NCBI GenBank assembly: GCA_024399065.1
Contig: JAKSIB010000009.1
Coordinates: 1-64,000, forward strand
Reading direction: 5' to 3'
DNA from: Fibrobacter sp.
Lineage (GTDB): Bacteria > Fibrobacterota > Fibrobacteria > Fibrobacterales > Fibrobacteraceae
Length of the DNA stretch: 64,000 bases
Shown here: one piece after another, positions 1 to 64,000 of the stretch
Numbering within the stretch: the stretch's first letter is position 1
How the letters are laid out: every line of letters starts with the position of its first letter
The notes under the pieces: model-generated
What the model was told of the DNA's origin: nothing
Seen by the model: only the letters and a program-made list of their open reading frames with translations
Databases searched by the model: none
Made by a program: the position numbers and the translations under genes

Positions 1-320
1 ACAACACCGTGGACGCATTCCACATGTACTTCCCGGATCCGTGGCCCAAGGAACGCCACCACAAGAACCGTTTGCTCCGCCCCGACTTCTTGGAACAGGT
101 GGCACGAGTGATGAAACCCGGCAAGAGAATTTTCTACTGGGGCACCGACCACAAGGAATACAACGAAGTAGCTCTGGAAGTATTCGACAACTTCAAGGGT
201 TGCAAGGTCCTGGTCCGCAACTCTGCTGAACCTACCGAAGGCATCATGACCGGCTTCGAAAAGAAGTACCGCAAGGAAGGCCGCCCCATTTATCGTTCCA
301 TTATCGAGTTCGAAAAATAA
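1..320 (+). CDS. trmB: tRNA (guanine-N7-)-methyltransferase TrmB, C-terminal part
   Basis: TrmB methylates G46 in the variable loop of tRNAs using S-adenosylmethionine. The reading frame is open from the left edge (codons begin at base 3) and ends with TAA at 318-320, so only the last 106 or so residues are visible and the start lies outside the window. The hallmark motif is present near the left edge: FPDPWPKERHHKNRL, the TrmB form of the catalytic/tRNA-contacting FPDPWPKxRHxKRR box. The end has the family's usual target-recognition region (TGFEKKYRKEGRPIYR). recN follows after 54 bases. The SAM-binding half is not visible, so the call rests on the C-terminal motif alone. Confidence 0.9.
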   Translation, partial: NTVDAFHMYFPDPWPKERHHKNRLLRPDFLEQVARVMKPGKRIFYWGTDHKEYNEVALEVFDNFKGCKVLVRNSAEPTEGIMTGFEKKYRKEGRPIYRSIIEFEK

Positions 321-374
321 CGCGAAGGTTAGTGTCTTCTTTTGACATTCGAGTTTTGCTAGTTTATCGTTGCT

Positions 375-2024
375 ATGTTAAAGTCACTTTCTATTAACGG
401 ATTCACTCTTATAGCCCAGGCGGACATCAACTTCCGCAAGGGATTTACCGCCATTACAGGCGAGACTGGCGCTGGCAAGTCAGTATTGTTAAAGGCCCTC
501 CGCATCGTTTGCGGCGACAAGGCCCAAGCCAGCATGGTTCGCAGTGGCGAGGAGAAAGCTGTTGTGGAAGCGACTTTCGATATCCAGAACGTCCCCAAGG
601 TCCAGAAGATCCTGGAAGAACTGGAAATTGATTCTGACGACGAACTGGTTATCCGTCGCGAAATTCTGGAAAGCGGCAAGGGCCGCGCCCGCGTCAACGG
701 TTCCATGGTGAACCAGGCTGATCTCCAGCGCATTGGCGAAGAACTGATCCAGATGCACGGCCAGAGCGAACAGCTTTTGCTTCGCGATACCCGTACCCAC
801 GCCCAGATGCTGGACGCCTACGCCGGTAACGGAAGCTTGCTTGAAGAATACGGCAAGTTGTGGACTGCATGGAACGAAATCCAGAACAAGATCGCAGCCA
901 CCGAAGAACGAGCCAAGAATCTTGCCGCACAAAAAGACTTCTTGAAGTTCCAGCACGACGAACTGACCAAGGCCGCCCTTAAAGAAGGCGAAGAAGAAGA
1001 ACTAGAAGACAAGGTCAGCAGCGCCAGCAAGAGCGAAGCAGAACGCCGCCACCTGGGCGACATTCAAGGAATGTTGGCTGGCGAAAACGGCCTCCTGGAC
1101 ATGGTGCAAAGCCTCCAGGCCCGTATGCGTACTCTCGCCATCAAGTGTCCGAATTACGAAGAAGAATTCAAGGCTCTTGAAGAAGTGGCCGATCCTTTTG
1201 AAAGCATCTGTAAGGACTTGATGCGTTTGACTCCGTCTACCGCCATGAACGCGGCAGAAATCGACAGAGCCAACACCCGCATCGCCCAGATTCAAAAACT
1301 GAAGCGCAAGTACCGCACCGATGTGGCTGGCCTCATCGCCTTAACGCAACAGCGCAAGGAAGAATTGAGCAGCCTCGAGAATCTCGACGCCGACCTGGAA
1401 GAACTTTCCCGCCAGTCCACCAAGACTTTGGCCGAATTGGAAAAGGTTGCCGCCAAGCTCACGGCGGCCCGCGTCGAGGCTGCAGCCCGTTACGACAAGT
1501 CCGTCAGCGACATTTTGCACACCTTGGGTATGCCCAAGGCCGAATTCACCACCTCCATCGAAAAGCAGTCCCTCGCCCCGATTGGCGCCGACCGCATCGA
1601 ATTCCTTCTGGCCCCCAACCCGGGCGAAGGTTCCAAGAGCCTGCAGAAGGCTGTGTCCGGTGGTGAACTTTCCCGCTTGCTTTTGGCCATCAAGAGCGTC
1701 ATGGCAGAACTGGACAAGGTCCCCCTGCTCATATTCGACGAAGTGGATTCCGGTATCAGCGGCGAAGTAGGCAACAGCATTGGTGAAGCCTTGTGCAACC
1801 TTGGCAAGCACCACCAGATTTTGACAATCACCCACCTCCACCAGGTGGCAAGCCGCGCCCAGAATCAACTGGCCGTCAGCAAAAAGGAAATCGACGGTCG
1901 CACATTCACATCCATTGTAGAACTGGATCACGACGGCCGCATCCAAGAAATTTCTCGCATGCTGGGCGGCGATAACGAAACAGTCCGCGAACATGCAAAA
2001 CAGCTTTTGGAGAATAACCAATGA
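375..2024 (+). CDS. recN: DNA repair ATPase RecN
   Basis: RecN is a cytoplasmic SMC-like ATPase that tethers DNA ends during double-strand break repair. The 549-residue product has the expected length. Walker A (GETGAGKS) is at residues 29-36, the ABC signature (SGGELSR) near 427 and Walker B (LLIFDEVDSGIS) near 450-460. The middle third is Glu/Lys/Ala-rich, as expected of the coiled-coil arms. The ATG at 375 puts Walker A at the usual distance from the N-terminus. Its stop overlaps the start of the next gene in an ATGA, so the two are probably translationally coupled. Confidence 0.95.
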   Translation: MLKSLSINGFTLIAQADINFRKGFTAITGETGAGKSVLLKALRIVCGDKAQASMVRSGEEKAVVEATFDIQNVPKVQKILEELEIDSDDELVIRREILESGKGRARVNGSMVNQADLQRIGEELIQMHGQSEQLLLRDTRTHAQMLDAYAGNGSLLEEYGKLWTAWNEIQNKIAATEERAKNLAAQKDFLKFQHDELTKAALKEGEEEELEDKVSSASKSEAERRHLGDIQGMLAGENGLLDMVQSLQARMRTLAIKCPNYEEEFKALEEVADPFESICKDLMRLTPSTAMNAAEIDRANTRIAQIQKLKRKYRTDVAGLIALTQQRKEELSSLENLDADLEELSRQSTKTLAELEKVAAKLTAARVEAAARYDKSVSDILHTLGMPKAEFTTSIEKQSLAPIGADRIEFLLAPNPGEGSKSLQKAVSGGELSRLLLAIKSVMAELDKVPLLIFDEVDSGISGEVGNSIGEALCNLGKHHQILTITHLHQVASRAQNQLAVSKKEIDGRTFTSIVELDHDGRIQEISRMLGGDNETVREHAKQLLENNQ

Positions 2025-3190
2025 CAGAACAAAAAACTGAGGAAAACGTTTCCGACGTAAGACTACGTTCACGAATTTGGAGCGCCCTTCGCGTAGCAGT
2101 ATTTATCTGCGTCACCGCGTTCATCTGGAACGACATGCCGAAGACTGCAACCGCATTCGTGCTCATCGCCATGGCCATGGGCTGGGTCAATCTTTACCAG
2201 CTCCGCTCCGAAGAAGTGGAAAAGCCCTATTACAGGCTGTGGCTGAACACCATTGACGGCGCCCTTTCCTTCGTGGTAATGGCAAGCATCTTTGTCCACG
2301 ACCTCCTCAAGGAAGAATCCGCCGAAAAGCTTTTGGCCGTAGGCTGCGTTTTCCTGCTGGCCCGCCTCATCGCCCACACCTTATTCTCCCTGGGCGTCCT
2401 TCGCGAAGGCAAACAGCTCCCCCGCAAGCGCCGCTGGAGCAAGCTGGCCAACATTTCCATTACCATCACCATGGCGGTCTACCTTCTGAACCTGGAAGAC
2501 TACCAGCAGATTTCCATGGTCACCTCCATGTTGCTCATGGGCGCAAGCACCGTCGCCTATGCCTACTGGTACTACCGCGACCCCGCCCACCGTAAGCCCC
2601 TTTCCATTGCAAGCCAGCTCACCATGAGCCGCATCGTCCTCACCCCCTTCTTCCTGTGGGTGTTCTTCTACGATAACGACCTGGATTACAGCAACAACAG
2701 TCTGGTTTTCAAGGTTCTCTCCCTGGTCATGGTCCTTGGTTTCATGCTTACCGACTTCTTGGATGGCAAGCTTGCTCGTTCCATGGGCGAAGTCAGCACC
2801 TTGGGTAAGTATTTGGACCCGTTCTCCGACAAGATTTCCAACATGACCATTTTCATGTGCTTCATCGCTACCGGTTACGCCCCGGTGTGGATGGTGGCTG
2901 TGATCTACTTCCGCGAATCCAGCGTGGAAACTCTGCGCACCCTGGCCGCAAGCGAAGGCTTGATTATGCCGGCACGTCGCAGCGGTAAGTGGAAAACCGC
3001 CTTGCAGGGCATGGGCATTGTGGGCATTTTGGCAGGCGCCATCGACCCCATCCGCCATTTCATCCCCGGTTTTGACGGAATTTGGCCCTATTTCCCCCAG
3101 ACCATCATGGGCATCATTACCTTGGTGACAGTGGTCAGCGGTGTGGATTATTTCGTAGCAAGCAAGCACATCCTCAAGAAATTCGTCTAA
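2021..3190 (+). CDS. CDP-alcohol phosphatidyltransferase family membrane protein with N-terminal extension
   Basis: This is an integral membrane enzyme of the family that moves a phosphatidyl group from CDP-diacylglycerol to an alcohol. The signature DG-x2-AR-x8-G-x3-D-x3-D is intact: DGKLAR begins at residue 248 and the trailing aspartates lie in GKYLDPFSDK. Residues 1-190 form an extra block of several hydrophobic segments that PgsA-type enzymes (about 190 residues) lack, so the protein is roughly twice the usual size. The acceptor alcohol (glycerol-3-phosphate, as in PgsA, or another) cannot be told from sequence. It overlaps recN by 4 bases. The function of the N-terminal membrane half is not recognised. 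Confidence 0.85.
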   Translation: MTEQKTEENVSDVRLRSRIWSALRVAVFICVTAFIWNDMPKTATAFVLIAMAMGWVNLYQLRSEEVEKPYYRLWLNTIDGALSFVVMASIFVHDLLKEESAEKLLAVGCVFLLARLIAHTLFSLGVLREGKQLPRKRRWSKLANISITITMAVYLLNLEDYQQISMVTSMLLMGASTVAYAYWYYRDPAHRKPLSIASQLTMSRIVLTPFFLWVFFYDNDLDYSNNSLVFKVLSLVMVLGFMLTDFLDGKLARSMGEVSTLGKYLDPFSDKISNMTIFMCFIATGYAPVWMVAVIYFRESSVETLRTLAASEGLIMPARRSGKWKTALQGMGIVGILAGAIDPIRHFIPGFDGIWPYFPQTIMGIITLVTVVSGVDYFVASKHILKKFV

Positions 3191-3237
3191 AACCCTTGCC
3201 AAGATAATAATAATTAACTATATATGGGCTACCTCGA

Positions 3238-3311
<74 letters not shown>

Positions 3312-3313
3312 CT

Positions 3314-3349
3314 AAAAAAGAACCAGTTGCAAAACTGGTTCTTTTTTTT
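3314..3349 (+). terminator. Rho-independent terminator after tRNA-Met
   Basis: A-rich 5' flank, a near-perfect stem GAACCAGTT/AACTGGTTC with a short loop, then eight T. It begins three bases after the tRNA. It also lies upstream of mqnE, so mqnE should have its own promoter in 3350-3416. Confidence 0.92.
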
Positions 3350-3382
3350 GTCATCCTGGAGTGGCGAAGCCACGATAGGATC
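3350..3382. repeat. REP-like palindrome, GTCATCCT...AGGATC type
   Basis: Outer arms GTCATCCT and AGGATCC flank an inner palindrome GTGGCGAAGCCAC. The same outer arms with a different core occur at 16726-16751. It lies directly between the tRNA terminator and mqnE. Confidence 0.6.
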
Positions 3383-3416
3383 CAAAAACCAACGGGTCTT
3401 TTTCTACATTTTAAGC

Positions 3417-4457
3417 ATGTCCCGAATGACTGAATCCGAAGCTCTTGATTTGTTTCTGAACGCCCCCCTAGACGAACTTTGCGCCATGGCCAACGCAGAA
3501 AAGGAACGTCGCCACGGCAAGTCCGTTTACTGGGTGAACAACCGTCAGATTAACTACACCAACGTCTGCGTGCTGCACTGCAAATTCTGCGCTTTCAGCA
3601 AGATCAAGAAGGATAGTCCCACCGCCTACGACTGGGACTACGATACCATTCGCGACAAGGCTGCTTTTGCCATCAACGGCGGCGCCCGTGAGCTTCATAT
3701 CGTCGGCGGCCTTCATCCGGACCACCCCTTCGATTACTACATCGAAATGCTCCGTAAGCTCCGCGGCGAATTCCCCAAGGTGAACCTGAAGGCCTTTACC
3801 GCCGTGGAAATTGCCCACTTCGCCAAGCTTTCTGGCCAGACTCCCCTGCAGATTATGGAAACCCTGAAGGGCGCAGGTCTTGACGCCCTCCCCGGTGGCG
3901 GTGCCGAAATCCTCGTTCAGAGTGTCCGCGACCAGATTTGCCCCGGCAAGGAAACCGGCGAAGAATGGCTGGACGTCCATCGCGCCGCCCACAAGATCGG
4001 CATTCCCACCAATGCCACCATGCTTTTCGGCCACATCGAAAAGCCGGAACACCGCATCGCCCACATGCGCATGCTTCGCGACCTGCAGGACGAGGCACCG
4101 GGATTCTTTGCATTTATTCCGCTGGTCTACCATCCGGAACACAACGCCCTCCACAACATCGTGCCCAACATGACTTCTCAGGAGGACATCCTCCGCACTG
4201 TTGCAGTGGCCCGCCTGTTCCTGGATAACTTCCCCCACATCAAGGCTTACTGGATCCAGATGGGTATTGAAACCGCAATGAAGGCTCTGCACTCCGGTGC
4301 CAGCGACCTGGACGGCACCATCATCGAAGAAAAGATTACCCACGCCGCAGGAGCCACCGTTCCCGTAGGTATGAGTCCGGAACGCATGCGTCAGCTGATT
4401 CTTGGCGAAGGCCTGGAACCTGTGGAGAGAGATGCGTTGTACGAACGATTCTCTTAA
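3417..4457 (+). CDS. mqnE: Aminofutalosine synthase MqnE (radical SAM)
   Basis: MqnE joins SAM and 3-[(1-carboxyvinyl)oxy]benzoate to form aminofutalosine in the futalosine route to menaquinone. The radical-SAM cluster CVLHCKFC supplies C51, C55 and C58 (C-x3-C-x2-C). Family segments LPGGGAEI, GEEWLDVHRAAHK, GIPTNATMLFGHIEKPEHR and FFAFIPLVYHP follow the MqnE rather than the MqnC pattern. The ATG at 3417 gives 346 residues. The frame is open back to 3327, but that stretch lies in the tRNA terminator and a REP-like repeat, so it was not used; an ATG at 3426 is also possible. No other mqn gene is in the window. Menaquinone would serve the quinone-reducing nuo complex encoded further on. Confidence 0.9.
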   Translation: MSRMTESEALDLFLNAPLDELCAMANAEKERRHGKSVYWVNNRQINYTNVCVLHCKFCAFSKIKKDSPTAYDWDYDTIRDKAAFAINGGARELHIVGGLHPDHPFDYYIEMLRKLRGEFPKVNLKAFTAVEIAHFAKLSGQTPLQIMETLKGAGLDALPGGGAEILVQSVRDQICPGKETGEEWLDVHRAAHKIGIPTNATMLFGHIEKPEHRIAHMRMLRDLQDEAPGFFAFIPLVYHPEHNALHNIVPNMTSQEDILRTVAVARLFLDNFPHIKAYWIQMGIETAMKALHSGASDLDGTIIEEKITHAAGATVPVGMSPERMRQLILGEGLEPVERDALYERFS

Positions 4458-4459
4458 CG

Positions 4460-4499
4460 AAAAAAAACTCGGGTCATCAAGCCCGAGTTCTTCTTTTTT
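4460..4499. terminator. Bidirectional terminator between mqnE and the aminotransferase gene
   Basis: Stem ACTCGGG (4467-4473) / CCCGAGT (4482-4488), A-rich on the left and T-rich on the right. It can therefore end transcription of both convergent genes. Confidence 0.9.
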
Positions 4500-5928
4500 A
4501 TAAAAGTGCAGCCATCCGCTGAACAGCTTCAGCAAACTGCGATGGTTCTTGCAACAAACTAATGACAACCCAACCATCTTCTTCAAAGTCGAAGAAGAAA
4601 CCTGGCTGCACCAGCACATGTTTTTCCCGGAGCAAGCGAAGAGTCAGTTCTTCGTCGTCTTCGCCCAGATGAACTACTGCATACCAACCGCCGAGAACCT
4701 TGGGGCAGTACTTGCTGGGGAATGCGGCGTGCAGTGTTTCCCAGTTCTGTTTCAAGCGGGCGGTAACCTGCGATTCGTACTCTGCAGCGCGGGCAAGCAG
4801 CGGCGTTGCCAGAGCCTGTGCGCAGGAAGAGGTACTGAGGTAGGCGTCTTCCACGAATTCCAGGGCGGCGCGTATTTCTTCGAAACGTTCACGAGGCGCG
4901 TAGAAAGCCATCCAGCCGAACTTCAGCTGAGGCGCACCCACGGCCTTGCTTAAACCGTTCAGCCAGAAGATCGGGCACTTGGGTCCATCGACGGGTGCGT
5001 AGACCACATCGTTTCCACCACAGTCAAAATAATCCGCAGCATTCTGTTCCTCATTTCTCGTACCTCGAACACTTTGACCACTTAGTGCTTCAGTACTTAC
5101 GTGGTCATGATCCCCGAATGGGGACTCGAGCCTGGAACCTGGAGCCTCACTCCTCAAATACTGCCAGCTGCGTTTGACTTCGTCGCTAAATCCGTAATCG
5201 CCGAAAACTTCATCCACCACAAGAACCAAGTTATTCTCTTCGCAAAAAGCAACAATCTCATTCCATTCTGCAAGGCTTACAATGTGTCCCGTAGGATTGT
5301 GGGGAGACACCAGCAGCAAGATGCGGGAACGTTCCGGAGCAGCCAGCAAGCTGTCCGTATCAATGACAAAACGGAACTCCGTTGCCGGTTTTTGCGCACT
5401 AGCCTTATCGCCATCCACAGATGCCTTAAGCTGAGCCAAAGACTTCAAGCCTCGAGCCTCGGGCCTGGAGCCTCTATCACGCACCAACTTCAAAAAATAG
5501 GGAGCACACTCCAGATGTTCCAGCTGGGCCAACGTATCCAACAGCGGATAGCCCGGCATAGGCGTCAGAATCACATCGCCCGGATCGCAGAATGTCTTGA
5601 AAAGAACAGAGTAGGCTTCGCTGGTACTGGCAGTGACGATCACCTGATTGGCGGTAAAGCAGCCTTCCCTTTCGCCATAGTAAGCAGCAACAGCTTCGCG
5701 AGCCTCACGCCAACCAGAAGCATCGGGAGACCAGTGTCCAAACTTTTCACGGCCTGCATCTACGGAAGAATCCAATTCCACCGGCAAGCCAACTCGCACC
5801 GGCGAGCTCACTGTCATATCAATGAAATCCGTGCATTCCTTTTTTGCCTTTTCCAGTTCAGCAAAAAAAGGACTTGGGGTCAAGTCCTTCGGTAAACGGT
5901 TCGACAATTTAAAGCTTTGGATTGCCAC
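4498..5928 (-). CDS. PLP-dependent aminotransferase, class I/II, with two repeat-derived insertions
   Basis: Fold-type I aminotransferase; its substrate is not recognisable. Family features are the N-terminal SNRLPKDLTPSPF, the HNPTGH segment that contacts PLP, VVDEVFGDY with the PLP-ring Asp, and NGLSKAVG with the Schiff-base lysine K328. At 476 residues it is longer than the usual 390-400. The excess lies in two low-conservation stretches, about residues 150-187 and 255-297, encoded by DNA made of degenerate 7-base repeats (5441-5475 and 5048-5155). The frame stays open through both, so it is not visibly a pseudogene, but activity is not assured. The start is uncertain: GTG at 5928 lies inside a REP-like repeat, and TTG (codon 8) would also serve. 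Confidence 0.82.
   Translation of the reverse strand: MAIQSFKLSNRLPKDLTPSPFFAELEKAKKECTDFIDMTVSSPVRVGLPVELDSSVDAGREKFGHWSPDASGWREAREAVAAYYGEREGCFTANQVIVTASTSEAYSVLFKTFCDPGDVILTPMPGYPLLDTLAQLEHLECAPYFLKLVRDRGSRPEARGLKSLAQLKASVDGDKASAQKPATEFRFVIDTDSLLAAPERSRILLLVSPHNPTGHIVSLAEWNEIVAFCEENNLVLVVDEVFGDYGFSDEVKRSWQYLRSEAPGSRLESPFGDHDHVSTEALSGQSVRGTRNEEQNAADYFDCGGNDVVYAPVDGPKCPIFWLNGLSKAVGAPQLKFGWMAFYAPRERFEEIRAALEFVEDAYLSTSSCAQALATPLLARAAEYESQVTARLKQNWETLHAAFPSKYCPKVLGGWYAVVHLGEDDEELTLRLLREKHVLVQPGFFFDFEEDGWVVISLLQEPSQFAEAVQRMAALL
5048..5155. repeat. Degenerate heptamer repeat inside the aminotransferase gene (locus 1)
   Basis: Two runs of 7-base units separated by a CCCC-gaat-GGGG palindrome (5113-5122). 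On the plus strand 5128-5155 reads GAGCCTG, GAACCTG, GAGCCTC, ACTCCTC. 5048-5103 reads TCCTCAT, TTCTCGT, ACCTCGA and further degenerate units. The run is translated as residues 255-297 of the aminotransferase. Confidence 0.75.
5441..5475. repeat. Degenerate heptamer repeat inside the aminotransferase gene (locus 2)
   Basis: Five consecutive 7-base units on the plus strand: GACTTCA, AGCCTCG, AGCCTCG, GGCCTGG, AGCCTCT. They fall in the first extra segment (about residues 150-187) of the aminotransferase. Confidence 0.8.
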
Positions 5929-5950
5929 TTCGTTTCACTCCTCGCAAAGA
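5915..5950. repeat. REP-like element, GTCaTTGCGAG...GCAATC type, overlapping a gene start
   Basis: On the minus strand the element reads GTCTTTGCGAGGAGTGAAAC then GAAGTGGCAATCC, a diverged copy of the motif seen inside topB at 10781. The annotated GTG start of the aminotransferase (5928) is part of it. Confidence 0.6.
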
Positions 5951-5959
5951 CACTCAGAG

Positions 5960-6322
5960 TTACTTCTTTCTGCTCTTGAGGAACTTCACCAAGATCGTGG
6001 CGATCAAGATTCCCGCAGGAACAACAACAGCAATAGTCAAAAGGATCAGCTTCTGGAAATCGCCCATTTCCTTCAAGGATTTCTTGAAGTTCTTGAGACG
6101 TCCAAGAAGGTCCGGCTTACCGGATTCAGCAACAGCACCTTCAGCCTCAGCGCTACCACCATCGTCTTCGGCCAAGTCCTCGGAACCGGCAAAAGCCTTG
6201 GGGCTAGGAACCTTGCCCAGCAGATCCATAGTCGCATTCCAGACAGGCTTGGCAAAGGCACCGACCTTGCCAGCGTACTTGTCATACCTTTTCCTAAACG
6301 GACGTATTAACCTTCCGAACAT
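5960..6322 (-). CDS. Small membrane-anchored protein of unknown function
   Basis: A 120-residue product not recognised as a known family. The N-terminus is basic (RLIRPFRKRYDKY). The middle is acidic and Ala/Gly/Ser-rich and probably disordered. The C-terminal third is predicted to form one transmembrane helix (about residues 92-113, LILLTIAVVVPAGILIATIL) ending in FLKSRKK. It sits between leuA and the aminotransferase on the same strand, 40 bases after the leuA stop, so co-transcription is possible. Codon use looks like that of its neighbours. Nothing indicates a role. Confidence 0.6.
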   Translation of the reverse strand: MFGRLIRPFRKRYDKYAGKVGAFAKPVWNATMDLLGKVPSPKAFAGSEDLAEDDGGSAEAEGAVAESGKPDLLGRLKNFKKSLKEMGDFQKLILLTIAVVVPAGILIATILVKFLKSRKK

Positions 6323-6362
6323 CTTTCGTCTCTCGTCTGTAGGGCGAAGCCCGTTCTCTCGT
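6322..6362. repeat. Heptamer repeat interrupted by a GGGCGAAGCCC hairpin (locus 3)
   Basis: TCTTTCG, TCTCTCG, TCT and then, after an inserted AGGGCGAAGCCCG hairpin, TCTCTCG TCT. The complement is the GAGACGA unit found inside topB at 11384. It fills nearly the whole gap between the leuA stop (6363) and the next start codon. Confidence 0.7.
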
Positions 6363-7934
6363 CTATTTGTACAGCAAGTTCACGCCACCGAACAGGGCGC
6401 GCATGTTAGCCTTGAGAGTATCGCTACTTACACCGCGGCCTTCAACTTCCTTGCCGCTGCCCTTCAGCACAATACGACTGAGACCGCGACCGGCCCACAG
6501 TTTATCCTTTTCGGGAACCACCACCTGGCGGTACTTGATCAGTTCCACCGGCATGCCGATTTCACGCATGAGGATGAGGCCTGCTTCAATAGGACCTTCG
6601 GCGGTCACGGACTTGACCAGAGCTTCGCCGTCCTTCTTGAAGTGGAAGATAAAGCGGCCTTCGTCGGGAATCACTTCGACGTTGTTGAAAATCAGGCGGC
6701 CGTTCACATTCACGCGCTGTTCGCGGAACACGTCCAGAACGCGTTCGGCGCTCATTTCGCCTTCCTTTTCGCTGTAGCTCTTGAGAATAGGCTGCAGTTC
6801 GGCAGCTTCAGCCAGGCTCAGCTTGTAGCCGAACTTGGTGATGATTTCGTACACTGCGGTACGACCGCTCTGGCTAGTAAAGCTCAAAGAGTCGTTCTGG
6901 TTACGGCCAATGATGGAGTAATCAATGGGGCGGTATGCACCCTTCTTCATGTCCTTGGTCTTGGAGGCGCCATCCTGATGGATACCGCTACGGTGAACGA
7001 TTGCCTCGGCACCAATGAGCGGAGCGCGGGTATAGATGCTAACGCCGGACCACTGGGAAATCAAGATGGCGGTTTCGTAAATCTTGTCCAGGTGCAAGCC
7101 GGTATCTACGCCGGAATTGTGCAGGCCCAGAGCCACTTCGTAGAAGTTGGTGTTACCGCAACGTTCACCCAGGCCATTCAGGGCAACTTCCAGCTGGGTT
7201 GCACCAACGAAGAAGCTTTCGACGGTAGCGGCAGTGGCCATACCCAGGTCGTTATGGCAGTGAACAGAAATGGTCACATTCTTGGGCATGGCATCGTACA
7301 CCTGCTTGATCTGGCTGATGTACAGCATGGGGCGGTAACGTTCCACGGTGTTGGGCAAGTTCAAGGTAGTTGCACCGGCTTCTACCACTGCCTTCAAAAC
7401 TTCAATCACGAAGTCCATATTCTCCAGGCAGTCGCCAAAATGTTCGCAGCTGAATTCCACGTCGCCCTTGTCGCCCACCAGGGACTTGGCAAGCTTCACG
7501 CAATCTACGGCGCGGGCCTTCACCTGTTCCGGAGTCATGTGAAGCACATGTTCCATAGAGAGGGGGCTAGTAGCCAGGAAGGTATGGATACGGGGATGAG
7601 GTGCATACTGGACAGCTTCCCAGCAGCGCTGAATGTCGCTAGGTACGCAACGAGCCAAACCGGAGACCACCACCTTCTGGGCAACTTCGTCGCCTGCGGC
7701 AGCCATTTCGGCAGTAAGCTGGGCCAGTTCCTTTACAGATTCAAAATCCATTTCAGAAGAAGCGGGGAAACCCACTTCGGCACCCTGCACACCCAGCTTC
7801 AACAACTGGAGGTACACATCCTTCTTCTGGGCATTGTTCCAGGGCTTGGGCAAAGCCTGGTTTCCGTCACGCAGAGTGACATCATAAAAGAACGGTTTTC
7901 TTGCCTGGTCGGCACAATCCATCATACAGTTCAT
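6363..7934 (-). CDS. leuA: 2-isopropylmalate synthase
   Basis: LeuA condenses acetyl-CoA with 2-oxoisovalerate, the first committed step of leucine synthesis. The 523-residue product has the catalytic DVTLRDGNQ motif near the N-terminus, HCHNDLGMATA with the metal-binding histidines, and NGLGERCGN. The C-terminal 120 residues, ending in GRGVSSDTLKANMRALFGG, match the LeuA allosteric domain. The RDGNQ form is closer to type 2 LeuA. A homologous acyltransferase such as citramalate synthase is less likely given the Leu-rich leader upstream. AGGAGA lies 7 bases before the ATG at 7934. It stands alone, without leuBCD. Confidence 0.88.
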   Translation of the reverse strand: MNCMMDCADQARKPFFYDVTLRDGNQALPKPWNNAQKKDVYLQLLKLGVQGAEVGFPASSEMDFESVKELAQLTAEMAAAGDEVAQKVVVSGLARCVPSDIQRCWEAVQYAPHPRIHTFLATSPLSMEHVLHMTPEQVKARAVDCVKLAKSLVGDKGDVEFSCEHFGDCLENMDFVIEVLKAVVEAGATTLNLPNTVERYRPMLYISQIKQVYDAMPKNVTISVHCHNDLGMATAATVESFFVGATQLEVALNGLGERCGNTNFYEVALGLHNSGVDTGLHLDKIYETAILISQWSGVSIYTRAPLIGAEAIVHRSGIHQDGASKTKDMKKGAYRPIDYSIIGRNQNDSLSFTSQSGRTAVYEIITKFGYKLSLAEAAELQPILKSYSEKEGEMSAERVLDVFREQRVNVNGRLIFNNVEVIPDEGRFIFHFKKDGEALVKSVTAEGPIEAGLILMREIGMPVELIKYRQVVVPEKDKLWAGRGLSRIVLKGSGKEVEGRGVSSDTLKANMRALFGGVNLLYK

Positions 7935-8003
7935 TTTTTATCTCCTGCCGGCATCCACACGCCGCAAGCCTTAATTTTACGCATCAAAGATAAAAAAATT
8001 GAC

Positions 8004-8045
8004 CATAAAAAAAGAACCCGCATCGTTGTGGAAGCGGGCCTTTTA
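8004..8045 (-). terminator. Terminator hairpin in the leuA leader (probable attenuator)
   Basis: On the minus strand GGCCCGC (GG partly by G-T pairs) pairs with GCGGGTT around a 12-base loop, followed by a run of seven T. It lies about 70 bases before the leuA start and between two divergent genes. No upstream full-size gene needs terminating there, which argues for premature termination of leuA mRNA. Confidence 0.75.
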
Positions 8046-8077
8046 TTGGTTAAAATCTTTGTAGCGTAGATAATAGC

Positions 8078-8146
8078 CTAGAACCTCGCCTCAGTATCAC
8101 GAAGAGCGATGCAAAGTAGAAGTCGAAGGTCTAGAATCTTTTTCAT
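8078..8146 (-). CDS. leuL: Putative leucine-rich leader peptide of leuA
   Basis: A 22-codon reading frame on the minus strand: ATG at 8146, TAG at 8080-8078. It begins MKKILDLRLLLC, and six of its codons are leucine (CTA or CTT), three of them consecutive at positions 9-11. It ends about 35 bases before the terminator hairpin upstream of leuA. This is the classic arrangement for ribosome-mediated attenuation. CTAGACCTTCG early in the frame can pair imperfectly with CGAGGTTCTAG at its end, a possible 1:2 hairpin; no convincing antiterminator was found. There is no clear Shine-Dalgarno. The CTT richness could instead come from a decayed heptamer repeat. Confidence 0.55.
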   Translation of the reverse strand: MKKILDLRLLLCIALRDTEARF

Positions 8147-8227
8147 GTTTAGGAATATACAAACAATCTTTCGAATTGGCAAGATGGATTTTCAAGCCAG
8201 CAAAATTCATTTATTATCTTTAAATTC

Positions 8228-9658
8228 ATGATCGAATCTATTCATTCCGTAATTTCCAATATCAGTAATTTTCTATACCAGCCCTTTATCGTGCCTCTAT
8301 TCTTAGTGGCAGCTGGTCTGTACTTCTCCATCCGAATGAAGTTCCCCCAGATACGCCTTTTCAAGGAAACCATTCGCGTTACCAAGGAAAAGCCCATGGA
8401 GGGCAGCGGCATTTCCTCCTTCGGAGCTTTAATGGTCTCTACCGCCTCTCGTGTAGGTACCGGCAACATTGTGGGCGTTTCCTCTGCAATTTGCTTGGGT
8501 GGTCCCGGAGCTGTTTTCTGGATGTGGCTTATCGCTATTTTTGGAGCATCTTCAGCCTTCGTTGAATCGACACTTGCTCAGATCTACAAGCGTGAAGACT
8601 TGGTTACCGGTCATTCTTACGGTGGTCCTTCCTACTACATCCAGACAGCACTGAAATGCCGTTGGTTGGGCATTATCTTCTCCGTATTCGTTTTACTGAC
8701 CTACGTCATCGGATACAACCTTCTGGCCTCCTACAACATTCAAACCTCTCTTTCCAGCTATAGTTTCTACAGCGAAGAAACAACCCCGGCAATCGTAGGC
8801 ATTCTTCTCGCCATATTGTTCGCTGCCTGCGTTTTTGGTGGAGCAAAACGACTCACCAAAATCACAAGCTACTTGGTTCCCATCATGGGCGTCATCTACG
8901 TGTTGGTCGCCATCGGTGTTATTCTCTACAACTTCACCAACATTCCTTCTATGTTCGCCTTGATTTTCAAGGACGCCTTTTCCTTTGAAGCTGGAGCAGG
9001 TGGTTTCGCCGGAAGCTGCATTATGTACGGTATCAAACGCGGTCTGTACTCTAACGAAGCCGGTATGGGTTCCGCCCCCAACGCCGCCGCAAGCGCCAGC
9101 GTCAGCCACCCCGTCAAGCAAGGCCTGGTCCAATCCTTCTCTGTCTTTATTGACACCTTGGTCATTTGCACCGCCACAGCACTTATGTGTCTTTCCACCG
9201 GCGTATCCCCCAACGGAGATCTTTCCGGTATTCCTTACGTTCAGGAATCCCTCCGCAGCGTCCTTGGTGGCATCGGTCCTATTTTCATTACCATTTCCAT
9301 TGGTCTTTTCGGATTCACCACCTTGATCGGAAACTACTACTACACCGAAGGCTGCCTCCGCTTTATTATGGCCAAGCGTCCGGGTAAAACAGTCATGACC
9401 GTTTTCAGAATCATCGCAACAATCATTGTTTTTGTGGGCGCAATTTCCAGTGCAGGTTTCGCCTGGGATTCTGCCGACTTGTGCCAGGCCTTGATGGTTG
9501 TGGTAAACATTCCCTGTATCTTGATTCTCTCCCCCATCGCTTTCAAGGCCCTTAAGAATTACACGGACCAGAGAAATGCAGGCAAGGAACCGGTCTACAT
9601 CGCCAAGGAATGTGGTGTAAAACAGGATACCGATTTCTGGAATAAAGAAGAAGACTAA
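8228..9658 (+). CDS. Alanine/glycine:Na+ symporter (AGCS family)
   Basis: A 476-residue inner-membrane transporter with about ten hydrophobic helices, importing alanine or glycine with sodium. AGCS hallmarks are GTGNIVGVSSAICLGGPGA followed by FWMW in helices 2-3, GHSYGGPSYYI, and YSNEAGMGSAPNAAAS in the second half. The ATG at 8228 gives a standard N-terminus. The gene is divergent from leuA. A small hypothetical gene follows after 10 bases and topB overlaps that, so the three may be co-transcribed. Which amino acid is carried cannot be decided from sequence. Confidence 0.9.
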   Translation: MIESIHSVISNISNFLYQPFIVPLFLVAAGLYFSIRMKFPQIRLFKETIRVTKEKPMEGSGISSFGALMVSTASRVGTGNIVGVSSAICLGGPGAVFWMWLIAIFGASSAFVESTLAQIYKREDLVTGHSYGGPSYYIQTALKCRWLGIIFSVFVLLTYVIGYNLLASYNIQTSLSSYSFYSEETTPAIVGILLAILFAACVFGGAKRLTKITSYLVPIMGVIYVLVAIGVILYNFTNIPSMFALIFKDAFSFEAGAGGFAGSCIMYGIKRGLYSNEAGMGSAPNAAASASVSHPVKQGLVQSFSVFIDTLVICTATALMCLSTGVSPNGDLSGIPYVQESLRSVLGGIGPIFITISIGLFGFTTLIGNYYYTEGCLRFIMAKRPGKTVMTVFRIIATIIVFVGAISSAGFAWDSADLCQALMVVVNIPCILILSPIAFKALKNYTDQRNAGKEPVYIAKECGVKQDTDFWNKEED

Positions 9659-9668
9659 GCAGGGAATA

Positions 9669-10049
9669 ATGGAACACGAATTCACCATTAGGGGCCGAAT
9701 CTCCAAGGGGATTGATTTGGGCGCAAAACTGCAATGGGTAGAGCAGGACTTTGAAAGCCTTGGTCTAAAATTCAATTCCCAGGACAAGTCTAGGTTTACT
9801 TTAAAAAGCGAAGATCTTGCCAACGACGCACTGGAGCAGGCTTGCATTAATTTGTCCATAGTTCTCGGATGCAAGGTAGCCATTTGCAAGGACCACGAAA
9901 TATATGGCGTAGCCAACGTGTTTAATGGTGGTTCCGATTACGAAGTGGTGGACGAAGATTGCTTTTTGTGGGTTTACGAACGTGGCACATGCTTAGAAAG
10001 TGAACACACAAAATTCTTTAACGAAAAATTCGTATCTTTGCCACTATGA
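9669..10049 (+). CDS. Hypothetical protein
   Basis: A 126-residue soluble product with no recognised family, signal peptide or membrane segment. It is mixed alpha/beta in character and slightly acidic, with four scattered Cys residues and no metal-binding spacing. It is held between the symporter (10 bases upstream) and topB (ATGA overlap at 10046-10049), so it is probably translated with topB. That coupling is the only hint to its role. Confidence 0.6.
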   Translation: MEHEFTIRGRISKGIDLGAKLQWVEQDFESLGLKFNSQDKSRFTLKSEDLANDALEQACINLSIVLGCKVAICKDHEIYGVANVFNGGSDYEVVDEDCFLWVYERGTCLESEHTKFFNEKFVSLPL

Positions 10050-13000
10050 TTCTTCTTGTGGCAGAAAAACCTTCCGTTGCAAACCAGCATTACAGACCAA
10101 TGCTGGAACGTCTGGAAGGTGAAAAATTCACCCAGGGAGATGGATGCCTTATTGGCCAGAACCATTGCATCACTTGGTGCGTGGGTCACTTGATCACCTT
10201 GGCTCCCCTGGACGCCTATCCCGGATTTGAAGGCGGATGGCGATTGGCAAATCTGCCGCTGCTTCCTGAAAAGTTCCGCCTGATGGAAATTGAAAGCACC
10301 CGAAAACAGTTGGCCGTGGTTCGTGACATGATGAGCAAGGCGGATGTTCTGGTAAACGGCGCCGATGCTGGCCGCGAAGGTAACCTGATTTTCGATTTGA
10401 TTCTGGATTACACTCCCGCTTTCCGCCAAAAGCAGGTAAAGCGTTTGTGGGTGAACAGTTACGTGGCCAAGGACCTGGACAAGGCCTGGAAAAATTTGGA
10501 AGACGCCACACAGCGTTTGAATTTAAGCTACGCCGCTCGCCTCCGTCAACGTGCGGACTGGATGGTGGGTCTTAACGCCACCCGAGCCTACACACTTACC
10601 GCCGGCCGCGGCAAGATGATTTCCGTGGGCCGCGTGCAGACGCCAACCCTCAACTTGATTGTGGAACGAGACGCCATGGTGGAACAGTTCAAGGAACTGT
10701 ACTACTACAGCGTGGTAGGAACCTGGAAAGGATACCAGGCACAGCTCCTCCGACCGGATCGGGATGTCAAGCCAAAGGATGTCATTGCGAGCCCGGAGGG
10801 CGAAGCAATCGAAGCAGGCTCCACCCTCGTTTCCAAGCAAGCATTAAAAGTTGCAGTCTTTGAAAAAGAGGAGCCCGCCCAGGCCGTGGTGGACAAATGC
10901 GCCCCACCGGAAGAAGCGGTCATTACCGCCATCGATGTCCAGCAGAAAAAGCAGTTTCCGCAGAAGCCTTTCGACTTGACGGAACTGCAGAAAGAAGGCA
11001 ACAAACGCTTCAAATACAGCGCCCAGCAAGTGCTGGACTGCGCCCAGAACCTTTACGAAAAGAAGCTCCTCACCTACCCTCGTACGGATTCCGCCTACCT
11101 GCCCGACACCATGAAGCAGGAAGCATACGCCTTGGCTCAGCGTCTGGCCACCCCCGCCCAGCAGGGGATCATGCGTCCGGAATCGGAGAACTTCGTTTTC
11201 ATCAACTCCAGCAAGGTCACAGACCACTTTGCCATCATTCCTACCGGGGAACAGCCCAACGGCCTCCCAGAAATGGAAGAGAACATCTACAACCTGGCCA
11301 AGGAACGCTTTGTCCAGGCATGGCTAAAGCCTTATGTGTGGAACGAAATGGAAGTGACATTGAAAAGTCCTGCGGACTTTTCTGAGACGAGAGACGAGAG
11401 ACGAGAGACGAGAGATGCAAATGATCTAGCAGAAGTCTTTAGATTAAAGCTTAAGAAAAACGAGGATCTTGGTTTCCGTGCCCTCGTCAAGGAAGAAAAG
11501 AAGAAAAAAAAGTCCGAGGCACGAGGCACTAGCGATGGTTCCAACCCTGGCGCAGATGGCAAGGCAGGCGACGACTCAAGCTCAGACGACATCACTAACA
11601 TCGTTGAAAACTTTCCCGATTGGAATGTTGGCGACAAGGCTCCTTTCGATTCCCTGGAACTTCAGAAGAAAAAGAAATCCAAGCCCAAGTACTACACCGA
11701 GGCAACGCTCCTTGCTGCCATGAAGACTGCAGGTAAGCAGATTGACAACGAAGAACTTGCGGAAGCCATGAAGGACCGCGGCCTGGGCACGCCGGCAACT
11801 CAGGCAGGCATCATCGAGACTCTGAAGAAGCGCGGCTTCATCGAAGCCCAGAAAAACAATCTGGTCAGCACCCTCCGTGGCCGCGAAGTCATCGCCCTGA
11901 TGGACGAAAAAGTCAAGTCTCCGGAAATGACCGGCGAATGGGAATACAAGCTTTCCCAGGTGGAAAAAGGCAACTTGGATCCCAAGGAATTCCGCGACGG
12001 CATCGTCGAATACGTCCGCGATCTTTTCGTCCGCCTGCACGAGCAATACGGCAGCCAATTCGAACGCGAAACCGTCACCGAAGCCATTCCATGCCCCAAG
12101 TGCAGCCAGCCCATGGAAATCGCCCCCTGGGGTTACGTTTGCAAGAACAGCGATTGCGGATTCAAGGCAGGCCATACCATCGCTGGCCGCACCCTGAGCC
12201 ACGCAGAAATGGCAAAGCTTCTGGCCACAGGAAAATCCGACTTACTCAGCGGATTCAAGAGCAAGAAGGGAACCGCCTTCAGCGCCACCCTCACTTTGGC
12301 CGAAGACGGCAACATCGGATTTGAATTCAGCGACGAACCCCGCAACGCAACGCCTACGAATTACAAGTGCCCCAAATGCGGCAAACAAATCCTGGATTCC
12401 GGCAACCGTCTGATGTGCGGAAGCGCGGTCATCGTTCCTTCCCAGAACGATAATGGCGACCCCACGTTGACACCTACGACAGCCCCCACCTGCGACTTCG
12501 TCTTCTTCAAGACCATCGCCGGCCACATCATGACCGACGAGGAAATTGCCGAACTTTTCAACAACGGCACCACCGACGTCATCACAGGATTCATCACCAA
12601 GAAGGGAGCCCCCTTCAACGCCCGCGTAGTCTGGGACAACGACCACAAGGCAACCTTCGCCTTTGAAAACGACGGACACTTCCACGGCACCGAAACCAAG
12701 TTCAAGTGCCCCATCTGCAAGCACACTCTTGAAGAAAACAAGAACGCCATTTTCTGCACCGGCCGCGGCACCGACCGCGACGAGCAGGGCAACCCCTGCG
12801 ACTGCAAGTTTACGCTGTTCAAGTCCGTGGCCGGCAAGAAGCTCCGCGCCGCCGACATCAAGGCACTCCTCACCGGCGAAAAGACCGAACTCATTTCCGG
12901 ATTCAAGAGCAAGAAGGGCGACACCTTCGACGCCTTCCTAAAGTTGGGCCCCGACGGACGCACCAACTTCGAATTCCTCCGCCGCAACTTCCCCTGTCCC

Positions 13001-13285
13001 GCTTGCGGCGACCAGCTACAGTTTCGCAGAGGATCAGACGACCAAGGCCGCAATCTTTCCGCATATGTGTGCCGCAGCCCCCATTGCAACTACGGCATTC
13101 CCCAGGTGTTCTACCAGCGCACCTTTACCGACGCCGAAATGGAAGAACTCCTCACCAAAAAATGCACTCCCGTTCTAGAGCCATTTAAAAAGAACGACAC
13201 GAAATTCCGTGCCGCCCTTGAAATCCGCGAAGGCGGAAAACTCGCCTTCAATAAATTGACCGTGGAAGTCATCGAAAAGAAGTAA
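10046..13285 (+). CDS. topB: DNA topoisomerase III-like (type IA) with four C-terminal zinc/repeat modules
   Basis: A type IA topoisomerase that relaxes or decatenates DNA by single-strand passage. The Toprim domain starts at MILLVAEKPSVA, with the acidic motif NGADAGREGN near 105-114. SVGRVQTPTL is present, and the active-site tyrosine is Y344 in LTYPRTDS. After the core (to about 660) come four zinc-ribbon-like Cys clusters (near 683, 775, 888 and 984), each followed by a copy of the topoisomerase C-terminal repeat (typical core GFKSKKG). Total length is 1079 residues, well above the 650-750 of most TopB. Two insertions come from repeats: residues 246-256 from a REP-like element and about 447-457 from a GAGACGA heptamer run. 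A Lys/Ser-rich patch near 485-515 holds a third. Confidence 0.9.
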   Translation: MILLVAEKPSVANQHYRPMLERLEGEKFTQGDGCLIGQNHCITWCVGHLITLAPLDAYPGFEGGWRLANLPLLPEKFRLMEIESTRKQLAVVRDMMSKADVLVNGADAGREGNLIFDLILDYTPAFRQKQVKRLWVNSYVAKDLDKAWKNLEDATQRLNLSYAARLRQRADWMVGLNATRAYTLTAGRGKMISVGRVQTPTLNLIVERDAMVEQFKELYYYSVVGTWKGYQAQLLRPDRDVKPKDVIASPEGEAIEAGSTLVSKQALKVAVFEKEEPAQAVVDKCAPPEEAVITAIDVQQKKQFPQKPFDLTELQKEGNKRFKYSAQQVLDCAQNLYEKKLLTYPRTDSAYLPDTMKQEAYALAQRLATPAQQGIMRPESENFVFINSSKVTDHFAIIPTGEQPNGLPEMEENIYNLAKERFVQAWLKPYVWNEMEVTLKSPADFSETRDERRETRDANDLAEVFRLKLKKNEDLGFRALVKEEKKKKKSEARGTSDGSNPGADGKAGDDSSSDDITNIVENFPDWNVGDKAPFDSLELQKKKKSKPKYYTEATLLAAMKTAGKQIDNEELAEAMKDRGLGTPATQAGIIETLKKRGFIEAQKNNLVSTLRGREVIALMDEKVKSPEMTGEWEYKLSQVEKGNLDPKEFRDGIVEYVRDLFVRLHEQYGSQFERETVTEAIPCPKCSQPMEIAPWGYVCKNSDCGFKAGHTIAGRTLSHAEMAKLLATGKSDLLSGFKSKKGTAFSATLTLAEDGNIGFEFSDEPRNATPTNYKCPKCGKQILDSGNRLMCGSAVIVPSQNDNGDPTLTPTTAPTCDFVFFKTIAGHIMTDEEIAELFNNGTTDVITGFITKKGAPFNARVVWDNDHKATFAFENDGHFHGTETKFKCPICKHTLEENKNAIFCTGRGTDRDEQGNPCDCKFTLFKSVAGKKLRAADIKALLTGEKTELISGFKSKKGDTFDAFLKLGPDGRTNFEFLRRNFPCPACGDQLQFRRGSDDQGRNLSAYVCRSPHCNYGIPQVFYQRTFTDAEMEELLTKKCTPVLEPFKKNDTKFRAALEIREGGKLAFNKLTVEVIEKK
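10781..10811. repeat. REP-like element GTCATTGCGAG...GAAGCAATC inside topB
   Basis: GTCATTGCGAGCCCGGAGGG followed by CGAAGCAATC is a complete palindromic repeat with a CCCGGAGGG core. It is translated in frame as residues 246-256 of the topoisomerase, within a segment rich in charged and small residues. Confidence 0.75.
11384..11418. repeat. GAGACGA heptamer repeat inside topB (locus 4)
   Basis: Four perfect GAGACGA units and a fifth diverged unit (GAGATGC) in direct tandem. They are translated as a Glu/Arg/Thr/Asp run at residues 447-457. The complementary unit occurs at 6322-6362. Confidence 0.92.
11512..11532. repeat. Heptamer repeat inside topB (locus 5)
   Basis: Three 7-base units, GTCCGAG, GCACGAG and GCACTAG, in frame within the Lys-rich linker of topB. 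They are of the same GAG-core type as the run before nuoA. Confidence 0.6.
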
Positions 13286-13312
13286 AGGATTGAGGCATAC
13301 CCGCCTCAAAAA

Positions 13313-13489
13313 TCAATCTTCAATTGTTTCTCCAAGAATAACACTGGCATAGGCCACAGCCACTGCGGTTGCAGCAAGCATACTGCCGGACAGCACCAGC
13401 ATTCCAGCAAAAGCAGCCGGAGTGAGAGCCAGGAGCATGGGGAAAACCACGCGGGAAACAGAACGAGAAGCATTGATAATTTGACGCAT
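13313..13489 (-). CDS. 58-residue hydrophobic membrane protein, unknown function
   Basis: ATG at 13489, TGA at 13315-13313. The N-terminus is positively charged (MRQIINASRSVSR). Two hydrophobic stretches follow: VVFPMLLALTPAAFAGMLVL and an Ala/Val-rich segment from MLAATAVAVAYASVIL. The tail is short and acidic (GETIED). AAGGAA lies about 7 bases before the ATG, supporting translation. It converges on topB across 27 bases. No family was recognised, and it could have one or two membrane passes. It is small enough to be missed by length-filtered annotation. Confidence 0.6.
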   Translation of the reverse strand: MRQIINASRSVSRVVFPMLLALTPAAFAGMLVLSGSMLAATAVAVAYASVILGETIED

Positions 13490-13586
13490 ATTTGATTCCT
13501 TTTTTCTTTTTTACACTTCAAATATACGTTTTAGACAGCGACAAAAAGTGTCACAAAATATTTTTGTTTTCAGGAGCATCGCGCAT

Positions 13587-13617
13587 AAAAAAAGCCCGCA
13601 AACATGCGGGCATTCCC
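13587..13617 (-). terminator. Terminator of the SNF transporter gene
   Basis: Stem GCCCGC/GCGGGC (13594-13612) with a 7-base loop, followed by seven T on the minus strand, 17 bases past the transporter stop. Confidence 0.9.
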
Positions 13618-13633
13618 TTTTCAACAGAACAAC

Positions 13634-15040
13634 TTAGCCGAAAATCTTGTTGTAGAAATCCGGGGCAAACTTCTGCAGATAACCCTGGGCAAAAATGACC
13701 AGAACGATTGCGGGAAGAACCCACTTGATGTAGAAGCGGACAAACTTGTTGGTGGGGAACTTGAAGCCCTTACCGGTATTGACTTCCTCATAGAACTTGT
13801 CCTGGCCCCAGCCATAGCGGGAGTTACAGAATACCACGAAGAACAGGGCACCCAACGGGAGCAAGGTGTTGGAAACCAGGAAGTCTTCCAAGTCAAGAAC
13901 ATTGCTTCCCGGGCCGAAAGGTTCAAAGCCGGACCAGGCGTTGAAGCCAAGGGCACAAGGCAAGGACAAAATGATGATTGCAAAGATATTGACAGCCACC
14001 ACCTTCTTACGCTTAAAGTTCTTCAAATCCATCCAGAAGGAAACGATGTTTTCGAACACCGCCACCAAGGTGGAAAGAGCTGCAAAGCTCATAAACAGGA
14101 AGAAGGCTGAGCCGAAGAAACGACCTGCAGGCATCTGTGCAAAGATGTTAGGCAAAGTCACGAACACAAGGCCCGGACCTGCACCCGGTTCCACATTAAA
14201 GGCAAAGCAGCTGGGAATAATGATAAGGCCAGCAAGCAAGGCAACCAAGGTATCCAAGGCGCAGATATTCACGGCTTCCTTAGCCAAGGTATGCTTCTTA
14301 TTAATATAGCTACCGAGAATGGACATGGAGCCGATACCGATGCTCAAGGTAAAGAAGGCCTGACCCATGGCAGCAAACACGACCTCGTTGATTCCCTTTT
14401 CCATAAGGCGGCCAAAGTCCGGCAGCAGGTAGAACTTGAGGCCTTCTGCAGCGCCCGGCAAGGTCACCGCGCGGATGGCAAGGGCAATCATGATTACAAA
14501 CAGCAAGGACATCATCCACTTGGTAATGCGTTCCACGCCCTTCTGCAAGCCGAGAGACACAATACCAAGGCCAAGGAGGGTGGCAACAATCATCCAGCCG
14601 GACTGAATGCCGGCATCACCCAGCATGGTACCGAAAGCCTCGCCCACTTCGGCGGGAGTCTTGCCCTGAAGGTCACCAACGAAGGTCATGCGGAAGAAGT
14701 AGTACATCATCCAGCCGCTAACCGTGGTGTAGAACATCATCAAGAGGTAGTCGCCAGCGATCATGGGGTACTTGGCGTAGTGCCACTTGGAGCCTGCAGG
14801 TTCCAGTACGTCGAAGGAACGGGCAATACCACGCTTACTGGCACGACCATTGGAAAATTCTGCAATGAGGGCCGGTAAGCCGAGAATCACCAGGAAGAAC
14901 AGGTAGATCAAAACAAAGGCGGCACCGCCGTACTGACCGGTAATAAAAGGGAAACGCCAAACGTTACCGATACCGATTGCACAACCGGCAGCAATCAAAA
15001 TAAATCCAAGACGGGAACCGAAACTTTCTCTTTCATTCAT
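13634..15040 (-). CDS. Sodium:neurotransmitter symporter (SNF) family transporter
   Basis: A 468-residue inner-membrane Na+-coupled transporter of the LeuT fold, probably for an amino acid. The signature near the start, GSRLGFILIAAGCAIGIGNV followed by WRFPF, matches helix 1 of bacterial SNF proteins. About eleven or twelve further hydrophobic segments follow. The start is set at ATG 15040 (MNERESFGSRLGF), with AAGGA 11 bases upstream. The frame continues open to 15190, but that extension is encoded by tandem heptamers and is not family sequence. Nothing in the neighbourhood identifies the substrate. Confidence 0.9.
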   Translation of the reverse strand: MNERESFGSRLGFILIAAGCAIGIGNVWRFPFITGQYGGAAFVLIYLFFLVILGLPALIAEFSNGRASKRGIARSFDVLEPAGSKWHYAKYPMIAGDYLLMMFYTTVSGWMMYYFFRMTFVGDLQGKTPAEVGEAFGTMLGDAGIQSGWMIVATLLGLGIVSLGLQKGVERITKWMMSLLFVIMIALAIRAVTLPGAAEGLKFYLLPDFGRLMEKGINEVVFAAMGQAFFTLSIGIGSMSILGSYINKKHTLAKEAVNICALDTLVALLAGLIIIPSCFAFNVEPGAGPGLVFVTLPNIFAQMPAGRFFGSAFFLFMSFAALSTLVAVFENIVSFWMDLKNFKRKKVVAVNIFAIIILSLPCALGFNAWSGFEPFGPGSNVLDLEDFLVSNTLLPLGALFFVVFCNSRYGWGQDKFYEEVNTGKGFKFPTNKFVRFYIKWVLPAIVLVIFAQGYLQKFAPDFYNKIFG

Positions 15041-15090
15041 AATAAAGTCGTCCTTTTTTGCAAGATGTTTGAAAGATAATAAAAAGAGCG

Positions 15091-15146
15091 GTGAGCGATG
15101 AGCCATGAGCCGTGAGTTGTGAGTTATGAGTTGTGAGTAATGAGCA
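15091..15146. repeat. RTGAGNN heptamer repeat, eight units (locus 6)
   Basis: Exactly eight 7-base units in direct tandem, consensus RTGAGNN with the last two bases mostly CC or TT. It is the cleanest intergenic example of this class in the window. Confidence 0.95.
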
Positions 15147-15198
15147 TCTTTATTTGTCATCACCGCAGCATTCCATGTCATCTCGGCCACTTTTATTT

Positions 15199-15224
15199 GT
15201 CATCCCGGGCTTGACCCGGGATCT
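15199..15224. repeat. REP-like palindrome GTCATCCCGGG...CCCGGGATC
   Basis: GTCATCCCGGGCTTGACCCG then GGATC: perfect inner stem CCCGGG/CCCGGG around CTTGA. It shares the GTCATCC...GGATC ends with the copies at 3350 and 16726 but has a different core. Confidence 0.75.
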
Positions 15225-15281
15225 CCATTCCCTACGATTTTTGTATATTTACCGCCGTAAAATTGCAATTTGGCGGATATA

Positions 15282-16697
15282 ATGAGCGAAAATTACAAGT
15301 ACGGCTTTGTTACGGATATCGAAAACGACTCTTTTGAAAAGGGCCTTAACGAAGACATCATCCGTCGAGCCAGCGCTCTCCGCGGCGAACCCCAGTTCAT
15401 GCTGGATTTCCGCCTCAAGGCTTACGAGAAGCTCCTGACCATGGAGCAGCCCAACTGGGGCGAGCTGAATTTTGCGCCTGTGGACCTGCAGGACATCGTC
15501 TACTATTCCGCACCCAAGAACAAGAAGGCTCACGAAAAGATCGAGGACGTGGACCCGGAACTTCTGGCCACCTTCGAAAAGCTGGGAATTCCTCTGGACG
15601 AACAGAAGCGTCTGGCCAACGTGGCCGTGGACGCAGTGTTCGACTCCGTCAGTATTTATACAAGCCACAAGAAGAAGCTCATGGAAATGGGCATTATCTT
15701 CTGCAGTATTTCCGATGCCATCAAGGAATACCCGGAACTGATCGAACAGTACCTGGGTAGCGTGGTTCCCGCAGGCGACAACTACTTTGCCGCCTTGAAC
15801 AGTGCCGTGTTTGGTGACGGAAGCTTCGTCTACATTCCCGCAGGCGTCAAGTGCCCCATGGACCTCAGCACCTACTTCCGCATCAACAACAAGGAAGCAG
15901 GCCAGTTCGAACGCACCCTGATTATCGCAGACGACAACGCCGAAGTCAGCTACCTGGAAGGCTGTACCGCTCCTGAATTCAGCAGCAAGCAGCTCCATTC
16001 CGCCATCGTAGAACTGGTGGCCAACGAAAACGCCAAGATCAAGTACAGCACCGTACAGAACTGGTACGCCGGCGACCGCGAGACTGGCGCAGGTGGCGTC
16101 TACAACTTTGTGACCAAGCGCGGCAAGTGCGCCGGCAAGAACAGCCGCATCAGCTGGACCCAGGTGGAAACCGGTTCCGCCATCACCTGGAAGTACCCCA
16201 GCTGCGTTCTGGTGGGCGACAACTCCGTAGGTGAATTCTACAGCGTGGCTCTGACCAACGGCCACATGCAGGCCGATACCGGCACCAAGATGATCCACAT
16301 CGGTAAGAACACTCGCAGTACGATCATTTCGAAAGGTATCAGCGCCGACAATTCCAGCAACGCCTACCGCGGCGAAGTCTCTATTCGTAAGAGTGCCGCA
16401 GGCGCCCGCAACTACACCCAGTGCGACAGCATGCTGGTTGGCGACAAGAGTGCCGCCCACACCTTCCCCTACATTACGGTAGCAAACGGCACCGCCCAGA
16501 CGGAACACGAAGCAACCACCAGCCGCATCAGCGAAGATCAGCTGTTCTATTTCGAGAGCCGCGGCATCAAGCGCGAAGACGCCATCCAGGCTATGGTGGG
16601 CGGTTTCTGTAAGGATGTGTTCAAGGAACTGCCCGGCGAATTCGCTACCGAAGCCCGCCAGCTGCTGACCCTGAAGCTGGAACACTCCGTAGGGTAA
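15282..16697 (+). CDS. sufB: Fe-S cluster assembly scaffold SufB
   Basis: SufB is the scaffold subunit of the SufBCD complex, which builds Fe-S clusters in the cytoplasm. The 471-residue product matches the family's length. Conserved features include [20 protein letters not shown], the segment [34 protein letters not shown] and [14 protein letters not shown]. The cysteine of the CDSM segment is the one usually implicated in cluster building. ATG 15282 was chosen over an in-frame TTG 12 bases earlier because the usual SufB N-terminus starts close to it. No sufC, sufD or sufS follows; a palindrome-rich intergenic region comes next. Confidence 0.93.
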
Positions 16698-16703
16698 CTC
16701 GCG

Positions 16704-16752
16704 CGTCATCCTGAGCGTCCTCGCGCGTCATCCTGAGCGAAGCGAAGGATCT
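16704..16752. repeat. Tandem REP-like elements GTCATCCTGAGC...GAAGGATC
   Basis: A partial copy (GCGCGTCATCCTGAGCGTCC) is followed by a complete one, GTCATCCTGAGCGAAGCGAA then GGATC. They lie directly behind the sufB stop codon. Confidence 0.75.
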
Positions 16753-16766
16753 ATTTCCATGTTTTT

Positions 16767-16981
16767 TGTCACTAAACGTGAATTTCTCTAAGTTTAGTGA
16801 CACGATTTTTACTTTGTCTGCAAAGCAGCTTTAAAAGTTTTATCACCAAATCATCTAAAAGACCTAATTAGTGACAAACAAAGAGTCTTTTTTTATTACA
16901 ACTAACAAACAACCCGCCATTTTTAATTACTTTGTTTGAAATTTCTGTCACTAAACACACATTTTCTTGGATTTGGTGACA
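16767..16981. repeat. Array of three 36-base palindromes, TGTCACYAAA-N16-TTTRGTGACA
   Basis: Copies at 16767-16802, 16841-16876 and 16946-16981. Each is exactly 36 bases, with 10-base inverted arms and 16 unrelated bases between. The first has perfect arms (TGTCACTAAA/TTTAGTGACA); the second (TATCACCAAA/TAATTAGTGACA) and third (TGTCACTAAA/TTTGGTGACA) each have small changes. The starts are 74 and 105 bases apart. The array fills most of the 383-base gap between sufB and the DJ-1 gene, and no gene was found in it. Confidence 0.85.
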
Positions 16982-17080
16982 CATTTTCGCGAAAACGACC
17001 CTTTCAAACGTTCAAATTTCAAAGACTACTCGATTTCTGTCCAGCATTTGTTATTTTAGCAGCAAAAACAGAGGTACCCA

Positions 17081-17626
17081 ATGAACGTTCTTTTCCTTAT
17101 GGCAAATGGTTTCGAAGAAACCGAATTCGTCACCCCCTTCGACTACTGGCAACGCGGCGGCCTGAACGTAGCCTTGGCCTCCATCAGTGATAGTCTGGAT
17201 GTTGTAGGCGCCCACGGTCTTGCCATCAAGGCAAACGTTCTTTTGAAGGATGTAAACCTCGCCGACTACGACGCAGTCTGCCTCCCCGGCGGCGGTCCCG
17301 GCGTCAAAAATCTCAAGGCATCTGCAGCCGTGGCCGAAGTTCTCAAGAGCTTTGACGCCGCTGGCAAATGGATATTTGCCATCTGCGCCGCGCCCCTGGT
17401 GCTTTCCCAAGCAGGCCTCCTCAAGAACAGAACCTGCACCTGCTTCCCGGGCTGCGAAGTGGAGTTAGACTGCAAGCAGTTCCTTACCGACCGTGTGGTA
17501 GTGGACGGCAACGTCATCACAAGCCGCGGCGCAGGCACCGCCGAAGAATTCGCATTCGAATGCTTGGCTCAGGCAACCGACCGCGCCACCTCCGAAAAAA
17601 TTCGCAACCAAGTCGTCGCCCGCTAA
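17081..17626 (+). CDS. DJ-1/PfpI (YajL-like) family protein
   Basis: A 181-residue cytoplasmic protein of the DJ-1 superfamily, whose members act as oxidative-stress chaperones, glyoxalases or deglycases. The conserved nucleophile elbow is AICAAP with C102, and the partner glutamate is E15 in NGFEETE. LPGGGPG and the TSRGAGTAEEF segment match the DJ-1/YajL branch. The length is the family's norm. It stands alone between a palindrome array and its own terminator. Which activity it has cannot be told from sequence. Confidence 0.88.
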   Translation: MNVLFLMANGFEETEFVTPFDYWQRGGLNVALASISDSLDVVGAHGLAIKANVLLKDVNLADYDAVCLPGGGPGVKNLKASAAVAEVLKSFDAAGKWIFAICAAPLVLSQAGLLKNRTCTCFPGCEVELDCKQFLTDRVVVDGNVITSRGAGTAEEFAFECLAQATDRATSEKIRNQVVAR

Positions 17627-17653
17627 GGCCACCCGCGCATCAATCATCACAAA

Positions 17654-17686
17654 GAAGCCTACCAGTCTCCTGGTAGGCTCTTTTTA
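17654..17686 (+). terminator. Terminator of the DJ-1 family gene
   Basis: Stem AGCCTACCAG/CTGGTAGGCT with loop TCTC, then TTTTT. Confidence 0.92.
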
Positions 17687-17718
17687 CTCAATCCAAATAC
17701 ACCAAACAACGATCAGAA

Positions 17719-18387
17719 TTATCTATTCGGATGAACGTAGATTACCTCGCAAACCTTGCTGTAATCAAGCCACTTCTTGCCAGTGAAGAGAATAGACATC
17801 CAATTCAAGAACTTAGACCAAAAGTTATCATACTTTGATCCTTCAAGGACATACCAGTCTCCCTCCGGAGTCTTGCAGTAGTATTCATTTTCGTCGAAAT
17901 CCAAATCCTTATCACCGACGAAGAGATCATCGCCAGTCAAGGCCTCGTCTTTTTCAATACCTTCGGGAACCTTATCTTCATCCACCTTTGTCATTGATTC
18001 TTCAATCTTTTCAGGAGTAATGGCTACAACCTTATCCGTCCTGTCATTAACCTTTTCAGGAGTTTTCGACATATCTTCCTCTATCGCACCAATTTCCGGA
18101 TCAAATTCTTCCTCAGCCTCTTCGGAACCGGAAGACTCAGGTTCGGAGGTTTCCTCACTTGAACTGGATTCAACCACGGCACTGGAGCTAGACTTGGGAG
18201 CAACAGAGCTGGAACTTACAACTCCATCATCAGTTTTATCAACATCAGACTTGGAAGGCGAATTCCAACCCACCTCTTCCAAATCACTAGTAGTACCCGC
18301 AGAAGAGTCGGCGGTACATGCAGACATTGCGGCCATCAGGGCCACGCTAGACAAAGCCAAAACGATTTTAGAGGAAATGTACTTCAT
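17719..18387 (-). CDS. Acidic Ser-rich lipoprotein, unknown function
   Basis: A 222-residue protein with a lipoprotein signal: basic start, hydrophobic core and lipobox MSAC with the acylated cysteine C24. A low-complexity Ser/Glu/Val region with SSSS blocks (about residues 55-95) follows; this style of linker is typical of secreted Fibrobacter proteins. The remainder is acidic with a Cys pair near the end (YYCKTPEGDWYVLEG and KVCEVIYV). No catalytic domain was recognised. It faces the DJ-1 gene and ends just before that gene's terminator. Its own upstream region (18388-18493) is AT-rich. Confidence 0.75.
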   Translation of the reverse strand: MKYISSKIVLALSSVALMAAMSACTADSSAGTTSDLEEVGWNSPSKSDVDKTDDGVVSSSSVAPKSSSSAVVESSSSEETSEPESSGSEEAEEEFDPEIGAIEEDMSKTPEKVNDRTDKVVAITPEKIEESMTKVDEDKVPEGIEKDEALTGDDLFVGDKDLDFDENEYYCKTPEGDWYVLEGSKYDNFWSKFLNWMSILFTGKKWLDYSKVCEVIYVHPNR

Positions 18388-18493
18388 GATAAACCTCTCT
18401 TTTTTTTATTACATCATAAATATAGCCCCAAATTTCAACTCCGGGACACATTTTGTAAAAATTTTCTAACACAGCTTGGAATATGTGATAAAA

Positions 18494-18530
18494 AGCAAAA
18501 AATCCCCCACCCGAAGGCAGGGGATTTTTC
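18494..18530 (-). terminator. Terminator of the minor-pilin operon
   Basis: Stem AATCCCC (18501-18507) / GGGGATT (18520-18526) with six T on the minus strand, about 25 bases beyond the stop of the giant pilin-like gene. Confidence 0.9.
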
Positions 18531-18548
18531 ATTAATCATACAAAGGCG

Positions 18549-21500
18549 TCACCATTCGTTTATGGAAATGTACACGGAAGCATCAATCTTTACATTAATC
18601 ACGCAATTTTGATTTTGCTTAGAATAAATATCAAAAGAATTAAAGTCCCAATGAGCAGGATTTTCCTTCGTTCCATCAACCTTTGTATAAACCGTTCCTG
18701 AATGAGAGCCTCCATTGCAATCGGTATATTCTATTCCAAAGGATGTCGGACTTTCCGCCCAATAGCCAACTTGTAATTTAGCATTATCATAATGACGAGC
18801 ATTCAAGGTTACGGAGTACCACTGATTAGCATTCATATTTCCTCCTGCTGACTGCGATTCATATTCACCATTCGAATTACAACACGTATGAACAACAGTG
18901 CCAAACGAAGTATAAACCGGTTCAGAATTAGAACCTTTCACAGTCAGTGTTGCCCGGCAAATTTCATACGAGCCATCTGTCGTTGTAAGGATTAAATCGT
19001 AAGTTTCATCATCTGATTTTGCTGCGGGAGCATTAAAGGAATTGTTCCAACAATTAGAATTACTACAATCAATCACTTTAGAAGTCGATCCATAATTCAA
19101 TTTTGCGTTGAAATTATTGTTTATCCCGTTGATACTACTTACATCGAACGTCAAGCTTGTTTCACCAGCAACTTTTGTAACCTCGGTACCATTCTGTTTG
19201 ATTACACAATCTGCCGTCACCCCAGTTCCCCGAGCTACAACATTCAAATTTGCGGAACAAAGCGTTGTTGAACCATCTTTTAAAACATAAGTATATGATT
19301 GGGGTGAATCTGGCAACGTAAAACCACAATCTAAAGAAGCACCATTATACCAAAAACAAGAGGAATTTTGTTTATTAACTTGAACGCCATTCTCCCAAAC
19401 TACACTAGGTCCCTGGATAGTCAATTCCTTTTGAGATCCGGAGCTATTTGGAGTCGTTGAAACAAGTTTAACATTCTCTCCAGCCATAACACTCGTAACT
19501 GGAGTTCCCGAATTATCCTTAAATGAACATGATAGTTCCGAACTTTCAGCCGATTCAAACTCAATTGTACACTTCGTTGAAGCTTCCTCGGCACCACGCT
19601 TAAGGGACAACACATAAGAATTTCCAGCCGAACCCGTTACAGTGACACTACCACCGTTATTTGCAAAGTCTGTTACCGAGCCGCTATTACTTATAGCCCA
19701 GGAACATTCACCATCAGCACCATCGCAACCATTAACCGAGGGAGTAAACGTTGCCGATGTTCCAGAGAACTTTCCTGTGGGGCAATTACCTAAAGTCAAA
19801 GTAGACTTTCCGACAGTGTACGGAACAGGGTCACAAGCCTGTGTTCCATTAATCGTCAAAACGAGATAGAACGTGCCATTTCCAGTAAGCCCTGTAATAG
19901 ACTGAGTATATGTTTCATCCACAGTGACGGCGTGTTCACTGCCAATAACTTTACCTTGCGGGTCATTATACCACAACTTTGCCGCATAAGAACCATAATT
20001 GCCAGCCTTTAAATCTGCCTTAAAATCAGTGCCATCTACACGGCAATTTTCAGCCGTTGCCGGAGTGGTTTTATTCACTACGAAAGAAGCTTCGCATTTA
20101 TCCGTATTGTAGGTTACACGATAAGTGTATGCACCATCAGTTGAACTTACTTCTGGCGTCCAGTTTTCAGAGCAATTTCCACCACTAGTAGCGCACGTAA
20201 TATCACCACTAGCAGTCTTTGGCCCATCTAATTCAACCGTCACAGCACAACCACTCGGAGGGCAGTCCAAAATATTATATGTAAATGTCGGTATATCCTG
20301 CCCTTCAAAAATTTCACTTCGAGAAACACTACAATCGCCCATGGTAGGTTTCTTCACCTCGACAGGATGTGTTGTACAGGTTGATTGTTCTCCCTTTTCA
20401 TCCGTCATAGTTATCGTAAAAGAAATGTCTTCATCATAATTCAGCGAAGTGAACAAGTCCGTTGCCGGAACAAAGAAATTACCGTCCATGCTACAATCCG
20501 TAGTCACGGCATCCACCAGATTAGACGAGCTTTCAATTTTACAACCATTTTGAGGAGCCTTCTCCGGATGAGATATGCTCGGCGCGGAAATGTTAAAACC
20601 TGTTCCGGTGGCGTTCAATCCTGCATAGCAAGCATTTCCAATACCCGTGGCATTGGGGCAAGAACTTTCCACACGAACAACATCAAATCTGTACGAGCCG
20701 TTGAATACAATTTTTGAAACCACCTGCGGATCAAAGCCATCCTCTGTCATAAGATTTACAATAGGAACCGTAGCACCACGATTTGCGTAAGATATTGTAA
20801 AGTCATTGCTATTCTTACCATTCTGGTCAACAAGATGAGCCGAGATGGAACCTTCAGTGGCATCTGAATTTATCGATACTACAAGGTTCGCATCGCGTAA
20901 GTTTACTGTTTTATCATCATCAAGATTGATTTCACAATCAAGTCCACCAGAGCAAGACTTTGACGTTTCCCCAGAATAAATCGTTTCATTGTCTGTGCAT
21001 GATTGCACATCACCAACATAGAACGTACCGCAATCCGCAGTGTAAATAGAATGGCCACAACGAATCATTGCCGTAGCATTTTTCGCATAACCTGTTTTCT
21101 TTGTAGAAATAAGCCATTCAAACCACTTGCCCGTTTGATCCGTAATTTTAACCTTGTGATCACCCTTTTCCATAAATCGATAGGTACTTCCCGCCATTCG
21201 AGCACCCTCATTCCAGAATGCACCGACATTATCTGTACTGTAGCAAGAATAAGAACGACTACCATCAGTGAAAGCTATAGAACCTCCAGCAAAATAACTA
21301 GAGGGAACGTCACAACCGTTATAGTAGTACTCAGGGACAACGTTTTCTTCACACTCGTCATTATCTTCAAACCAGCTAGAATAGCCTACCCAAGGTGTTA
21401 CGTTGGAATCATAAGGCACCAAACCTCCGATATATTTGTTTCTAAAGGAGCAATAAATTTGCGGTGCAGCAAAGCAACTGGATTCCTTATCAACGTCTGT

Positions 21501-24500
21501 TGTTGTCCAGGACATATCACTGTAGTGATACTTTGCGTTTTTCAACTTCAAGCCAACATGGTACCTTTGATTTGCGGAATTATTGGTGTTAGCAAGAGCA
21601 ACACCTTCCGCAGGAAGTTTTTCGATATCGTTAAGATTCAATGTTGCGATACCGATAGACTTAGTCGACCCTTCAGAATACCCCAAAGCAACTTCAACGA
21701 CAGGGCCGTTCAACGTCAACTTTATGGTACAGTCATTTAACGCAGATGAAGGAATTGCGCCAAACAAACTTGTAGATGACTTCATTATATCTGCAGAAGT
21801 ACAATAGGTTCTAGTGGTGTTTTGCCCACTAGCGTAGCAAACCTGAGCCTGAGCAGAGAAACTTCCAACAAAGGGAATCTTAAACGCAACAACATTTAGC
21901 GCAAAATAGCTTGTAGCAGATTCATTGGATCTAAAAATCACGCCATCATCAACCTCGTCTCTGGTGTCATCCCATCCAAGGAATCCACCTCCTGAAACAG
22001 TTCTCTTTACTGTCATTGTTCCGTTGAAGCCTGCATCGACATAATTAAGCAACACCATAGGTTGCGAAGGTCCAGCGCTAATATAAGCAGAAGTCACATT
22101 TGGTTTTGTATACGTGTAGATTCTTTCAAAATCACTACAACCACCATACCTGTTGTATTTAATACAAGAGTTTTTTGATCCCTGAGAATATACAGACATC
22201 CAGTTTGCCTGTTGATCGATTCCTTCACCAACAGAGCACTGTGATACCGTTTCACTACAGTAATCAATGCAGTTTTCATAATTAGCAGCAGTACATTTAT
22301 CTAGGAAATCCTCAGACACACCCTTTTTGTTTTCCTTTTTGCCAAACGCATCATAGAAGCAGTGCTCGTCGCGTACGTTAAAGTAAGCAACCAGGGTATC
22401 ATTAGAGTTAATACCCATATCATCAAATCTCTTATTTCCGTAGCTCTTTCTTGGTCCACAATCGCCACCATAGCACTTCCAGGTCGAGAACTTGTTACTA
22501 CCACCGTCATCCGCCACCGCAGTAACGGAGTAACCGGCGTACACATTATACACATCATACCCATTAACATGGTCACTAGGCGTAGCTGCAGTTGTTTCCC
22601 CGTTTATATAGACTTTTGTCGAGGCGCCCACAACATCATTGCCTGTAATATTCACAAAAAGTTTATACGGTTTTCTCTTGAGAGAGGCATGCAACGTATA
22701 GGTTTCATTGTTTTCTGCTTCAAGAACCGTATCACGAATTACAGCAATACAGCTACCAGAGATATTTCTGTTTTGCAAATGAATTCCAAGGTTTGTACCG
22801 CAAGTCCAGGAATTATTTTCTTCATTTACTCTTAAGCTATTGCAGTAAGGATACACCCATTCTGTTTTCTGTTGCGCACTGTTACATGACGGCCAGTTAT
22901 CACTCGTAATTGCGGCGCAATCATATTCCACACCATCTACGCCAAGAACCTTATCATGGTCTGAGCAGTAACTACTAGGAATATCCGCCCTATTAACATT
23001 TGCAAACCCCGTAATAGATACCATGAAATAGTTTGGAGTACCAATAACACAGCCGTTATTAGGAGGAATCAATTCAAACACAACAGTACCGCTAGCAGCG
23101 CCAGGCAAAGCCTGCACAGTAAACGCTGGGAAATTGTCTCGACTAGCATCAAACGTTACAGTATAGTAGCGATCATTTTCTGTGCTTGCAGAAATGTTAT
23201 GTTGGGAAACGCCAGTTTGCGGGGTTATAATCCACTTTTCATCTGGAATGTTGGATACTCGAACATCAACAGACTTTGTACCTGTACGAGTGCCTGCAGA
23301 AGTCCCCATGTTTACGGTAATTGCAGAGCCACCCGGAGTAATCTTTTCATCGGTACCATTGAAATACACCTTAGGAGTTTCGCCATTTTTGCCAGCAATC
23401 ACTACCCAGAACGGAATTCCATCAGCCGAATAGGTTGAAGACGTATAAGTACACTTATAAAGACCTTCACCAATGGGGCTACCTTCGGTGTAAAGCTTTC
23501 CAGAAGGAAGGCTCGGATTACACTGAACGTTAGAAGGATTCTTTTCTTCTGTAGCCTTGTTGAGGTTAATAATACTGTAGTAATCAGAAAGGCGGCCCAC
23601 AGGATCCTGGGTCAAATAGATTACACGAGGCAAAACAATAATAGATGGTGCAGGAGTAGCATAATCATTTGAGCTTAGTTTTTCAGGATCAAGTTCCTTG
23701 TTCTTGTACTGAGATTCCAAAGAAATATGGAGCTGCGGAGCTGTTGCAACGTGGTAGCTGTCACGAACAGCATTAGAAGTGGTCGTACCAGAGTCACCAC
23801 TAGAGCTTCCATTTGGATTAGCAAGTTTCGTATACTCAGGATTTTCTTTAATGATTCCTGCACCGACCAAAGCAGTCAACACGCTCTTTTCAAAGTGGAA
23901 AGAACCGCTATTCAAATCTTTAAAGGTAGATCCCTTTGCCATAATGGCACTACCTTGAATATCCAGCTTATCAAGGAAGTTATCAATATCAGCTTCAGAG
24001 TAGATAAAATACCTATAGCTAGAACCATTCCCTCCCTTTTGCAATGTTGCCGCACCTTGAGCAAAGTAGAGCATTGCAACGGCATCGTTCTTTGTAGGAG
24101 GAAGTCTCATTTGACTTGGTTTTGCGTCAAAGTAGAAAACAAACTTTCCATCAAGTTCTTGAGAACCAACATCATTAAGTTGGGTGTTGTTTATTTTTAA
24201 AACAAGGAACCCATTATAAAGATTTTCGGGGCTGTCAGAAGTCAACTTCTTATAGCAATTATTCATGGCAGAAATATTCGAGCTTGACAAACCGTTATTT
24301 GCAGGAACATCATAACCAACGTTCTTACAAGCGTCATTACCTAGTTTTCCAAGCCATGCAGTAGAATCCTTGAGCAGCAATGGCTGGGGCACATTCCCGT
24401 CACTGGCTATCAAATTGCCATAAGCATTCATCTTGCGAATGCGTTCCCAATAATTATTTCCAATATTCTTGAGTACGCCATCATTGTTATCCCACTTCGA

Positions 24501-25751
24501 AAGTTGATTTGCAGGATCCGTTTTCAAATTTGCAGCAGAAAAAGAAAACATTCGATGATTTTTACGATCATCATCCGAGCCGTCTATTTGAGGTTGTGTC
24601 GAACCCTGGGTAAACGCTCCATATCTCATAGGGGTATTGTTTTTTTGCGTCAACAGTTCATACTGATTCGTTCCAGAATACTGGTAAACATTACCTGCAA
24701 TTGTAATTCTTCTATTTCCGTTACCATCACCACACGAGCCACCACAACCGGCATCGATTGTCTTTGGGAAGTAAGCATTACCCTTTACCTCAATCGTTCC
24801 AAAATTATCGCTACCAACCTTCAAAGTGGCCTTGTCAGTAAATACAAGATTTTTGCCGATCACAGTATTGTAATTTTGAGATCTTTCAAAAACACCATTA
24901 ACCGTGAGATTACCAGAAACTTTCATAGCACAATTTGAGCTAATGTTTCCATTGACAAACAGGTCGCCGCAAACAGTAAGGGGGCCACCAGCACAAGTTG
25001 TCATATTGCCACCAATATACACAACGTTGGTATCTTTGCCGGCAATGCAATTACCAGAGGCATCCACTTCACCAATAGTCAAAGTACCCTGGTTACCATA
25101 ATCACCCTTGATGTAAAGGTCCTTACCCTGATTGGTTCCACCTTGGTAAGTTACACTTCCTGTAACAAGGAGATTATCAGTAATCTTAGGAACGTTACCT
25201 TTAAGATCACCATTAATCAAACCAGACTGCAATACGTTATCGCTGGTAACATTACCCAATTTTCCAGAAAACGCCTGGTCAAAATTAAGCGATGTTGATT
25301 CCTGGGGAATGTTAACACGGTAAAGTCCGTTTACCTTAAGAATTGAGTTTTCACTGTACTTGGCATTGCCACTTCGTGCAGTACCAACAGAAGTAATTTT
25401 CAACTTGTAATTAGACGTTTCAGTATTTACACCTGTTAGCCAAACTGTATAGTTCTGCTTTGAGGTTCCAAAGTCCTTGACAACATCGTTAAGTTTAATG
25501 GGTTTCTTGCCATTAGATGCGCTTTGATACTGCCCAATAATAGCGCCAACATCGTTAGCGTTAAAGGTCATCCATGCTCGTACCGCGTCAAGCCCAGCCC
25601 TAGAAGACTGCTGAGCTTCCGCAAGAGCCATTCGGCTTGCACTTGAGCTTTGAGTAGTACTTAACCACTTATAAGTCGCTGTTGCAGCAATCGTTGCAAT
25701 CAGCATGAACAACAACACCGTTACTAAGGACACACCCTTTTTATTAAACAT
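18549..25751 (-). CDS. Giant PilX/GspK-like minor pilin with extracellular domains (2400 residues)
   Basis: The N-terminus is a class III prepilin signal: MFNKKG followed by VSLVTVLLFMLIATIAATA. Cleavage after Gly6 would leave Thr, not Glu, at position 5, as in GspK/PilX-type tip pilins. After a PilX-like start (to about 150) come Gly/Asn-rich repeats with a beta-solenoid look (about 190-340), then a long series of beta-rich, Cys-rich modules resembling Ig-like domains. The C-terminal 110 residues form a separate Cys-containing beta domain. Typical PilX is under 250 residues, so this is about ten times larger. AAGGGAG precedes the ATG. It is the last gene of a fimT-pilV-pilW-pilX-type operon. 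A tip adhesin combining PilX and PilY1 roles is inferred, not shown. Confidence 0.75.
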   Translation of the reverse strand: MFNKKGVSLVTVLLFMLIATIAATATYKWLSTTQSSSASRMALAEAQQSSRAGLDAVRAWMTFNANDVGAIIGQYQSASNGKKPIKLNDVVKDFGTSKQNYTVWLTGVNTETSNYKLKITSVGTARSGNAKYSENSILKVNGLYRVNIPQESTSLNFDQAFSGKLGNVTSDNVLQSGLINGDLKGNVPKITDNLLVTGSVTYQGGTNQGKDLYIKGDYGNQGTLTIGEVDASGNCIAGKDTNVVYIGGNMTTCAGGPLTVCGDLFVNGNISSNCAMKVSGNLTVNGVFERSQNYNTVIGKNLVFTDKATLKVGSDNFGTIEVKGNAYFPKTIDAGCGGSCGDGNGNRRITIAGNVYQYSGTNQYELLTQKNNTPMRYGAFTQGSTQPQIDGSDDDRKNHRMFSFSAANLKTDPANQLSKWDNNDGVLKNIGNNYWERIRKMNAYGNLIASDGNVPQPLLLKDSTAWLGKLGNDACKNVGYDVPANNGLSSSNISAMNNCYKKLTSDSPENLYNGFLVLKINNTQLNDVGSQELDGKFVFYFDAKPSQMRLPPTKNDAVAMLYFAQGAATLQKGGNGSSYRYFIYSEADIDNFLDKLDIQGSAIMAKGSTFKDLNSGSFHFEKSVLTALVGAGIIKENPEYTKLANPNGSSSGDSGTTTSNAVRDSYHVATAPQLHISLESQYKNKELDPEKLSSNDYATPAPSIIVLPRVIYLTQDPVGRLSDYYSIINLNKATEEKNPSNVQCNPSLPSGKLYTEGSPIGEGLYKCTYTSSTYSADGIPFWVVIAGKNGETPKVYFNGTDEKITPGGSAITVNMGTSAGTRTGTKSVDVRVSNIPDEKWIITPQTGVSQHNISASTENDRYYTVTFDASRDNFPAFTVQALPGAASGTVVFELIPPNNGCVIGTPNYFMVSITGFANVNRADIPSSYCSDHDKVLGVDGVEYDCAAITSDNWPSCNSAQQKTEWVYPYCNSLRVNEENNSWTCGTNLGIHLQNRNISGSCIAVIRDTVLEAENNETYTLHASLKRKPYKLFVNITGNDVVGASTKVYINGETTAATPSDHVNGYDVYNVYAGYSVTAVADDGGSNKFSTWKCYGGDCGPRKSYGNKRFDDMGINSNDTLVAYFNVRDEHCFYDAFGKKENKKGVSEDFLDKCTAANYENCIDYCSETVSQCSVGEGIDQQANWMSVYSQGSKNSCIKYNRYGGCSDFERIYTYTKPNVTSAYISAGPSQPMVLLNYVDAGFNGTMTVKRTVSGGGFLGWDDTRDEVDDGVIFRSNESATSYFALNVVAFKIPFVGSFSAQAQVCYASGQNTTRTYCTSADIMKSSTSLFGAIPSSALNDCTIKLTLNGPVVEVALGYSEGSTKSIGIATLNLNDIEKLPAEGVALANTNNSANQRYHVGLKLKNAKYHYSDMSWTTTDVDKESSCFAAPQIYCSFRNKYIGGLVPYDSNVTPWVGYSSWFEDNDECEENVVPEYYYNGCDVPSSYFAGGSIAFTDGSRSYSCYSTDNVGAFWNEGARMAGSTYRFMEKGDHKVKITDQTGKWFEWLISTKKTGYAKNATAMIRCGHSIYTADCGTFYVGDVQSCTDNETIYSGETSKSCSGGLDCEINLDDDKTVNLRDANLVVSINSDATEGSISAHLVDQNGKNSNDFTISYANRGATVPIVNLMTEDGFDPQVVSKIVFNGSYRFDVVRVESSCPNATGIGNACYAGLNATGTGFNISAPSISHPEKAPQNGCKIESSSNLVDAVTTDCSMDGNFFVPATDLFTSLNYDEDISFTITMTDEKGEQSTCTTHPVEVKKPTMGDCSVSRSEIFEGQDIPTFTYNILDCPPSGCAVTVELDGPKTASGDITCATSGGNCSENWTPEVSSTDGAYTYRVTYNTDKCEASFVVNKTTPATAENCRVDGTDFKADLKAGNYGSYAAKLWYNDPQGKVIGSEHAVTVDETYTQSITGLTGNGTFYLVLTINGTQACDPVPYTVGKSTLTLGNCPTGKFSGTSATFTPSVNGCDGADGECSWAISNSGSVTDFANNGGSVTVTGSAGNSYVLSLKRGAEEASTKCTIEFESAESSELSCSFKDNSGTPVTSVMAGENVKLVSTTPNSSGSQKELTIQGPSVVWENGVQVNKQNSSCFWYNGASLDCGFTLPDSPQSYTYVLKDGSTTLCSANLNVVARGTGVTADCVIKQNGTEVTKVAGETSLTFDVSSINGINNNFNAKLNYGSTSKVIDCSNSNCWNNSFNAPAAKSDDETYDLILTTTDGSYEICRATLTVKGSNSEPVYTSFGTVVHTCCNSNGEYESQSAGGNMNANQWYSVTLNARHYDNAKLQVGYWAESPTSFGIEYTDCNGGSHSGTVYTKVDGTKENPAHWDFNSFDIYSKQNQNCVINVKIDASVYISINEW

Positions 25752-25762
25752 ACTTGTCTCCC

Positions 25763-27151
25763 TTAATCTCTAGGACCATTACTTGGGATAGGAATAACTT
25801 GACGAACTGTAGAGGTTTCACCATTTTTCTTTACAGACAAAATCAGAAGGAAAGCCTTAACATTCTTTTTGTCGTCCACTTGAGGCACAAACGATTCATC
25901 GTCAAAATTGAAATTGGACGTTTCCACCTTCTTAAGTTGAATATCAGAAATCGTTACAGAGCCGTTTGCCGCAACCGGAGAATAGCTAGCGAAGGTAAAT
26001 GCCATACAGGCATTGGTTATCGAGCTACTCGCAGTAAAACGGAATGTTCTCCTCGTAGGCTCATTTTGAGCTACCGGGAAGAAGAAATTGAAATCATCTA
26101 AACCAGGATAGCCATTTCCATCCATATTACGGAAACCAACTGCAGCATAATCTCGCCCAGGGCAGAACATACGACTAAGGTCTTCCTTGAAAGGCAATGA
26201 AAAAGAAATTTCGTATTCAATGTTAGCTTCAAGATTTACCTTTTTACAAAGGTCCGGCCAAGATCCAGAACCACTATTAGCCTGTCCAACAAAAACCTGG
26301 TTAGCCTTCTTTCCAGAAAGTTCTGGTTGTCCGTTTTCCAGATCATAGTTTGTAGAAAAACCAGAAAGTGTAGCCGATTCCTTATCAGTGGAAGATTCTA
26401 CAGCTGTAAAGAAGAAATTTCCATCACCATACCTTGGGATAAGTCTAAAAGTCTTTATGCTAGGATCACTATTCGGAAGCAATACAGATTGTTCATAAGC
26501 GGATACCGTAGCAGAACCAAGCACACGAGGCTTTGCAGGAACAACCTTAAACCCAGCGATGTTATCAGCCATTTCTACAGCTTGCAAGGCTTCAGAACCG
26601 TTCTTTTGCGGGCAATCATTCGAAGCAGTTGAAGACGTATTGGGAATCGTACGACAAGATCTAAACAAAGAATTATTGCGCAAGAACCACTTCACTTCTT
26701 CCATTGCCATAAACTCGCCCGTAGTTTCATGGTAGCGAAGTCGACGAACAACCAAGGTATCCGTATTACAACCAGATGCAGGGCACCCATCAGTTTGAGG
26801 GACAATTCTAAAGGATGAAGAATCCTTTTTCAATACAGCAGCATTTTGAGGATCAATGTAAATGGAATCACCCGTAAGAAACACATCTGACGTACTTGCT
26901 CCACCTTGGTTGGAACTCTTCGCTCCCGTTTGAGAAATATCTTCAGCCATAAGCACCGCAATATTGCTTGCCGTTTCGCTGGACCTGATCATGGATTCTG
27001 AACGGACCCTAAACTTCGTACTATCACTGAACACCTGCCCAGCAATAATAACGATGACCCCCACTAGGGCAACATACACCATCAATTCCATGAGGGTAAA
27101 GCCCTTTTTAGCGTCATTCGTAATACGACAATTAAAATTTTCCTTCTTCAT
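25763..27151 (-). CDS. PilW-like minor pilin
   Basis: A 462-residue protein with a prepilin peptidase motif KKG-FTLMELMVYVALVG, in which Glu5 of the mature protein is present and the hydrophobic helix follows. This placement and size fit PilW/GspJ-type minor pilins, which prime pilus assembly. The rest is beta-rich and has a few paired cysteines (CPASGC, SCRTIP). ATG 27151 was taken as the start; an in-frame TTG two codons earlier is possible. It ends 11 bases before the giant pilX-like gene. Confidence 0.82.
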   Translation of the reverse strand: MKKENFNCRITNDAKKGFTLMELMVYVALVGVIVIIAGQVFSDSTKFRVRSESMIRSSETASNIAVLMAEDISQTGAKSSNQGGASTSDVFLTGDSIYIDPQNAAVLKKDSSSFRIVPQTDGCPASGCNTDTLVVRRLRYHETTGEFMAMEEVKWFLRNNSLFRSCRTIPNTSSTASNDCPQKNGSEALQAVEMADNIAGFKVVPAKPRVLGSATVSAYEQSVLLPNSDPSIKTFRLIPRYGDGNFFFTAVESSTDKESATLSGFSTNYDLENGQPELSGKKANQVFVGQANSGSGSWPDLCKKVNLEANIEYEISFSLPFKEDLSRMFCPGRDYAAVGFRNMDGNGYPGLDDFNFFFPVAQNEPTRRTFRFTASSSITNACMAFTFASYSPVAANGSVTISDIQLKKVETSNFNFDDESFVPQVDDKKNVKAFLLILSVKKNGETSTVRQVIPIPSNGPRD

Positions 27152-27190
27152 ATCCAAATCACCATAAAAAAGTGAGCATTAAAACGTTCT

Positions 27191-27694
27191 TTAACGTACC
27201 ACGCTAGACACAGAAATAGAATGAGGAGTTCCCTTATAAGTCCATTCAACCTCAACATTCAATTTTTTTGCATAGACATGATTCGTGGGATAGTAACTCG
27301 TTTCTACAGTACTCTTGTAGTCATCATCATCTGAAATGTCTACGCGGACTGTATAATCAACAGAAGTTGTATGTGCCAACGTTCCTGGAGTTCCTTTCCA
27401 CTCACGGGTTTTATGCAAAACAAGCTTCTGCTTAGCGCCCGAAGCATCCTTAGTTAGTTGCAACGCAGATACACCCACAGCGGAGAGAGAATCTATAACC
27501 TGCTGAGAAACAGCTACAGCACCATCACGAGATCGGACTCGCATAATGGCATCACGGTTGCTGCTTTGCAATTGATTCAAGGCGACAATCATAAAGCCCA
27601 AAACCGCGGCGGAAACCAGGATTTCAGCGATGCCAAAGCCAGCTTTACGTCGACGAACTGCAGGAGACAACTTATTTTCTGTTCTTAAAATCAT
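27191..27694 (-). CDS. PilV-like minor pilin
   Basis: A 167-residue protein whose N-terminus RRRKAG-FGIAEILVSAAVLG is a type IV prepilin signal, with Glu5 kept and a basic leader. Size, position after fimT and the following LNQLQSSNR segment match PilV/GspI. ATG 27694 overlaps the upstream stop in an ATGA and is preferred over an in-frame GTG further upstream. In well-studied type IV pili PilV, PilW and PilX form the priming and tip complex. Confidence 0.8.
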   Translation of the reverse strand: MILRTENKLSPAVRRRKAGFGIAEILVSAAVLGFMIVALNQLQSSNRDAIMRVRSRDGAVAVSQQVIDSLSAVGVSALQLTKDASGAKQKLVLHKTREWKGTPGTLAHTTSVDYTVRVDISDDDDYKSTVETSYYPTNHVYAKKLNVEVEWTYKGTPHSISVSSVVR

Positions 27695-28266
27695 AACGCG
27701 AACCATCCTCCATTGTAGGTATAAGAACGGAAACGGTTATCCGTAGGAACCTTGGCAACACCAGCCCACTTACCGGATGTTGTGTATTGCATCAAGAAAT
27801 AGCCTTCATTGGATTGGTCACTTAAATTGCTTCCTCTAAAGGAATTCAACCCCAATCGAGGAATGAAGTACGCTGATTTTCCCGAAAGATTCGTTGTTGC
27901 TCCGGAAACAGGGGAACTTACACCACTAGCCGAGGAGCGAAAAAAGACCCCTCCTTCCAAATTCATAGACTCTACAACATCCCCTTGGCAACCTCCAGCA
28001 GTCTTACGCAGTGTTATGGTTGAAGAACCATTTGCGGCTTCAACGCAAAGAGAATCACTTGTTTGCCTAGCTATAGTAGAAGCCTTTTCCAAAAATGCGG
28101 CAACATTTACAGCAGCGTCTCGAACGCGATTATTCTGAACCGCACCCTGAAGGCCAACAACACCCATACTTGATAATACGCCGATAATAATAACGACAAC
28201 TAGGACTTCCACCAGGGTGAAGCCCTTTACATTAACAGCACGATACTTGCGATTTTGTCTAATCAT
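27691..28266 (-). CDS. FimT/GspH-like minor pilin
   Basis: A 191-residue protein with prepilin motif NVKG-FTLVEVLVVVIIIGVL (Glu5 present) and a GspH/FimT-like body of alternating beta strands, with two cysteines (LCVEA and GGCQG). It is the first gene of the minor-pilin operon and overlaps pilV by 4 bases. ATG 28266 was preferred to an upstream in-frame TTG. The operon looks visibly richer in A and T than the nuo operon and rel gene that follow, which may mean a different origin or only different constraints. Confidence 0.8.
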   Translation of the reverse strand: MIRQNRKYRAVNVKGFTLVEVLVVVIIIGVLSSMGVVGLQGAVQNNRVRDAAVNVAAFLEKASTIARQTSDSLCVEAANGSSTITLRKTAGGCQGDVVESMNLEGGVFFRSSASGVSSPVSGATTNLSGKSAYFIPRLGLNSFRGSNLSDQSNEGYFLMQYTTSGKWAGVAKVPTDNRFRSYTYNGGWFAL

Positions 28267-28516
28267 ATCCAAGTCCACCAAGAAAACGAAATGTCATGCC
28301 GACATCCCATACGAAAATCAATATAACTTAATTTTTACAATAATGTTATTTTAAAGCATTCCTCACACCCCCAAATGAGCCGTAAATCACGTTCAAAAAG
28401 GGTTTTCGCCCTCGGATATCCCTACAAGAACAATAGGTTTGTCGTTTTTCCGCTTTCAGACCTTTTAATTTTTGCCGTTTTTGGGCGTTTTGCCTAGAAT
28501 TACTATATTTGGTGCC
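28267..28516. promoter_or_regulatory. Divergent promoter region between the pilin operon and hsp33
   Basis: A 250-base AT-rich gap between divergent genes. AGGGTTTTCGCCCT is a small hairpin near 28405. TACTATATTT just before the hsp33 start is a possible -10 element. No operator or RNA element was recognised. Confidence 0.4.
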
Positions 28517-29437
28517 ATGAATCTTAAGGACCGCATCATTCGATCTACGGGTAAGAAGGCACCCTTCCGCCTGGTTCTTGTGGACATTACCAACACAATG
28601 AACGAAATTGGCGCGAAGCACGGGGCTCAGTCTTATTCCCTGAAGTTGTTGGCTGAAACCGCCATTTCCTCCATCTTTTTGAGCAGCAGCCTCAAGATGA
28701 AGGGTACCGTTAGCGTAACCGCCACCTTTGGTGGTGAAATTTCCTACGCCAAGGCTGATACCAGCCCCCTCATTAGCCGCAAGGAAGACGAGGAGTCCTA
28801 CTACTTCGTACGCGCCATGATTCCACAGGACGACCTGCTGGCTATCAAGGGCGACGAACCGGCCCTGATTCCCCAGAATTACCAGGTGGTGAAGCTGAAC
28901 GAATACGGCAAGCGCGTTCACGAAAGCGTGGTCCAGGCTGTCAGCGCCTCCATGGGCCAGAATTTGGCTACCTACTTGTACCAGTCCGAACAGATCCTTT
29001 CCGCTGTGGGTATCGAAGCCCAGTTCAACAAGGAAGATCCCTGTAAGCTGGATTACGCCATCGGTTTCTACGTAGAAGCCTTCCCCGAAATGGAAGAAAA
29101 GGACACCACCATCCTGGAACAGGTGGTGCTGAACCTCCCCAAGTTCTCCGACATGTATGCAACCCAGCAGAACGGTGGCAAGACCATGGTGGACGAACTG
29201 CTTTTCCAGTTCGAAGGACCTTACGAAATTGAAGTCATCAAGGAATTTGGCGCCAAGGCCTACTGCCCCTGCAGCAAGGAACGCACCATTAGCTCCCTGG
29301 CGGCGCTACCTTTAAGCGACTTGAAGGACTTGGAAAAGGAAGGCAAGGATCTTGAAATGGTCTGCGACTTCTGCCGCAACAAGTACACCATTACACTGGA
29401 CGACCTCCGCGAAATTATCGCCGAACGCAAGAAATAA
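28517..29437 (+). CDS. hslO: Redox-regulated chaperone Hsp33
   Basis: Hsp33 holds unfolded proteins after oxidative unfolding in the cytoplasm. The redox zinc switch is complete: C250-x-C252 (YCPCSKER) and C283-x2-C286 (VCDFCRNKY) near the C-terminus. The N-terminal body (residues 1-230) matches the family. At 306 residues it has the usual length. ATG 28517 gives the standard start; the open frame upstream is not family sequence. It is followed by thrH after 68 bases containing a heptamer repeat. Confidence 0.92.
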   Translation: MNLKDRIIRSTGKKAPFRLVLVDITNTMNEIGAKHGAQSYSLKLLAETAISSIFLSSSLKMKGTVSVTATFGGEISYAKADTSPLISRKEDEESYYFVRAMIPQDDLLAIKGDEPALIPQNYQVVKLNEYGKRVHESVVQAVSASMGQNLATYLYQSEQILSAVGIEAQFNKEDPCKLDYAIGFYVEAFPEMEEKDTTILEQVVLNLPKFSDMYATQQNGGKTMVDELLFQFEGPYEIEVIKEFGAKAYCPCSKERTISSLAALPLSDLKDLEKEGKDLEMVCDFCRNKYTITLDDLREIIAERKK

Positions 29438-29444
29438 AACATCA

Positions 29445-29489
29445 ACCTCAAAGGGAGCTTCGCGACCGACCTCAAAGTTCAAAGTGAAG
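29445..29489. repeat. Heptamer-type repeat between hsp33 and thrH (locus 7)
   Basis: ACCTCAAAG occurs twice, separated by GGAGCTTCGCGACCG. The second copy continues as 7-base units ACCTCAA, AGTTCAA, AGTGAAG (29469-29489). Confidence 0.55.
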
Positions 29490-29505
29490 CGTCCTCGGAA
29501 CTATT

Positions 29506-30123
29506 ATGTTTACTAAGCAATGTGTTGTAACCCTGGACCTGGAAGGCGTTCTCGCCCCCGAAATCTGGATCGCTGTAGCAGAAAAGACCGGCATCGCCGA
29601 CCTGCGCCTCACCACCCGCGACATCCCCGACTACGATGTTTTGATGAAGGGCCGTATCAAGATCATGGAACGTGAAGGCCTTAAGCTTTCCACCATCCAG
29701 GACGTGATCCGTAACCTGGGCCTTTTGAAGGGCGCCCGCGAATTCATGGACACCCTCCGTGACGAAGCCCAGGTAATCATCCTCAGCGATACTTTCCAGG
29801 AATTCGCCTACCCCATCATGCAGAACCTGGGCATGCCCACCATTTTCTGCCACAACCTGATTGTGGAAGACGACATGATCAAGGGTTACCACCTGCGCCT
29901 CAACGACCAGAAGACCAAGGTGGTCAAGTCCCTGCAGGACCTGAACTTCAAGGTTTTCGCCAGCGGCGACTCCTTCAATGACACTGGCATGCTGAAGCAG
30001 GCCGACAAGGGTTGCTTCTTCTGCGCTCCGGACTCCATCGTGGCTCAGTTCCCCCAGTTGGATTCCACCAAGACTTACGCAGAACTTCTTGAAAAGTTCC
30101 ACCAGTTCCAGGATACTTTGTAA
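29506..30123 (+). CDS. thrH: ThrH-type phosphoserine phosphatase / homoserine phosphotransferase
   Basis: A 205-residue HAD-superfamily enzyme. ThrH of Pseudomonas dephosphorylates phosphoserine and can transfer the phosphate to homoserine, linking serine and threonine synthesis. The nucleophile is D11 in LDLEGVLAPE, a motif particular to ThrH rather than SerB. ILSDTFQEF supplies the second motif and SGDSFNDTGML the metal-binding loop. Its length equals the family's. A YbjQ-like gene starts one base after the stop. Whether the phosphotransfer activity is used here cannot be told. Confidence 0.88.
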   Translation: MFTKQCVVTLDLEGVLAPEIWIAVAEKTGIADLRLTTRDIPDYDVLMKGRIKIMEREGLKLSTIQDVIRNLGLLKGAREFMDTLRDEAQVIILSDTFQEFAYPIMQNLGMPTIFCHNLIVEDDMIKGYHLRLNDQKTKVVKSLQDLNFKVFASGDSFNDTGMLKQADKGCFFCAPDSIVAQFPQLDSTKTYAELLEKFHQFQDTL

Positions 30124-30124
30124 T

Positions 30125-30439
30125 ATGAAGCTTTATACAACGGACTTTATTTCTGGAAAAGAAATTGAAACCATCCAGATGGTCAAGGGCAGCATCGTGT
30201 TCAGCAAGAACGTGGTTCGCGACGTTTTCGCTGGCCTTAAGTCCATCATTGGTGGCGAACTTGCTGGCTACACCGAAATGCTGGAGCAGGCCCGTCAAGA
30301 GGCAACAAACCGCATGGTTATTCAAGCCCAGAACATTGGTGCCGATGCCATCGTATCCGTACGTTTCATGACATCTGCCGTTATGGCTGGCGCCGCAGAA
30401 ATCATTGTCTACGGCACCGCGGTAAAATTCAAGAAATAA
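30125..30439 (+). CDS. YbjQ/UPF0145 family protein
   Basis: A 104-residue protein of the YbjQ family, small pentameric proteins of unknown role with a dodecin-like fold. VVRDVFAGLKSIIGGELAGY and NRMVIQAQNIGADAIVSVRF are the family signature stretches. The ATG at 30125 starts right after the thrH stop, so the pair is probably coupled. A terminator follows. Confidence 0.85.
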   Translation: MKLYTTDFISGKEIETIQMVKGSIVFSKNVVRDVFAGLKSIIGGELAGYTEMLEQARQEATNRMVIQAQNIGADAIVSVRFMTSAVMAGAAEIIVYGTAVKFKK

Positions 30440-30460
30440 AAAAGAGAACATTACAAAAAA

Positions 30461-30490
30461 ACACCTGGGCGAAAACCCAGGCGTTTTTTT
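30461..30490 (+). terminator. Terminator after the ybjQ-like gene
   Basis: Stem CGCCTGGG-type (CCTGGG/CCCAGG) with loop CGAAAA, then seven T. It could also weakly serve the convergent CE15 gene. Confidence 0.88.
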
Positions 30491-30511
30491 ATTCAAAACC
30501 CCAAAAAGCTC

Positions 30512-32005
30512 TTATTTCAGAGTGGGAGTTTCCCAGTCGATCCAATCGGACTTATTCCACTTAATCTGCTCAGAATTCTTGGTGTAGTCAATCTTACCAG
30601 TCTTGATTCCATCCTTACCCACCAGGAACTTGTTGATGAAGTCCTTGACTTCGTCAAACTGGCCGTTGGGCAAAGAGCAGTGGGCGTGACCGCCTTCCTG
30701 GCTATAGGTGTAGTTTTCGCTTACTCCAAGTGCATCGAACACTTCCTTGGAAGCCTGGCCGCAGTAGTTGGAGGGAACTTCACCAAGCCATTCCTGGCCT
30801 GCGTTGTCGATAATCAGCAAGGGACGGGGAGCCACCATACTCACCAGCATGTGCTGATCAAAGGGCAGAGTGTTTTCCTTTCCATCATAGCTCTTGAAGG
30901 TAGTCTTCATCCAGTTGCCTTCGGAGCCTGCACTGTTCAAGCCCTGGACAAACTGCTTACCTTTCTGCTTGTTGACCTGTGCGCCAACGCGCCAGAGGGA
31001 GGCGCCACCGGAACCGGATTCCTGAGGAATAACCAGGGCGATTCGGGAGTCGAAAGCGCCTGCAGCAAGAGAACCCTTGCCCCAGCGTGAACAGCCTGTA
31101 ATGCCCAGATGCTTCACATCAATGCCTGCTTCAGGGGTTTTCTCCAGAGCGTCAATCAAGCGGCTAACGCCCCAGGCCCAGGCCATGATGGTACCGGCGC
31201 TGGCATTGGATCCGTAAATGTCGTAGAACTTGCCGCTTCCACGATTACTTTCGGGAGCCACGTTATCGGGATTGAAGATAATCTGGGCAATATCAAGACC
31301 AGTGAGTGCTCCACCTAGGCTACCACAGGTATTGCCCATAAAGCCACCGCCAAAGCCAATCATTGCAGGCTTCGGGTTATCCTTGGTTCCTGCACCACTG
31401 ATGTTTACAGCAAAGGAAGCGGACTTACCCTTGTCGGTCACCGTCACTGTAAAGGTGCTTCCAGCTAGTTTACCTTCCACCTTTTCGGGATTGCGGGGCT
31501 TGTCGCCGTACATGATCTTTTCGTACATGGCGCCAATTTCTTCTCTGCGGCACTTCCATTCATCCTTGGTGGAAATTCTTGTTCCTGCGAGAGTCTTGAA
31601 GGGGTCAGGCAGCTTTGCATTGTTGATGCTGGTGGGAATATCACCGATGGTGCATTCGTCGCGGTAATCCTCCTTGAATGTTGCCGCGGGAAGTTCCGCT
31701 ACACTACTGGAGCTTAACACTCCCTCGCTGCTAGAACTCGCAATCACGCTAGAGCTGGAAGCAGTCGCACTACTGGAAAATACGGCACTGCTAGAATTTG
31801 GAATGTCCGTAATTCCCGCAACTGAACTGCTGGACAAGCCCACATCAGCAACGTTGCTGCTAGAAGACTCATCGGCAACCCCAGCTTCAGAACTGTAGCC
31901 GAGATCGTCGTTACCAGGATTTACGGAATTATTATCGTCGCCGCAGGCGCCAAATACACCTAAAACGGCCAAGGCCGTAATGGCCATGCACTTTGTACTC
32001 TTCAT
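30512..32005 (-). CDS. CE15 glucuronoyl esterase lipoprotein
   Basis: CE15 enzymes cut ester links between lignin and the 4-O-methylglucuronic acid of xylan. The motif GCSRWGKG holds the nucleophile S306; E329 in PQESGSGG and H440 or H442 in GGHAHC are candidate partners. The N-terminus is a lipoprotein signal with acylated C21 (VFGAC). A long Ser-rich linker (about residues 37-105) with repeated SSSS blocks leads to the catalytic domain. The total of 497 residues fits a linker plus a CE15 domain of about 390. Attachment to the cell surface is likely but inferred. It stands alone, facing the ybjQ-like gene. Confidence 0.88.
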   Translation of the reverse strand: MKSTKCMAITALAVLGVFGACGDDNNSVNPGNDDLGYSSEAGVADESSSSNVADVGLSSSSVAGITDIPNSSSAVFSSSATASSSSVIASSSSEGVLSSSSVAELPAATFKEDYRDECTIGDIPTSINNAKLPDPFKTLAGTRISTKDEWKCRREEIGAMYEKIMYGDKPRNPEKVEGKLAGSTFTVTVTDKGKSASFAVNISGAGTKDNPKPAMIGFGGGFMGNTCGSLGGALTGLDIAQIIFNPDNVAPESNRGSGKFYDIYGSNASAGTIMAWAWGVSRLIDALEKTPEAGIDVKHLGITGCSRWGKGSLAAGAFDSRIALVIPQESGSGGASLWRVGAQVNKQKGKQFVQGLNSAGSEGNWMKTTFKSYDGKENTLPFDQHMLVSMVAPRPLLIIDNAGQEWLGEVPSNYCGQASKEVFDALGVSENYTYSQEGGHAHCSLPNGQFDEVKDFINKFLVGKDGIKTGKIDYTKNSEQIKWNKSDWIDWETPTLK

Positions 32006-32254
32006 TTTTAACCCAAAACAACCTCATCCCAACCATTTGAGATGGAGGTAGCATAAATATAAGTTTTCGCAGTGTTCTTCATCACATTGTCTTGTCGGAT
32101 TGCGTTGTCCACAGACAACAACCTTACACCAACTTTACCCACGCTCGGGGTATTCCAATTTGGAATATTTAGCCAAACGGGAAAAACCCTATTTTCTGCT
32201 TATTTTTGCCGTTTTTCCAACCAGTTATCAATTTTTTAGATATACTTGATAATA
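32006..32254. promoter_or_regulatory. Divergent promoter region between the CE15 gene and rel
   Basis: A 249-base AT-rich gap. It has a palindrome ATTCCAATTTGGAAT near 32153 and a hairpin TTGTCT/AGACAA near 32090-32120. GATATACTTGATAAT just before rel is a possible -10 region. No riboswitch was recognised. Confidence 0.4.
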
Positions 32255-34399
32255 ATGGAACAGGTCACCCTTTCATCTAATCAGGAGCACATTGTTGACG
32301 TGCTCATCCGAAAGAATCCGGCACTGGAACGCGGGATTCTCGAAAAGGCTGTTGCCTTCATTGCTACCGCCCACGAAGGTCAGTACCGCAAGAGCGGCAT
32401 GCCTTATACAGAACATCCCTACGAAGTAGCAAAGATTCTCGCAGACCTTAAGCAAGACCAGCCCACCGTTCTCGCCGGCCTCTTGCACGACGTTGTCGAA
32501 GATACTGAATATACCTTGGAACAGCTTTCCGAAATGTTCGGCGAAGATGTGGCATTCATGGTGGACGCTGTTACAAAGATTACTGCAGCCCAGGAAGCCA
32601 ACAAGACTGCCCAAAAGGCTGAAACATACCGTAAGCTCATTATCGCCATGGCCAAGGATCCCCGAGTCATCATGATCAAGATCGCGGACCGCATCCACAA
32701 CATGCGTACCATGCGTTACATGAAGCCGGAAAAGCGTCAGGCCATCGCCCAGGAAACCCTGGACATCTATATTCCGCTGACACACCGTTTCGGTCTCTAC
32801 AGGCTTAAAACTGAACTTGAAGACTTGAGTTTCAAGTACGTCAATCCCGATGAATACCAGAAGCTGGTGGACGCCCTTATCGAGAATAAGGAATCCCGTG
32901 AAAAGTATATCCAGTCCGTGATTGGCCCGCTTCAGTTCAAGATGGCTTTGGAAGACTTTGACTGTACAATCCAGGGCCGCACCAAGAACATTTACAGCAT
33001 TCACAACAAGATGATTAGCCGAGGCTGTCAATTCGAAGACATCTTCGATATTTTCGCCATCCGAATCATCGTGGAATCTATTCCGGAATGCTACCTGGCA
33101 CTCGGTTACGTTCATAACCTCTGGACTCCGCTCCAGAGCCGTTTCAAGGATTACATTGCCACCCCCAAGCCCAACCTTTACCAGAGTATTCATACCACGG
33201 TGATCGGCCCGGACAACAAGATGGTGGAAGTCCAGATCCGCACCAAGGATATGGACATTGTGGCAGAAAAGGGTTTCGCAGCCCACTGGGCCTACAAGCT
33301 GGAAACACAGCACGAAGGCGAAGAACTGGCATGGCTGAACCACATGGTGAAGCTGCAGTCCGAAATTTCCGACTCCAAGGAATACCTGGACTTCCTGAAG
33401 GTGGACTTGAAACCTCAGGGCATGACCGTGTTTACCCCCAAGGGAACTTCCATCGAACTTCCCGACGGAGCCATCGTCCTGGACTTTGCTTTTGCGGTCC
33501 ATACCGAACTGGGCCTGCATTGCATTGGTGCCCGCATCAACGATGAAGTGGTGAACTTGGACAAAGTCGTCCCCAATGGCGCTACAGTCCAGATTCTTAA
33601 GAGCCCCCACCAGGAACCTAGCCCCGAATGGCTGGAGATGGTCAAGACCGTCAAGGCCAAGCAGGAACTGCGTCGCTGGATCCGTTCCAGCACCATCCAG
33701 CAGGCAAAGGAACTGGGCAAGGAAATCTGGATCCGCGAACTTCACCTGCAGAAGATTGAAAAGGACAAGCGCCCCAAGGAAGAGGACATCAACAAGTACT
33801 TCGGCACCGAGGACATCAACGATTTCTTCCAGCGCATTGGCGAGGGCGAACTGCCACTGGTAGACATCCAGCACTTTATCAGCGGTGGCCGCGACGTGAC
33901 CAAGGAATCCGCATCCCTCCGTTTCTTCCCTGGCTTCAACAAGGACAAGAAACTGGACGTTCGCGACGAAATGCCGCTGCAGATTGGCGGCGAAACAAAG
34001 CTTCTCATTCACTTTGGCAAGTGCTGCGGCCCCGTGCCAGGCGACAAGATTATAGGCGTACTTCGCCCCCAGATCGGCATCGAAATCCATTGTGCCGACT
34101 GTGCCGAGCTCAAGAAGTTGCCCAAGGAACAGCAGGTGGCCGTGGAATGGAACGAAGAAACAAGCCATTCCTTCACCACCCACCTGACTATTGAAACTGA
34201 CAACCGCAAGAACATTACTTTGGATGTACTCACGGAACTGAAGAAGGCCAACATCTTCCTGGAAAGAATGACTGTGGCAAGCAAGCATTCCTCCGGCCGA
34301 ATCAAGATTGTCTGCAAGGCCTTCCGTAAGGACCAGATTGAATCCGTAATGAATTGCATCAAGAACATTTCCGGAGTCCACGAGGTAGTTAAAGTATGA
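32255..34399 (+). CDS. rel: Bifunctional (p)ppGpp synthetase/hydrolase Rel
   Basis: A 714-residue stringent-response enzyme. The hydrolase domain keeps the metal-binding HDVVED and HPYEVAKIL, so hydrolysis should be active, unlike in RelA. The synthetase domain has RTKNIYSIHNKM, NLYQSIHTTV and EVQIRT. A TGS domain (starting near MTVFTPKGTSIELP) and a C-terminal ACT domain follow. ATG 32255 starts the protein at MEQVTLSS; an upstream in-frame ATG-like codon at 32246 is less likely. The next gene overlaps its stop by 4 bases. Confidence 0.93.
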   Translation: MEQVTLSSNQEHIVDVLIRKNPALERGILEKAVAFIATAHEGQYRKSGMPYTEHPYEVAKILADLKQDQPTVLAGLLHDVVEDTEYTLEQLSEMFGEDVAFMVDAVTKITAAQEANKTAQKAETYRKLIIAMAKDPRVIMIKIADRIHNMRTMRYMKPEKRQAIAQETLDIYIPLTHRFGLYRLKTELEDLSFKYVNPDEYQKLVDALIENKESREKYIQSVIGPLQFKMALEDFDCTIQGRTKNIYSIHNKMISRGCQFEDIFDIFAIRIIVESIPECYLALGYVHNLWTPLQSRFKDYIATPKPNLYQSIHTTVIGPDNKMVEVQIRTKDMDIVAEKGFAAHWAYKLETQHEGEELAWLNHMVKLQSEISDSKEYLDFLKVDLKPQGMTVFTPKGTSIELPDGAIVLDFAFAVHTELGLHCIGARINDEVVNLDKVVPNGATVQILKSPHQEPSPEWLEMVKTVKAKQELRRWIRSSTIQQAKELGKEIWIRELHLQKIEKDKRPKEEDINKYFGTEDINDFFQRIGEGELPLVDIQHFISGGRDVTKESASLRFFPGFNKDKKLDVRDEMPLQIGGETKLLIHFGKCCGPVPGDKIIGVLRPQIGIEIHCADCAELKKLPKEQQVAVEWNEETSHSFTTHLTIETDNRKNITLDVLTELKKANIFLERMTVASKHSSGRIKIVCKAFRKDQIESVMNCIKNISGVHEVVKV

Positions 34400-34989
34400 T
34401 TTCCACTTTGCACCATAGCGACTACACCTTAAAGAACCGCGCCTTCAACTGCCGAATGCGCAATCGCTATTACGAAGAAGTCTACTATGCCTTCCGAGCC
34501 CTTTTCCCCAACGAAGTTGCCGAACGTAAGGAGCCAAACCCGGTGGCGGACGCCATCTGGTTCCAGCACCTGAGTCGCGAAATCAAGCGTTACGAGCGCC
34601 TGCTCATGACCTGTCTGGAATATGCCCAGGCTGCCGTTTTTTATGGAAAAAACGGCAATGCGGCCCTCTACTCCAAGGACAAGCGCTGGGGTATCCTCCA
34701 GGAAGAGATCTTCTTGGTACACTTTTTGCAAGAGTTACAATCTACGACCCGCTACGTGATTGCCCGAATCGAAACTGACCAGATGCTCCAGCAGTGGAGC
34801 GGCGAAATGCAGGACATGAAGGCTAAGCCGGTGGGTTCTGGTTATGTGAACGCTATCCAGGAAAAGCTGAACGAAATGAATGCCGCAACCATCGTCGAAT
34901 TCAAGGACTTGCTCAAGCATGTTCTGGACCGATTCCAGATCGGCAACACTTTGTTCGGAACCGTCCAGGAATTGCAGAATTTCTATTAG
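34396..34989 (+). CDS. Hypothetical protein coupled to rel
   Basis: A 197-residue soluble protein with no recognised family. It is largely alpha-helical, rich in Arg/Tyr/Glu/Leu, with no signal peptide or membrane segment. Its start overlaps the rel stop (ATGA), so it is probably translated with rel. Its stop is followed immediately by a heptamer repeat and then nuoA. A role near (p)ppGpp control is only guilt by association. Confidence 0.65.
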   Translation: MISTLHHSDYTLKNRAFNCRMRNRYYEEVYYAFRALFPNEVAERKEPNPVADAIWFQHLSREIKRYERLLMTCLEYAQAAVFYGKNGNAALYSKDKRWGILQEEIFLVHFLQELQSTTRYVIARIETDQMLQQWSGEMQDMKAKPVGSGYVNAIQEKLNEMNAATIVEFKDLLKHVLDRFQIGNTLFGTVQELQNFY

Positions 34990-35017
34990 GAGGCTCGAGG
35001 TTCGAGGCACGAGGTAA
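34990..35017. repeat. GAGGNNC heptamer repeat before nuoA (locus 8)
   Basis: Four units in direct tandem: GAGGCTC, GAGGTTC, GAGGCAC, GAGGTAA. They begin right at the stop codon of the preceding gene and end 22 bases before nuoA. Confidence 0.9.
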
Positions 35018-35039
35018 AGAGTTTTAATTAAGGTAATAT

Positions 35040-35420
35040 ATGTCTGAATACATTATTCTATCCATATTCCTATTCCTAGGTGCGTTCATCGCGGCGGCAG
35101 CCACGGTAGTTGGCCTTTTGCTAGGCTACCGCACCCGAAAAACCAAAAACAAGATGTTGCCATACGAATGCGGTATGGAAACTTTCGGCAATGCCCGTAT
35201 CCAGTTCAAGGTGGGCTACTACGTGTTTGCATTGCTTTTCCTTGTTTTTGACGTCGAAGCTTTGTTCCTGCTCCCGGTCATGGCCAATTTCAAGGAAATC
35301 ATGGCAGGGAACACAGCACTCTCCCCCATTGTGGTGGTGGTTGACTTGGTGATCTTCTTGGCGATTCTGGTTTCCGGCCTCGCCTACGCTTGGAAAAAAG
35401 GAATTCTCAAATGGGAATAA
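35040..35420 (+). CDS. nuoA: Complex I subunit NuoA
   Basis: A 126-residue membrane subunit of quinone-reducing complex I with three hydrophobic segments. The family landmark [20 protein letters not shown] and the following [11 protein letters not shown] are present. It is the first gene of a ten-gene operon, and its end overlaps the nuoBC start by 10 bases. No promoter was identified with certainty in the short gap after the heptamer repeat. Confidence 0.93.
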
Positions 35421-36658
35421 TCAATTTTGCACCTAAGATCCTGGATCCCATTCCCGGCGGCAAGTATGTTGTCAATGCCGTGGACTATGTGGTAAACTGG
35501 GCTAGAGCCAATTCCATTTGGCCCCTGACTTACGGTACCAGCTGCTGCGCTATCGAAATGATGAGTAGCTCCATGGCCCGTTACGACATCGCTCGCTTCG
35601 GTTCCGAAGTGTTCCGCGCCTCCCCCCGTCAGGCCGACTTGTTCATCCTAGCAGGTACCATTACGAAGCGCATGACTCCCGCAATCCAGATGCTGTGGGA
35701 ACAGATGCCGGGCCCCAAGTACGTACTTGCCATGGGCGCTTGCACCATCAGCGGCGGCCCTTTCATTTACGACAACTATTCCGTGGTCCGCGGCGCACAG
35801 AATATTCTTCCGGTGGACGTATTCGTGCCTGGTTGTCCGCCCCGCCCCGAAGCTTTGTTCCACGGTCTCCTTACACTTCGTGAAAAGATTCTCAAGGAAA
35901 CCTGCCGCAGCCCCTGGCAGGAAGGCTATCCCGAGGATGTTTCCCGCGTGGACCGTTACCGTGAAGCAGCCAAGGCCTGGGCTGAACTTGAAAAGATCAA
36001 GGACGAGGAAATGGCGGAAGCCCGCGAAAAGTTCAAGGCTGAAAATCCTGACTACAAGAGCGCCTTCAAGCCTGTCCGCGTGGTGAAGGAAGCCTTCCCG
36101 GAAGTGGAACGCCCGGCTGCAGCAGAACTCACCGCAGGTGAACTCTCCCAGGCTGACATTTTCGACAAGATCAAGGCTAAGTTCGAAAGTGCAACGGTGG
36201 ACGAAGCAATCCTCGCTACCGCAAGTTCCGACAGCCCGGTGGAAATTACACTGGATGTAAAGGACTACTTTGCTGCTACAGAATTTGTAAAGAACGATCC
36301 GGCCCTCAAGATGGATTACCTCATCGATGTAACTGCCATCGACTACCCGGACCACTTTGAATTGATTACCCAGCTTCGCAGCATCGATTTGGGACACAAG
36401 GTCTTCTTCTGCATCCCGCTGAAGAAGGACGAATCTATTCCCGAAGAAAAGCGCGCCACGTCCCTGCTTGCAAAGGTCCCCAGCATTACGGGTCTGTACC
36501 CTGCCGCAAGCGTCAAGGAACGCGAGGTCTACGATATGTTCGGCATCAACTTTGTGGGTCACGACGACCTGCGCCGCATTTTCCTGGACAAGGATTTCGT
36601 CGGTTTCCCGCTGCGTAAAGATTTCACTCACCCCGAAATGATTAAGAGGCCCGTATGA
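35411..36658 (+). CDS. nuoBC: Fused complex I subunits NuoB-NuoC
   Basis: A single 415-residue frame. Residues 1-175 are NuoB, which holds cluster N2: C45-C46 in [10 protein letters not shown]111 in GACTISG and C142 in GCPPRP. Residues about 265-415 are NuoC, with [18 protein letters not shown] and the closing FPLRKDF. They are joined by a charged Ala/Glu/Lys linker (about 175-265). NuoC-NuoD fusions are well known; a B-C fusion is less usual. ATG 35411 with AAGGA 8 bases before is favoured over an in-frame upstream ATG inside nuoA. No frameshift signal is seen, so the fusion seems real in this sequence. Confidence 0.92.
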
Positions 36659-37806
36659 GTATGACACAGCTCCCCCCGGGATTCAAAATCATCCGTGACG
36701 AAAATAGCGAAGCCTATTCCGACGAATTCTTCGTCAACATGGGCCCACAGCACCCCAGTACCCACGGTGCCCTCCGCCTCGCCATCCGCATGGACGGTGA
36801 AACCATCGTAGAACTGGTTCCCCATCACGGCTACATTCACCGCGGCATGGAAAAGCAGGCCGAGTCCATGAGCTACCTGCAGTACATTCCCATGTCCGAC
36901 CGTCAAGACTATTTGACCGCCATCCAGAACAACCTGGGTGTGGTTCTCGCCTACGAAAAGGGCATGAACGTAGGCGTTCCTCTTCGTCAGGAATACATCC
37001 GCGTTATGCTTCAGGAACTTGGCCGTATTGCAAGCCACCTGGTGTTCTTCGGCTGCTTCGGCGGCGACCTGGGCGGACAAACCTGCTTGCTCTTCGGTTT
37101 CAAGGAACGTGAAATGATTCACGACATCCTGGAAGAGGTTACCGGTTCTCGCTTGACCATGAACTTCTTTAGACCGGGTGGCAGCCGTTTCGACGTGCCC
37201 GACACCTTTATCCCCCGCGTAAAGGCTTTCCTGGAACACCTGGAAACCACCATGAAGGATTACGAACGTTTCCTCAGCAAGAACGTAATCGTTCGCGAAC
37301 GTAGCATCGGTATCGGCGTTCTCTCCAAGGAAGACGCTATCGCCTACGCATGCTCCGGCCCCGTGGCCCGCGCAAGCGGCGTAAACTTCGACGTTCGTCG
37401 CAACAATCCTTACAGCATTTACAGCCAGCTGGAATTTGATGTGCCTGTGACCTACAATGGTGACTGCTACGACCGCTACAACGTCCGTATCGCAGAAATC
37501 CACGAATCCATGCGCATCCTTCGCCAGTGCGTCGACAAGTTCCCCTCCGAAGGTCCGTGGCGCAGCAAGGAAAAGCCCGTAAAGCTGAATCCTGGCCGTT
37601 ACTACAGCGAAATCGAAACCGCCAAGGGCCTTTACGCAACCTACGTGGTGGCTGCTGCAGGCGACAAGCCTTACCGCATTCATACCCGCGGCCCCAGCTT
37701 CCCCCACATTGGCGTGTTGAACAAGATGTGCCAGGGTTTGACCGTTTCGGACTTGGTAACCATCATGGCTACCCTGGACCCTGTGATCCCGGAAATTGAC
37801 AGGTAG
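36655..37806 (+). CDS. nuoD: Complex I subunit NuoD
   Basis: A 383-residue peripheral-arm subunit that lines the quinone site with Nuo[15 protein letters not shown] (with the quinone-site histidine), GYIHRGMEK and the terminal region PVIPEIDR match the family. It overlaps nuoBC by an ATGA. Confidence 0.95.
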
Positions 37807-37814
37807 GTAATTAC

Positions 37815-38936
37815 ATGTTCGTTCCCTCCATAACTAATCCTGTTGGCGACTTTGTTCGAGAATGGGTACCGAAGCTTGCAGAATATCTGCCGGCAGCAAT
37901 TCAGTCCGATACCTTGAACAATATCGTTGCCTTTTTGATTAACGCCGTCATCTGCGTCATCGCAGTTTGCGTCGTGAACATCGGTTCCGCACCGATCCTC
38001 ATCTACATGGAACGTAAGGTTTGCGCTCACGTGCAATGCCGTCTCGGCCCCATGCGCCTTGGCTGGCACGGTACCATCCAGACCATCGCCGACGTTCTGA
38101 AGATGCTCTTCAAGGAAGTCTACGCACCTGGTGGAGTTGACAAGTTCGTCTACTTCCTGGCTCCGCTGATTGTGCTGATTGCACCCTTCATGGTGGCAGC
38201 ATTGATCCCCTTCGGCCAGAACCTGGTGGTTGCAGACATCGACATGGGCATTCCCCTGATTATCGCCATCAACGGTTTCGGCGTGCTGGGCATTTTGCTT
38301 GGCGGCTGGTCCAGTAACAACAAGTACTCCTTGCTCGGTGCTCTTCGTAGCGGCGCACAAATGATCAGCTACGAAATCTCCTTTGCCTTGGTACTTTTGT
38401 TCGTGGTCATGATCTCCGGTTCCACCAACCTGATGACCATCACCCAGACCCAGAGCGGCACCGTCTTTGACTGGATGATTTTCAAGGTTCCCGTACTTGG
38501 CTTTATCGCCTTCATCCTGTTCTTCATTTCTTCTACTGCAGAAATGAACCGCGCACCTTTCGACATTGCCGAAGCTGAACAGGAATTGACCGGTGGTTAT
38601 CATACTGAATATAACGGCACACCCTTCGCCATGTTCTACTTGGCAGAATACATCGCATTGGTGACCAACTCCTCCCTGGCAGTGACTTGCTTCCTGGGCG
38701 GTTTCCACGCACCTTGCCTGGGCATTGCCGCAATTGACGGATACCTCACCATGATTCCGGGAGTTATCTGGTTCTTTGCCAAGGTATTCTTTATGATTTG
38801 GTGCTACATGATGGTCCGCTGGACTTTCGTCCGCCCCCGTGTAGACCAGCTGATGAGTTTTGAATGGAAATTCCTGCTGCCCCTGAACCTGCTGATGCTG
38901 GTGGCTGGCGCTGCTTATGTGGCTTTGGTAGGCTAA
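37815..38936 (+). CDS. nuoH: Complex I subunit NuoH
   Basis: A 373-residue membrane subunit with about eight helices that forms the quinone chamber. Characteristic segments are YMERKVCAHVQCRLGP, ADVLKMLFKE, and the acidic loop AEMNRAPFDIAEAEQELTGG. It begins 8 bases after the nuoD stop. Confidence 0.95.
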   Translation: MFVPSITNPVGDFVREWVPKLAEYLPAAIQSDTLNNIVAFLINAVICVIAVCVVNIGSAPILIYMERKVCAHVQCRLGPMRLGWHGTIQTIADVLKMLFKEVYAPGGVDKFVYFLAPLIVLIAPFMVAALIPFGQNLVVADIDMGIPLIIAINGFGVLGILLGGWSSNNKYSLLGALRSGAQMISYEISFALVLLFVVMISGSTNLMTITQTQSGTVFDWMIFKVPVLGFIAFILFFISSTAEMNRAPFDIAEAEQELTGGYHTEYNGTPFAMFYLAEYIALVTNSSLAVTCFLGGFHAPCLGIAAIDGYLTMIPGVIWFFAKVFFMIWCYMMVRWTFVRPRVDQLMSFEWKFLLPLNLLMLVAGAAYVALVG

Positions 38937-38950
38937 GGTAGAGGTATTTT

Positions 38951-39427
38951 ATGGATCAGAAAAAGATTTCTACAAAACAGTACTTCAAGACTTACTTGAA
39001 AAAGTGCGTTACTGGCCCGTGGAGCCTTCTCTGCGGTTTGTCCGTGAGCCTCAAGTATTTCTTCAATCCGAAAAAGATTGTCACGGAACAGTATCCGGAA
39101 AATCGCAAGACCTTGAAGATGCACGAACGTTTCCGCGGCCGCCTTTCCATGGTGGAAGACGCCGAAGGTAACAACCGTTGCACCGCTTGCGGCATGTGCG
39201 AACGTAGCTGCCCCAATGGAAGCATCAACGTTCAAGCAACAAAGAACATCGCCGGCAAGAAGGTCCTGGGTCGTTACGTGTATCACTTTGCAAGTTGCAC
39301 CCAGTGCGGCCTCTGCGTAGAAGCCTGCCCCTTCGGCGCCATCGAAATGGCTCCTGAATTTGAAGTGGCTACTACCGACATCAACTCGCTGGAAATGATT
39401 TTGAACAAGAAGGAGGGTCAAGGCTAA
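38951..39427 (+). CDS. nuoI: Complex I subunit NuoI (two 4Fe-4S clusters)
   Basis: A 158-residue ferredoxin-like subunit. CTACGMCERSC and CTQCGLCVEAC, each followed by Pro, bind the N6a and N6b clusters that pass electrons to NuoB. With NuoE, F and G absent from this operon it may be the point of electron entry from ferredoxin or flavodoxin, as suggested for other complexes without an NADH module. Confidence 0.93.
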   Translation: MDQKKISTKQYFKTYLKKCVTGPWSLLCGLSVSLKYFFNPKKIVTEQYPENRKTLKMHERFRGRLSMVEDAEGNNRCTACGMCERSCPNGSINVQATKNIAGKKVLGRYVYHFASCTQCGLCVEACPFGAIEMAPEFEVATTDINSLEMILNKKEGQG

Positions 39428-39990
39428 TGTTCCCGTCTCTTTCAAGTTTGGCAAACGTATTCCCCACAGGCGGAATCGACATTGCCTTCTACGTGGTCGC
39501 ATTCGTCATGGTGGTGACAGCCATCTGCACTGTTGCGGTCAAGAACATTTTGCAGAGCGCAGTATTCCTCATTTTCTCCTTTGTAGGAACTACCGTTCTC
39601 TACTTGCTGCTCCACGCTGAATTCAACGCCCTGGCACAGATCATGGTGTACATCGGCGGCGTGGTCATCTTCGTTATCTTCACCATCTTGCTCACAAGCC
39701 ATTTGGGCGAAGAAGCTTTCTCCACGAAGATTCCCCGCTACTTTGCAGCATTCGCAATTTCCATTGCATTCGTCGCCATCATGGCCAAGTGCCTGGTGCC
39801 GGTGCAGGAACTTGTAACTACCGCAGCAACAGCTCCCGAAGGATTCGCATCCTTGAAGGCATTGTCTGTTCGCTTGCTGGGCTACGGCGCCGACGGTTTC
39901 ATTCTTCCCTTTGAAATCGTAAGCGTATTATTGCTGGCAACCTTGATTGGCGCAATTACTATCGCTCGCCGCGGCAAGGAGGAAAAGTAA
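39427..39990 (+). CDS. nuoJ: Complex I subunit NuoJ
   Basis: A 187-residue membrane subunit with five hydrophobic segments. QIMVYIGGVVIFVIFTILLT is the conserved third helix. It shares one base with the nuoI stop and one with the nuoK start. Confidence 0.92.
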   Translation: MFPSLSSLANVFPTGGIDIAFYVVAFVMVVTAICTVAVKNILQSAVFLIFSFVGTTVLYLLLHAEFNALAQIMVYIGGVVIFVIFTILLTSHLGEEAFSTKIPRYFAAFAISIAFVAIMAKCLVPVQELVTTAATAPEGFASLKALSVRLLGYGADGFILPFEIVSVLLLATLIGAITIARRGKEEK

Positions 39991-40295
39991 TGACTTTGAT
40001 GAATTGCCTTATCCTCTCGTTCATCCTTTTTGGCATTGGCCTTTGGGGCCTTATGCGTCGCCGCCACTTGGTGGGCATGCTGATTTCCACCGAAATCATG
40101 CTGAACGCAGCCAACATGAACTTTATCTCGTTTGCCTACTTTAGCGCAAAGGACGCTACCGCAGGTTCCGTGTTTAGCATTTTCGTCATCGCAGTGACCG
40201 CATGCGAAATGGCAGTGGCCTTGGCCATTATCGTTAGCATGTACCGCCGTCGCAAGAGCCTTGACGTAGAACAGTTGAGGGATCTCCATGATTAA
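39990..40295 (+). CDS. nuoK: Complex I subunit NuoK
   Basis: A 101-residue membrane subunit with three helices and the conserved glutamates in STEIMLNAANMNF and ACEMAVALAI, needed for proton translocation. It overlaps both neighbours. Confidence 0.93.
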   Translation: MTLMNCLILSFILFGIGLWGLMRRRHLVGMLISTEIMLNAANMNFISFAYFSAKDATAGSVFSIFVIAVTACEMAVALAIIVSMYRRRKSLDVEQLRDLHD

Positions 40296-42243
40296 TGACG
40301 TCTCTATCAGCTATCTCATTTTCCTGATGCCGCTCCTCACTTTCGTGGTGAACGGCCTCTTCCTGGGCAAGCGTTCCGCCAAGGGTGCCGCAGCATTCGC
40401 CATCGTCTGCAACGGTATTGCCATGGTTTCAGCATTGCTGCTTGCCGTCAGCTACTTCACTTCCGGCTATGCCCCGCAGAAAGCGATTCTCTTTGAACTT
40501 CCCTTCTTGAAGTTCGCAGAAACCTTCGCTGCAAACATTGGCCTCTTGGTAGACCCGCTTTCTATCATGATGCTGGTGGTGGTTACCTTCATCGCGTTCC
40601 TGGTGAATATCTACAGCGTAGGCTATATGCGCGGCGACCGTGCCGAGGGTCGATTCTTCGCACTGCTTTCCCTGTTCAGCTTTAGCATGCTGGGCCTTGT
40701 GGCTGCAACCAACCTTTTCCAGATGTTCATCTTCTGGGAACTGGTGGGCGTCTCCAGCTACCTGCTTATCGGTTTCTGGTACCACAAGCCTTCTGCAGTT
40801 AGTGCTTCCAAGCAGGCATTCATCCTCACCCGCTTTGCCGACAGTTTCTTCCTGCTGGGCATCGTGATCGTGAGCTTCGTGGTACAGAGCTTTGACTTCG
40901 AAAAGATCAACGCCCTTACCTTGAGTGCATTCCAGAGCCAGTTCATTGACCTTGGCTTTATGGTGATGACCAAGGCAGAAGCTCTTGTTCTCGGCGGCGT
41001 CCTGATTTTCACCGGTGGCTGGGGCAAGTCTGCAATGTTCCCCATGCACATTTGGTTGCCGAATGCTATGGAAGGTCCGACCCCGGTTTCCTCCATCATT
41101 CACAGTGCCACCATGGTGGTGGCTGGCGTTTACCTGGTAGCTCGTCTGTTCCCCTTCTTCGCTCTCAGCGGAAGCACCATGAACTTGATTATGGTGGTGG
41201 GCGCATTCACTATGGTATTTGCAGCTGTTATCGCCTGCACTCAGAAGGATATTAAGCGCATTCTCGCTTACTCTACCCTTTCTCAGTTGGGTTACATGAT
41301 GTTCTCCCTGGGCGCTTGCCGTATGGGTGACGTTGTGGTCACCACCGGCTGGACCGCATCTACTTACCACATTTTCACTCACGCATTCTTCAAGTGCAGT
41401 TTGTTCCTTATCGCAGGTTCCCTGATTCATCAGGTTCATACCAACGATTTGGACGCCATGGGCGGTCTCCGCAAGAAGATGCCCTTGACCTATGTCTGCG
41501 CATTGATTTCCATTCTCGCCATTTCCGGTATCCCGCCGTTCTCCGGTTTCTTCTCCAAGGACGAAATCATTCTGACGGCATTCCAGGGACACCATTACGT
41601 GGTATTCGGCTTGGCTCTCCTGACCAGCGGTCTCACCACCTTCTACATGTTCCGTCTGTTCTTCCTTGCCTTCCACGGCGCACCCCGCTCCGAAAGCGTC
41701 AAGGCCGGACACGTTCACGAAGACTTCTTTATGACTCTCCCCATTGCAATTCTTGCCGTGCCTGCTTTGGCCAGCGGTTTTGCAGCAAAGGGTCTGTTTG
41801 AAGAATTCTTTGTTCCGGGCAAGTTGAATGTTCCGCAGTTGGTTCAGTTGGCAGAAGCCCACTGGATTCCCTACGTTGCCGTAGCAATCGCAGTTGTAGC
41901 ATTGCTCATCGCCTGGGTTCTTTACGCAAGCCCCAAGGCTAAGGTGGAACGCGCCCTCGACGACATCAACCGCGGCAGCGTCTACAAGGTGATTTACCAC
42001 AAGTTCTATTTCGATGAAATGTACTACGCCGTGGTTCGCCAGTTCGTTATCGGCGGCATTGCTCGCGCAGCTCGTTTCATCCAGGATTACATCATCGAAG
42101 GTATCCTTGCTTTCGTCGTGTGGTTCGTACATACATTGGGCAGTCTTGTTCGTCGCGCCCAGAGCGGCAACTTGACTTTCTACCTGGGAACCCTGGTGGT
42201 CGGCGTACTGCTGTGGCGTTTCTTCGGTCAGCTTCCGTTTTAA
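40288..42243 (+). CDS. nuoL: Complex I subunit NuoL
   Basis: A 651-residue antiporter-like subunit with a long C-terminal extension containing the lateral helix. Motifs include FWELVGVSSYLLIGFW, the conserved lysine in GGWGKSAMFPMHIWL, and PTPVSSIIHSATMV. It starts inside the end of nuoK. Confidence 0.95.
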   Translation: MINDVSISYLIFLMPLLTFVVNGLFLGKRSAKGAAAFAIVCNGIAMVSALLLAVSYFTSGYAPQKAILFELPFLKFAETFAANIGLLVDPLSIMMLVVVTFIAFLVNIYSVGYMRGDRAEGRFFALLSLFSFSMLGLVAATNLFQMFIFWELVGVSSYLLIGFWYHKPSAVSASKQAFILTRFADSFFLLGIVIVSFVVQSFDFEKINALTLSAFQSQFIDLGFMVMTKAEALVLGGVLIFTGGWGKSAMFPMHIWLPNAMEGPTPVSSIIHSATMVVAGVYLVARLFPFFALSGSTMNLIMVVGAFTMVFAAVIACTQKDIKRILAYSTLSQLGYMMFSLGACRMGDVVVTTGWTASTYHIFTHAFFKCSLFLIAGSLIHQVHTNDLDAMGGLRKKMPLTYVCALISILAISGIPPFSGFFSKDEIILTAFQGHHYVVFGLALLTSGLTTFYMFRLFFLAFHGAPRSESVKAGHVHEDFFMTLPIAILAVPALASGFAAKGLFEEFFVPGKLNVPQLVQLAEAHWIPYVAVAIAVVALLIAWVLYASPKAKVERALDDINRGSVYKVIYHKFYFDEMYYAVVRQFVIGGIARAARFIQDYIIEGILAFVVWFVHTLGSLVRRAQSGNLTFYLGTLVVGVLLWRFFGQLPF

Positions 42244-42265
42244 GGATTGAGAGGTTATAAGTACT

Positions 42266-43795
42266 ATGGATACATTACTTTTTAATCTGATTTGGCTCAT
42301 CCCGCTTTTGACAGTTCTCGTCTGCGTTCCAATTCCGGGAACCAAGGCAAAACTGATCAAGGGCATCCACGCCTTCTCCGGAACTTTCGTTCTGGCCCTG
42401 GTAGGATACCTCACCTACCGAGTATATGCACTTTCCGGAACTCCTATCGATGACAAGGCTGCCCCGCTGTTCCTCCGATTCTTTACGGACATTCCCTGGA
42501 TCAATTCCCTGAACGCACACTACATCGTTGGCGCCGACGGCCTCAACATGTTCCTGTTGCTCCTTACCGCGGTAATCGTGTGGGGCGGCATTCTCGTAAG
42601 CTGGGAAATCAAGGGAAACCAGAAGGTATTCTTCGCCTTGATCCAGATGCTTGCCACAAGCGTCTACGGCGTTTTCATGAGCATGGACTTGGTTCTGTTC
42701 TTCGTGTTCTACGAAATGGAAGCCTTGTGCATGTACCTGATGATTGCCGGTTACGGTTCCGGCCGCAAGGACTACGGCGGTAAGAAACTTACCTTGACTC
42801 TCGCCTTCGGCTCTTCCATGATTCTGGCAACCCTTTTCGGCCTCTACTTCGAAAGCGGTTCTACCAGCTGGAGCCTTGTGGAACTTTCCAAGACTACCCT
42901 CCCCACAAGTTTCCAAATGTGGGCATTCCCCCTGATGTTCATGGGCTTTGCCGTTAGCTCCTCTTTGTTCCCGTTCCACTTCTGGAGCCCGGACGGTCAC
43001 GCTTCTGCACCTACTGCAGTTTCTATGCTGGCAGCAGGCGTCATGATGAAGATGGGTGCTTACGGTTGCCTTCGCGTCGCCATGTTCCTTATGCCGGAAG
43101 CAGCAAAGGTTTGGCTCCCCTACGTTGTGGCTCTCCTGATCTTCAACGTGGTTCTCGGCCCCTTCATTGCCCTTCGCCACAAGGACCTTAAGTACATCAC
43201 TGCTTACAGTTCCATCAGCCACTTGGGCCTTATCTTCCTGGGCCTCGCCGCCATCACTCCGGTGGGTCTCCGCGGCGCATCCCTCCAGATGATTTCCCAC
43301 GGTTTCTTGACTGGTTTGTTCTTCGCAACCATCGGTATGATTTACGAACGTACCCACACTCGTGACATTACCGAAATGGGCGGCATTATGCGCAAGGTTC
43401 CCTTCCTTGGTGTAGGCTTCGCTATCGCAGGTTTCGCAGGTCTCGGCTTGCCGGGCTTCAGCGGTTTCGTTGCCGAAAGCAATATTTTCATTGGCGCTTT
43501 CGCTCAGGATTCCACCCTCACCCGCGTTGTGACAATCCTTGCAATTCTTTCTATCACCACCACGGCAGTTTACATTCTGCAGACTGCAAACCGCATGCTC
43601 CACGGCAATATGCCCGCCAAGTACGAAACTTTGACCGATGCAAACCTTCGCGAAAAGATTGTGGTTGTGGTTCTCGTTCTCTGCTTGCTTTTGATCGGTA
43701 TTTTCCCGGGTTGGATTGCAGATATGCTTGACCAGAGCATCGCTCCCATCTTTGCAAAACTTGCAGCAGCCCAAGCACCGGTGATTGGAGGTTAA
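42266..43795 (+). CDS. nuoM: Complex I subunit NuoM
   Basis: A 509-residue antiporter-like proton channel. FYEMEALCMYLMIAGYG holds the conserved glutamate, LFPFHFWSPDGHASAPTAVS the lysine-helix region, and HKDLKYITAYSSISHLG the central helix. It precedes nuoN by a single base. Confidence 0.95.
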   Translation: MDTLLFNLIWLIPLLTVLVCVPIPGTKAKLIKGIHAFSGTFVLALVGYLTYRVYALSGTPIDDKAAPLFLRFFTDIPWINSLNAHYIVGADGLNMFLLLLTAVIVWGGILVSWEIKGNQKVFFALIQMLATSVYGVFMSMDLVLFFVFYEMEALCMYLMIAGYGSGRKDYGGKKLTLTLAFGSSMILATLFGLYFESGSTSWSLVELSKTTLPTSFQMWAFPLMFMGFAVSSSLFPFHFWSPDGHASAPTAVSMLAAGVMMKMGAYGCLRVAMFLMPEAAKVWLPYVVALLIFNVVLGPFIALRHKDLKYITAYSSISHLGLIFLGLAAITPVGLRGASLQMISHGFLTGLFFATIGMIYERTHTRDITEMGGIMRKVPFLGVGFAIAGFAGLGLPGFSGFVAESNIFIGAFAQDSTLTRVVTILAILSITTTAVYILQTANRMLHGNMPAKYETLTDANLREKIVVVVLVLCLLLIGIFPGWIADMLDQSIAPIFAKLAAAQAPVIGG

Positions 43796-43796
43796 A

Positions 43797-45233
43797 ATGA
43801 GTTTTACTGTACCTAATTTCATCATCCCCGATCTCGTTCTTCTGATTCTTCCCTTCCTCGTGATCGGATGCCGCCTGGTCATCAAGAATTCCAAGTTGCC
43901 TTGGCGCTTGGCTTGCGTTGGCCTCATCGCAGTATTCGTGATGCTGAACTTCTTGCCTCTGGTTGGAGGCGAAGGCAATTACTTCATTAGCAACTGGCGC
44001 GTAGACGACTTTGGAGTTCTCATGCGTGAAGTGCTTACCTTGAGCGCCCTGCTGGGCCTGCTCCTGGCAAAGGACTACTTCGATCATGGCGCCGATGGCA
44101 AGCCCCAGATGAACCAGATTGCAGAATTCGCAGGAACCGTGGCATTCGCAACCTTCGGCGGTTACATTGTTGTATCCGCATGCGATTTGCTCACCTTCTT
44201 CCTGGGCCTGGAAATGGCAACCATCCCCATGTACATTCTGACCGCTTGGAACAAGAAAGACCAGATGGGTTCCGAAGCAGCCACCAAGTACATCTTGATG
44301 GGTTCTGTGGCAACCGCATTTGAATTGTTCGGTTTCAGCTACCTCTACGGTTTCGCAGGCTCTATCAGCTTCGACGTCATCCAGAGCGCCGCTGCCGCAG
44401 GAACATCTCCGCTGCTGTGGATCGCCGTACTGTTCCTCTTCTGCGGAATCGGTTTCAAGCTGACCTTGTTCCCGTTCTACACTTGGGCTCCGGACGTTTA
44501 CGAAGGCGCACCGTCTCCTGTTACCGCCCTTTTGGCAGTAACTTCCAAGGCTACCGCCATCGCATTCCTCGTCGTCCTGATTTACGGCCCGTTGGCTCCT
44601 GTGCAGGAACAGATTGCTCCGCTGATCGCTCTTCTCGCAGGTGTTACCTTGTTCGTAGGCAACCTGGGCGCTTTGAAGCAGATCCGTCTCCGCCGCTTCA
44701 TGGCCTACAGCTCTATCGCTCAGGCAGGTTACATCATGGTTGCTCTCCTCGGCCCTGCCGACACAGCAAAGACAGCCATCATCTACTACCTGTTCCTCTA
44801 CACCTTGGCTAACTACCTGGCATTCTTTGTGTTCGGGGTCATTGGCCATCGTCGCGAAGAATCCTTCGATTCTCTCAGAGGTCTTTCCAAGCAGAACGTC
44901 AGCCTTGCAACCGCTTTGGCAGTAGCAATGTTCAGCTTGGCAGGTATTCCGCCTCTTGCAGGTTTCTTTGGTAAGTTCCACTTGTTCTTCAGCGGTGCAT
45001 CCACTGGTCACTACGCTCTCGTGGTATTTGCCGTTCTGAACAACGTGTTGGCTCTCTACTACTACTTGCAGGTCATCAAGAGTGCCTGGGCTGACGAACC
45101 GGAAGGAGAACTTACTCCCCTCCGTATGACCAAGCGTCAGATCATCGTCACCTTCCTGCTGACCGCAGCAGTAATCCTCATGGGTGTTCTCCCCCACTTG
45201 AGCAACAACATCTTCGCAGGATTCTCTCTGTAG
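43797..45233 (+). CDS. nuoN: Complex I subunit NuoN
   Basis: A 478-residue antiporter-like subunit, last in the operon. FLGLEMATIPMYIL, FKLTLFPFYTWAPDVYEGAP and RFMAYSSIAQAGY are the family landmarks. ATG 43797, with GGAGG in the end of nuoM just upstream, was chosen over an earlier in-frame codon. A terminator follows 24 bases after the stop, so no nuoE, F or G is attached here. Confidence 0.95.
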   Translation: MSFTVPNFIIPDLVLLILPFLVIGCRLVIKNSKLPWRLACVGLIAVFVMLNFLPLVGGEGNYFISNWRVDDFGVLMREVLTLSALLGLLLAKDYFDHGADGKPQMNQIAEFAGTVAFATFGGYIVVSACDLLTFFLGLEMATIPMYILTAWNKKDQMGSEAATKYILMGSVATAFELFGFSYLYGFAGSISFDVIQSAAAAGTSPLLWIAVLFLFCGIGFKLTLFPFYTWAPDVYEGAPSPVTALLAVTSKATAIAFLVVLIYGPLAPVQEQIAPLIALLAGVTLFVGNLGALKQIRLRRFMAYSSIAQAGYIMVALLGPADTAKTAIIYYLFLYTLANYLAFFVFGVIGHRREESFDSLRGLSKQNVSLATALAVAMFSLAGIPPLAGFFGKFHLFFSGASTGHYALVVFAVLNNVLALYYYLQVIKSAWADEPEGELTPLRMTKRQIIVTFLLTAAVILMGVLPHLSNNIFAGFSL

Positions 45234-45256
45234 ATTTTCCCAAAAGATTCTTGATC

Positions 45257-45286
45257 AACGGTCCGCTTTTACGCGGGCCGTTTTTC
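45257..45286 (+). terminator. Terminator of the nuo operon
   Basis: Stem ACGGTCCGC (45258-45266) / GCGGGCCGT (45273-45281) with one T-G pair, then TTTTT. Confidence 0.9.
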
Positions 45287-45392
45287 GTACTCATTTGTAA
45301 CCATATTCAGGAACGAACCCGTCCTTTGTCGCTAGCCAAAATGCTAGATTATGTACGATAAATTTTAACCCTCCATTCAATGGAAATCATAT

Positions 45393-48300
45393 ATGAGCAC
45401 TAAAGAATACCTTGCCGGCGCCAAGATGGCCGGTTCCGTCCAGAAGCTTATGACCCCGGGTCTCGCCGTGGAATTCATCCAGCCCTGGTATACCCCGCTT
45501 TCTACCACTCCGTCTACCACCGGTATCGCAGTGGGCGGCATTGGTTCCACCTTTACTGCAACTCCCGCAGGCACCACTCCGGTGATGAACGTAATGCCGG
45601 GTGTTCAGGTTCGCACCGAAAAGCCGGAAGACCTTCGCTTCAACAATTTCTTCTTCCGCGAATCCGTCATTAGCGACAAGGCTCAGCTGGTCATTTACAA
45701 CTTCGCAGCATTCACCACCTACCTGGGCAAGTTCACTCTCGTGGACGCCAAGGGCGCAGCTCTCTTTACCGAAGCTGACCAAAAGAAGGCTGAAGCAAAG
45801 CTCAACAAGACTCTTTCTGATAAGGAATTCTTGAAGAACAACATGGCTGCATTCGAACGCTGGCACATCCAGTGGAGCGACCGCACCGCAGCTCTCCTCG
45901 CTAAAATGTCTTTGACCAAGCCCGGCGCTAAGGTTGAAGAAGTAAACCGCGCAGTTCTCATCGATTTCTTCGACGGTGTTGTTGGTGAAAAGATTGCTCG
46001 TCAGGGCGCATTGACCGCAGCATGGGCAGACGACAAGACTTTCCTCGGCCAGGAAGGTTATGACGCTGCTAAGATGCAGTACACCGCACTCTATCCTGTT
46101 AGCGAAACCAAGTACGAAGGCAAGGGCGTTCAGATTACCAAGACCCAGTCCAGCTACGTGACTCCGGGTGACGAACGTCTCTCCAGCCTGCCGGTGAACG
46201 CCACCGTATTTACCTTGGAAAACACCACCAAGGAAACCCGCGAAATGACCATCGTCCAGGTTCAGGACAGCCTCTGCGGCTACTACGCTCGCAAGGACCG
46301 TCAGGGCGTGCAGGACTCCAGCTTCGTTCTGGTTCCCATGGCCAAGAATCCGAAGGCAGTCAGCTTCAGCATGGAAGCTGCCGACGGTCGTGACGTTCGC
46401 GGTATTGAATTCTACAACGAAGAACAGCAGCCCGCTAGCGACTTCAACGGCTGCATGGGTATTTCTGTTGCATGGAACAAGAAGGACAACCTGAACGTTT
46501 CCGTGAAGCCCATGTTCTACCAGGACGACGCCGCAGCTACCGTCAAGGCAGCACTCCAGAGCGGTCGCGTCAATAACACTTTCGTGAAGAACGTTTACAG
46601 CGGCCGCGAAACCATCGCCGGCGCAATCGCCGTGACCGTAGTTCTCAAGCCGAAGCAGAAGGTTTCCTTCCAGTTCAACATGGTTCTGGACTTCCCGGAA
46701 ATCAAGCTTGTAAAGCTCACCAGCCAGAAGAAGTACACCGCCTTCTATCCGGAAGCTTACGGCCGCGTCGGCGCCATCCTGGACGAAGCTCTGGCTGCAG
46801 ACAAGACCATGGACGCACGCCTCAAGGCATTCGAAGCTCTGGTTCCCAAGGCCAAGGTCGCAAAGATCTACAAGGAAGCAAAGAAGCAGGTGGAATTCAA
46901 GAGCCTCGCTATCAATACCTTGAGCTTCCTGGCCGAAGCAACCGTATGGGACAAGGAAGACCGCTTCCTGGTTCGCGAATGCGCTGACTATCCGTTCTTC
47001 AACTCTCTGGACGTTTACTTCTACGGCAGCTTCAGCCTGCTGGCTTTGATGCCGCGCCTGGACGGTGTTGTGATGAAGCGTTTCGGTGACGCCATCCTCG
47101 CCATTAACGAAAACCGTCGTCGTCACCACGAATACGTGAACCTCCCCTTCGCTGATCTTCCGGATCCGAAGCTGGAAGGTCCTCGCGCTGTTCGCGGCGC
47201 CGTAATTCATGACCTCGGTAGCCCCTTCGATGCAGAACCGGATGCCTACGACTGGCACAACGTTAAGGAATGGAAGGATCTTGCTCCGAAGTACGTTTTG
47301 ATGGTTCTCCGTCACTATCACAAGACTAAGGATATGCAGTGCCTCGCTGATTGCAAGGAAGCAGTCTATGCCGCCATGGAATACTTGGAAAAGATGGTCA
47401 ACGAAGGTGAAAACTTCCCGCTGACCCACGGTACCGACGATACCTTCGACAACCTCAGCTCTCACGGTATTTCCGTTTACTGCGGCTCCCTCTGGATTGC
47501 AGGCCTCCGTGCAGCTGCAAAGATTGCAGAACTCCTTGGCGATAAAGAACAGGCTGCCAAGTGGAACGAAAAGTCCGCCCTCGCCAACAAGGAATTCGAC
47601 GAAGCCCTCTGGGACGAAAATGAAGGTTACTACCACTTCTTCGTTACCCCCATGGAATTGAAGGACGTTAACGTTGAAAAGTATGCCGCCCTCCGTGAAG
47701 CCGTGAAGGAATCTATCGAACTTCCGGAATGCCCGAAGGCTGGTGTCAAGGCAATCAACGCTTGGTTGAACGCTGGCGAAATTCCGTCTGACGTTGAACT
47801 TTCCAAGATGGAACTCCGTGGCCTCAAGAAGGCATGGCTCACCGCTCAGTGCAAGGAAGCATTCACCGCTTCTTGGGACAAGAAGGTGACCAACGACTGC
47901 GACGATGTCTTCGTTGACACACTCCTCGCAGACACTTACCTCCGCATGCTGGACTTGAAGCCGATTTGCGATGCAGCAAAGGCTAAGAAGAACCTCCTGA
48001 AGGTCTTCAACACCAACTACAAGGCTAACAGCCCGCTGATCGGTGCCGCAAACCTGGTTCGCAAGGACGGTTCTCCCCTGGATGAATTCAACTTCCAGGC
48101 TCACGACGTTTGGATCGGTATTCAGTACAGCGTCATGACCGCTTGCATGATGCACGGCCTCGTGAAGGAAGCTGCCGACCTGGGCGACTCCATGACCCGT
48201 AACCTCTACGATGAAGCCAAGGTTCCCTTCGCTGCACCGGAAGGCTTTAACGGTTCTTGCCGCCTGCACGCCGCCGCTCTGGTTTCAGCCTTCGGTCTCA

Positions 48301-48545
48301 GCCAGGCTGCCGCCGACAAGATGCACAAGGCATTGCTCGCCAAGGGCGCACTCCTTGCTGATTCCCGCATTAGTCCGAAGCTCCCGCGTAACGTGGCTGC
48401 CTTCACCAAGGCTTACGGCGCTATCGCCAAGGATGCCAAGGTTGATGCAGAAAAGCTGTTCACTCTGATGCACAGCACTGCGCTGAAGTACACCGCTGGT
48501 AAGTACTTCCGTCCTGGCATGGTGTTCGCTTTATTGTATAAGTAA
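45393..48545 (+). CDS. GH116-like glycoside hydrolase (GBA2/DUF608 type), cytoplasmic
   Basis: A 1050-residue protein with no signal peptide. The C-terminal half matches GH116 (bile-acid beta-glucosidase GBA2 and bacterial relatives with beta-glucosidase or beta-xylosidase activity). Matching segments are NSLDVYFYGSFSLL, IHDLGSPFDAEPDAYDWHN then VKEWKDLAPKYVL, THGTDDTFDN, SVYCGSLWIAGLR and DVWIGIQYSVMTACM. By alignment from memory to GBA2, the glutamate in FLVRECADYPFF and the aspartate in WKDL are candidate nucleophile and acid. The N-terminal half is the beta-sandwich domain. It probably hydrolyses imported oligosaccharides, but the substrate is unknown. ATG 45393. Its last codons form one arm of a large hairpin. 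Confidence 0.8.
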   Translation: MSTKEYLAGAKMAGSVQKLMTPGLAVEFIQPWYTPLSTTPSTTGIAVGGIGSTFTATPAGTTPVMNVMPGVQVRTEKPEDLRFNNFFFRESVISDKAQLVIYNFAAFTTYLGKFTLVDAKGAALFTEADQKKAEAKLNKTLSDKEFLKNNMAAFERWHIQWSDRTAALLAKMSLTKPGAKVEEVNRAVLIDFFDGVVGEKIARQGALTAAWADDKTFLGQEGYDAAKMQYTALYPVSETKYEGKGVQITKTQSSYVTPGDERLSSLPVNATVFTLENTTKETREMTIVQVQDSLCGYYARKDRQGVQDSSFVLVPMAKNPKAVSFSMEAADGRDVRGIEFYNEEQQPASDFNGCMGISVAWNKKDNLNVSVKPMFYQDDAAATVKAALQSGRVNNTFVKNVYSGRETIAGAIAVTVVLKPKQKVSFQFNMVLDFPEIKLVKLTSQKKYTAFYPEAYGRVGAILDEALAADKTMDARLKAFEALVPKAKVAKIYKEAKKQVEFKSLAINTLSFLAEATVWDKEDRFLVRECADYPFFNSLDVYFYGSFSLLALMPRLDGVVMKRFGDAILAINENRRRHHEYVNLPFADLPDPKLEGPRAVRGAVIHDLGSPFDAEPDAYDWHNVKEWKDLAPKYVLMVLRHYHKTKDMQCLADCKEAVYAAMEYLEKMVNEGENFPLTHGTDDTFDNLSSHGISVYCGSLWIAGLRAAAKIAELLGDKEQAAKWNEKSALANKEFDEALWDENEGYYHFFVTPMELKDVNVEKYAALREAVKESIELPECPKAGVKAINAWLNAGEIPSDVELSKMELRGLKKAWLTAQCKEAFTASWDKKVTNDCDDVFVDTLLADTYLRMLDLKPICDAAKAKKNLLKVFNTNYKANSPLIGAANLVRKDGSPLDEFNFQAHDVWIGIQYSVMTACMMHGLVKEAADLGDSMTRNLYDEAKVPFAAPEGFNGSCRLHAAALVSAFGLSQAAADKMHKALLAKGALLADSRISPKLPRNVAAFTKAYGAIAKDAKVDAEKLFTLMHSTALKYTAGKYFRPGMVFALLYK

Positions 48546-48947
48546 GAGTAAGGCGAATCGTTAAAGGTCACGACGTAAGCTTGTACGGGAAACGGTCCTC
48601 GTTTCACTGCGGATTGTTTCCCTTTACAACTTACATCGCTCCCTTAGAACATTTTTTCGCCAATTACTTATACCACCCGTTTTTGCGGATGTTCGCTTTG
48701 TTGTATAAGTAGTTTCGGTCCGTGAGGTAAGCTCGCACGAAAACAAGGCCGTTCCGGGTTGTTTTCTTTGCGACTTACCTTCACTCCCCTATACAATTAC
48801 TTATACATGCCGTTTTTGCGGTTGTTCGCTTTGTTGTATAAGTAAGTTTCGGTCCGTGAGGTAAGCTCGCACGCAAAACGGTCCTCGCTTCGCTGCGGAT
48901 TGTTCACTTACCGACTTACCTTGCTCCACTACGAACTTATTTATATC
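48536..48947. repeat. Three tandem nested hairpin units downstream of the GH116-like gene
   Basis: Units at about 48536-48673, 48703-48806 and 48836-48947. Each starts with GTATAAGTA(A), has an inner stem starting GTAAGC, and ends near ACTTAC(C) and TTACTTATAC. The first GTATAAGTAA is the final codons and stop of the GH116-like gene. Inner stems are 48575-48634, 48726-48779 and 48860-48920. TTCGCTTTRTTGTATAAGTA is repeated at all three unit starts. Between units lies a small CCG-TTTTT-GCGG hairpin. The cores of units 1 and 3 contain a REP-like TCCTCGCTTCGCTGCGGA or close variant. No open gene was found in 48546-49059. Confidence 0.85.
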
Positions 48948-48965
48948 GTATTGTGAAAGAACTTC

Positions 48966-49001
48966 AAGAAGCGTCTGGTTACAGGCGCTTCTTTTTGTTT
49001 T
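48966..49001 (+). terminator. Terminator after the hairpin array
   Basis: Stem AAGAAGCG (48966-48973) / CGCTTCTT (48985-48992) followed by TTTTTGTTTT. It lies about 420 bases after the GH116-like stop, so the hairpin array is probably transcribed as that gene's 3' untranslated region. Confidence 0.88.
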
Positions 49002-49059
49002 GCTTAGTGATTTTCTTGTAGAGGGAGTGCGCGCGTAGACGATTCACACTTAGCATTGC

Positions 49060-50211
49060 TTATGGTGCATAATACACGAAGTTTACGCCTTCGAATACAA
49101 TCTTGTCTAATTCAAAGAAAGAACCATCTTGAATAAAGAAACTCAGAAGAGCAATTTCCTTGGAAACTTCATTCCATTCCAACTGGTTGGCCGAGGGCTT
49201 CAAGATTTCATCGCCAGGTTTCAATTCAATTTCAGTCCACTTTTCCGCAGCAGGCAAATTCCACATGGCCTTATTATAGGCACCGTCATCCGTAGCAACC
49301 GCGTTTTCCAAACCTAAATTCAGATTTCCATTGCTGCGATATGTCACACGAATTGCAGTAAGCCCGCTCATATCAAAAGCCAACGAATCAGTCCCCAGAT
49401 GGGTACCAAGAATCACCATTCCGGAATCGCCAATGTCGTATTGTGCAGAAAGGAAGTAGCCATGATCAGCAGAGGAATCCTGCACTGCATCAAAGCTCCT
49501 ACCATCTTCAGGACGGGTCCATTTGCAATCGCCCATGGAAGAAAAATACCAACCGTGATTCGGATAGTACTTGGCCAAATTATTGAGACTATCTCCGTCT
49601 TCAAAATCTTCGAAAGTGAAAATTCCCGCACTATCCAATTGAACGGTATCCGGCTCCGAAATTGCAGAAGTCAAAACCGTATCCAGCGTTTCACCTGCAT
49701 CAAGACTCATTTCGACAATTGCAGAGTCCCCAAGCAGCAAATCAAACTTTCCTGCAGGAACGTGGGCGAAAACAAATGCGCCGTCTCGCCACAAAGCCAT
49801 ATACGGAGTTTCCGCCAACACCATCTGGAGAGAGGCAGCCTCAGCACTGTCCATACGAACAACAACAGATGCAGACGGTTCCAGCACAAGTTCTTTTTGC
49901 GTAGAATCAAAGTTATTCCAAGCCATGAGGGCGGAATCACTGCCTGCTATCCCTTCTAGATAACACTCTTCGACGGGGACTTTCACGTATGCGACTCCGG
50001 AGTCATCCGTCGTTGCTGATTCCAGTTTGTTCAAAGTTTCCTTGGAATAAAGGTTCACGTGAACATGAGCCAAGGGTTTCTGCCGCGCGTCAGCCACATG
50101 CAAGGCAATACCATTAGTCGTTTCACTAGTGGCGCCAGACATATCTGATCCAGAGCCAGAGCAGGCCCAAATCAGCAAGGTCGATATTAATGCCGTTAGC
50201 AGTCGTTTCAT
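49060..50211 (-). CDS. Surface lipoprotein with carboxypeptidase-regulatory-like and CBM-like domains
   Basis: A 383-residue protein with a lipoprotein signal (MKRLLTALISTLLIWAC, acylated C17). Residues about 35-110 resemble a carboxypeptidase-regulatory-like beta domain (GIALHVADARQKPLAHVHVN). The C-terminal half, beginning FTFEDFEDGDSLNNL, resembles the galactose-binding-like fold of CBM11/CBM30-type modules and may bind polysaccharide. It has no catalytic signature. Its start overlaps the stop of the TIGR02147 gene (ATGA), so the two make a coupled pair. The pair is divergent from the GH26 mannanase. Confidence 0.7.
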   Translation of the reverse strand: MKRLLTALISTLLIWACSGSGSDMSGATSETTNGIALHVADARQKPLAHVHVNLYSKETLNKLESATTDDSGVAYVKVPVEECYLEGIAGSDSALMAWNNFDSTQKELVLEPSASVVVRMDSAEAASLQMVLAETPYMALWRDGAFVFAHVPAGKFDLLLGDSAIVEMSLDAGETLDTVLTSAISEPDTVQLDSAGIFTFEDFEDGDSLNNLAKYYPNHGWYFSSMGDCKWTRPEDGRSFDAVQDSSADHGYFLSAQYDIGDSGMVILGTHLGTDSLAFDMSGLTAIRVTYRSNGNLNLGLENAVATDDGAYNKAMWNLPAAEKWTEIELKPGDEILKPSANQLEWNEVSKEIALLSFFIQDGSFFELDKIVFEGVNFVYYAP

Positions 50212-51056
50212 GACCGAACCTTTTTCATCATGGGGAACATCTGAAAATTTAATTGATAAACACTATCGCATTGTTCAGCCGGCATGGAATTCACCACGTT
50301 CACGATGGATTTACGAGCATCCGCCAAAATTCCACGGATTTTTTCAATTTGCGAGGAATCCAACGCCATAGTCAAGGTGCTAATGTCGCGATTTTCCTTG
50401 GGAATATTTTCAATAGACTGCCGACCCAATTCCGTCACGGTTTTCTGATATTCACTGATAGACGCGCTGAGCCAGTGATCCTGCGTGCGAACGTGAGCAT
50501 CCGAAGGAACAATACGACCTTGTTCGTTTCTTTTTGCAAGTCCCAACTGAAGGAGAGCTTCCACCGACGTCACAATTTGCGCTGCAGTAAGCTTTGGAAT
50601 GCAGGAATTTCCTAGCGACACAGCATCCTGTTCGCCTCTATATTCATAAACATCCAAAGCAGAACGTACCATCGGATAATACCACTGCTGGAAATAGCGG
50701 TAGCGTGCCTCATCCAGCATACGGCAACGGGATGGACGCATTTTCTGTAAGGTTTCAAAATGCTTTCGGATTGCATCAGGTGTCTTAGCTTTTCCATAAG
50801 CAACCATCTCCTGGAAATACTCCGATTTGCCTTCCTTGAAATTAAAGAATGCAACAAACGTATTTACAGAAGTATCAGACAAGTGGCGTTTCGATCGCAA
50901 AATTTTCACGAGAAGGCTTGCATCTATGTCCACAGCTGTTGCAAAAACTCGATAGCTAAAAGTCGGATCAAGAGATTTTTCCAAGTCATAGAAATCCCGC
51001 AAAAAAAGCCGGTAATCCAGATAATCATAGATGTTGATTTTATTTCTGGCAAACAT
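50208..51056 (-). CDS. TIGR02147 family protein (DUF4423)
   Basis: A 282-residue cytoplasmic protein of the large paralogous family first defined in F. succinogenes. NIYDYLDYRLFLRDFYD near the N-terminus and a following helix-turn-helix-like part (FSYRVFATAVDIDASLLVKI then LRSKRHLS) suggest DNA binding. The middle KRNEQGRIVP resembles a winged-helix stretch. A role as transcription regulator is inferred from these features; I know of no demonstrated function. It is coupled by a 4-base overlap to a lipoprotein gene and faces the mannanase gene across 165 bases. Confidence 0.85.
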   Translation of the reverse strand: MFARNKINIYDYLDYRLFLRDFYDLEKSLDPTFSYRVFATAVDIDASLLVKILRSKRHLSDTSVNTFVAFFNFKEGKSEYFQEMVAYGKAKTPDAIRKHFETLQKMRPSRCRMLDEARYRYFQQWYYPMVRSALDVYEYRGEQDAVSLGNSCIPKLTAAQIVTSVEALLQLGLAKRNEQGRIVPSDAHVRTQDHWLSASISEYQKTVTELGRQSIENIPKENRDISTLTMALDSSQIEKIRGILADARKSIVNVVNSMPAEQCDSVYQLNFQMFPMMKKVRS

Positions 51057-51221
51057 ATATAGCCTCTACAATATGGATTTCTCTCATAAACATCTACTTT
51101 ATAACATCCATAAATATAACAAATTTTTACAAAAACGTTGACATTTTTGTCCACACCTTTGTGAGTTTTTTCACCATAGAAGAGCCACACCAATCTATTT
51201 TCTAGACAACAAGGAGTGATT
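51057..51221. promoter_or_regulatory. Divergent promoter region between the TIGR02147 gene and the mannanase gene
   Basis: A 165-base gap. TTGACA at 51138 is a candidate -35 toward the mannanase; no good -10 was found at the right distance. TTGACATTTTTGTCCA is itself an imperfect palindrome and a candidate operator. AAGGAG at 51211 is the mannanase ribosome-binding site. Confidence 0.4.
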
Positions 51222-52967
51222 ATGAATATCGGAAAACTTTTACTCATTTTGGGTGCCACAATTGCCACAGCATCCTTTGCGGCGAAATACGAAGCGGAAG
51301 CAGGGACCTTGACCAATGACGCCAAGAAAGTCAGTGACGGCGGGGCTTCCGGCGGAGCCTATGTGGACATGCAATCTGGCAATTTATCCATCAACAACGT
51401 CAATGCAGAAAAGACCGGCAAGTACTCTTTAAAGGTTCGTTACAAGGTGGGCGATTACAAGGAAAACCTCCTCAAGGTAAATGGCGCCTCCGCAGGAACT
51501 TTGGCTTTCGAAGCCTCCAACAACTGGACAGATTTGTCCACAGTGGTTACACTCAATGCAGGTAACAACACCATCCTCATTGAAAAATACTGGGGATGGG
51601 TCAGCGTGGACTACATCGAAGTAAACCCCTACGTATCCGAACCGTTCAAAATCAGTTCAAACCTAGTAACACCCAACGCCACTGAATCCGCCCAGAAGCT
51701 TTACACTTTCCTGGTCAACAACTTCGGCAAGAAAACCATTAGCGGTGTAATGACCGGCGACATGGGCAGCTACTCCATGGGCGCAGATTTCAAGACTCAC
51801 GACGACGTAAAGGAAATTTACAGCAAAGGCGGCAAATATCCTGCGCTTGTCGGCGTAGACTTTCTCTTCGCAAGCGGCCCTAACGCAAACAGTTCTTGGA
51901 ACCAGGAATACACCAACAAGGCTCTTTCTCTCGCAAGAAACCTCTGGAAACAGGGTGGCATACCCAACTTCACTTGGCATTGGAAAGACCCGCTGGACAA
52001 GCAGGATGCCTTCTACATCAAGGGTGCAACCGACGGCACCTACACCGACTTCGACTTTGCAACAGCCTTTAAATCCGGCACCACCGAATGGAACACCGAA
52101 AGCGCCGCCTACAAGGGCATCATCGCTGATGTAGACCATATCGCCGATTATTTCCTGGATCTTCAAAAAGACGGTATTGCAGGCATCTTCCGTCCGTTGC
52201 ACGAAGCAGGCGGCAAATGGTTCTGGTGGAGCATCAATTCCGGAAAACAGTTCGCAGCCCTCTACCGTCTGGTATTCGACCGCATGGTGAAAGTCAAGGG
52301 CGTAAAAAACATGATCTGGGTTTACAATCCCATCTCCCCCGCTGTTTATGACTGGGATCCGGGTGCAGACTATTATGACGTTATCGCCATCGACATATAC
52401 AACAGCGCAAACGATCATTCCAGTTGCTCCAGTGACTTTGACAAGTTCAAGAGTGCTTCCAAGTCATCCAAGATTATCGCCCTTACGGAAAACGGACCCA
52501 TTCCCGACATCAACAACATGGTGAAGGAAGAAGCCATGTGGAGCTGGTGGATGCCCTGGTACAGCACCTGGGGAAGCACCTTCTCCTCCCAGACATCCAA
52601 TGCCATGTGGAAGAGCAATCTGAACGACGAACGAGTGATTACTTTGGAAGACATGCCGGGCTGGGCAAGCTACACACCAGTCGTGAACAGCAGCTCCTCC
52701 ACCCCGGCAACAACAAGCAGTTCGTCAGAGTCCATAGCCTCCAGCAGTTCCTCTGAATCCGCAATTACAAGCAGTTCCTCCAACGAGACCCAGCACCTTG
52801 CCAAGACATTTAACTTGAATGTATCTTCTGAGATCACAGGCATTTTCGACATGAACGGTCATTACATGGGTAGCGAATCCGCCCTGACCAAACTGCCCCA
52901 AGGACGCTACATCATCCGTTCACGTGCTGCAGGCAAAACAACAAACTCTCTCTACCTAAAGAAATAA
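51222..52967 (+). CDS. Secreted CBM35-GH26 beta-mannanase
   Basis: A 581-residue exported enzyme that cuts beta-1,4-mannan. Signal peptide residues 1-22 (LLLILGATIATASFAA). A CBM35-type carbohydrate-binding module follows (about 24-145, starting KYEAEAGTL). The GH26 domain (about 150-470) has the acid/base E328 in RPLHEAGG and the nucleophile E423 in ALTENGP. A Ser-rich linker (about 485-525) leads to a 55-residue C-terminal module ending GKTTNSLYLKK, like the basic terminal modules of other Fibrobacter secreted hydrolases, probably for secretion or surface attachment. ATG 51222 with AAGGAG 5 bases before; the earlier in-frame ATG at 51216 lies too close to the ribosome site. Confidence 0.92.
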   Translation: MNIGKLLLILGATIATASFAAKYEAEAGTLTNDAKKVSDGGASGGAYVDMQSGNLSINNVNAEKTGKYSLKVRYKVGDYKENLLKVNGASAGTLAFEASNNWTDLSTVVTLNAGNNTILIEKYWGWVSVDYIEVNPYVSEPFKISSNLVTPNATESAQKLYTFLVNNFGKKTISGVMTGDMGSYSMGADFKTHDDVKEIYSKGGKYPALVGVDFLFASGPNANSSWNQEYTNKALSLARNLWKQGGIPNFTWHWKDPLDKQDAFYIKGATDGTYTDFDFATAFKSGTTEWNTESAAYKGIIADVDHIADYFLDLQKDGIAGIFRPLHEAGGKWFWWSINSGKQFAALYRLVFDRMVKVKGVKNMIWVYNPISPAVYDWDPGADYYDVIAIDIYNSANDHSSCSSDFDKFKSASKSSKIIALTENGPIPDINNMVKEEAMWSWWMPWYSTWGSTFSSQTSNAMWKSNLNDERVITLEDMPGWASYTPVVNSSSSTPATTSSSSESIASSSSSESAITSSSSNETQHLAKTFNLNVSSEITGIFDMNGHYMGSESALTKLPQGRYIIRSRAAGKTTNSLYLKK

Positions 52968-52987
52968 AACCAAACTCCCATACCAAA

Positions 52988-53017
52988 CAAAATCACCGGC
53001 CTTCGGGTCGGCGATTT
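52988..53017 (+). terminator. Terminator of the mannanase gene
   Basis: Stem AAATC-CCGGCC / GGTCGG-GATTT with a TTCG loop, then a T-rich run. Confidence 0.85.
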
Positions 53018-53129
53018 TTATAACTCTTTGATACTAAACAAGTTACCGAAAGCAGAACTAGCAATCTCTTTTTTCGCCCAAAACAAAGCATTTATAACAC
53101 TAAACAAAAGCCCTGCCTTTTACTAAATT

Positions 53130-54023
53130 ATGGCTACTATGAGCTTAAAATTTGAAACCCCGATTACTGAAGTTCCGCTGTTCCACCAGGGTAAGGTACG
53201 CGACATGTACGACCTGGGCGACAGTTTCCTGATGGTCGCTTCCGACCGTCTTTCCGCCTTTGACGTGGTCCTCCCCACCCCCATTCCGGGTAAGGGCAAG
53301 ATCCTGAACCAGCTTTCTCTGTTCTGGTTCAAGCAGCTTGGCATGAAGAACCACCTGATCACCGCCGACGTGAATGAATATCCGGAAGTGCTCAAGAAGC
53401 ACGCCGACTATCTCCGCGGCCGCTCCATGATCGTGAAGAAGGCTCACCGTCATTCCGTGGAATGCATCGTCCGCGGTTACATCGTGGGTTCTGGTTGGAA
53501 GGATTACCAGAAGACCGGTAAGATCTGCGGTCACGTTCTCCCCGAAAATCTTCAGCTCTGCCAGAAGCTGGAACAGCCGCTCTACACTCCCAGCACCAAG
53601 CCGGATGTAGGCCACGACGAAAACATCAGCTTCGAACAGACCTTCGACATCGTCGGCGAAAAGGTTGCAACAACCCTGAAGAACATGTCCCTGGACATCT
53701 ACACCAAGGCTCGCGACTACGCAGCTTCCAAGGGCATCATTCTCGCTGACACCAAGTTCGAATTCGGCGAAATCGATGGCGAAACCATCCTCATCGACGA
53801 AGTTCTGACTCCGGACTCCAGCCGCTACTGGCCTGCAGACAAGTACGAAGTAGGCAAGAACCAGGAAAGCTTCGACAAGCAGTACATCCGTGACTGGCTC
53901 GAAACTCTCGACTGGGGCAAGTGCTACCCGGGTCCGGAAATTCCGGCAGACGTGGTGAAGAACACTCTCGATAAGTACATCGAAATCTTCGTTCGTCTCA
54001 CTGGCAAGCAGCCAGAGCTGTAA
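53130..54023 (+). CDS. purC: Phosphoribosylaminoimidazole-succinocarboxamide synthase
   Basis: PurC joins CAIR and aspartate with ATP in purine synthesis. The 297-residue product is of the longer, yeast-ADE1-like type. GKVRDMYDLGD, SDRLSAFDVVLP, VECIVRGYIVGSGWKDY and LADTKFEFG are conserved active-site segments. ATG 53130 is used; ATG 53139 (MSLKFETP) is equally possible. Stands alone, with a terminator after it. Confidence 0.95.
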   Translation: MATMSLKFETPITEVPLFHQGKVRDMYDLGDSFLMVASDRLSAFDVVLPTPIPGKGKILNQLSLFWFKQLGMKNHLITADVNEYPEVLKKHADYLRGRSMIVKKAHRHSVECIVRGYIVGSGWKDYQKTGKICGHVLPENLQLCQKLEQPLYTPSTKPDVGHDENISFEQTFDIVGEKVATTLKNMSLDIYTKARDYAASKGIILADTKFEFGEIDGETILIDEVLTPDSSRYWPADKYEVGKNQESFDKQYIRDWLETLDWGKCYPGPEIPADVVKNTLDKYIEIFVRLTGKQPEL

Positions 54024-54046
54024 TAGCGTCAGCTACACGCTTTTCG

Positions 54047-54075
54047 AAAGACTCGCCCTTGCGGCGGGTCTTTTT
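54047..54075 (+). terminator. Terminator of purC
   Basis: Stem AAAGACTCGCC (54047-54057) pairs with GGCGGGTCTTT (one T-G pair) around CTTGC, and the T-run continues. Confidence 0.9.
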
Positions 54076-54122
54076 GCTATGGGGGCGAACTTTGGTGAAC
54101 TTTTGTTTGCGGTTGCAGGGGC

Positions 54123-54357
54123 TTTTACGTACATAACCGGAGCTTTTGGCAAATTCTGTACGTAAATCGTTAGTTTGTACACAACGTAAGGCGCGGTGAG
54201 GCGGCCTTTTTACGTACATAATCCACGGAGATTCGCAAAAATGTACGTAATCAAACAGGAGCAACTTATTCACGCGAATCCGACAGCGCCAAATCAAAAG
54301 GATGCAGAGGCATTTTTACGTACAAAACCACAGCAAATTCAGCATTCTGTACGTAAA
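54123..54357. repeat. Array of three 44-base palindromes, TTTTACGTACA-N23-TGTACGTAAA
   Basis: Copies at 54123-54166, 54208-54251 and 54314-54357. Each is exactly 44 bases, with arms TTTACGTACA/TGTACGTAAA (last base A to T in copy 2) and 23 unrelated bases between. The starts are 85 and 106 bases apart. The third copy ends 2 bases before the stop codon of the convergent nuclease-like gene. A half-copy (TGTACACAACGTAAGG) lies at 54176. The 335-base gap between purC and that gene holds only the purC terminator and this array. Confidence 0.88.
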
Positions 54358-54358
54358 G

Positions 54359-55168
54359 TTACAACAAATGCACCCTCGCAAGGGTCTCCACCTCATGGAT
54401 AGACAGAGGCATTCTTTTGTTTTCCATAGTGAAAATCAAATTCTCCCCCAAGATGAATCCATTTTTTCCATAGGTACGCAACTTCAAAAGAACATTGCCC
54501 ACATAGTCTAAGTCATCCATCAAGCCAAAGTGTTCCCATACGATTTCTTTACGGGTCCGCACATTCAAGCAAACGAAATCTGGATGAATGCAAACCCCAT
54601 TTTTCAACTGGAGGGGAAACTCATAGCGAAAGGGAACTTCAAGACGCTCCAAAACCTCCGCAATGATGACCTCGGATTTTGACCGAACGCGGACATTTTG
54701 CGAAGTGTATAATTCTGAGTCTACCTCATTAAAGCTTAGCCCATCGAATTCAACAGCATTCCAGCATTCAGCAAAATATGCGTCGGAAACCACATGAGGT
54801 TCTATTAGCGCTTTTCTTTCAGCACTCGCCGCTTCAAAAAATTGAACCAAGCCCATTTCACTGTACCTGCGTTCAAAATTTTTTAGCAAATCCACCTGTT
54901 TCAAAATCTGCTTAAAAACTTTTTTGTCGTATGTTTTCTGAGCAAGTTCCTTTGCAAACTCCAAATCGTCCTTAGGGATATAATCACCAGGAGCAACCGT
55001 CTTAACATGATAGTATTGAGCAGACCCATTACTTTGCACAATACGCAATGTTCCTGCAGGAGATTTATTTATCAAAGTCCCAAGATGGCTGGCAAATCGA
55101 ACCAATTCAGCAATTCGTTTTCTAACCATAGGGACGATGCAATCAACAGAAAGTTGAACCTTCGTCAT
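54359..55168 (-). CDS. PD-(D/E)XK nuclease-like protein
   Basis: A 269-residue soluble protein. The C-terminal part has a nuclease-like pattern: SKSEVIIAEVLER helix, then IHPDFVCLN with D197, and VWEHFGLMDD with E212, followed by a Tyr/Lys-containing helix. This suits a PD-(D/E)XK-superfamily fold, though an exact catalytic lysine was not assigned. The N-terminal half is helical and of unknown role. ATG 55168 (MTKVQLSVD) was chosen; the open frame to 55300 upstream runs into another gene's terminator. No methylase or other restriction partner is adjacent. Confidence 0.6.
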   Translation of the reverse strand: MTKVQLSVDCIVPMVRKRIAELVRFASHLGTLINKSPAGTLRIVQSNGSAQYYHVKTVAPGDYIPKDDLEFAKELAQKTYDKKVFKQILKQVDLLKNFERRYSEMGLVQFFEAASAERKALIEPHVVSDAYFAECWNAVEFDGLSFNEVDSELYTSQNVRVRSKSEVIIAEVLERLEVPFRYEFPLQLKNGVCIHPDFVCLNVRTRKEIVWEHFGLMDDLDYVGNVLLKLRTYGKNGFILGENLIFTMENKRMPLSIHEVETLARVHLL

Positions 55169-55248
55169 TTTTTCCTTATGTATTCTGATATAGAAAAACG
55201 ATTTCTGAATCGTTATATTTTTGATGTAAGAAAGCAGGGACAATGTAC

Positions 55249-55280
55249 AAAAAAACGGCTCCCCAAAAGGAGCCGTCCGT
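55249..55280 (-). terminator. Terminator of the 55304-55993 gene
   Basis: Stem ACGGCTCC (55255-55262) / GGAGCCGT (55269-55276) with loop CCAAAA and a T-run on the minus strand. Confidence 0.9.
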
Positions 55281-55303
55281 AAAAGCGAATAAAGGAACAA
55301 TCC

Positions 55304-55993
55304 TTATTTCTTCTTAGTCAGGCGGAAGATGCCCTGCTTGTTGAATTCCGGAGAATCCTTCGGGAAGGGATTCTTGGCTTCCTGACGGAGCACGAAGGTT
55401 TCGCCCTCGCCCACTTCCACTTCGGAACCGGACTTTGCAGGAACGCCATCACCGAAGATAACGTCTGCAGCCAGGAGCAATGCTTCCTGGGCATTTTCTT
55501 CTGCAGAGGAAATGCAGAGATCCGGCAAGGCAAAGCAAGCCATGCCCAAAGTATAAATCACGTCTCCGTTTTCCACAAAGTTGATCCACGGGTCCATGGG
55601 ATATTCGCCATCTCCCAGTTCTTCACGGAAACCAGGAACACTCCATGCAGCGCCAGACTGCTGCATATAAACACCGGAAGCGCCGGCGTTCAGCAACTTG
55701 AGAATAGCCATGTTCACCTGAGTCACGTCTTCGATGCTCTTGACTTCGCCCAAAAGGAAAAGCAAGGACCTGTGAGCATCGATGGAAGCAAGTTCTTCTG
55801 CGGGAACATCCTGATGTTCCTTGAAGATTTCCACCAGGCCATCCACGTGATCCTTACGGACCACATTGAACATCACGCCACAACCAGGAATCACAACGGA
55901 CTTGGCGTCAGCGGCAATAGTTACAGTTTCAGTAACTGCGATAAGATCAGCAGCACCGACATTCATGGGAAAAGCGAGAATAAATTGAGGCAT
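55304..55993 (-). CDS. Hypothetical protein (possibly DUF4261-like)
   Basis: A 229-residue soluble protein. Segments such as LLNAGASGVYMQQSGAAW then WINFVENGDVIYTLGMACF recall DUF4261-type proteins, but this is from memory and weak. It is acidic with no signal peptide (the start MPQFILAFPMNVGAADL is not one). The gene lies 4 bases after the glycosyltransferase stop on the same strand and has a terminator, so it is probably the last gene of that operon. Function unknown. Confidence 0.55.
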   Translation of the reverse strand: MPQFILAFPMNVGAADLIAVTETVTIAADAKSVVIPGCGVMFNVVRKDHVDGLVEIFKEHQDVPAEELASIDAHRSLLFLLGEVKSIEDVTQVNMAILKLLNAGASGVYMQQSGAAWSVPGFREELGDGEYPMDPWINFVENGDVIYTLGMACFALPDLCISSAEENAQEALLLAADVIFGDGVPAKSGSEVEVGEGETFVLRQEAKNPFPKDSPEFNKQGIFRLTKKK

Positions 55994-55997
55994 ATTT

Positions 55998-57110
55998 TTA
56001 TCCTTCCATAACGGATTTTACTGCGGCGGCTAAGGGAGATTCCTTCGGAGGCTCAGGAATACGGACATGAGGTCTCTTTTCAACCATGGACATCAGGCTC
56101 TCCGCACTCAGTTTACGTTCGCTAATGCGGTTCGCATAGCAGGAACGGCTTAACTCCTTCGCAAGAATGTCCTGTTCATACTGGCCCGGCGTCGGGACAA
56201 ACACACACTTCGCACCAAGGTAAGCCATATCCATCACGGTACTGTACCCGCCTCGGGACACCAGCCATTCGGAATTGCGGACAACGTCTGCAAATTCTGC
56301 GTCAGGCAAATGGGTGTAGAACTGAATATTGCCTTCAGTCCAAGAATTTACTCCAGCTGCGGGGCGACCCTGGATAATCACATGATTGCCCGGAATCTTG
56401 GCGAAAGCCTGTTTCAGCAAATGTTCAAATCGGCCACGAGCCGGTTCCACACCGGAAACTACAGCTACAAACTTATAGCGCGGTTTCGCACCTTGTTCAC
56501 CAGCAACATTTCGGCCATCCGCGCAATCAAAATTCATTTTGGAAAAGCGAGACAGCGGACCCACAAACTTCAAAGGCTTCGGGCTGCGAGCCACATGGGA
56601 CATTCCACCAGCAAGTCCAGGAGCAGCCTCGTAATCCGGCACCCAGATTTCATCAAAGCGCTTCATCACTGCAGCATGCCACATCTGGCCCACAGGTTCA
56701 AAAGAGCTCAGCGCCTTCGGGAACGCAATACGACGCTGATGAGTCATGTAAATGGACTTCGCCGCATTTGAGAAAAAACCGAAACGGTTGTCGGACAATA
56801 TCAAATCATAGTGGAAACGTTTCTGCAATTCTTCGGCAAACTTATGCTCAAAGCGAGCCACCATATTCAAATGCATGCCATTCTTGAAAAGCCACAAGCC
56901 CATGTTGTAAGCATTTCTCGGGTACACAATATTGTATGACGGTGCAATACGCTGGCGCAATTCCGGAAAGGCGCCGCGCAACAAGCGGGCGTTAGACTCA
57001 ACTACGGCCAGTTCCACCTGGGCACCCTGCCGCAAGAATTCCCTCACCACGGGAATGCAGCGGGTAGCGTGTCCCAAGCCCCAGTCCAATGGAGCAACTA
57101 GGACTTTCAC
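55998..57110 (-). CDS. MurG-like / GT28-type glycosyltransferase
   Basis: A 370-residue GT-B-fold protein. The N-terminus VLVAPLDWGLGHATRCIPVV is the Gly-rich nucleotide-sugar-type loop seen in MurG-like enzymes and MGT proteins. The C-terminal half has SRGGYSTVMDMAYLGAKCVF and PTPGQYEQDILAKEL, the GT28 C-terminal signature. Its stop is 4 bases before the hypothetical gene. Its start overlaps the membrane glycosyltransferase stop by 4 bases, so these three are one operon. The acceptor sugar is not known. Confidence 0.75.
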   Translation of the reverse strand: MKVLVAPLDWGLGHATRCIPVVREFLRQGAQVELAVVESNARLLRGAFPELRQRIAPSYNIVYPRNAYNMGLWLFKNGMHLNMVARFEHKFAEELQKRFHYDLILSDNRFGFFSNAAKSIYMTHQRRIAFPKALSSFEPVGQMWHAAVMKRFDEIWVPDYEAAPGLAGGMSHVARSPKPLKFVGPLSRFSKMNFDCADGRNVAGEQGAKPRYKFVAVVSGVEPARGRFEHLLKQAFAKIPGNHVIIQGRPAAGVNSWTEGNIQFYTHLPDAEFADVVRNSEWLVSRGGYSTVMDMAYLGAKCVFVPTPGQYEQDILAKELSRSCYANRISERKLSAESLMSMVEKRPHVRIPEPPKESPLAAAVKSVMEG

Positions 57111-59593
57111 TTAGCGGCCTCCAACCAGGCTGCAGCCCAGTCGCCATGGTCGCAATCTCGGTCCTTTCCGCCCTGATCCAAAATCAGTTCCAGTTCACGG
57201 ACGCCGCTAACATCAACGCGAATGGTTTCCTTTTGAGTGGAATACATTCTGTTGCTACGGTAAATATTGTTTCCGTCGCCACGGACAATGAAGTAGGCAC
57301 CATCGCCACAAGCACTTTCGTCATCCAAGCCAATCACGGCATGGAACGTATCGAAACTGCGAGGCAGCTTATACACAATTCTGGAACTTGCATGGGAACC
57401 AATACCATAGCGGAAGGTTTCCTTATCCAAGGTAATCTTGCCATGTTCCACAGTTTCGTTCATCTGCGGCTGTCCCCAGTCCTGAGTGAAGCTGTGAATT
57501 TTGGCATCAGACAGCAGCAAGACATTAGGCGCGACCACGAACTCTTCACGCTTCAGCTTCAAGGTATCGTTATCCGGCATGACACATTCAAAGATTCCGC
57601 GGTTCATACCCGGCTTGATCTTCGAAGAATCCACCAGCAAGGTATCAGCATCCACGGACATCAGCATGTCATTCTGCAATTCGTCATTCAAATAGAACTT
57701 GCAGGGAATAGTTTCCGGGAATCTCTTGTTCAAAACAAACTGATGGTCCGCCATATTGGACACGCTGAAATTCTGTTCGTAGTTGGAAACTCCCTTCTTG
57801 GAATTGATCTTGTATATCGCAAGGGGATAACCAAACATCTTAGGTTCAAGGAGAACACGTTCATTCTTGTACTGTCCAAGAATTTCATCCACCTGATCGG
57901 TAGTCTTGAAACCAACCACACGGCTCTTACGGTTCAATTCACCATAGCCGTCCTGTCCACGGACCAGATAAATATTTCCATTGGAATACTGCAGCCACTG
58001 TGCAAAAGTTTCGGTACTCCAGGCCATGAAAGTTCTTTCGCTAAAGGAACTGTGTCCAGAAGCAAGCATCTGCCAAGGACGAGCATAAATAAAGATGGAA
58101 TTCTTGGGATAGCCTTCCAAAGCCTTGTCCAGGTAGTCTTCCTCGGCAAGAAGCTTGTTCTTGTAATACAGCATGTTGCTGCGGTAGCTATTGCCATGAT
58201 AGACCATAAGGCCCACAGCCATGACACAAGCTACCACCATGATAATGTATCCTGCGGCGTCCACCTTCATCTTGGTGGCGAAGGTAAGGGCGTCGTACAA
58301 ACCGAGAGCCATAATCAAGGCAAACAGCGGCAAGGCCACCAACACATAACGCTGGTTAATATCGATAGTGAAGGTTCCGGAAACATTCAGCAAGATCACA
58401 AAAATCTGGGCACAGAAGGTAATGCCAAGGATCAAGCCGCGTAAATATCTTTTCCAGACGATGGCACGGACCAAGAGCCACACCGTTGCCACCAGCAAAA
58501 TAACCGTAAAGCTGGTGTAGAACGGGTTTTCCATAATGCCGCCAAAGGCACGATCCTGGCCCAGGTTCATCATGATTTCGATATTGGTCTTCAGATTGAA
58601 CCACATGTTCTCAAGGGAATGGGCTGCATGTTCGCCCCCCTGGAAATCGTAGCCACGGTAGGCAGCCATGGTGTTAATTGAAGGCCAGCTCACAAGGATA
58701 ACCGCGGCCACGAATGCCGGCAATCGGTAAACCTTTTCGAGGAAATACTTGTAGTAGAAAAGAGCAAAAGGAATAAAGGCAAAAACGGTTTCCTGACGAG
58801 TCTGGGCAAAGAATCCCAGCAGAGGAACCGTCAGCAGGAAATGCTTCCAGGTCACCTTGGCTGCCGGCACAAAGGCATACCAGGCCATCAAAGCCGTCAG
58901 CAAGAAGATGTAGAGAACTTCAGTGGATGCGGACCTGGCCTGTAGCAAGTAAATGGGCATGCCACCAAGGAATGCAACAGCCGCCAAGGCTGCGCCTTCA
59001 TTTTTGAACCACTTGGACAAAGCCAGGAAGAAGAACAGCAAGCTGAAAAGGTAGAACGGATAGTTCACCAGCAAGGCGGTATCACGATTCGGTTCCATGA
59101 AATTGAACACCAGGGAATAAACAAAGCCAAGGGCCTTTCCCTTGAAGTTGTTCACTTCGGTCTTGCAATCCAGAACACCATCGGACCAGACACCTTCATT
59201 ACAAACGCCTCCCGAATGCTGGAAATACATTTGCAGGCCCATGGATTCCCAGCTGGTTTCATCACTCAATACTCGATGAGTATTGCTGATGTTAGCAAAC
59301 ATGAATACAGAGAAAATCAGGGCAATGCCTGCAAAAATGCAGAAGCCCTTTCCGCTGGGCAGGAACTTTTTAATGTTCGACGCAATAAACGGAATGTTTA
59401 CCACAACACCGACAACAAGCAGAATGAATGTCAGGAGGATCGAGTAATAACCCCACTCAATATCCCAGCGACGGGCAAAGGCTACGGAGGAGTTATTGAA
59501 AATCAAAAAGGCAAGGAGCAAAATCACCAAGGTGATGCAGGCAAGGCACACATGCTTGCCGCCCAGATTCAACGAAGCTAACCACTTTTTCAT
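57107..59593 (-). CDS. GT39-like membrane glycosyltransferase with C-terminal NPCBM domain
   Basis: An 828-residue protein. Residues 1-480 have about twelve hydrophobic helices, and the first outer loop (SDETSWESMGLQMY, ending in acidic residues) resembles the lipid-linked-sugar transferases of the ArnT/PMT type. The last 150 residues resemble an NPCBM domain (YGIGSHASSRIVYKL and GDGAYFIVRGDGNN), expected outside the membrane. Fusion of the two is unusual. It is coupled to the MurG-like gene by overlap. Role in glycosylating surface material is inferred. Confidence 0.7.
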   Translation of the reverse strand: MKKWLASLNLGGKHVCLACITLVILLLAFLIFNNSSVAFARRWDIEWGYYSILLTFILLVVGVVVNIPFIASNIKKFLPSGKGFCIFAGIALIFSVFMFANISNTHRVLSDETSWESMGLQMYFQHSGGVCNEGVWSDGVLDCKTEVNNFKGKALGFVYSLVFNFMEPNRDTALLVNYPFYLFSLLFFFLALSKWFKNEGAALAAVAFLGGMPIYLLQARSASTEVLYIFLLTALMAWYAFVPAAKVTWKHFLLTVPLLGFFAQTRQETVFAFIPFALFYYKYFLEKVYRLPAFVAAVILVSWPSINTMAAYRGYDFQGGEHAAHSLENMWFNLKTNIEIMMNLGQDRAFGGIMENPFYTSFTVILLVATVWLLVRAIVWKRYLRGLILGITFCAQIFVILLNVSGTFTIDINQRYVLVALPLFALIMALGLYDALTFATKMKVDAAGYIIMVVACVMAVGLMVYHGNSYRSNMLYYKNKLLAEEDYLDKALEGYPKNSIFIYARPWQMLASGHSSFSERTFMAWSTETFAQWLQYSNGNIYLVRGQDGYGELNRKSRVVGFKTTDQVDEILGQYKNERVLLEPKMFGYPLAIYKINSKKGVSNYEQNFSVSNMADHQFVLNKRFPETIPCKFYLNDELQNDMLMSVDADTLLVDSSKIKPGMNRGIFECVMPDNDTLKLKREEFVVAPNVLLLSDAKIHSFTQDWGQPQMNETVEHGKITLDKETFRYGIGSHASSRIVYKLPRSFDTFHAVIGLDDESACGDGAYFIVRGDGNNIYRSNRMYSTQKETIRVDVSGVRELELILDQGGKDRDCDHGDWAAAWLEAAK

Positions 59594-59626
59594 GGGTGCA
59601 AATTTAGAAAAATGAGGAGCATAGCA

Positions 59627-59662
59627 AAAAAGGGAAACCCTTACGGGCTTCCCTTTTTGATA
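59627..59662 (-). terminator. Terminator of the Cys-rich secreted protein gene
   Basis: Stem AAGGGAA-CCC / GGG-TTCCCTT around TTAC with T-runs at both ends, on the minus strand just after the gene's stop. It lies before the GT39-like gene, which should have its own promoter. Confidence 0.85.
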
Positions 59663-59682
59663 ATCATTATCACGCCAACCGA

Positions 59683-60315
59683 TTAACGACGATGCTTGTT
59701 GTTAAGATCGCGTTCGTGCGGGTTGTGGTGCGGCGGCGGAGGAGGAGGAGCGTAGTTGATACGGAGATCCAAGTGTTCGTTCGGCTTGATTTCGTGAGAC
59801 AGACGACCACGGTCGTAGATACGCATCTGTTCCGGACGATGCTTGCCGATATAGAGGTCGGCATCCTTGAACGGATGGTCGCAACGGAGGGTGTAGTTCA
59901 GAGAGTTGCCATCAACATCGAGGTTGCAGCAGTTGTCGCGGTCGCAGAGACGCTTGTGGAGGTCACGCTTCGGCGGGTAGATGAGGTGAATGGACTTGCT
60001 TGCCTGCGGTTCAATTTCGCGCTGGAGGCGGCCCTTTTCATACAGGCGGAACACTTCCGGACGACGGTTGCCAACAGTAAGTTCAGCTTCCTTGAACGGG
60101 TGGTCGCAACGAAGAGTGTAGTTCAGGGAACGGCCATCAACATCGAGATTACAGCAGTTTCCACCTTCGCAAAGTCTTTCGTGGAGTTCGCCACGGGGCG
60201 GAGGAGGAGGAGGATTATTATCGGCGCGGTGATGAACGCCAGCGAAAGCCATGGTGCTGCAGAAGGAAGCTGCAGCAATCATTGCTCCGTAGAAAGAAAG
60301 TTTATTGATCTTCAT
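59683..60315 (-). CDS. Secreted protein with a duplicated Cys-Cys module and poly-Pro linkers
   Basis: A 210-residue exported protein. Signal peptide residues 1-25 (FYGAMIAAASFCSTMAFA). A poly-Pro stretch precedes two nearly identical modules of about 60 residues: LHERLCEGGNCCNLDVDG then LNYTLRCDHPFKEAEL, and LHKRLCDRDNCCNLDVDG then LNYTLRCDHPFKDADL. Each has four cysteines (C, CC, C). A second poly-Pro stretch and a His/Arg-rich tail follow. No family recognised. The start ATG 60315 with AAAGGAG 5 bases before replaces an earlier in-frame start at 60336. Confidence 0.7.
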   Translation of the reverse strand: MKINKLSFYGAMIAAASFCSTMAFAGVHHRADNNPPPPPPRGELHERLCEGGNCCNLDVDGRSLNYTLRCDHPFKEAELTVGNRRPEVFRLYEKGRLQREIEPQASKSIHLIYPPKRDLHKRLCDRDNCCNLDVDGNSLNYTLRCDHPFKDADLYIGKHRPEQMRIYDRGRLSHEIKPNEHLDLRINYAPPPPPPHHNPHERDLNNKHRR

Positions 60316-60442
60316 TTGATCTCCTTTTTGGTACAAACCTTGTCTAAAAATATAAATGTTTTTTTAGACCGCGAGAACTTTTTCGTTCTTACATCCATTT
60401 AGACGCCCAACCAAAGGGTTTGGTTGCATGCAATTTAGCTTT

Positions 60443-62092
60443 TTAGCAATATTTTTTGAAGAAGTCTTCTGCCTGTACCGGTTTGGAGTAGTAATACCCC
60501 TGAAGACTCTTGATCTTGTAATCCAAAAGAATCTGCTGCATTTCCTGGGTTTCAATACCCTCAGCGCAGACTTCAGCCTGGAAGGAATTTGCCAATTCAG
60601 AAATGAATCGGACTGTATTCTGGTCTGAATGACTCTTTTCGATGTTCATAATGAAGCCACGGTCGATCTTTACCGTGTTCACAGAAATTTCGCGAAGGAC
60701 TTCGATGGAGCAATAGCCCGTACCGAAATCATCCAAGGCGATCTTAATGCCCTTGTTCCTGAGGACGTGGAAGGTTTCCTTCAGCAAGTTGATATCCAGC
60801 AGACGGCAACGTTCAGTAATTTCCAAACAAAGGTTCTCCGGAGGGAAACCCGTTTCGTCAAGAAGCCTAGTGACCACGCTGACGAAGTCCCCATCTTCAA
60901 GCTGGGAGTAGGACAAATTCACATTGACAACAAAGTGGGGATACTTTTCCAGCATCTTCTTTGCGTCCAGCATGGCGCGTTTCAAAATCCACTTGCCCAG
61001 TTCTGGGAACAGGCTATCCCGTTCCAGGACGTCAACAAATTGAATAGGAGGAACCACGCCGTAAGCATCATTCTTCCAGCGGATCAGGGCTTCAGCGCCC
61101 TTCAGCGTCTCGGTCTTGGCATCCACGATAGGCTGGTAGCACAGGAAAAATCCATTGCAATCATCAACGATGCTATTACGGATAACATTGACCTTTTCAA
61201 TCATGAAGCGATTGTCGTCGGTAAGGCGATCTCTCAAGACGTACAGTTCGCCATGATGAGAATTCTTGGATTCGTAATAGGCATACTTCAGGCAGGAATA
61301 AATGGTTTCCACACTGATATCGAAATGTTCCACATTGATTGCGCCGGCATCCAGAGAAAGGACAACGCGATGGCCTTCCACATAGAAGTCTCGGGTGGTA
61401 CGCTTCTTGATTTCCTTATACAGCAAAATAAAGTCCCCCACCTTGGCCTCGTGGCTGATGATGGCGAACTTGGTGCCGTCCATTCGGTAGACCTTGCCGA
61501 AGTTGCCTACTTCCTCGCGAAGGATGTCGGCAACCTTCTGGAGCACACGGTTACCAAAGGTGTAACCGTAAATTTCGTTTGTATGTGAAAAGCCGCTAAC
61601 GCCCAGCAGCATAATCTGCTGCTCCAGCTTATTCCAGTTATTGGCCTTTACATCGTCAAGAAATCCATACTGGTTGCGAAAATTGGTGATTTCATCAATG
61701 TAGCCCTTCACGTCGTTATTACGGAGGGTTCCGCAGAAATATTCAGGCTTACCGTCGGCATCGTAAAGGAGAGTTCCCTGGCAAGAACAGAGAACATAGT
61801 CGCCGTCGCAGGTCTTTGCGCGATACTGAATGTCGTGGCTAGGATCTACACCGGTAATGGTGCGCATAATGGAATTGGAATAATAGTCGCGGTCTTCCGG
61901 GTGGACATGTTCTCCCCAGACGTATTCCGCGTCCTGGATATACTCATCGGGAAGGCCGAAGAAATCGACAGCGCCCTTCGACCAGCGGGAAACATTGCTC
62001 TTCAGTTCGCACACATAGACGTATGCGCCAGCAGACAATGTCGTACAAGCATCAAAAGTCGAATCCAGTCGTTTTTTATCGATACAGCCCAT
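60443..62092 (-). CDS. PAS-degenerate GGDEF-EAL c-di-GMP phosphodiesterase
   Basis: A 549-residue cytoplasmic signalling protein. A PAS-like domain (about 20-125) is followed by a GGDEF domain (about 130-290) whose signature has become YRMDGTKFAII, so cyclase activity is unlikely. The EAL domain (about 300-549) keeps the catalytic set: GAEALIRW, NVNLS, EITER, LDDFGTGY, VKIDRG, AEGIET and LQGYYYSKP. It should hydrolyse c-di-GMP. It is the third gene of an operon with the HAD phosphatase and zinc-ribbon protein. In other bacteria c-di-GMP controls pili and attachment; here that link is not shown. Confidence 0.85.
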   Translation of the reverse strand: MGCIDKKRLDSTFDACTTLSAGAYVYVCELKSNVSRWSKGAVDFFGLPDEYIQDAEYVWGEHVHPEDRDYYSNSIMRTITGVDPSHDIQYRAKTCDGDYVLCSCQGTLLYDADGKPEYFCGTLRNNDVKGYIDEITNFRNQYGFLDDVKANNWNKLEQQIMLLGVSGFSHTNEIYGYTFGNRVLQKVADILREEVGNFGKVYRMDGTKFAIISHEAKVGDFILLYKEIKKRTTRDFYVEGHRVVLSLDAGAINVEHFDISVETIYSCLKYAYYESKNSHHGELYVLRDRLTDDNRFMIEKVNVIRNSIVDDCNGFFLCYQPIVDAKTETLKGAEALIRWKNDAYGVVPPIQFVDVLERDSLFPELGKWILKRAMLDAKKMLEKYPHFVVNVNLSYSQLEDGDFVSVVTRLLDETGFPPENLCLEITERCRLLDINLLKETFHVLRNKGIKIALDDFGTGYCSIEVLREISVNTVKIDRGFIMNIEKSHSDQNTVRFISELANSFQAEVCAEGIETQEMQQILLDYKIKSLQGYYYSKPVQAEDFFKKYC

Positions 62093-62107
62093 GTCATGAA
62101 TATATAC

Positions 62108-62989
62108 CTAAAAAACGAACTTATCAATAACCTCGGCAATGCCCCCATGATTATTATCACATTTTGTGATGTATTTCGCACAAGATTTGGCGATTTCCGA
62201 GGCATTGGCCATGGCAACACCGATTCCTGCGGCGGAAATCATGGGGCAATCGTTTTCCTCGTCACCACAGGCGATGGTTTCTGACAAAGGAACATTGTAA
62301 AAATCGGCCATAAAACGGACCGCATCGCCCTTATTGGTCTTTAAATTGGAAAATTCCAGCATTTCAGGCTTGCTGAATACGTCAAAAAGCTTTCCCTCGG
62401 TGGTTTTGCGCATTTCTGCACGAAAATCCAGAAGACTGGAATGGTCCAAGGGGGTAATGACGTTCACCTTGATGGGAGAATTTGCAGAACCATCATCGTT
62501 TGGCCTGACGACCACATTGATGGGAGCATTGGGTACCGCAGCCTGAACATTACTTTGTCCAAAGTACTCTCGAATGTCATTTACGATAAGGAAATCCATG
62601 CCCATGATGGAGCAGTAATTCTTCAGTTGTTCCGTCTCGTATTCGGAAATCACCAGGTCACCAGCGTAAGTGTGGGCGTGAAAACCATTGCGGTGAGCCT
62701 CGTCCATGATGAACTTGGCGTCGTCTACGGAAATGTTTCGGGTAAGGATAGATTCACCTGTACCGCAATCGTAAATGAGCCCGCCGTTGAAACTGACAAG
62801 AAAGAATCCCGGCTTGAAAAAGCCGTACTTTTGAGCCAACCTTTTTGCGCTATAAAGAGGGCGACCCGTTGTAATCAGGAACTTGTGACCAGCGGAGAGC
62901 ATGCGTTCAATGGCAGCCATATCCACATCCAGGATACGCTTGTCATCGGTAAGCAAGGTGCCATCTAAGTCTGAAAAAAGAATCTTCAT
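62108..62989 (-). CDS. Cof-type HAD-superfamily phosphatase
   Basis: A 293-residue cytoplasmic phosphatase of the Cof/YidA type. The nucleophile motif is FSDLDGTLLTDD at the start, ITTGR is motif II, and GDEENDCPMISAAG motif IV. A C2-type cap domain lies between. The substrate cannot be told. The gene is 15 bases before the EAL gene and 27 bases after the zinc-ribbon gene, on the same strand. Confidence 0.88.
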   Translation of the reverse strand: MKILFSDLDGTLLTDDKRILDVDMAAIERMLSAGHKFLITTGRPLYSAKRLAQKYGFFKPGFFLVSFNGGLIYDCGTGESILTRNISVDDAKFIMDEAHRNGFHAHTYAGDLVISEYETEQLKNYCSIMGMDFLIVNDIREYFGQSNVQAAVPNAPINVVVRPNDDGSANSPIKVNVITPLDHSSLLDFRAEMRKTTEGKLFDVFSKPEMLEFSNLKTNKGDAVRFMADFYNVPLSETIACGDEENDCPMISAAGIGVAMANASEIAKSCAKYITKCDNNHGGIAEVIDKFVF

Positions 62990-63016
62990 TATCAGTGAAC
63001 AGTGATGCGTCGCAGT

Positions 63017-63442
63017 TTACAGTTGGTCCAGGAAGCTTTCGGCGTCCATGTCATCCAATTCCTTTTGCAAGGAGGCCAGCATGTCGTCGGTAATAGCAGG
63101 TTGTGCAGGGGCGGCCACGCGATTTTCCGCAACGATTCCTTCCGCACGTTCTTCGGCACGTTCTTCGGCGCGAAGCTCCGATTCTTCCACAATCTGCCTA
63201 ATGGCGTTGGCAACTTCTGCCATGCCGCTATCCTGCTTGGCTACGGCGTCCAAGGCTCGGGTAAGGCGCTTTCTCAAGTTTGCAAATTCTTCACGATCCA
63301 ATTCGGATACTTCACCATGAAAATACATCAGCGGAGTCTTGCAGCGGGCGCAGCAAAACACCATCATATTGGACGGTTCGCCTTCGATCTGAACTTCAAA
63401 AGATGAGCCACAATGAGGGCAATCAATATGTAAATCACTCAT
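63017..63442 (-). CDS. Zinc-ribbon protein of unknown function
   Basis: A 141-residue protein. Two CxxC knuckles at the N-terminus (CPHCGSSF and CARCKTPL) form a zinc ribbon. The rest is a Glu/Ala/Arg-rich helix containing a 12-base DNA tandem repeat (63150-63175) translated as repeated EERA. No family recognised. It is the first gene of the run 63442 to 60443 on the minus strand. Confidence 0.7.
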   Translation of the reverse strand: MSDLHIDCPHCGSSFEVQIEGEPSNMMVFCCARCKTPLMYFHGEVSELDREEFANLRKRLTRALDAVAKQDSGMAEVANAIRQIVEESELRAEERAEERAEGIVAENRVAAPAQPAITDDMLASLQKELDDMDAESFLDQL

Positions 63443-63568
63443 ACGCCCCTAATGTAGAAAAAAACTCATCACTTATTGGTATTATTTGCATCGGCCAACT
63501 CGACACAACTCACCGATTATTTTACATTTTCTGCGTAAAGTTTTTTCTTATATACGGATTTTTACGCT
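63443..63568. promoter_or_regulatory. Divergent gap between the zinc-ribbon gene and mraY
   Basis: A 126-base AT-rich stretch. TTATATACGG near 63548 is a possible -10 region toward mraY. Nothing else was recognised. Confidence 0.35.
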
Positions 63569-64000
63569 ATGCTTTGTCAATGGCTTTATCATATGACCAG
63601 TATCGACCTTTTTGACGGTCGTTTGTTCCGTGCCGGTGTGGCAGCAATGCTTTCCATTATCATGGTTTTGGCTTTCATGCCCATCTATATTCGCAAGCTC
63701 CAGGCCCTGGACGCCACCAGCGATTTTGACAAGGATGGAAAGACCAAGTCTCCCCCGATCATGGGCGGCCTCCTGCTGGTTGTTGTGGTGGAAATCGTTT
63801 CCCTCCTGGTTTGCAAGATGAACGGCTACACCATCTCTACCTTGGCAGTGCTGGGCGCATTCTCTGCCGTGGGCGCTATTGATGATATCGCCAAGGTCCG
63901 CGCCAAGCGTTTGGTCAAGCTGGGTAAGCTGAAGGCTGCCGAATACATGGACAAGGCCGACGGCATTTCCAGTTCCCTCCGTTTGTTCCTCTATTTCTTG
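63569..64000 (+). CDS. mraY: Phospho-N-acetylmuramoyl-pentapeptide-transferase MraY (N-terminal part)
   Basis: MraY makes lipid I, the first membrane step of peptidoglycan synthesis. The frame is open to the right edge, so the gene is cut. The visible 144 residues begin MLCQWLYHM, as MraY commonly starts ML-x-WL. They have membrane helices, then KTKSPPIMGG (the family's KxGTPTMGG-like loop) and AIDDIAK (the DD motif). ATG 63569 was chosen; ATG 63593 is an alternative in the same frame. No clear ribosome-binding site precedes either. WecA-type relatives share the motifs, so MraY is the best but not the only reading. It is not next to other mur genes here. Confidence 0.75.
   Translation, partial: MLCQWLYHMTSIDLFDGRLFRAGVAAMLSIIMVLAFMPIYIRKLQALDATSDFDKDGKTKSPPIMGGLLLVVVVEIVSLLVCKMNGYTISTLAVLGAFSAVGAIDDIAKVRAKRLVKLGKLKAAEYMDKADGISSSLRLFLYFL

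Follow-up and report, generated by a model that had tools for sequence, protein, structure and literature searches.

Cyanobacterial STRR sequences are degenerate heptamers dispersed in intergenic spacers, as are the arrays described here, and the unit sequences of the two differ. Bacterial interspersed mosaic elements and REP/REPIN sequences are mosaics of hairpins and short modules in spacers, an organization that we also encountered in this work. In contrast to REP/REPIN, the present arrays have heptamer arms, and their number does not track the RAYT-family transposase.

A SPADE survey of 7,006 genomes identified heptamers as the most abundant intergenic tandem repeat of prokaryotes, with no known function (PMC6344855), and earlier surveys had noted the over-representation of heptamers, as cited in PMC4692102. 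Worked examples are GGGANTN in Xanthomonas and GGGGAYT in Nostoc (PMC4692102), and the TAACTGA arrays of Beggiatoaceae, cyanobacteria, and Bacteroidetes, which are directed towards start codons (PMC4679880).

Here we describe heptamer arrays in a stretch of 64 kb (the window) from a 3.82-Mb draft genome of Fibrobacter (G000, 118 contigs). We found no literature on heptamers in Fibrobacter, but the original prediction overstated their newness in this genus because such repeats are reported across prokaryotes generally (PMC6344855; PMC4692102; PMC4679880). Like the heptamers of the SPADE survey, the arrays are short, mostly intergenic, present at many loci, and without assigned function; the available portion of that report was not found to describe polarity, facing pairs across hairpins, units with a core and variable positions, or block swapping. 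The Xanthomonas and Nostoc heptamers are similarly heterogeneous with a conserved core, lie near gene ends with similar polarity, and include some inverted pairs (PMC4692102). In contrast, they contain G-tracts of at least three that fold as G-quadruplexes, whereas no more than two G stand side by side in the main vocabularies of G000. The TAACTGA repeats share with our arrays the proximity to start codons, indels in steps of seven, and a patchy distribution, but consist of one unit, point mostly in one orientation towards starts in their type genome, and have a proposed translational role (PMC4679880). The G000 arrays have other units and are directed outward from genes. Arrays of period 7 greatly outnumber those of neighbouring periods and lie mainly in spacers, which places them in the class of prokaryotic intergenic heptamer repeats. 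In our best reading, they represent a form, specific to this lineage, of the heptameric tandem repeats that are common in bacterial spacers. The genus is a natural experiment in which their origin becomes testable, with 80 species, 0 to nearly 200 pattern hits per genome, and vocabularies that differ between sister species.

Heptamer Arrays in the Window

Arrays were scored by self-match at lag 7 and compared with 40 dinucleotide shuffles of the 64-kb window. With this measure, we found four runs scoring at least 9 in the window against 0.17 in the shuffles. The original prediction had named eight loci, which resolve into the following features:

15086..15144, plus strand: main array, 8.4 units of RTGAGNN; score 29.5, unequalled in 40 shuffles
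11384..11415, plus strand: perfect GAGACGA array, 4.6 units; score 25, unequalled in 40 shuffles
5445..5473, minus strand: [G/C]AGG[T/C]NC array; score 12, unequalled in 40 shuffles
34990..35014, plus strand: GAGGYNC array; score 10.5, 0.1 expected per 64 kb
5048..5069, minus strand: stub of 3 GAG-bearing units, half of an in-frame composite insert in an aminotransferase gene
5125..5155, minus strand: stub of degenerate GAGG/CAGG units, second half of the 5048 composite insert
6322..6362, minus strand: composite of two 2-unit GAGACGA stubs flanking a GGGCTTCGCCC hairpin
11512..11532, plus strand: two CGAGGCA units within the topoisomerase III gene; weak alone, TRF score 30
29469..29489, no strand assigned: locus of the original prediction, at chance level and left out of the family

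The predicted loci at 5441, 11384, 15091, and 34990 exceed chance, and the other four are stubs of two to three units. The match at 5048-5155, which is not a single array but two short stubs flanking hairpins, and the match at 11512-11532 are each expected 0.65 times per shuffled window, the one at 6322-6362 2.0 times, and runs like that at 29469-29489 4.5 times. The list of eight is an over-count, with four solid loci, two or three pieces belonging to the same family, and one spurious match. Four other places in the sampled DNA of G000 match the whole 41 bp of 6322-6362 at 80-90% identity, so that this composite is a real dispersed element.

Distribution of Period-7 Arrays

G000 was sampled as stretches, many of which were picked for arrays, and the resulting bias was checked on unselected stretches. 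In 0.82 Mb of partly array-chosen G000 DNA we counted 62 arrays of period 7, compared with 0-4 at periods 4, 5, 8, 10, 11, 13, 16, and 17; counts at periods 14 and 21 were mostly harmonics of 7. Unselected DNA of the relative G025 (0.4 Mb) contained 14 period-7 arrays vs 0-1 at other periods. Unselected G000 DNA (240 kb) gave only three arrays of period 7, and periods 10 and 11 gave three and four. The pattern GAGN4 x4 matched 70 times genome-wide, at about 34 loci, with about 0.5 matches expected by a simple calculation. These many loci and the excess of period 7 confirm the predicted dispersed family with one shared period; the claim also stands after comparison with shuffled sequence, the test by which the prediction proposed to be judged, in which period 7 again was in excess. 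In the G000 stretches, 54 arrays are intergenic vs 9 inside genes, as called by script.

Two contigs (C59 and C65) end in the same heptamer array (L062:12804-12874 and L063:1-54). Arrays are thus a probable cause of assembly breaks, and draft genomes would give too low a count of them.

Beyond G000, we counted the pattern YGARNNN x5 in 80 genomes of the genus and in 41 sampled genera of the phylum. It occurs 0 to 188 times per genome in the former and in 25 of the 41 genera, counts that are relative and not absolute because a reversed-pattern control also picks up heptamers of other vocabularies. The dominant units differ by species. CGAGGYN in close to five copies was found, among the matches listed, in Prevotella, Halomonas, Photobacterium, Vibrio, Myxococcales, Chloroflexi, and others. 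Rumen Prevotella and Prevotellaceae (L179, L194, L224, L237, L256) have CGAGGTRC arrays that resemble those of G000, some with facing arrays of different units. Viral contigs are nearly devoid of CGAGGYN arrays, with six matching stretches among 2.9 million contigs, a number that leaves spread of the arrays by phages unsupported.

Unit Structure

The units are drawn from a few vocabularies common to several loci, chiefly [G/C]AGG[T/C]NC, then GAGACGA, AATTACG, TAGTGGT, and others; the commonest consensus units are AGGTTCG, AGGCTCG, ACGAGAG, AATTACG, and AGTGGTT. Some arrays, such as that at L036:9835, switch vocabulary along their length. The earlier view that the loci share a period and not a sequence holds for the period and is corrected for the sequence, as a few vocabularies recur across loci.

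In [G/C]AGG[T/C]NC arrays that had not been chosen by the GAG pattern, adjacent units differed in only 2 of 225 comparisons at positions 2-4 (AGG). The corresponding figures are 26/66 for the first position, 34/64 for the fifth, and 9/63 for the seventh. Alignment on the core by itself tends to lower the variation at these positions, but the unanchored fifth and seventh positions still contrast with each other. The last two positions of TGAGCNN in G008 vary likewise. Neighbouring units resemble each other no more than shuffled units do, and alternate units are weakly more alike (p = 0.03, 0.05, and 0.09 in three vocabularies). Slippage with neutral drift predicts equal variation at all seven positions and similar neighbours, and hence does not predict this unit structure. 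As the units lack G-tracts, a G-quadruplex reading can be ruled out.

Orientation and Facing Arrays

Genes were called by a simple codon-usage script, which leaves their start positions uncertain. Of the roughly 53 intergenic arrays in G000, 33 begin within 12 bp of a start or stop codon. The purine-rich strand points outward from the gene in 30 of these 33, in 13 of 15 such arrays in G008, and in 1 of 2 in G025 (pooled: 44/50, against a background of about 50%). The array at 34990, which begins directly 3' of the TAG stop codon at 34987-34989, shows this orientation. Array-free segments at the same places pointed outward 325 times and inward 338 times in G000, and 159 vs 127 times in G008; given this background of about 50:50, we can reject purine composition at gene ends as the cause of the polarity. 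Because the purine strand is the sense strand after stops and the antisense strand before starts, co-directional gene pairs included, a property of spacers at the DNA level is an easier reading than an RNA signal. Selection on messenger ends may also be behind the polarity.

A second regularity concerns facing arrays. We defined a partner as an inverted match to the array's own profile within about 110 bp, and found one 3' of the purine strand for 17 of 69 arrays, compared with 3 on the 5' side and 1-2 at random-place controls; 52 of the 69 arrays have no inverted partner at this threshold. The asymmetry recurs in G008 (13 of 39 downstream vs 0 upstream) and at loci from other phyla (18 of 106 vs 5, with exceptions that include Desulfosporosinus and Myxococcales). 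The partners resemble the array they face more closely than they do the genome's other arrays, with modest significance (p = 0.009, 0.03, and 0.046). A GC hairpin often lies between the facing arms, and for several composites hairpin formation by the arms is predicted, with z down to -8.3. Over most or all of their length, composites of 41-121 bp have further copies at 72-90% identity; one of 99 bp (L042:13902-14000) has an 89% match at other places in G000 and in G011.

Turnover between Related Species

For 14 G000 arrays the corresponding site was located in G025: six arrays are kept, four of them identical and two near-identical, and eight are absent or replaced. More generally, an orthologous site in a sister species may keep the array, have a different type of heptamer or a hairpin repeat in its stead, or be empty. 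The original prediction had counted variability in presence among its support, and between sister species we clearly see it. At L038:19537 there is a clean gain of 61 bp, array plus hairpin, relative to G066. At the few clean empty sites that we examined no consistent target-site duplication was recognised, and inverted arms are present in a subset of arrays. Most conserved arrays have equal numbers of units. Two differ, by one and by three units: the array at L060:11172 is one unit shorter in G025 with identical flanks, and the main array of the window has five units instead of eight in G057, with both ends kept.

This main array occupies the spacer between two divergent genes, that of a sodium-dependent transporter (13634-15040, minus strand) and sufB (15282-16697, plus strand). 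It is absent from six close relatives (G040, G009, G025, G054, G036, and G011). We detected no terminator-like site there, and the fold (z = -1.6) is not exceptional. Dispersed palindromic repeats (GTCATCCTGAGCG..., GTCATCCCGGGCTTGACCCGGGATC) adjoin arrays at 16698-16739 and 15190-15225, one of them tandemly duplicated with a 22-bp period. G057 holds two differing copies of the topoisomerase III region and sufB (L359 and G057:C31:37107-37865), which suggests that it is a mixed bin.

Arrays inside genes are exchanged as well. The GAGACGA array at 11384..11415 is read in frame within the DNA topoisomerase III gene (10046-13285). The same linker contains an AATTACG array in G040, other repeat sequence in G025, G009, and G054, and no comparable insert in G066; across sister species all inserts have lengths divisible by 3 and are free of stop codons. 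The aminotransferase gene (ORF 4498-5928) bears array-derived peptide in two places. The array at 5445..5473, also read in frame, is near-identical in G025 and replaced by different sequence in other relatives, and the composite insert at 5048-5155 is identical in G025 and differs in other relatives. The 6322-6362 composite is present in G025 and G057. All nine arrays inside genes of G000 are in sense orientation, but only two of five are in G025, so that we dropped sense orientation inside genes as a general rule.

The polarity, the facing inverted partners, the fixed core with free positions, and the occurrence of differing arrays, hairpins, or nothing at orthologous sites are apparently new. 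Polarity, facing pairs, and core-plus-variable units are measurable constraints on any explanation, and already speak against plain slippage with neutral drift.

Possible Origins

We favour, with a probability of about 0.5, the reading that the arrays are mosaic repeats of spacers, gained and replaced in whole blocks where they are harmless, lengthened by slippage, and kept alike in their arms by template switching at hairpins. Arrays and small GC hairpins would be the modules of mosaic interspersed repeats, whose gain, loss, and exchange proceed block by block within short gene spacers and within in-frame protein loops that tolerate them. An existing array would change its length in steps of seven by slippage. 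In facing pairs separated by a hairpin, a switch of template in the course of replication would copy one arm onto the other, so that the two stay complementary. Arrays would persist where they do no harm, and no cellular role would be needed. Periodicity, dispersal, gain and replacement of blocks, outward polarity, facing pairs, and length steps of seven were observed; slippage, template switching, and the lack of a role are our inference. The fixed AGG core, the lack of likeness between neighbouring units, an outward polarity that slippage alone does not predict, and the 52 of 69 arrays without a partner count against this explanation.

The recurrence of composites as wholes, the clean 61-bp gain at L038:19537, and the reuse of sites in different species would also be consistent with a mobile element or insertion enzyme, REPIN/RAYT-like or MITE-like, that moves array-hairpin-array units whole and leaves single arrays as remnants. 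We consider this possible but unlikely. Carriage of the two enzyme domains examined is not associated with array number: Y1_Tnp (RAYT family) is present in 27 of the 80 genomes (median hits 5 with, 3 without, p = 0.77), and among genomes with at least 60 pattern hits ten lack Y1_Tnp and ten lack the reverse transcriptase domain RVT_1. For neither domain do median hits differ significantly by carriage, in a set that includes some incomplete genomes, and we can discard both as drivers. G000 itself has no RVT_1 match, which also separates the arrays from retroelements such as DGRs and retrons, and the few clean empty sites show no recognisable, consistent target-site duplication. The same lack of a reverse transcriptase weighs against a model in which a polymerase, with or without a template to guide it, adds purine-rich heptamers to 3' ends broken within spacers before these are joined. 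Such extension predicts outward polarity, facing pairs, and units drawn from a vocabulary without neighbour likeness, but the length difference at 15086 is internal and not terminal, and arrays in coding regions as well as the exceptions to the polarity (6 of 50 arrays) are left unexplained; we regard it as very unlikely.

The original prediction had proposed a common generating mechanism or a protein that reads a 7-base pitch. A common process is plausible; the protein is unproven, with none found and a core that differs between sister species. If the arrays were repeated sites for a species-specific DNA- or RNA-binding protein, selection would keep the core while the rest drifts, as in [G/C]AGG[T/C]N of G000 and TGAGCNN of G008; the change of dominant vocabulary between sister species and the crowding at start and stop codons fit this reading. 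Yet close relatives lose or replace arrays beside housekeeping genes (sufB) and inside topoisomerase III, one genome contains several vocabularies, and start and stop codons face opposite strands, against a simple reader of RNA. Such a role seems to us rather improbable. It is highly improbable that facing arrays are kept as long stem-loops acting as terminators or messenger-stabilising hairpins, since most arrays lack a facing partner and the 15086 array is not accompanied by a terminator-like site, even though several composites have strong predicted hairpins with a purine 5' arm and a pyrimidine 3' arm, as in bidirectional terminators. Finally, it is a long shot that degenerate heptamers are written outward from the borders of genes by a process dedicated to this, through a sequence-specific factor or template-guided 3'-end extension with a species-specific core. 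One such machine, acting at spacer breaks, would account at once for units with an invariant core and variable positions, for the outward polarity, and for the facing pairs.

Other Features of the Window

A tRNA is the only known RNA family in the window. On the minus strand, 18549-25751 form an open frame of 2400 residues with no Pfam match at E 0.001. At 48661-48912 we observed a tandem repeat of 133 bp in two copies that match at 81%.

Follow-up and report, generated by a model that had tools for sequence, protein, structure and literature searches.

Does an array of palindromes that abuts a nuclease-like gene belong to that gene, or do the two lie together by coincidence? We met this question in a 64,000-nucleotide stretch of a Fibrobacter genome (the window; the genome is referred to as G000), where two arrays of three inverted repeats occur, one at 54 kb beside a gene of PD-(D/E)XK type and one at 16.8 kb (Table 1). 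The original prediction saw in them a class of sites, perhaps each with its own reader, and allowed that the nuclease could be a partner or a coincidence.

Table 1. Positions of the two arrays, the nuclease gene and its parts within the window.
Feature	Position	Strand	Details
Solo array, palindrome 1	16769-16800	.	TCACTAAA / TTTAGTGA
Solo array, ACAAAGTAA motif	16809-16817	-	
Solo array, palindrome 2	16843-16874	.	TCACCAAA / ATTAGTGA
Solo array, ACAAAGTAA motif	16927-16935	-	
Solo array, palindrome 3	16948-16979	.	TCACTAAA / TTTGGTGA
54-kb array, palindrome 1	54124-54166	.	arms TTTACGTACA / TGTACGTAAA
54-kb array, directional motif ACAAACTAA	54170-54178	-	oriented like the nuclease gene; distance to the centre of palindrome 1, 29 bp
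54-kb array, palindrome 2	54210-54250	.	arms TTACGTACAT / ATGTACGTAA
54-kb array, palindrome 3	54315-54357	.	arms TTTACGTACA / TGTACGTAAA
PD-(D/E)XK-type nuclease gene, 269 aa	54359-55168	-	partner of the array; conserved K164, E166, E183, D197, E212, H213
C-terminal nuclease domain, residues 155-268	54365-54706	-	
N-terminal part, residues 1 to ~125	54794-55168	-	coiled coil with beta-hairpin
Proposed reading head, residues 40-58	54995-55051	-	predicted beta-hairpin 40-46/49-55; best co-variation with arms

The 54-kb array is real. It lies between the stop codon of purC (SAICAR synthetase by Pfam) and that of the minus-strand gene of 269 amino acids, and its third palindrome ends 1 base before the latter (54359-54361). 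Its three palindromes start 85 and 106 bp apart, as described beforehand, with unrelated spacers, common arms TTACGTACA/TGTACGTAA and loops of 14-23 bases. The exact copy length of 44 bases given earlier was not borne out, since the pairing of the middle copy extends less far and perfect arms give 43, 41 and 43 bp. The 16.8-kb array was also found as described, with three palindromes whose starts are 74 and 105 apart; it is a solo member of the class, without a nuclease neighbour, between genes that we take from their sequence to be SufB and DJ-1 (moxR and dnaA below are named in the same way). Adjoining it, CTCGCGCGTCATCCTGAGCG stands in tandem copy (16698-16739). The two arrays had been called unrelated, which holds only in part: the half-site core xYxAAA and an ACAAA(C/G)TAA motif are common to both. 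Searching the 3.82-Mb genome for TTACGTACA-N15..35-TGTACGTAA returned no further occurrence (reversed-pattern control 0), and among 80 Fibrobacter genomes the TTACGTACA arms were found in three only (G000, G092 and G094), always at the purC-side locus; neither search gave a trans array with these arms. A weakly DUF4261-like gene comes next after the nuclease gene. The neighbours, namely purC, this gene and a glycosyltransferase, include no cognate methyltransferase, and no defence system was seen beside the nuclease gene.

The nuclease protein matched no Pfam or NCBIfam model. AlphaFold2 gave a confident model (pLDDT 93.2), in which a helix (residues 11-35), a beta-hairpin (40-46/49-55) and a long helix (66-104) precede the PD-(D/E)XK domain, whose core fold and conserved acidic catalytic residues place it in that superfamily. 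The best structural matches of the nuclease domain were I-Bth0305I, Bax1, NGO0050 and Vsr at middling Z scores of 6.7-8.6; I-Bth0305I matched at Z 8.6 over 89 residues (2.6 A), with the others within 1-2 Z. The N-terminal part matched solely generic coiled coils, and the fold searches found no full-length relative with confidence. The nuclease domain also matches PDC-S68, a PADLOC defence candidate (E 8e-22 for the window protein and as low as 3e-30 for a relative), residues 155-265 of 269 aligning with profile positions 1102-1216 of 1221. However, PDC-S68 profiles span ~1200 aa, and the rest of that protein is missing from the 269-aa nuclease.

Although the gene had been regarded as an orphan, the window genome holds four members of its family. 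The family is present in 51 of 167 Fibrobacterota genomes at up to 8 copies per genome, and also in Treponema and Lachnospiraceae; a GTDB genome scan confirmed at least 581 relatives, and the 80 kept came from Fibrobacter, Treponema, Lachnospiraceae and a few others. We retrieved 120 Fibrobacterota members with their flanks, some split or partial matches being omitted. In total 201 members were collected, and all family counts below are based on the 174 distinct ones. Invariant stretches are VRSKSE..IA, PDF and WEH.G, and E166, D197, E212 and H213 are conserved in 172-174 of 174 members; because these nuclease residues are near-invariant, catalytic function seems to have been kept. In a quick tree all Fibrobacter members fell to one side of a branch (support 76), and members at the purC locus formed one clade. 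Mobility across phyla was rejected, as the tree does not mix Fibrobacter with other phyla. Carriage on phages or plasmids was rejected too, matches being few and mostly partial: 10 viral contigs (nuclease domain region only), 5 plasmids (partial) and 3 phage records, one of which reached 90% coverage at 27.5% identity. In the papers surveyed, this large rumen-bacterial nuclease gene family is undescribed.

Arrays are tightly linked to the family. With our looser detector, two or more same-arm palindromes lay within 700 bp of 144 of the 174 members, compared with 3 of 137 control regions. The stricter detector, limited to 500 bp, flagged 109/174 members against 0/174 shuffles and 3/140 control regions, the latter situated 1.8-2.3 kb away from members. 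The nuclease neighbour is thus a partner of the array rather than a coincidence. The array was upstream only in 105 members, downstream only in 23 (the window gene among them) and on both sides in 16, the arms being identical on both sides in all 16. In the remaining 30 it was undetected; the gene does therefore occur without a detected array, and 6 of these 30 (L038, L046, L048, L051, L054 and L059) belong to one seven-member clade. Arm sequence varies between members, with 62 arm words in 109 members, and palindromes per array range from 2 to ~10, so that three copies are no rule. Long near-identical direct repeats with palindromes inside stand on both sides of the gene in L143, L147, L223, L073, L067 and L144. 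The count of direct repeats, 26 of 168, is an upper bound for array repeats, since it includes protein-domain repeats, gene fragments and a tRNA pair. At L140 (G093:C23) a tRNA-Gly-like stretch of ~88 bp is repeated either side of the family member.

Moreover, the arrays are geometrically regular. Centre-to-centre spacings range from 5 to >20 helical turns and cluster at 53, 63-64, 74, 84-85, 95, 105-106, 127, 137 and 148 bp. With each of 62 arm words contributing one set, 161 spacings gave a Rayleigh R of 0.885 at a period of 10.5 bp, against a maximum of 0.265 over 2000 jittered sets, and 49 spacings in solo arrays gave R 0.936 at the same period. Chance as the origin of the array-nuclease pairing and of the phasing was rejected by these controls. 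Of the two conditions named at the outset as refuting the idea, irregular geometry is contradicted by the phasing, and nuclease genes that lack an array apply only in part, to the 30 of 174 members without a detected one. Each half-site consists of 5-6 member-variable bases and the core xYxAAA, the two half-sites of one palindrome lying ~3 helical turns apart. Between palindromes a directional motif, AYAAA(C/T/G)TAA, was observed 83 times against ~7 in mono-shuffled segments; it mostly runs in gene direction (79:12 in upstream arrays, 28:9 in downstream arrays) and stays in phase with the palindromes, at R values of about 0.62-0.64 where the null maxima are 0.43 and 0.38.

Co-variation points to the part of the protein that may read the arms. 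In the 125 of 174 members whose half-site register was clear, the mutual information linking protein columns to variable half-site positions peaked at residues 40-58, the predicted beta-hairpin. The top 19-residue window begins at residue 40, and 0 of 300 permutations, in which arms were reassigned among 64 protein clusters, reached the observed value; single top-ranked columns occur elsewhere too, residues 93 and 252 among them. In a comparison of 7750 pairs, likeness of arms was correlated with N-terminal identity given C-terminal identity (partial r 0.185, null maximum 0.088), while the converse gave a partial r of 0.070 (null maximum 0.075). When C-terminal identity was at least 75%, arms were identical in 80% of pairs whose N-terminal parts were at least 85% alike, and in 18% where these were below 55%. 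From these patterns we strongly infer that the nuclease protein reads its own arms.

Natural allele pairs exhibit the same partition. One common locus is occupied by GGTTACTAA members in G000, G092 and G096 and by TCACTAAA members in G090, G091 and G093; between the two alleles the C-terminal parts are 88-97% identical and the N-terminal parts 48-53% (L299 of G091 standing outside the comparison). In other members, the counterpart of residues 1 to ~125 is exchanged along with the array. The pair L049/L075 diverges in DNA between positions -404 and +376 relative to the gene, a segment with array, promoter and ~125 codons, whereas the flanks and the 3′ part are 90-98% identical; a further ~170 bp upstream of -467 likewise fails to align. 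In L109/L079 the exchange covers -589 to +159, which comprises the array and ~53 codons with the hairpin included; the flanks are 97.6-98.7% identical, and over the remaining gene the identity is 87.7% for DNA and 97% for protein. Such allelic exchange of a recognition domain is found in the HsdS specificity subunits of Type I restriction-modification systems, whose target-recognition domains undergo fast allelic exchange beside a conserved catalytic part. Here, however, the nuclease gene has no adjacent methyltransferase or motor subunit, and the recognised array is swapped along with the domain. In lambdoid phage immunity regions the DNA-binding domain of the repressor and its operators are swapped as one cassette that sets specificity. 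The present cassettes likewise unite a presumed DNA-reading domain with its sites, but the protein here is a PD-(D/E)XK nuclease encoded on bacterial chromosomes, with arrays downstream and in trans as well. That the array changes in step with the apparent reading part suggests a swappable DNA-address system of a new kind. Taken together, linkage, 10.5-bp phasing, co-variation of arms and hairpin, and joint swaps support the idea of a class of sites, perhaps each with its own reader. Our main reading, to which we assign a probability of about 0.6, is that of a one-gene, address-specific nuclease module whose arms would be read by the N-terminal part and whose role is most likely of the conflict type.

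Arrays also occur away from the nuclease genes. Of 80 genomes, 10 had TCACTAAA arms (the reversed-pattern control matched 3 other genomes, one each), 6 had GGTTACTAA arms and 9 had TAGGACTAA arms, the latter two with controls of 0. The window genome contains 7 GGTTACTAA palindromes at three places, one of which adjoins a family member, and TAGGACTAA palindromes number 31 in G102 and 20 in G091, the places named being a minimum. In G102 the TAGGACTAA solo arrays L341-L345 (contig C2) resemble growth by internal tandem duplication, for example with a period of 191 bp, the helical register being kept. No family member lay within 20 retrieved solo loci. We sampled 30 of 77 DJ-1 matches and 30 of 74 dnaA matches: an array was present at 6 of 14 nuclease-bearing DJ-1 loci and 0 of 16 without (automatic calls, with G117 doubtful and the array-bearing G092 missed), and at 1 of 17 nuclease-bearing dnaA loci and 0 of 13 without. 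By eye, arms had no clear decay where the cognate nuclease was absent. Solo arrays within one genome mostly lack common spacers. Dispersed palindromes outside genes and cognate to a protein are also a property of REP/REPIN sequences with their TnpA-REP (RAYT) proteins, where palindromes flank the gene and relatives are dispersed between genes (PMC3116915, PMC8266576). The present family resembles these in having palindromes beside the gene and related, dispersed intergenic ones, but differs in its PD-(D/E)XK domain in place of an HUH Y1 transposase, in its few arrays per genome with mostly unshared spacers and in its helical phasing.

These positions bear on a rather doubtful alternative, namely a protein that is chiefly a repressor, with its operator in the cis array and the operators of other genes in the solo arrays. 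Upstream-only arrays in 105 of 174 members would fit, as would the position of the 16.8-kb array 102 bp upstream of DJ-1 and the joint swapping of arms and recognition domain, which recalls phage repressors and operators. However, 23 members, including the window gene, have a downstream array only, and the catalytic residues are near-invariant. Moreover, of the 21 solo arrays classified after exclusion of contig-end arrays, orthologous repeats and single palindromes, 10 are flanked by convergent genes, as are 7 of 39 background gaps. A promoter is not expected in such a place, and a pure operator reading is thereby weakened.

Solo arrays appear to have been rewritten in place as well, their arms at SufB/DJ-1 differing between species. 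The SufB/DJ-1 array has TCACTAAA arms in G000, G070, G091, G092 and G093. In G096 it has GGTTACTAA arms, the same as the G096 nuclease, and this intergenic DNA has no BLAST match to that of G000. Yet the geometry is kept within 1 bp, with palindrome starts at 0/74/180 in G096 against 0/74/179 in G000 and motif starts at 43/161 against 42/160. A third version of the arms occurs at this locus in G090, where there are two palindromes. Arrays are not always matched to the resident protein, because G000 combines a GGTTACTAA allele with a TCACTAAA solo array and G091 the reverse; we read this as the allele changing first and the arrays lagging behind, which may explain both mismatches.

The history of insertion concerns a second alternative, also unlikely in our judgement, in which the family is a mobile, homing-type selfish element: the nuclease would cut arrays or gene ends, gene and array would be copied in, and solo arrays would be vacated sites or array-only copies. 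Occupied and empty versions of purC sites both exist, I-Bth0305I, a homing endonuclease, is among the best matches of the catalytic domain, and some genes are flanked by direct-repeat arrays, besides the identical arms in two-sided members. At two sites, moxR and purC, the 3′ end of the target gene is recoded and the old end lies beyond the insert. But duplicated gene ends are rare, a systematic search flagging 11 of 174 loci against 0 controls, mostly repeats; an array was present at 0 of 20 empty moxR sites; spacers are mostly unshared among solo arrays of one genome, and the tree shows no exchange between Fibrobacter and other phyla.

At L111 (G069:C3:39951-46718) a gene for a moxR-type AAA ATPase, intact and recoded at its 3′ end, is followed by an acyltransferase gene, the nuclease with its array and then the old moxR 3′ end as a fragment; G136 represents the empty site, and in G102 a unit similar to the L111 insert lies elsewhere, together with a moxR fragment. 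At L247 (purC locus, G096:C5) three copies of the purC 3′ end surround the nuclease unit, the first of them recoded. A general duplication of target 3′ ends was rejected, the convincing cases being moxR (L111) and, by eye, purC (L247). An array acting as a pre-existing homing site was likewise unsupported, since the empty purC and moxR sites examined had none. Divergence in place explains much, because the purC members form one clade. Insertion took place at some point, which falls short of showing that the array serves this purpose. Free-standing and EDxHD/Vsr-type homing endonucleases (PMC6083498; structure 3r3p) may be comparable, given a catalytic domain of similar fold (Z 8.6 over 89 residues, other nucleases scoring within 1-2 Z), a single intergenic gene and recoded target ends at two loci. 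Unlike them, the present family has its own phased array, target duplication is not general and empty moxR sites are array-less.

Helical register suggests assembly on DNA, and SlmA and MatP bring loci together through their sites. A factor of chromosome architecture, by which loci would be brought together through a small number of phased arrays in each genome, often located at the 3′ ends of genes, accords with the dispersal of the arrays, their strict phasing and the conserved geometry at orthologous loci. We nevertheless consider it improbable, as presence is patchy (51/167 genomes), up to 8 paralogues per genome have separate arms and the address changes fast. The res sites of serine resolvases consist of three dimer sites in helical register. 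To judge from sequence, the arrays resemble them in having about three phased palindromic sites, presumably for dimers, that may act as one complex; they differ in member-specific arms and spacings of 5 to >20 turns, and a recombinase is absent, no serine recombinase domain being found in the 269-aa protein. Least probable by far is that the palindromes act after transcription as RNA hairpins or guide-RNA-like repeats, a reading that their inverted repeats with loops of 14-23 bases would allow but that is disfavoured, relative to a DNA-bound same-face assembly, by the register of motif and palindromes, by 10.5-bp units over 5 to >20 turns with no obvious meaning in RNA and by arrays on either side of the gene.

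We therefore return to the address-specific nuclease module. At the level of sequence, linkage, phasing, co-variation, cassette swaps and trans arrays can be considered established; the steps that follow are a proposal. The N-terminal coiled coil with its beta-hairpin would read the half-site, that is the 5-6 variable bases and the core xYxAAA. One palindrome would be covered by one dimer, each hairpin taking one half-site, if binding is direct and the protein dimeric. The whole-turn spacing of palindromes and motif may let several dimers join on a single face of the DNA, which they might loop or wrap, and the nuclease would remain poised on this complex. Same-arm arrays elsewhere in the genome could serve as additional docking sites, and array and recognition domain, moving together as a cassette, would allow one locus to switch address. 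The least certain step is the role, for which conflict, either defence-like or selfish, is most likely: a docked conflict nuclease would be regulated or restrained by its own arrays, and conflict would drive the fast change of address. We favour this over regulation, and then over selfish spread, because catalytic residues are conserved, presence is patchy and addresses are exchanged rapidly. If a nuclease sits on the chromosome and no modifying enzyme accompanies it, some restraint would presumably be needed. A tentative extension, possible rather than likely, is a self-address system in which the nuclease knows only arrays with its private arms, sits on them, in cis as well as in trans, as a phased and restrained complex, and would act on DNA or cells in which arrays are missing or mismatched; new addresses would arise by a cassette swap of the array with ~53-125 codons, after which solo arrays would be rewritten at fixed geometry.

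The literature that we surveyed on palindromic arrays, homing endonucleases, PDC-S68 and REP/RAYT, a body from which subscription journals were mostly absent, gave no description of such a system. The family is in effect a library supplied by nature: dozens of different DNA-reading domains, each adjacent to its probable target sequence. Near-isogenic swaps indicate the residues that set the target, and a protein-DNA recognition code is thereby directly testable. Moreover, it raises a question about conflict in rumen bacteria, namely what leads a nuclease to maintain, on the chromosome of its host, docking sites of its own that are helically phased and change rapidly in sequence.
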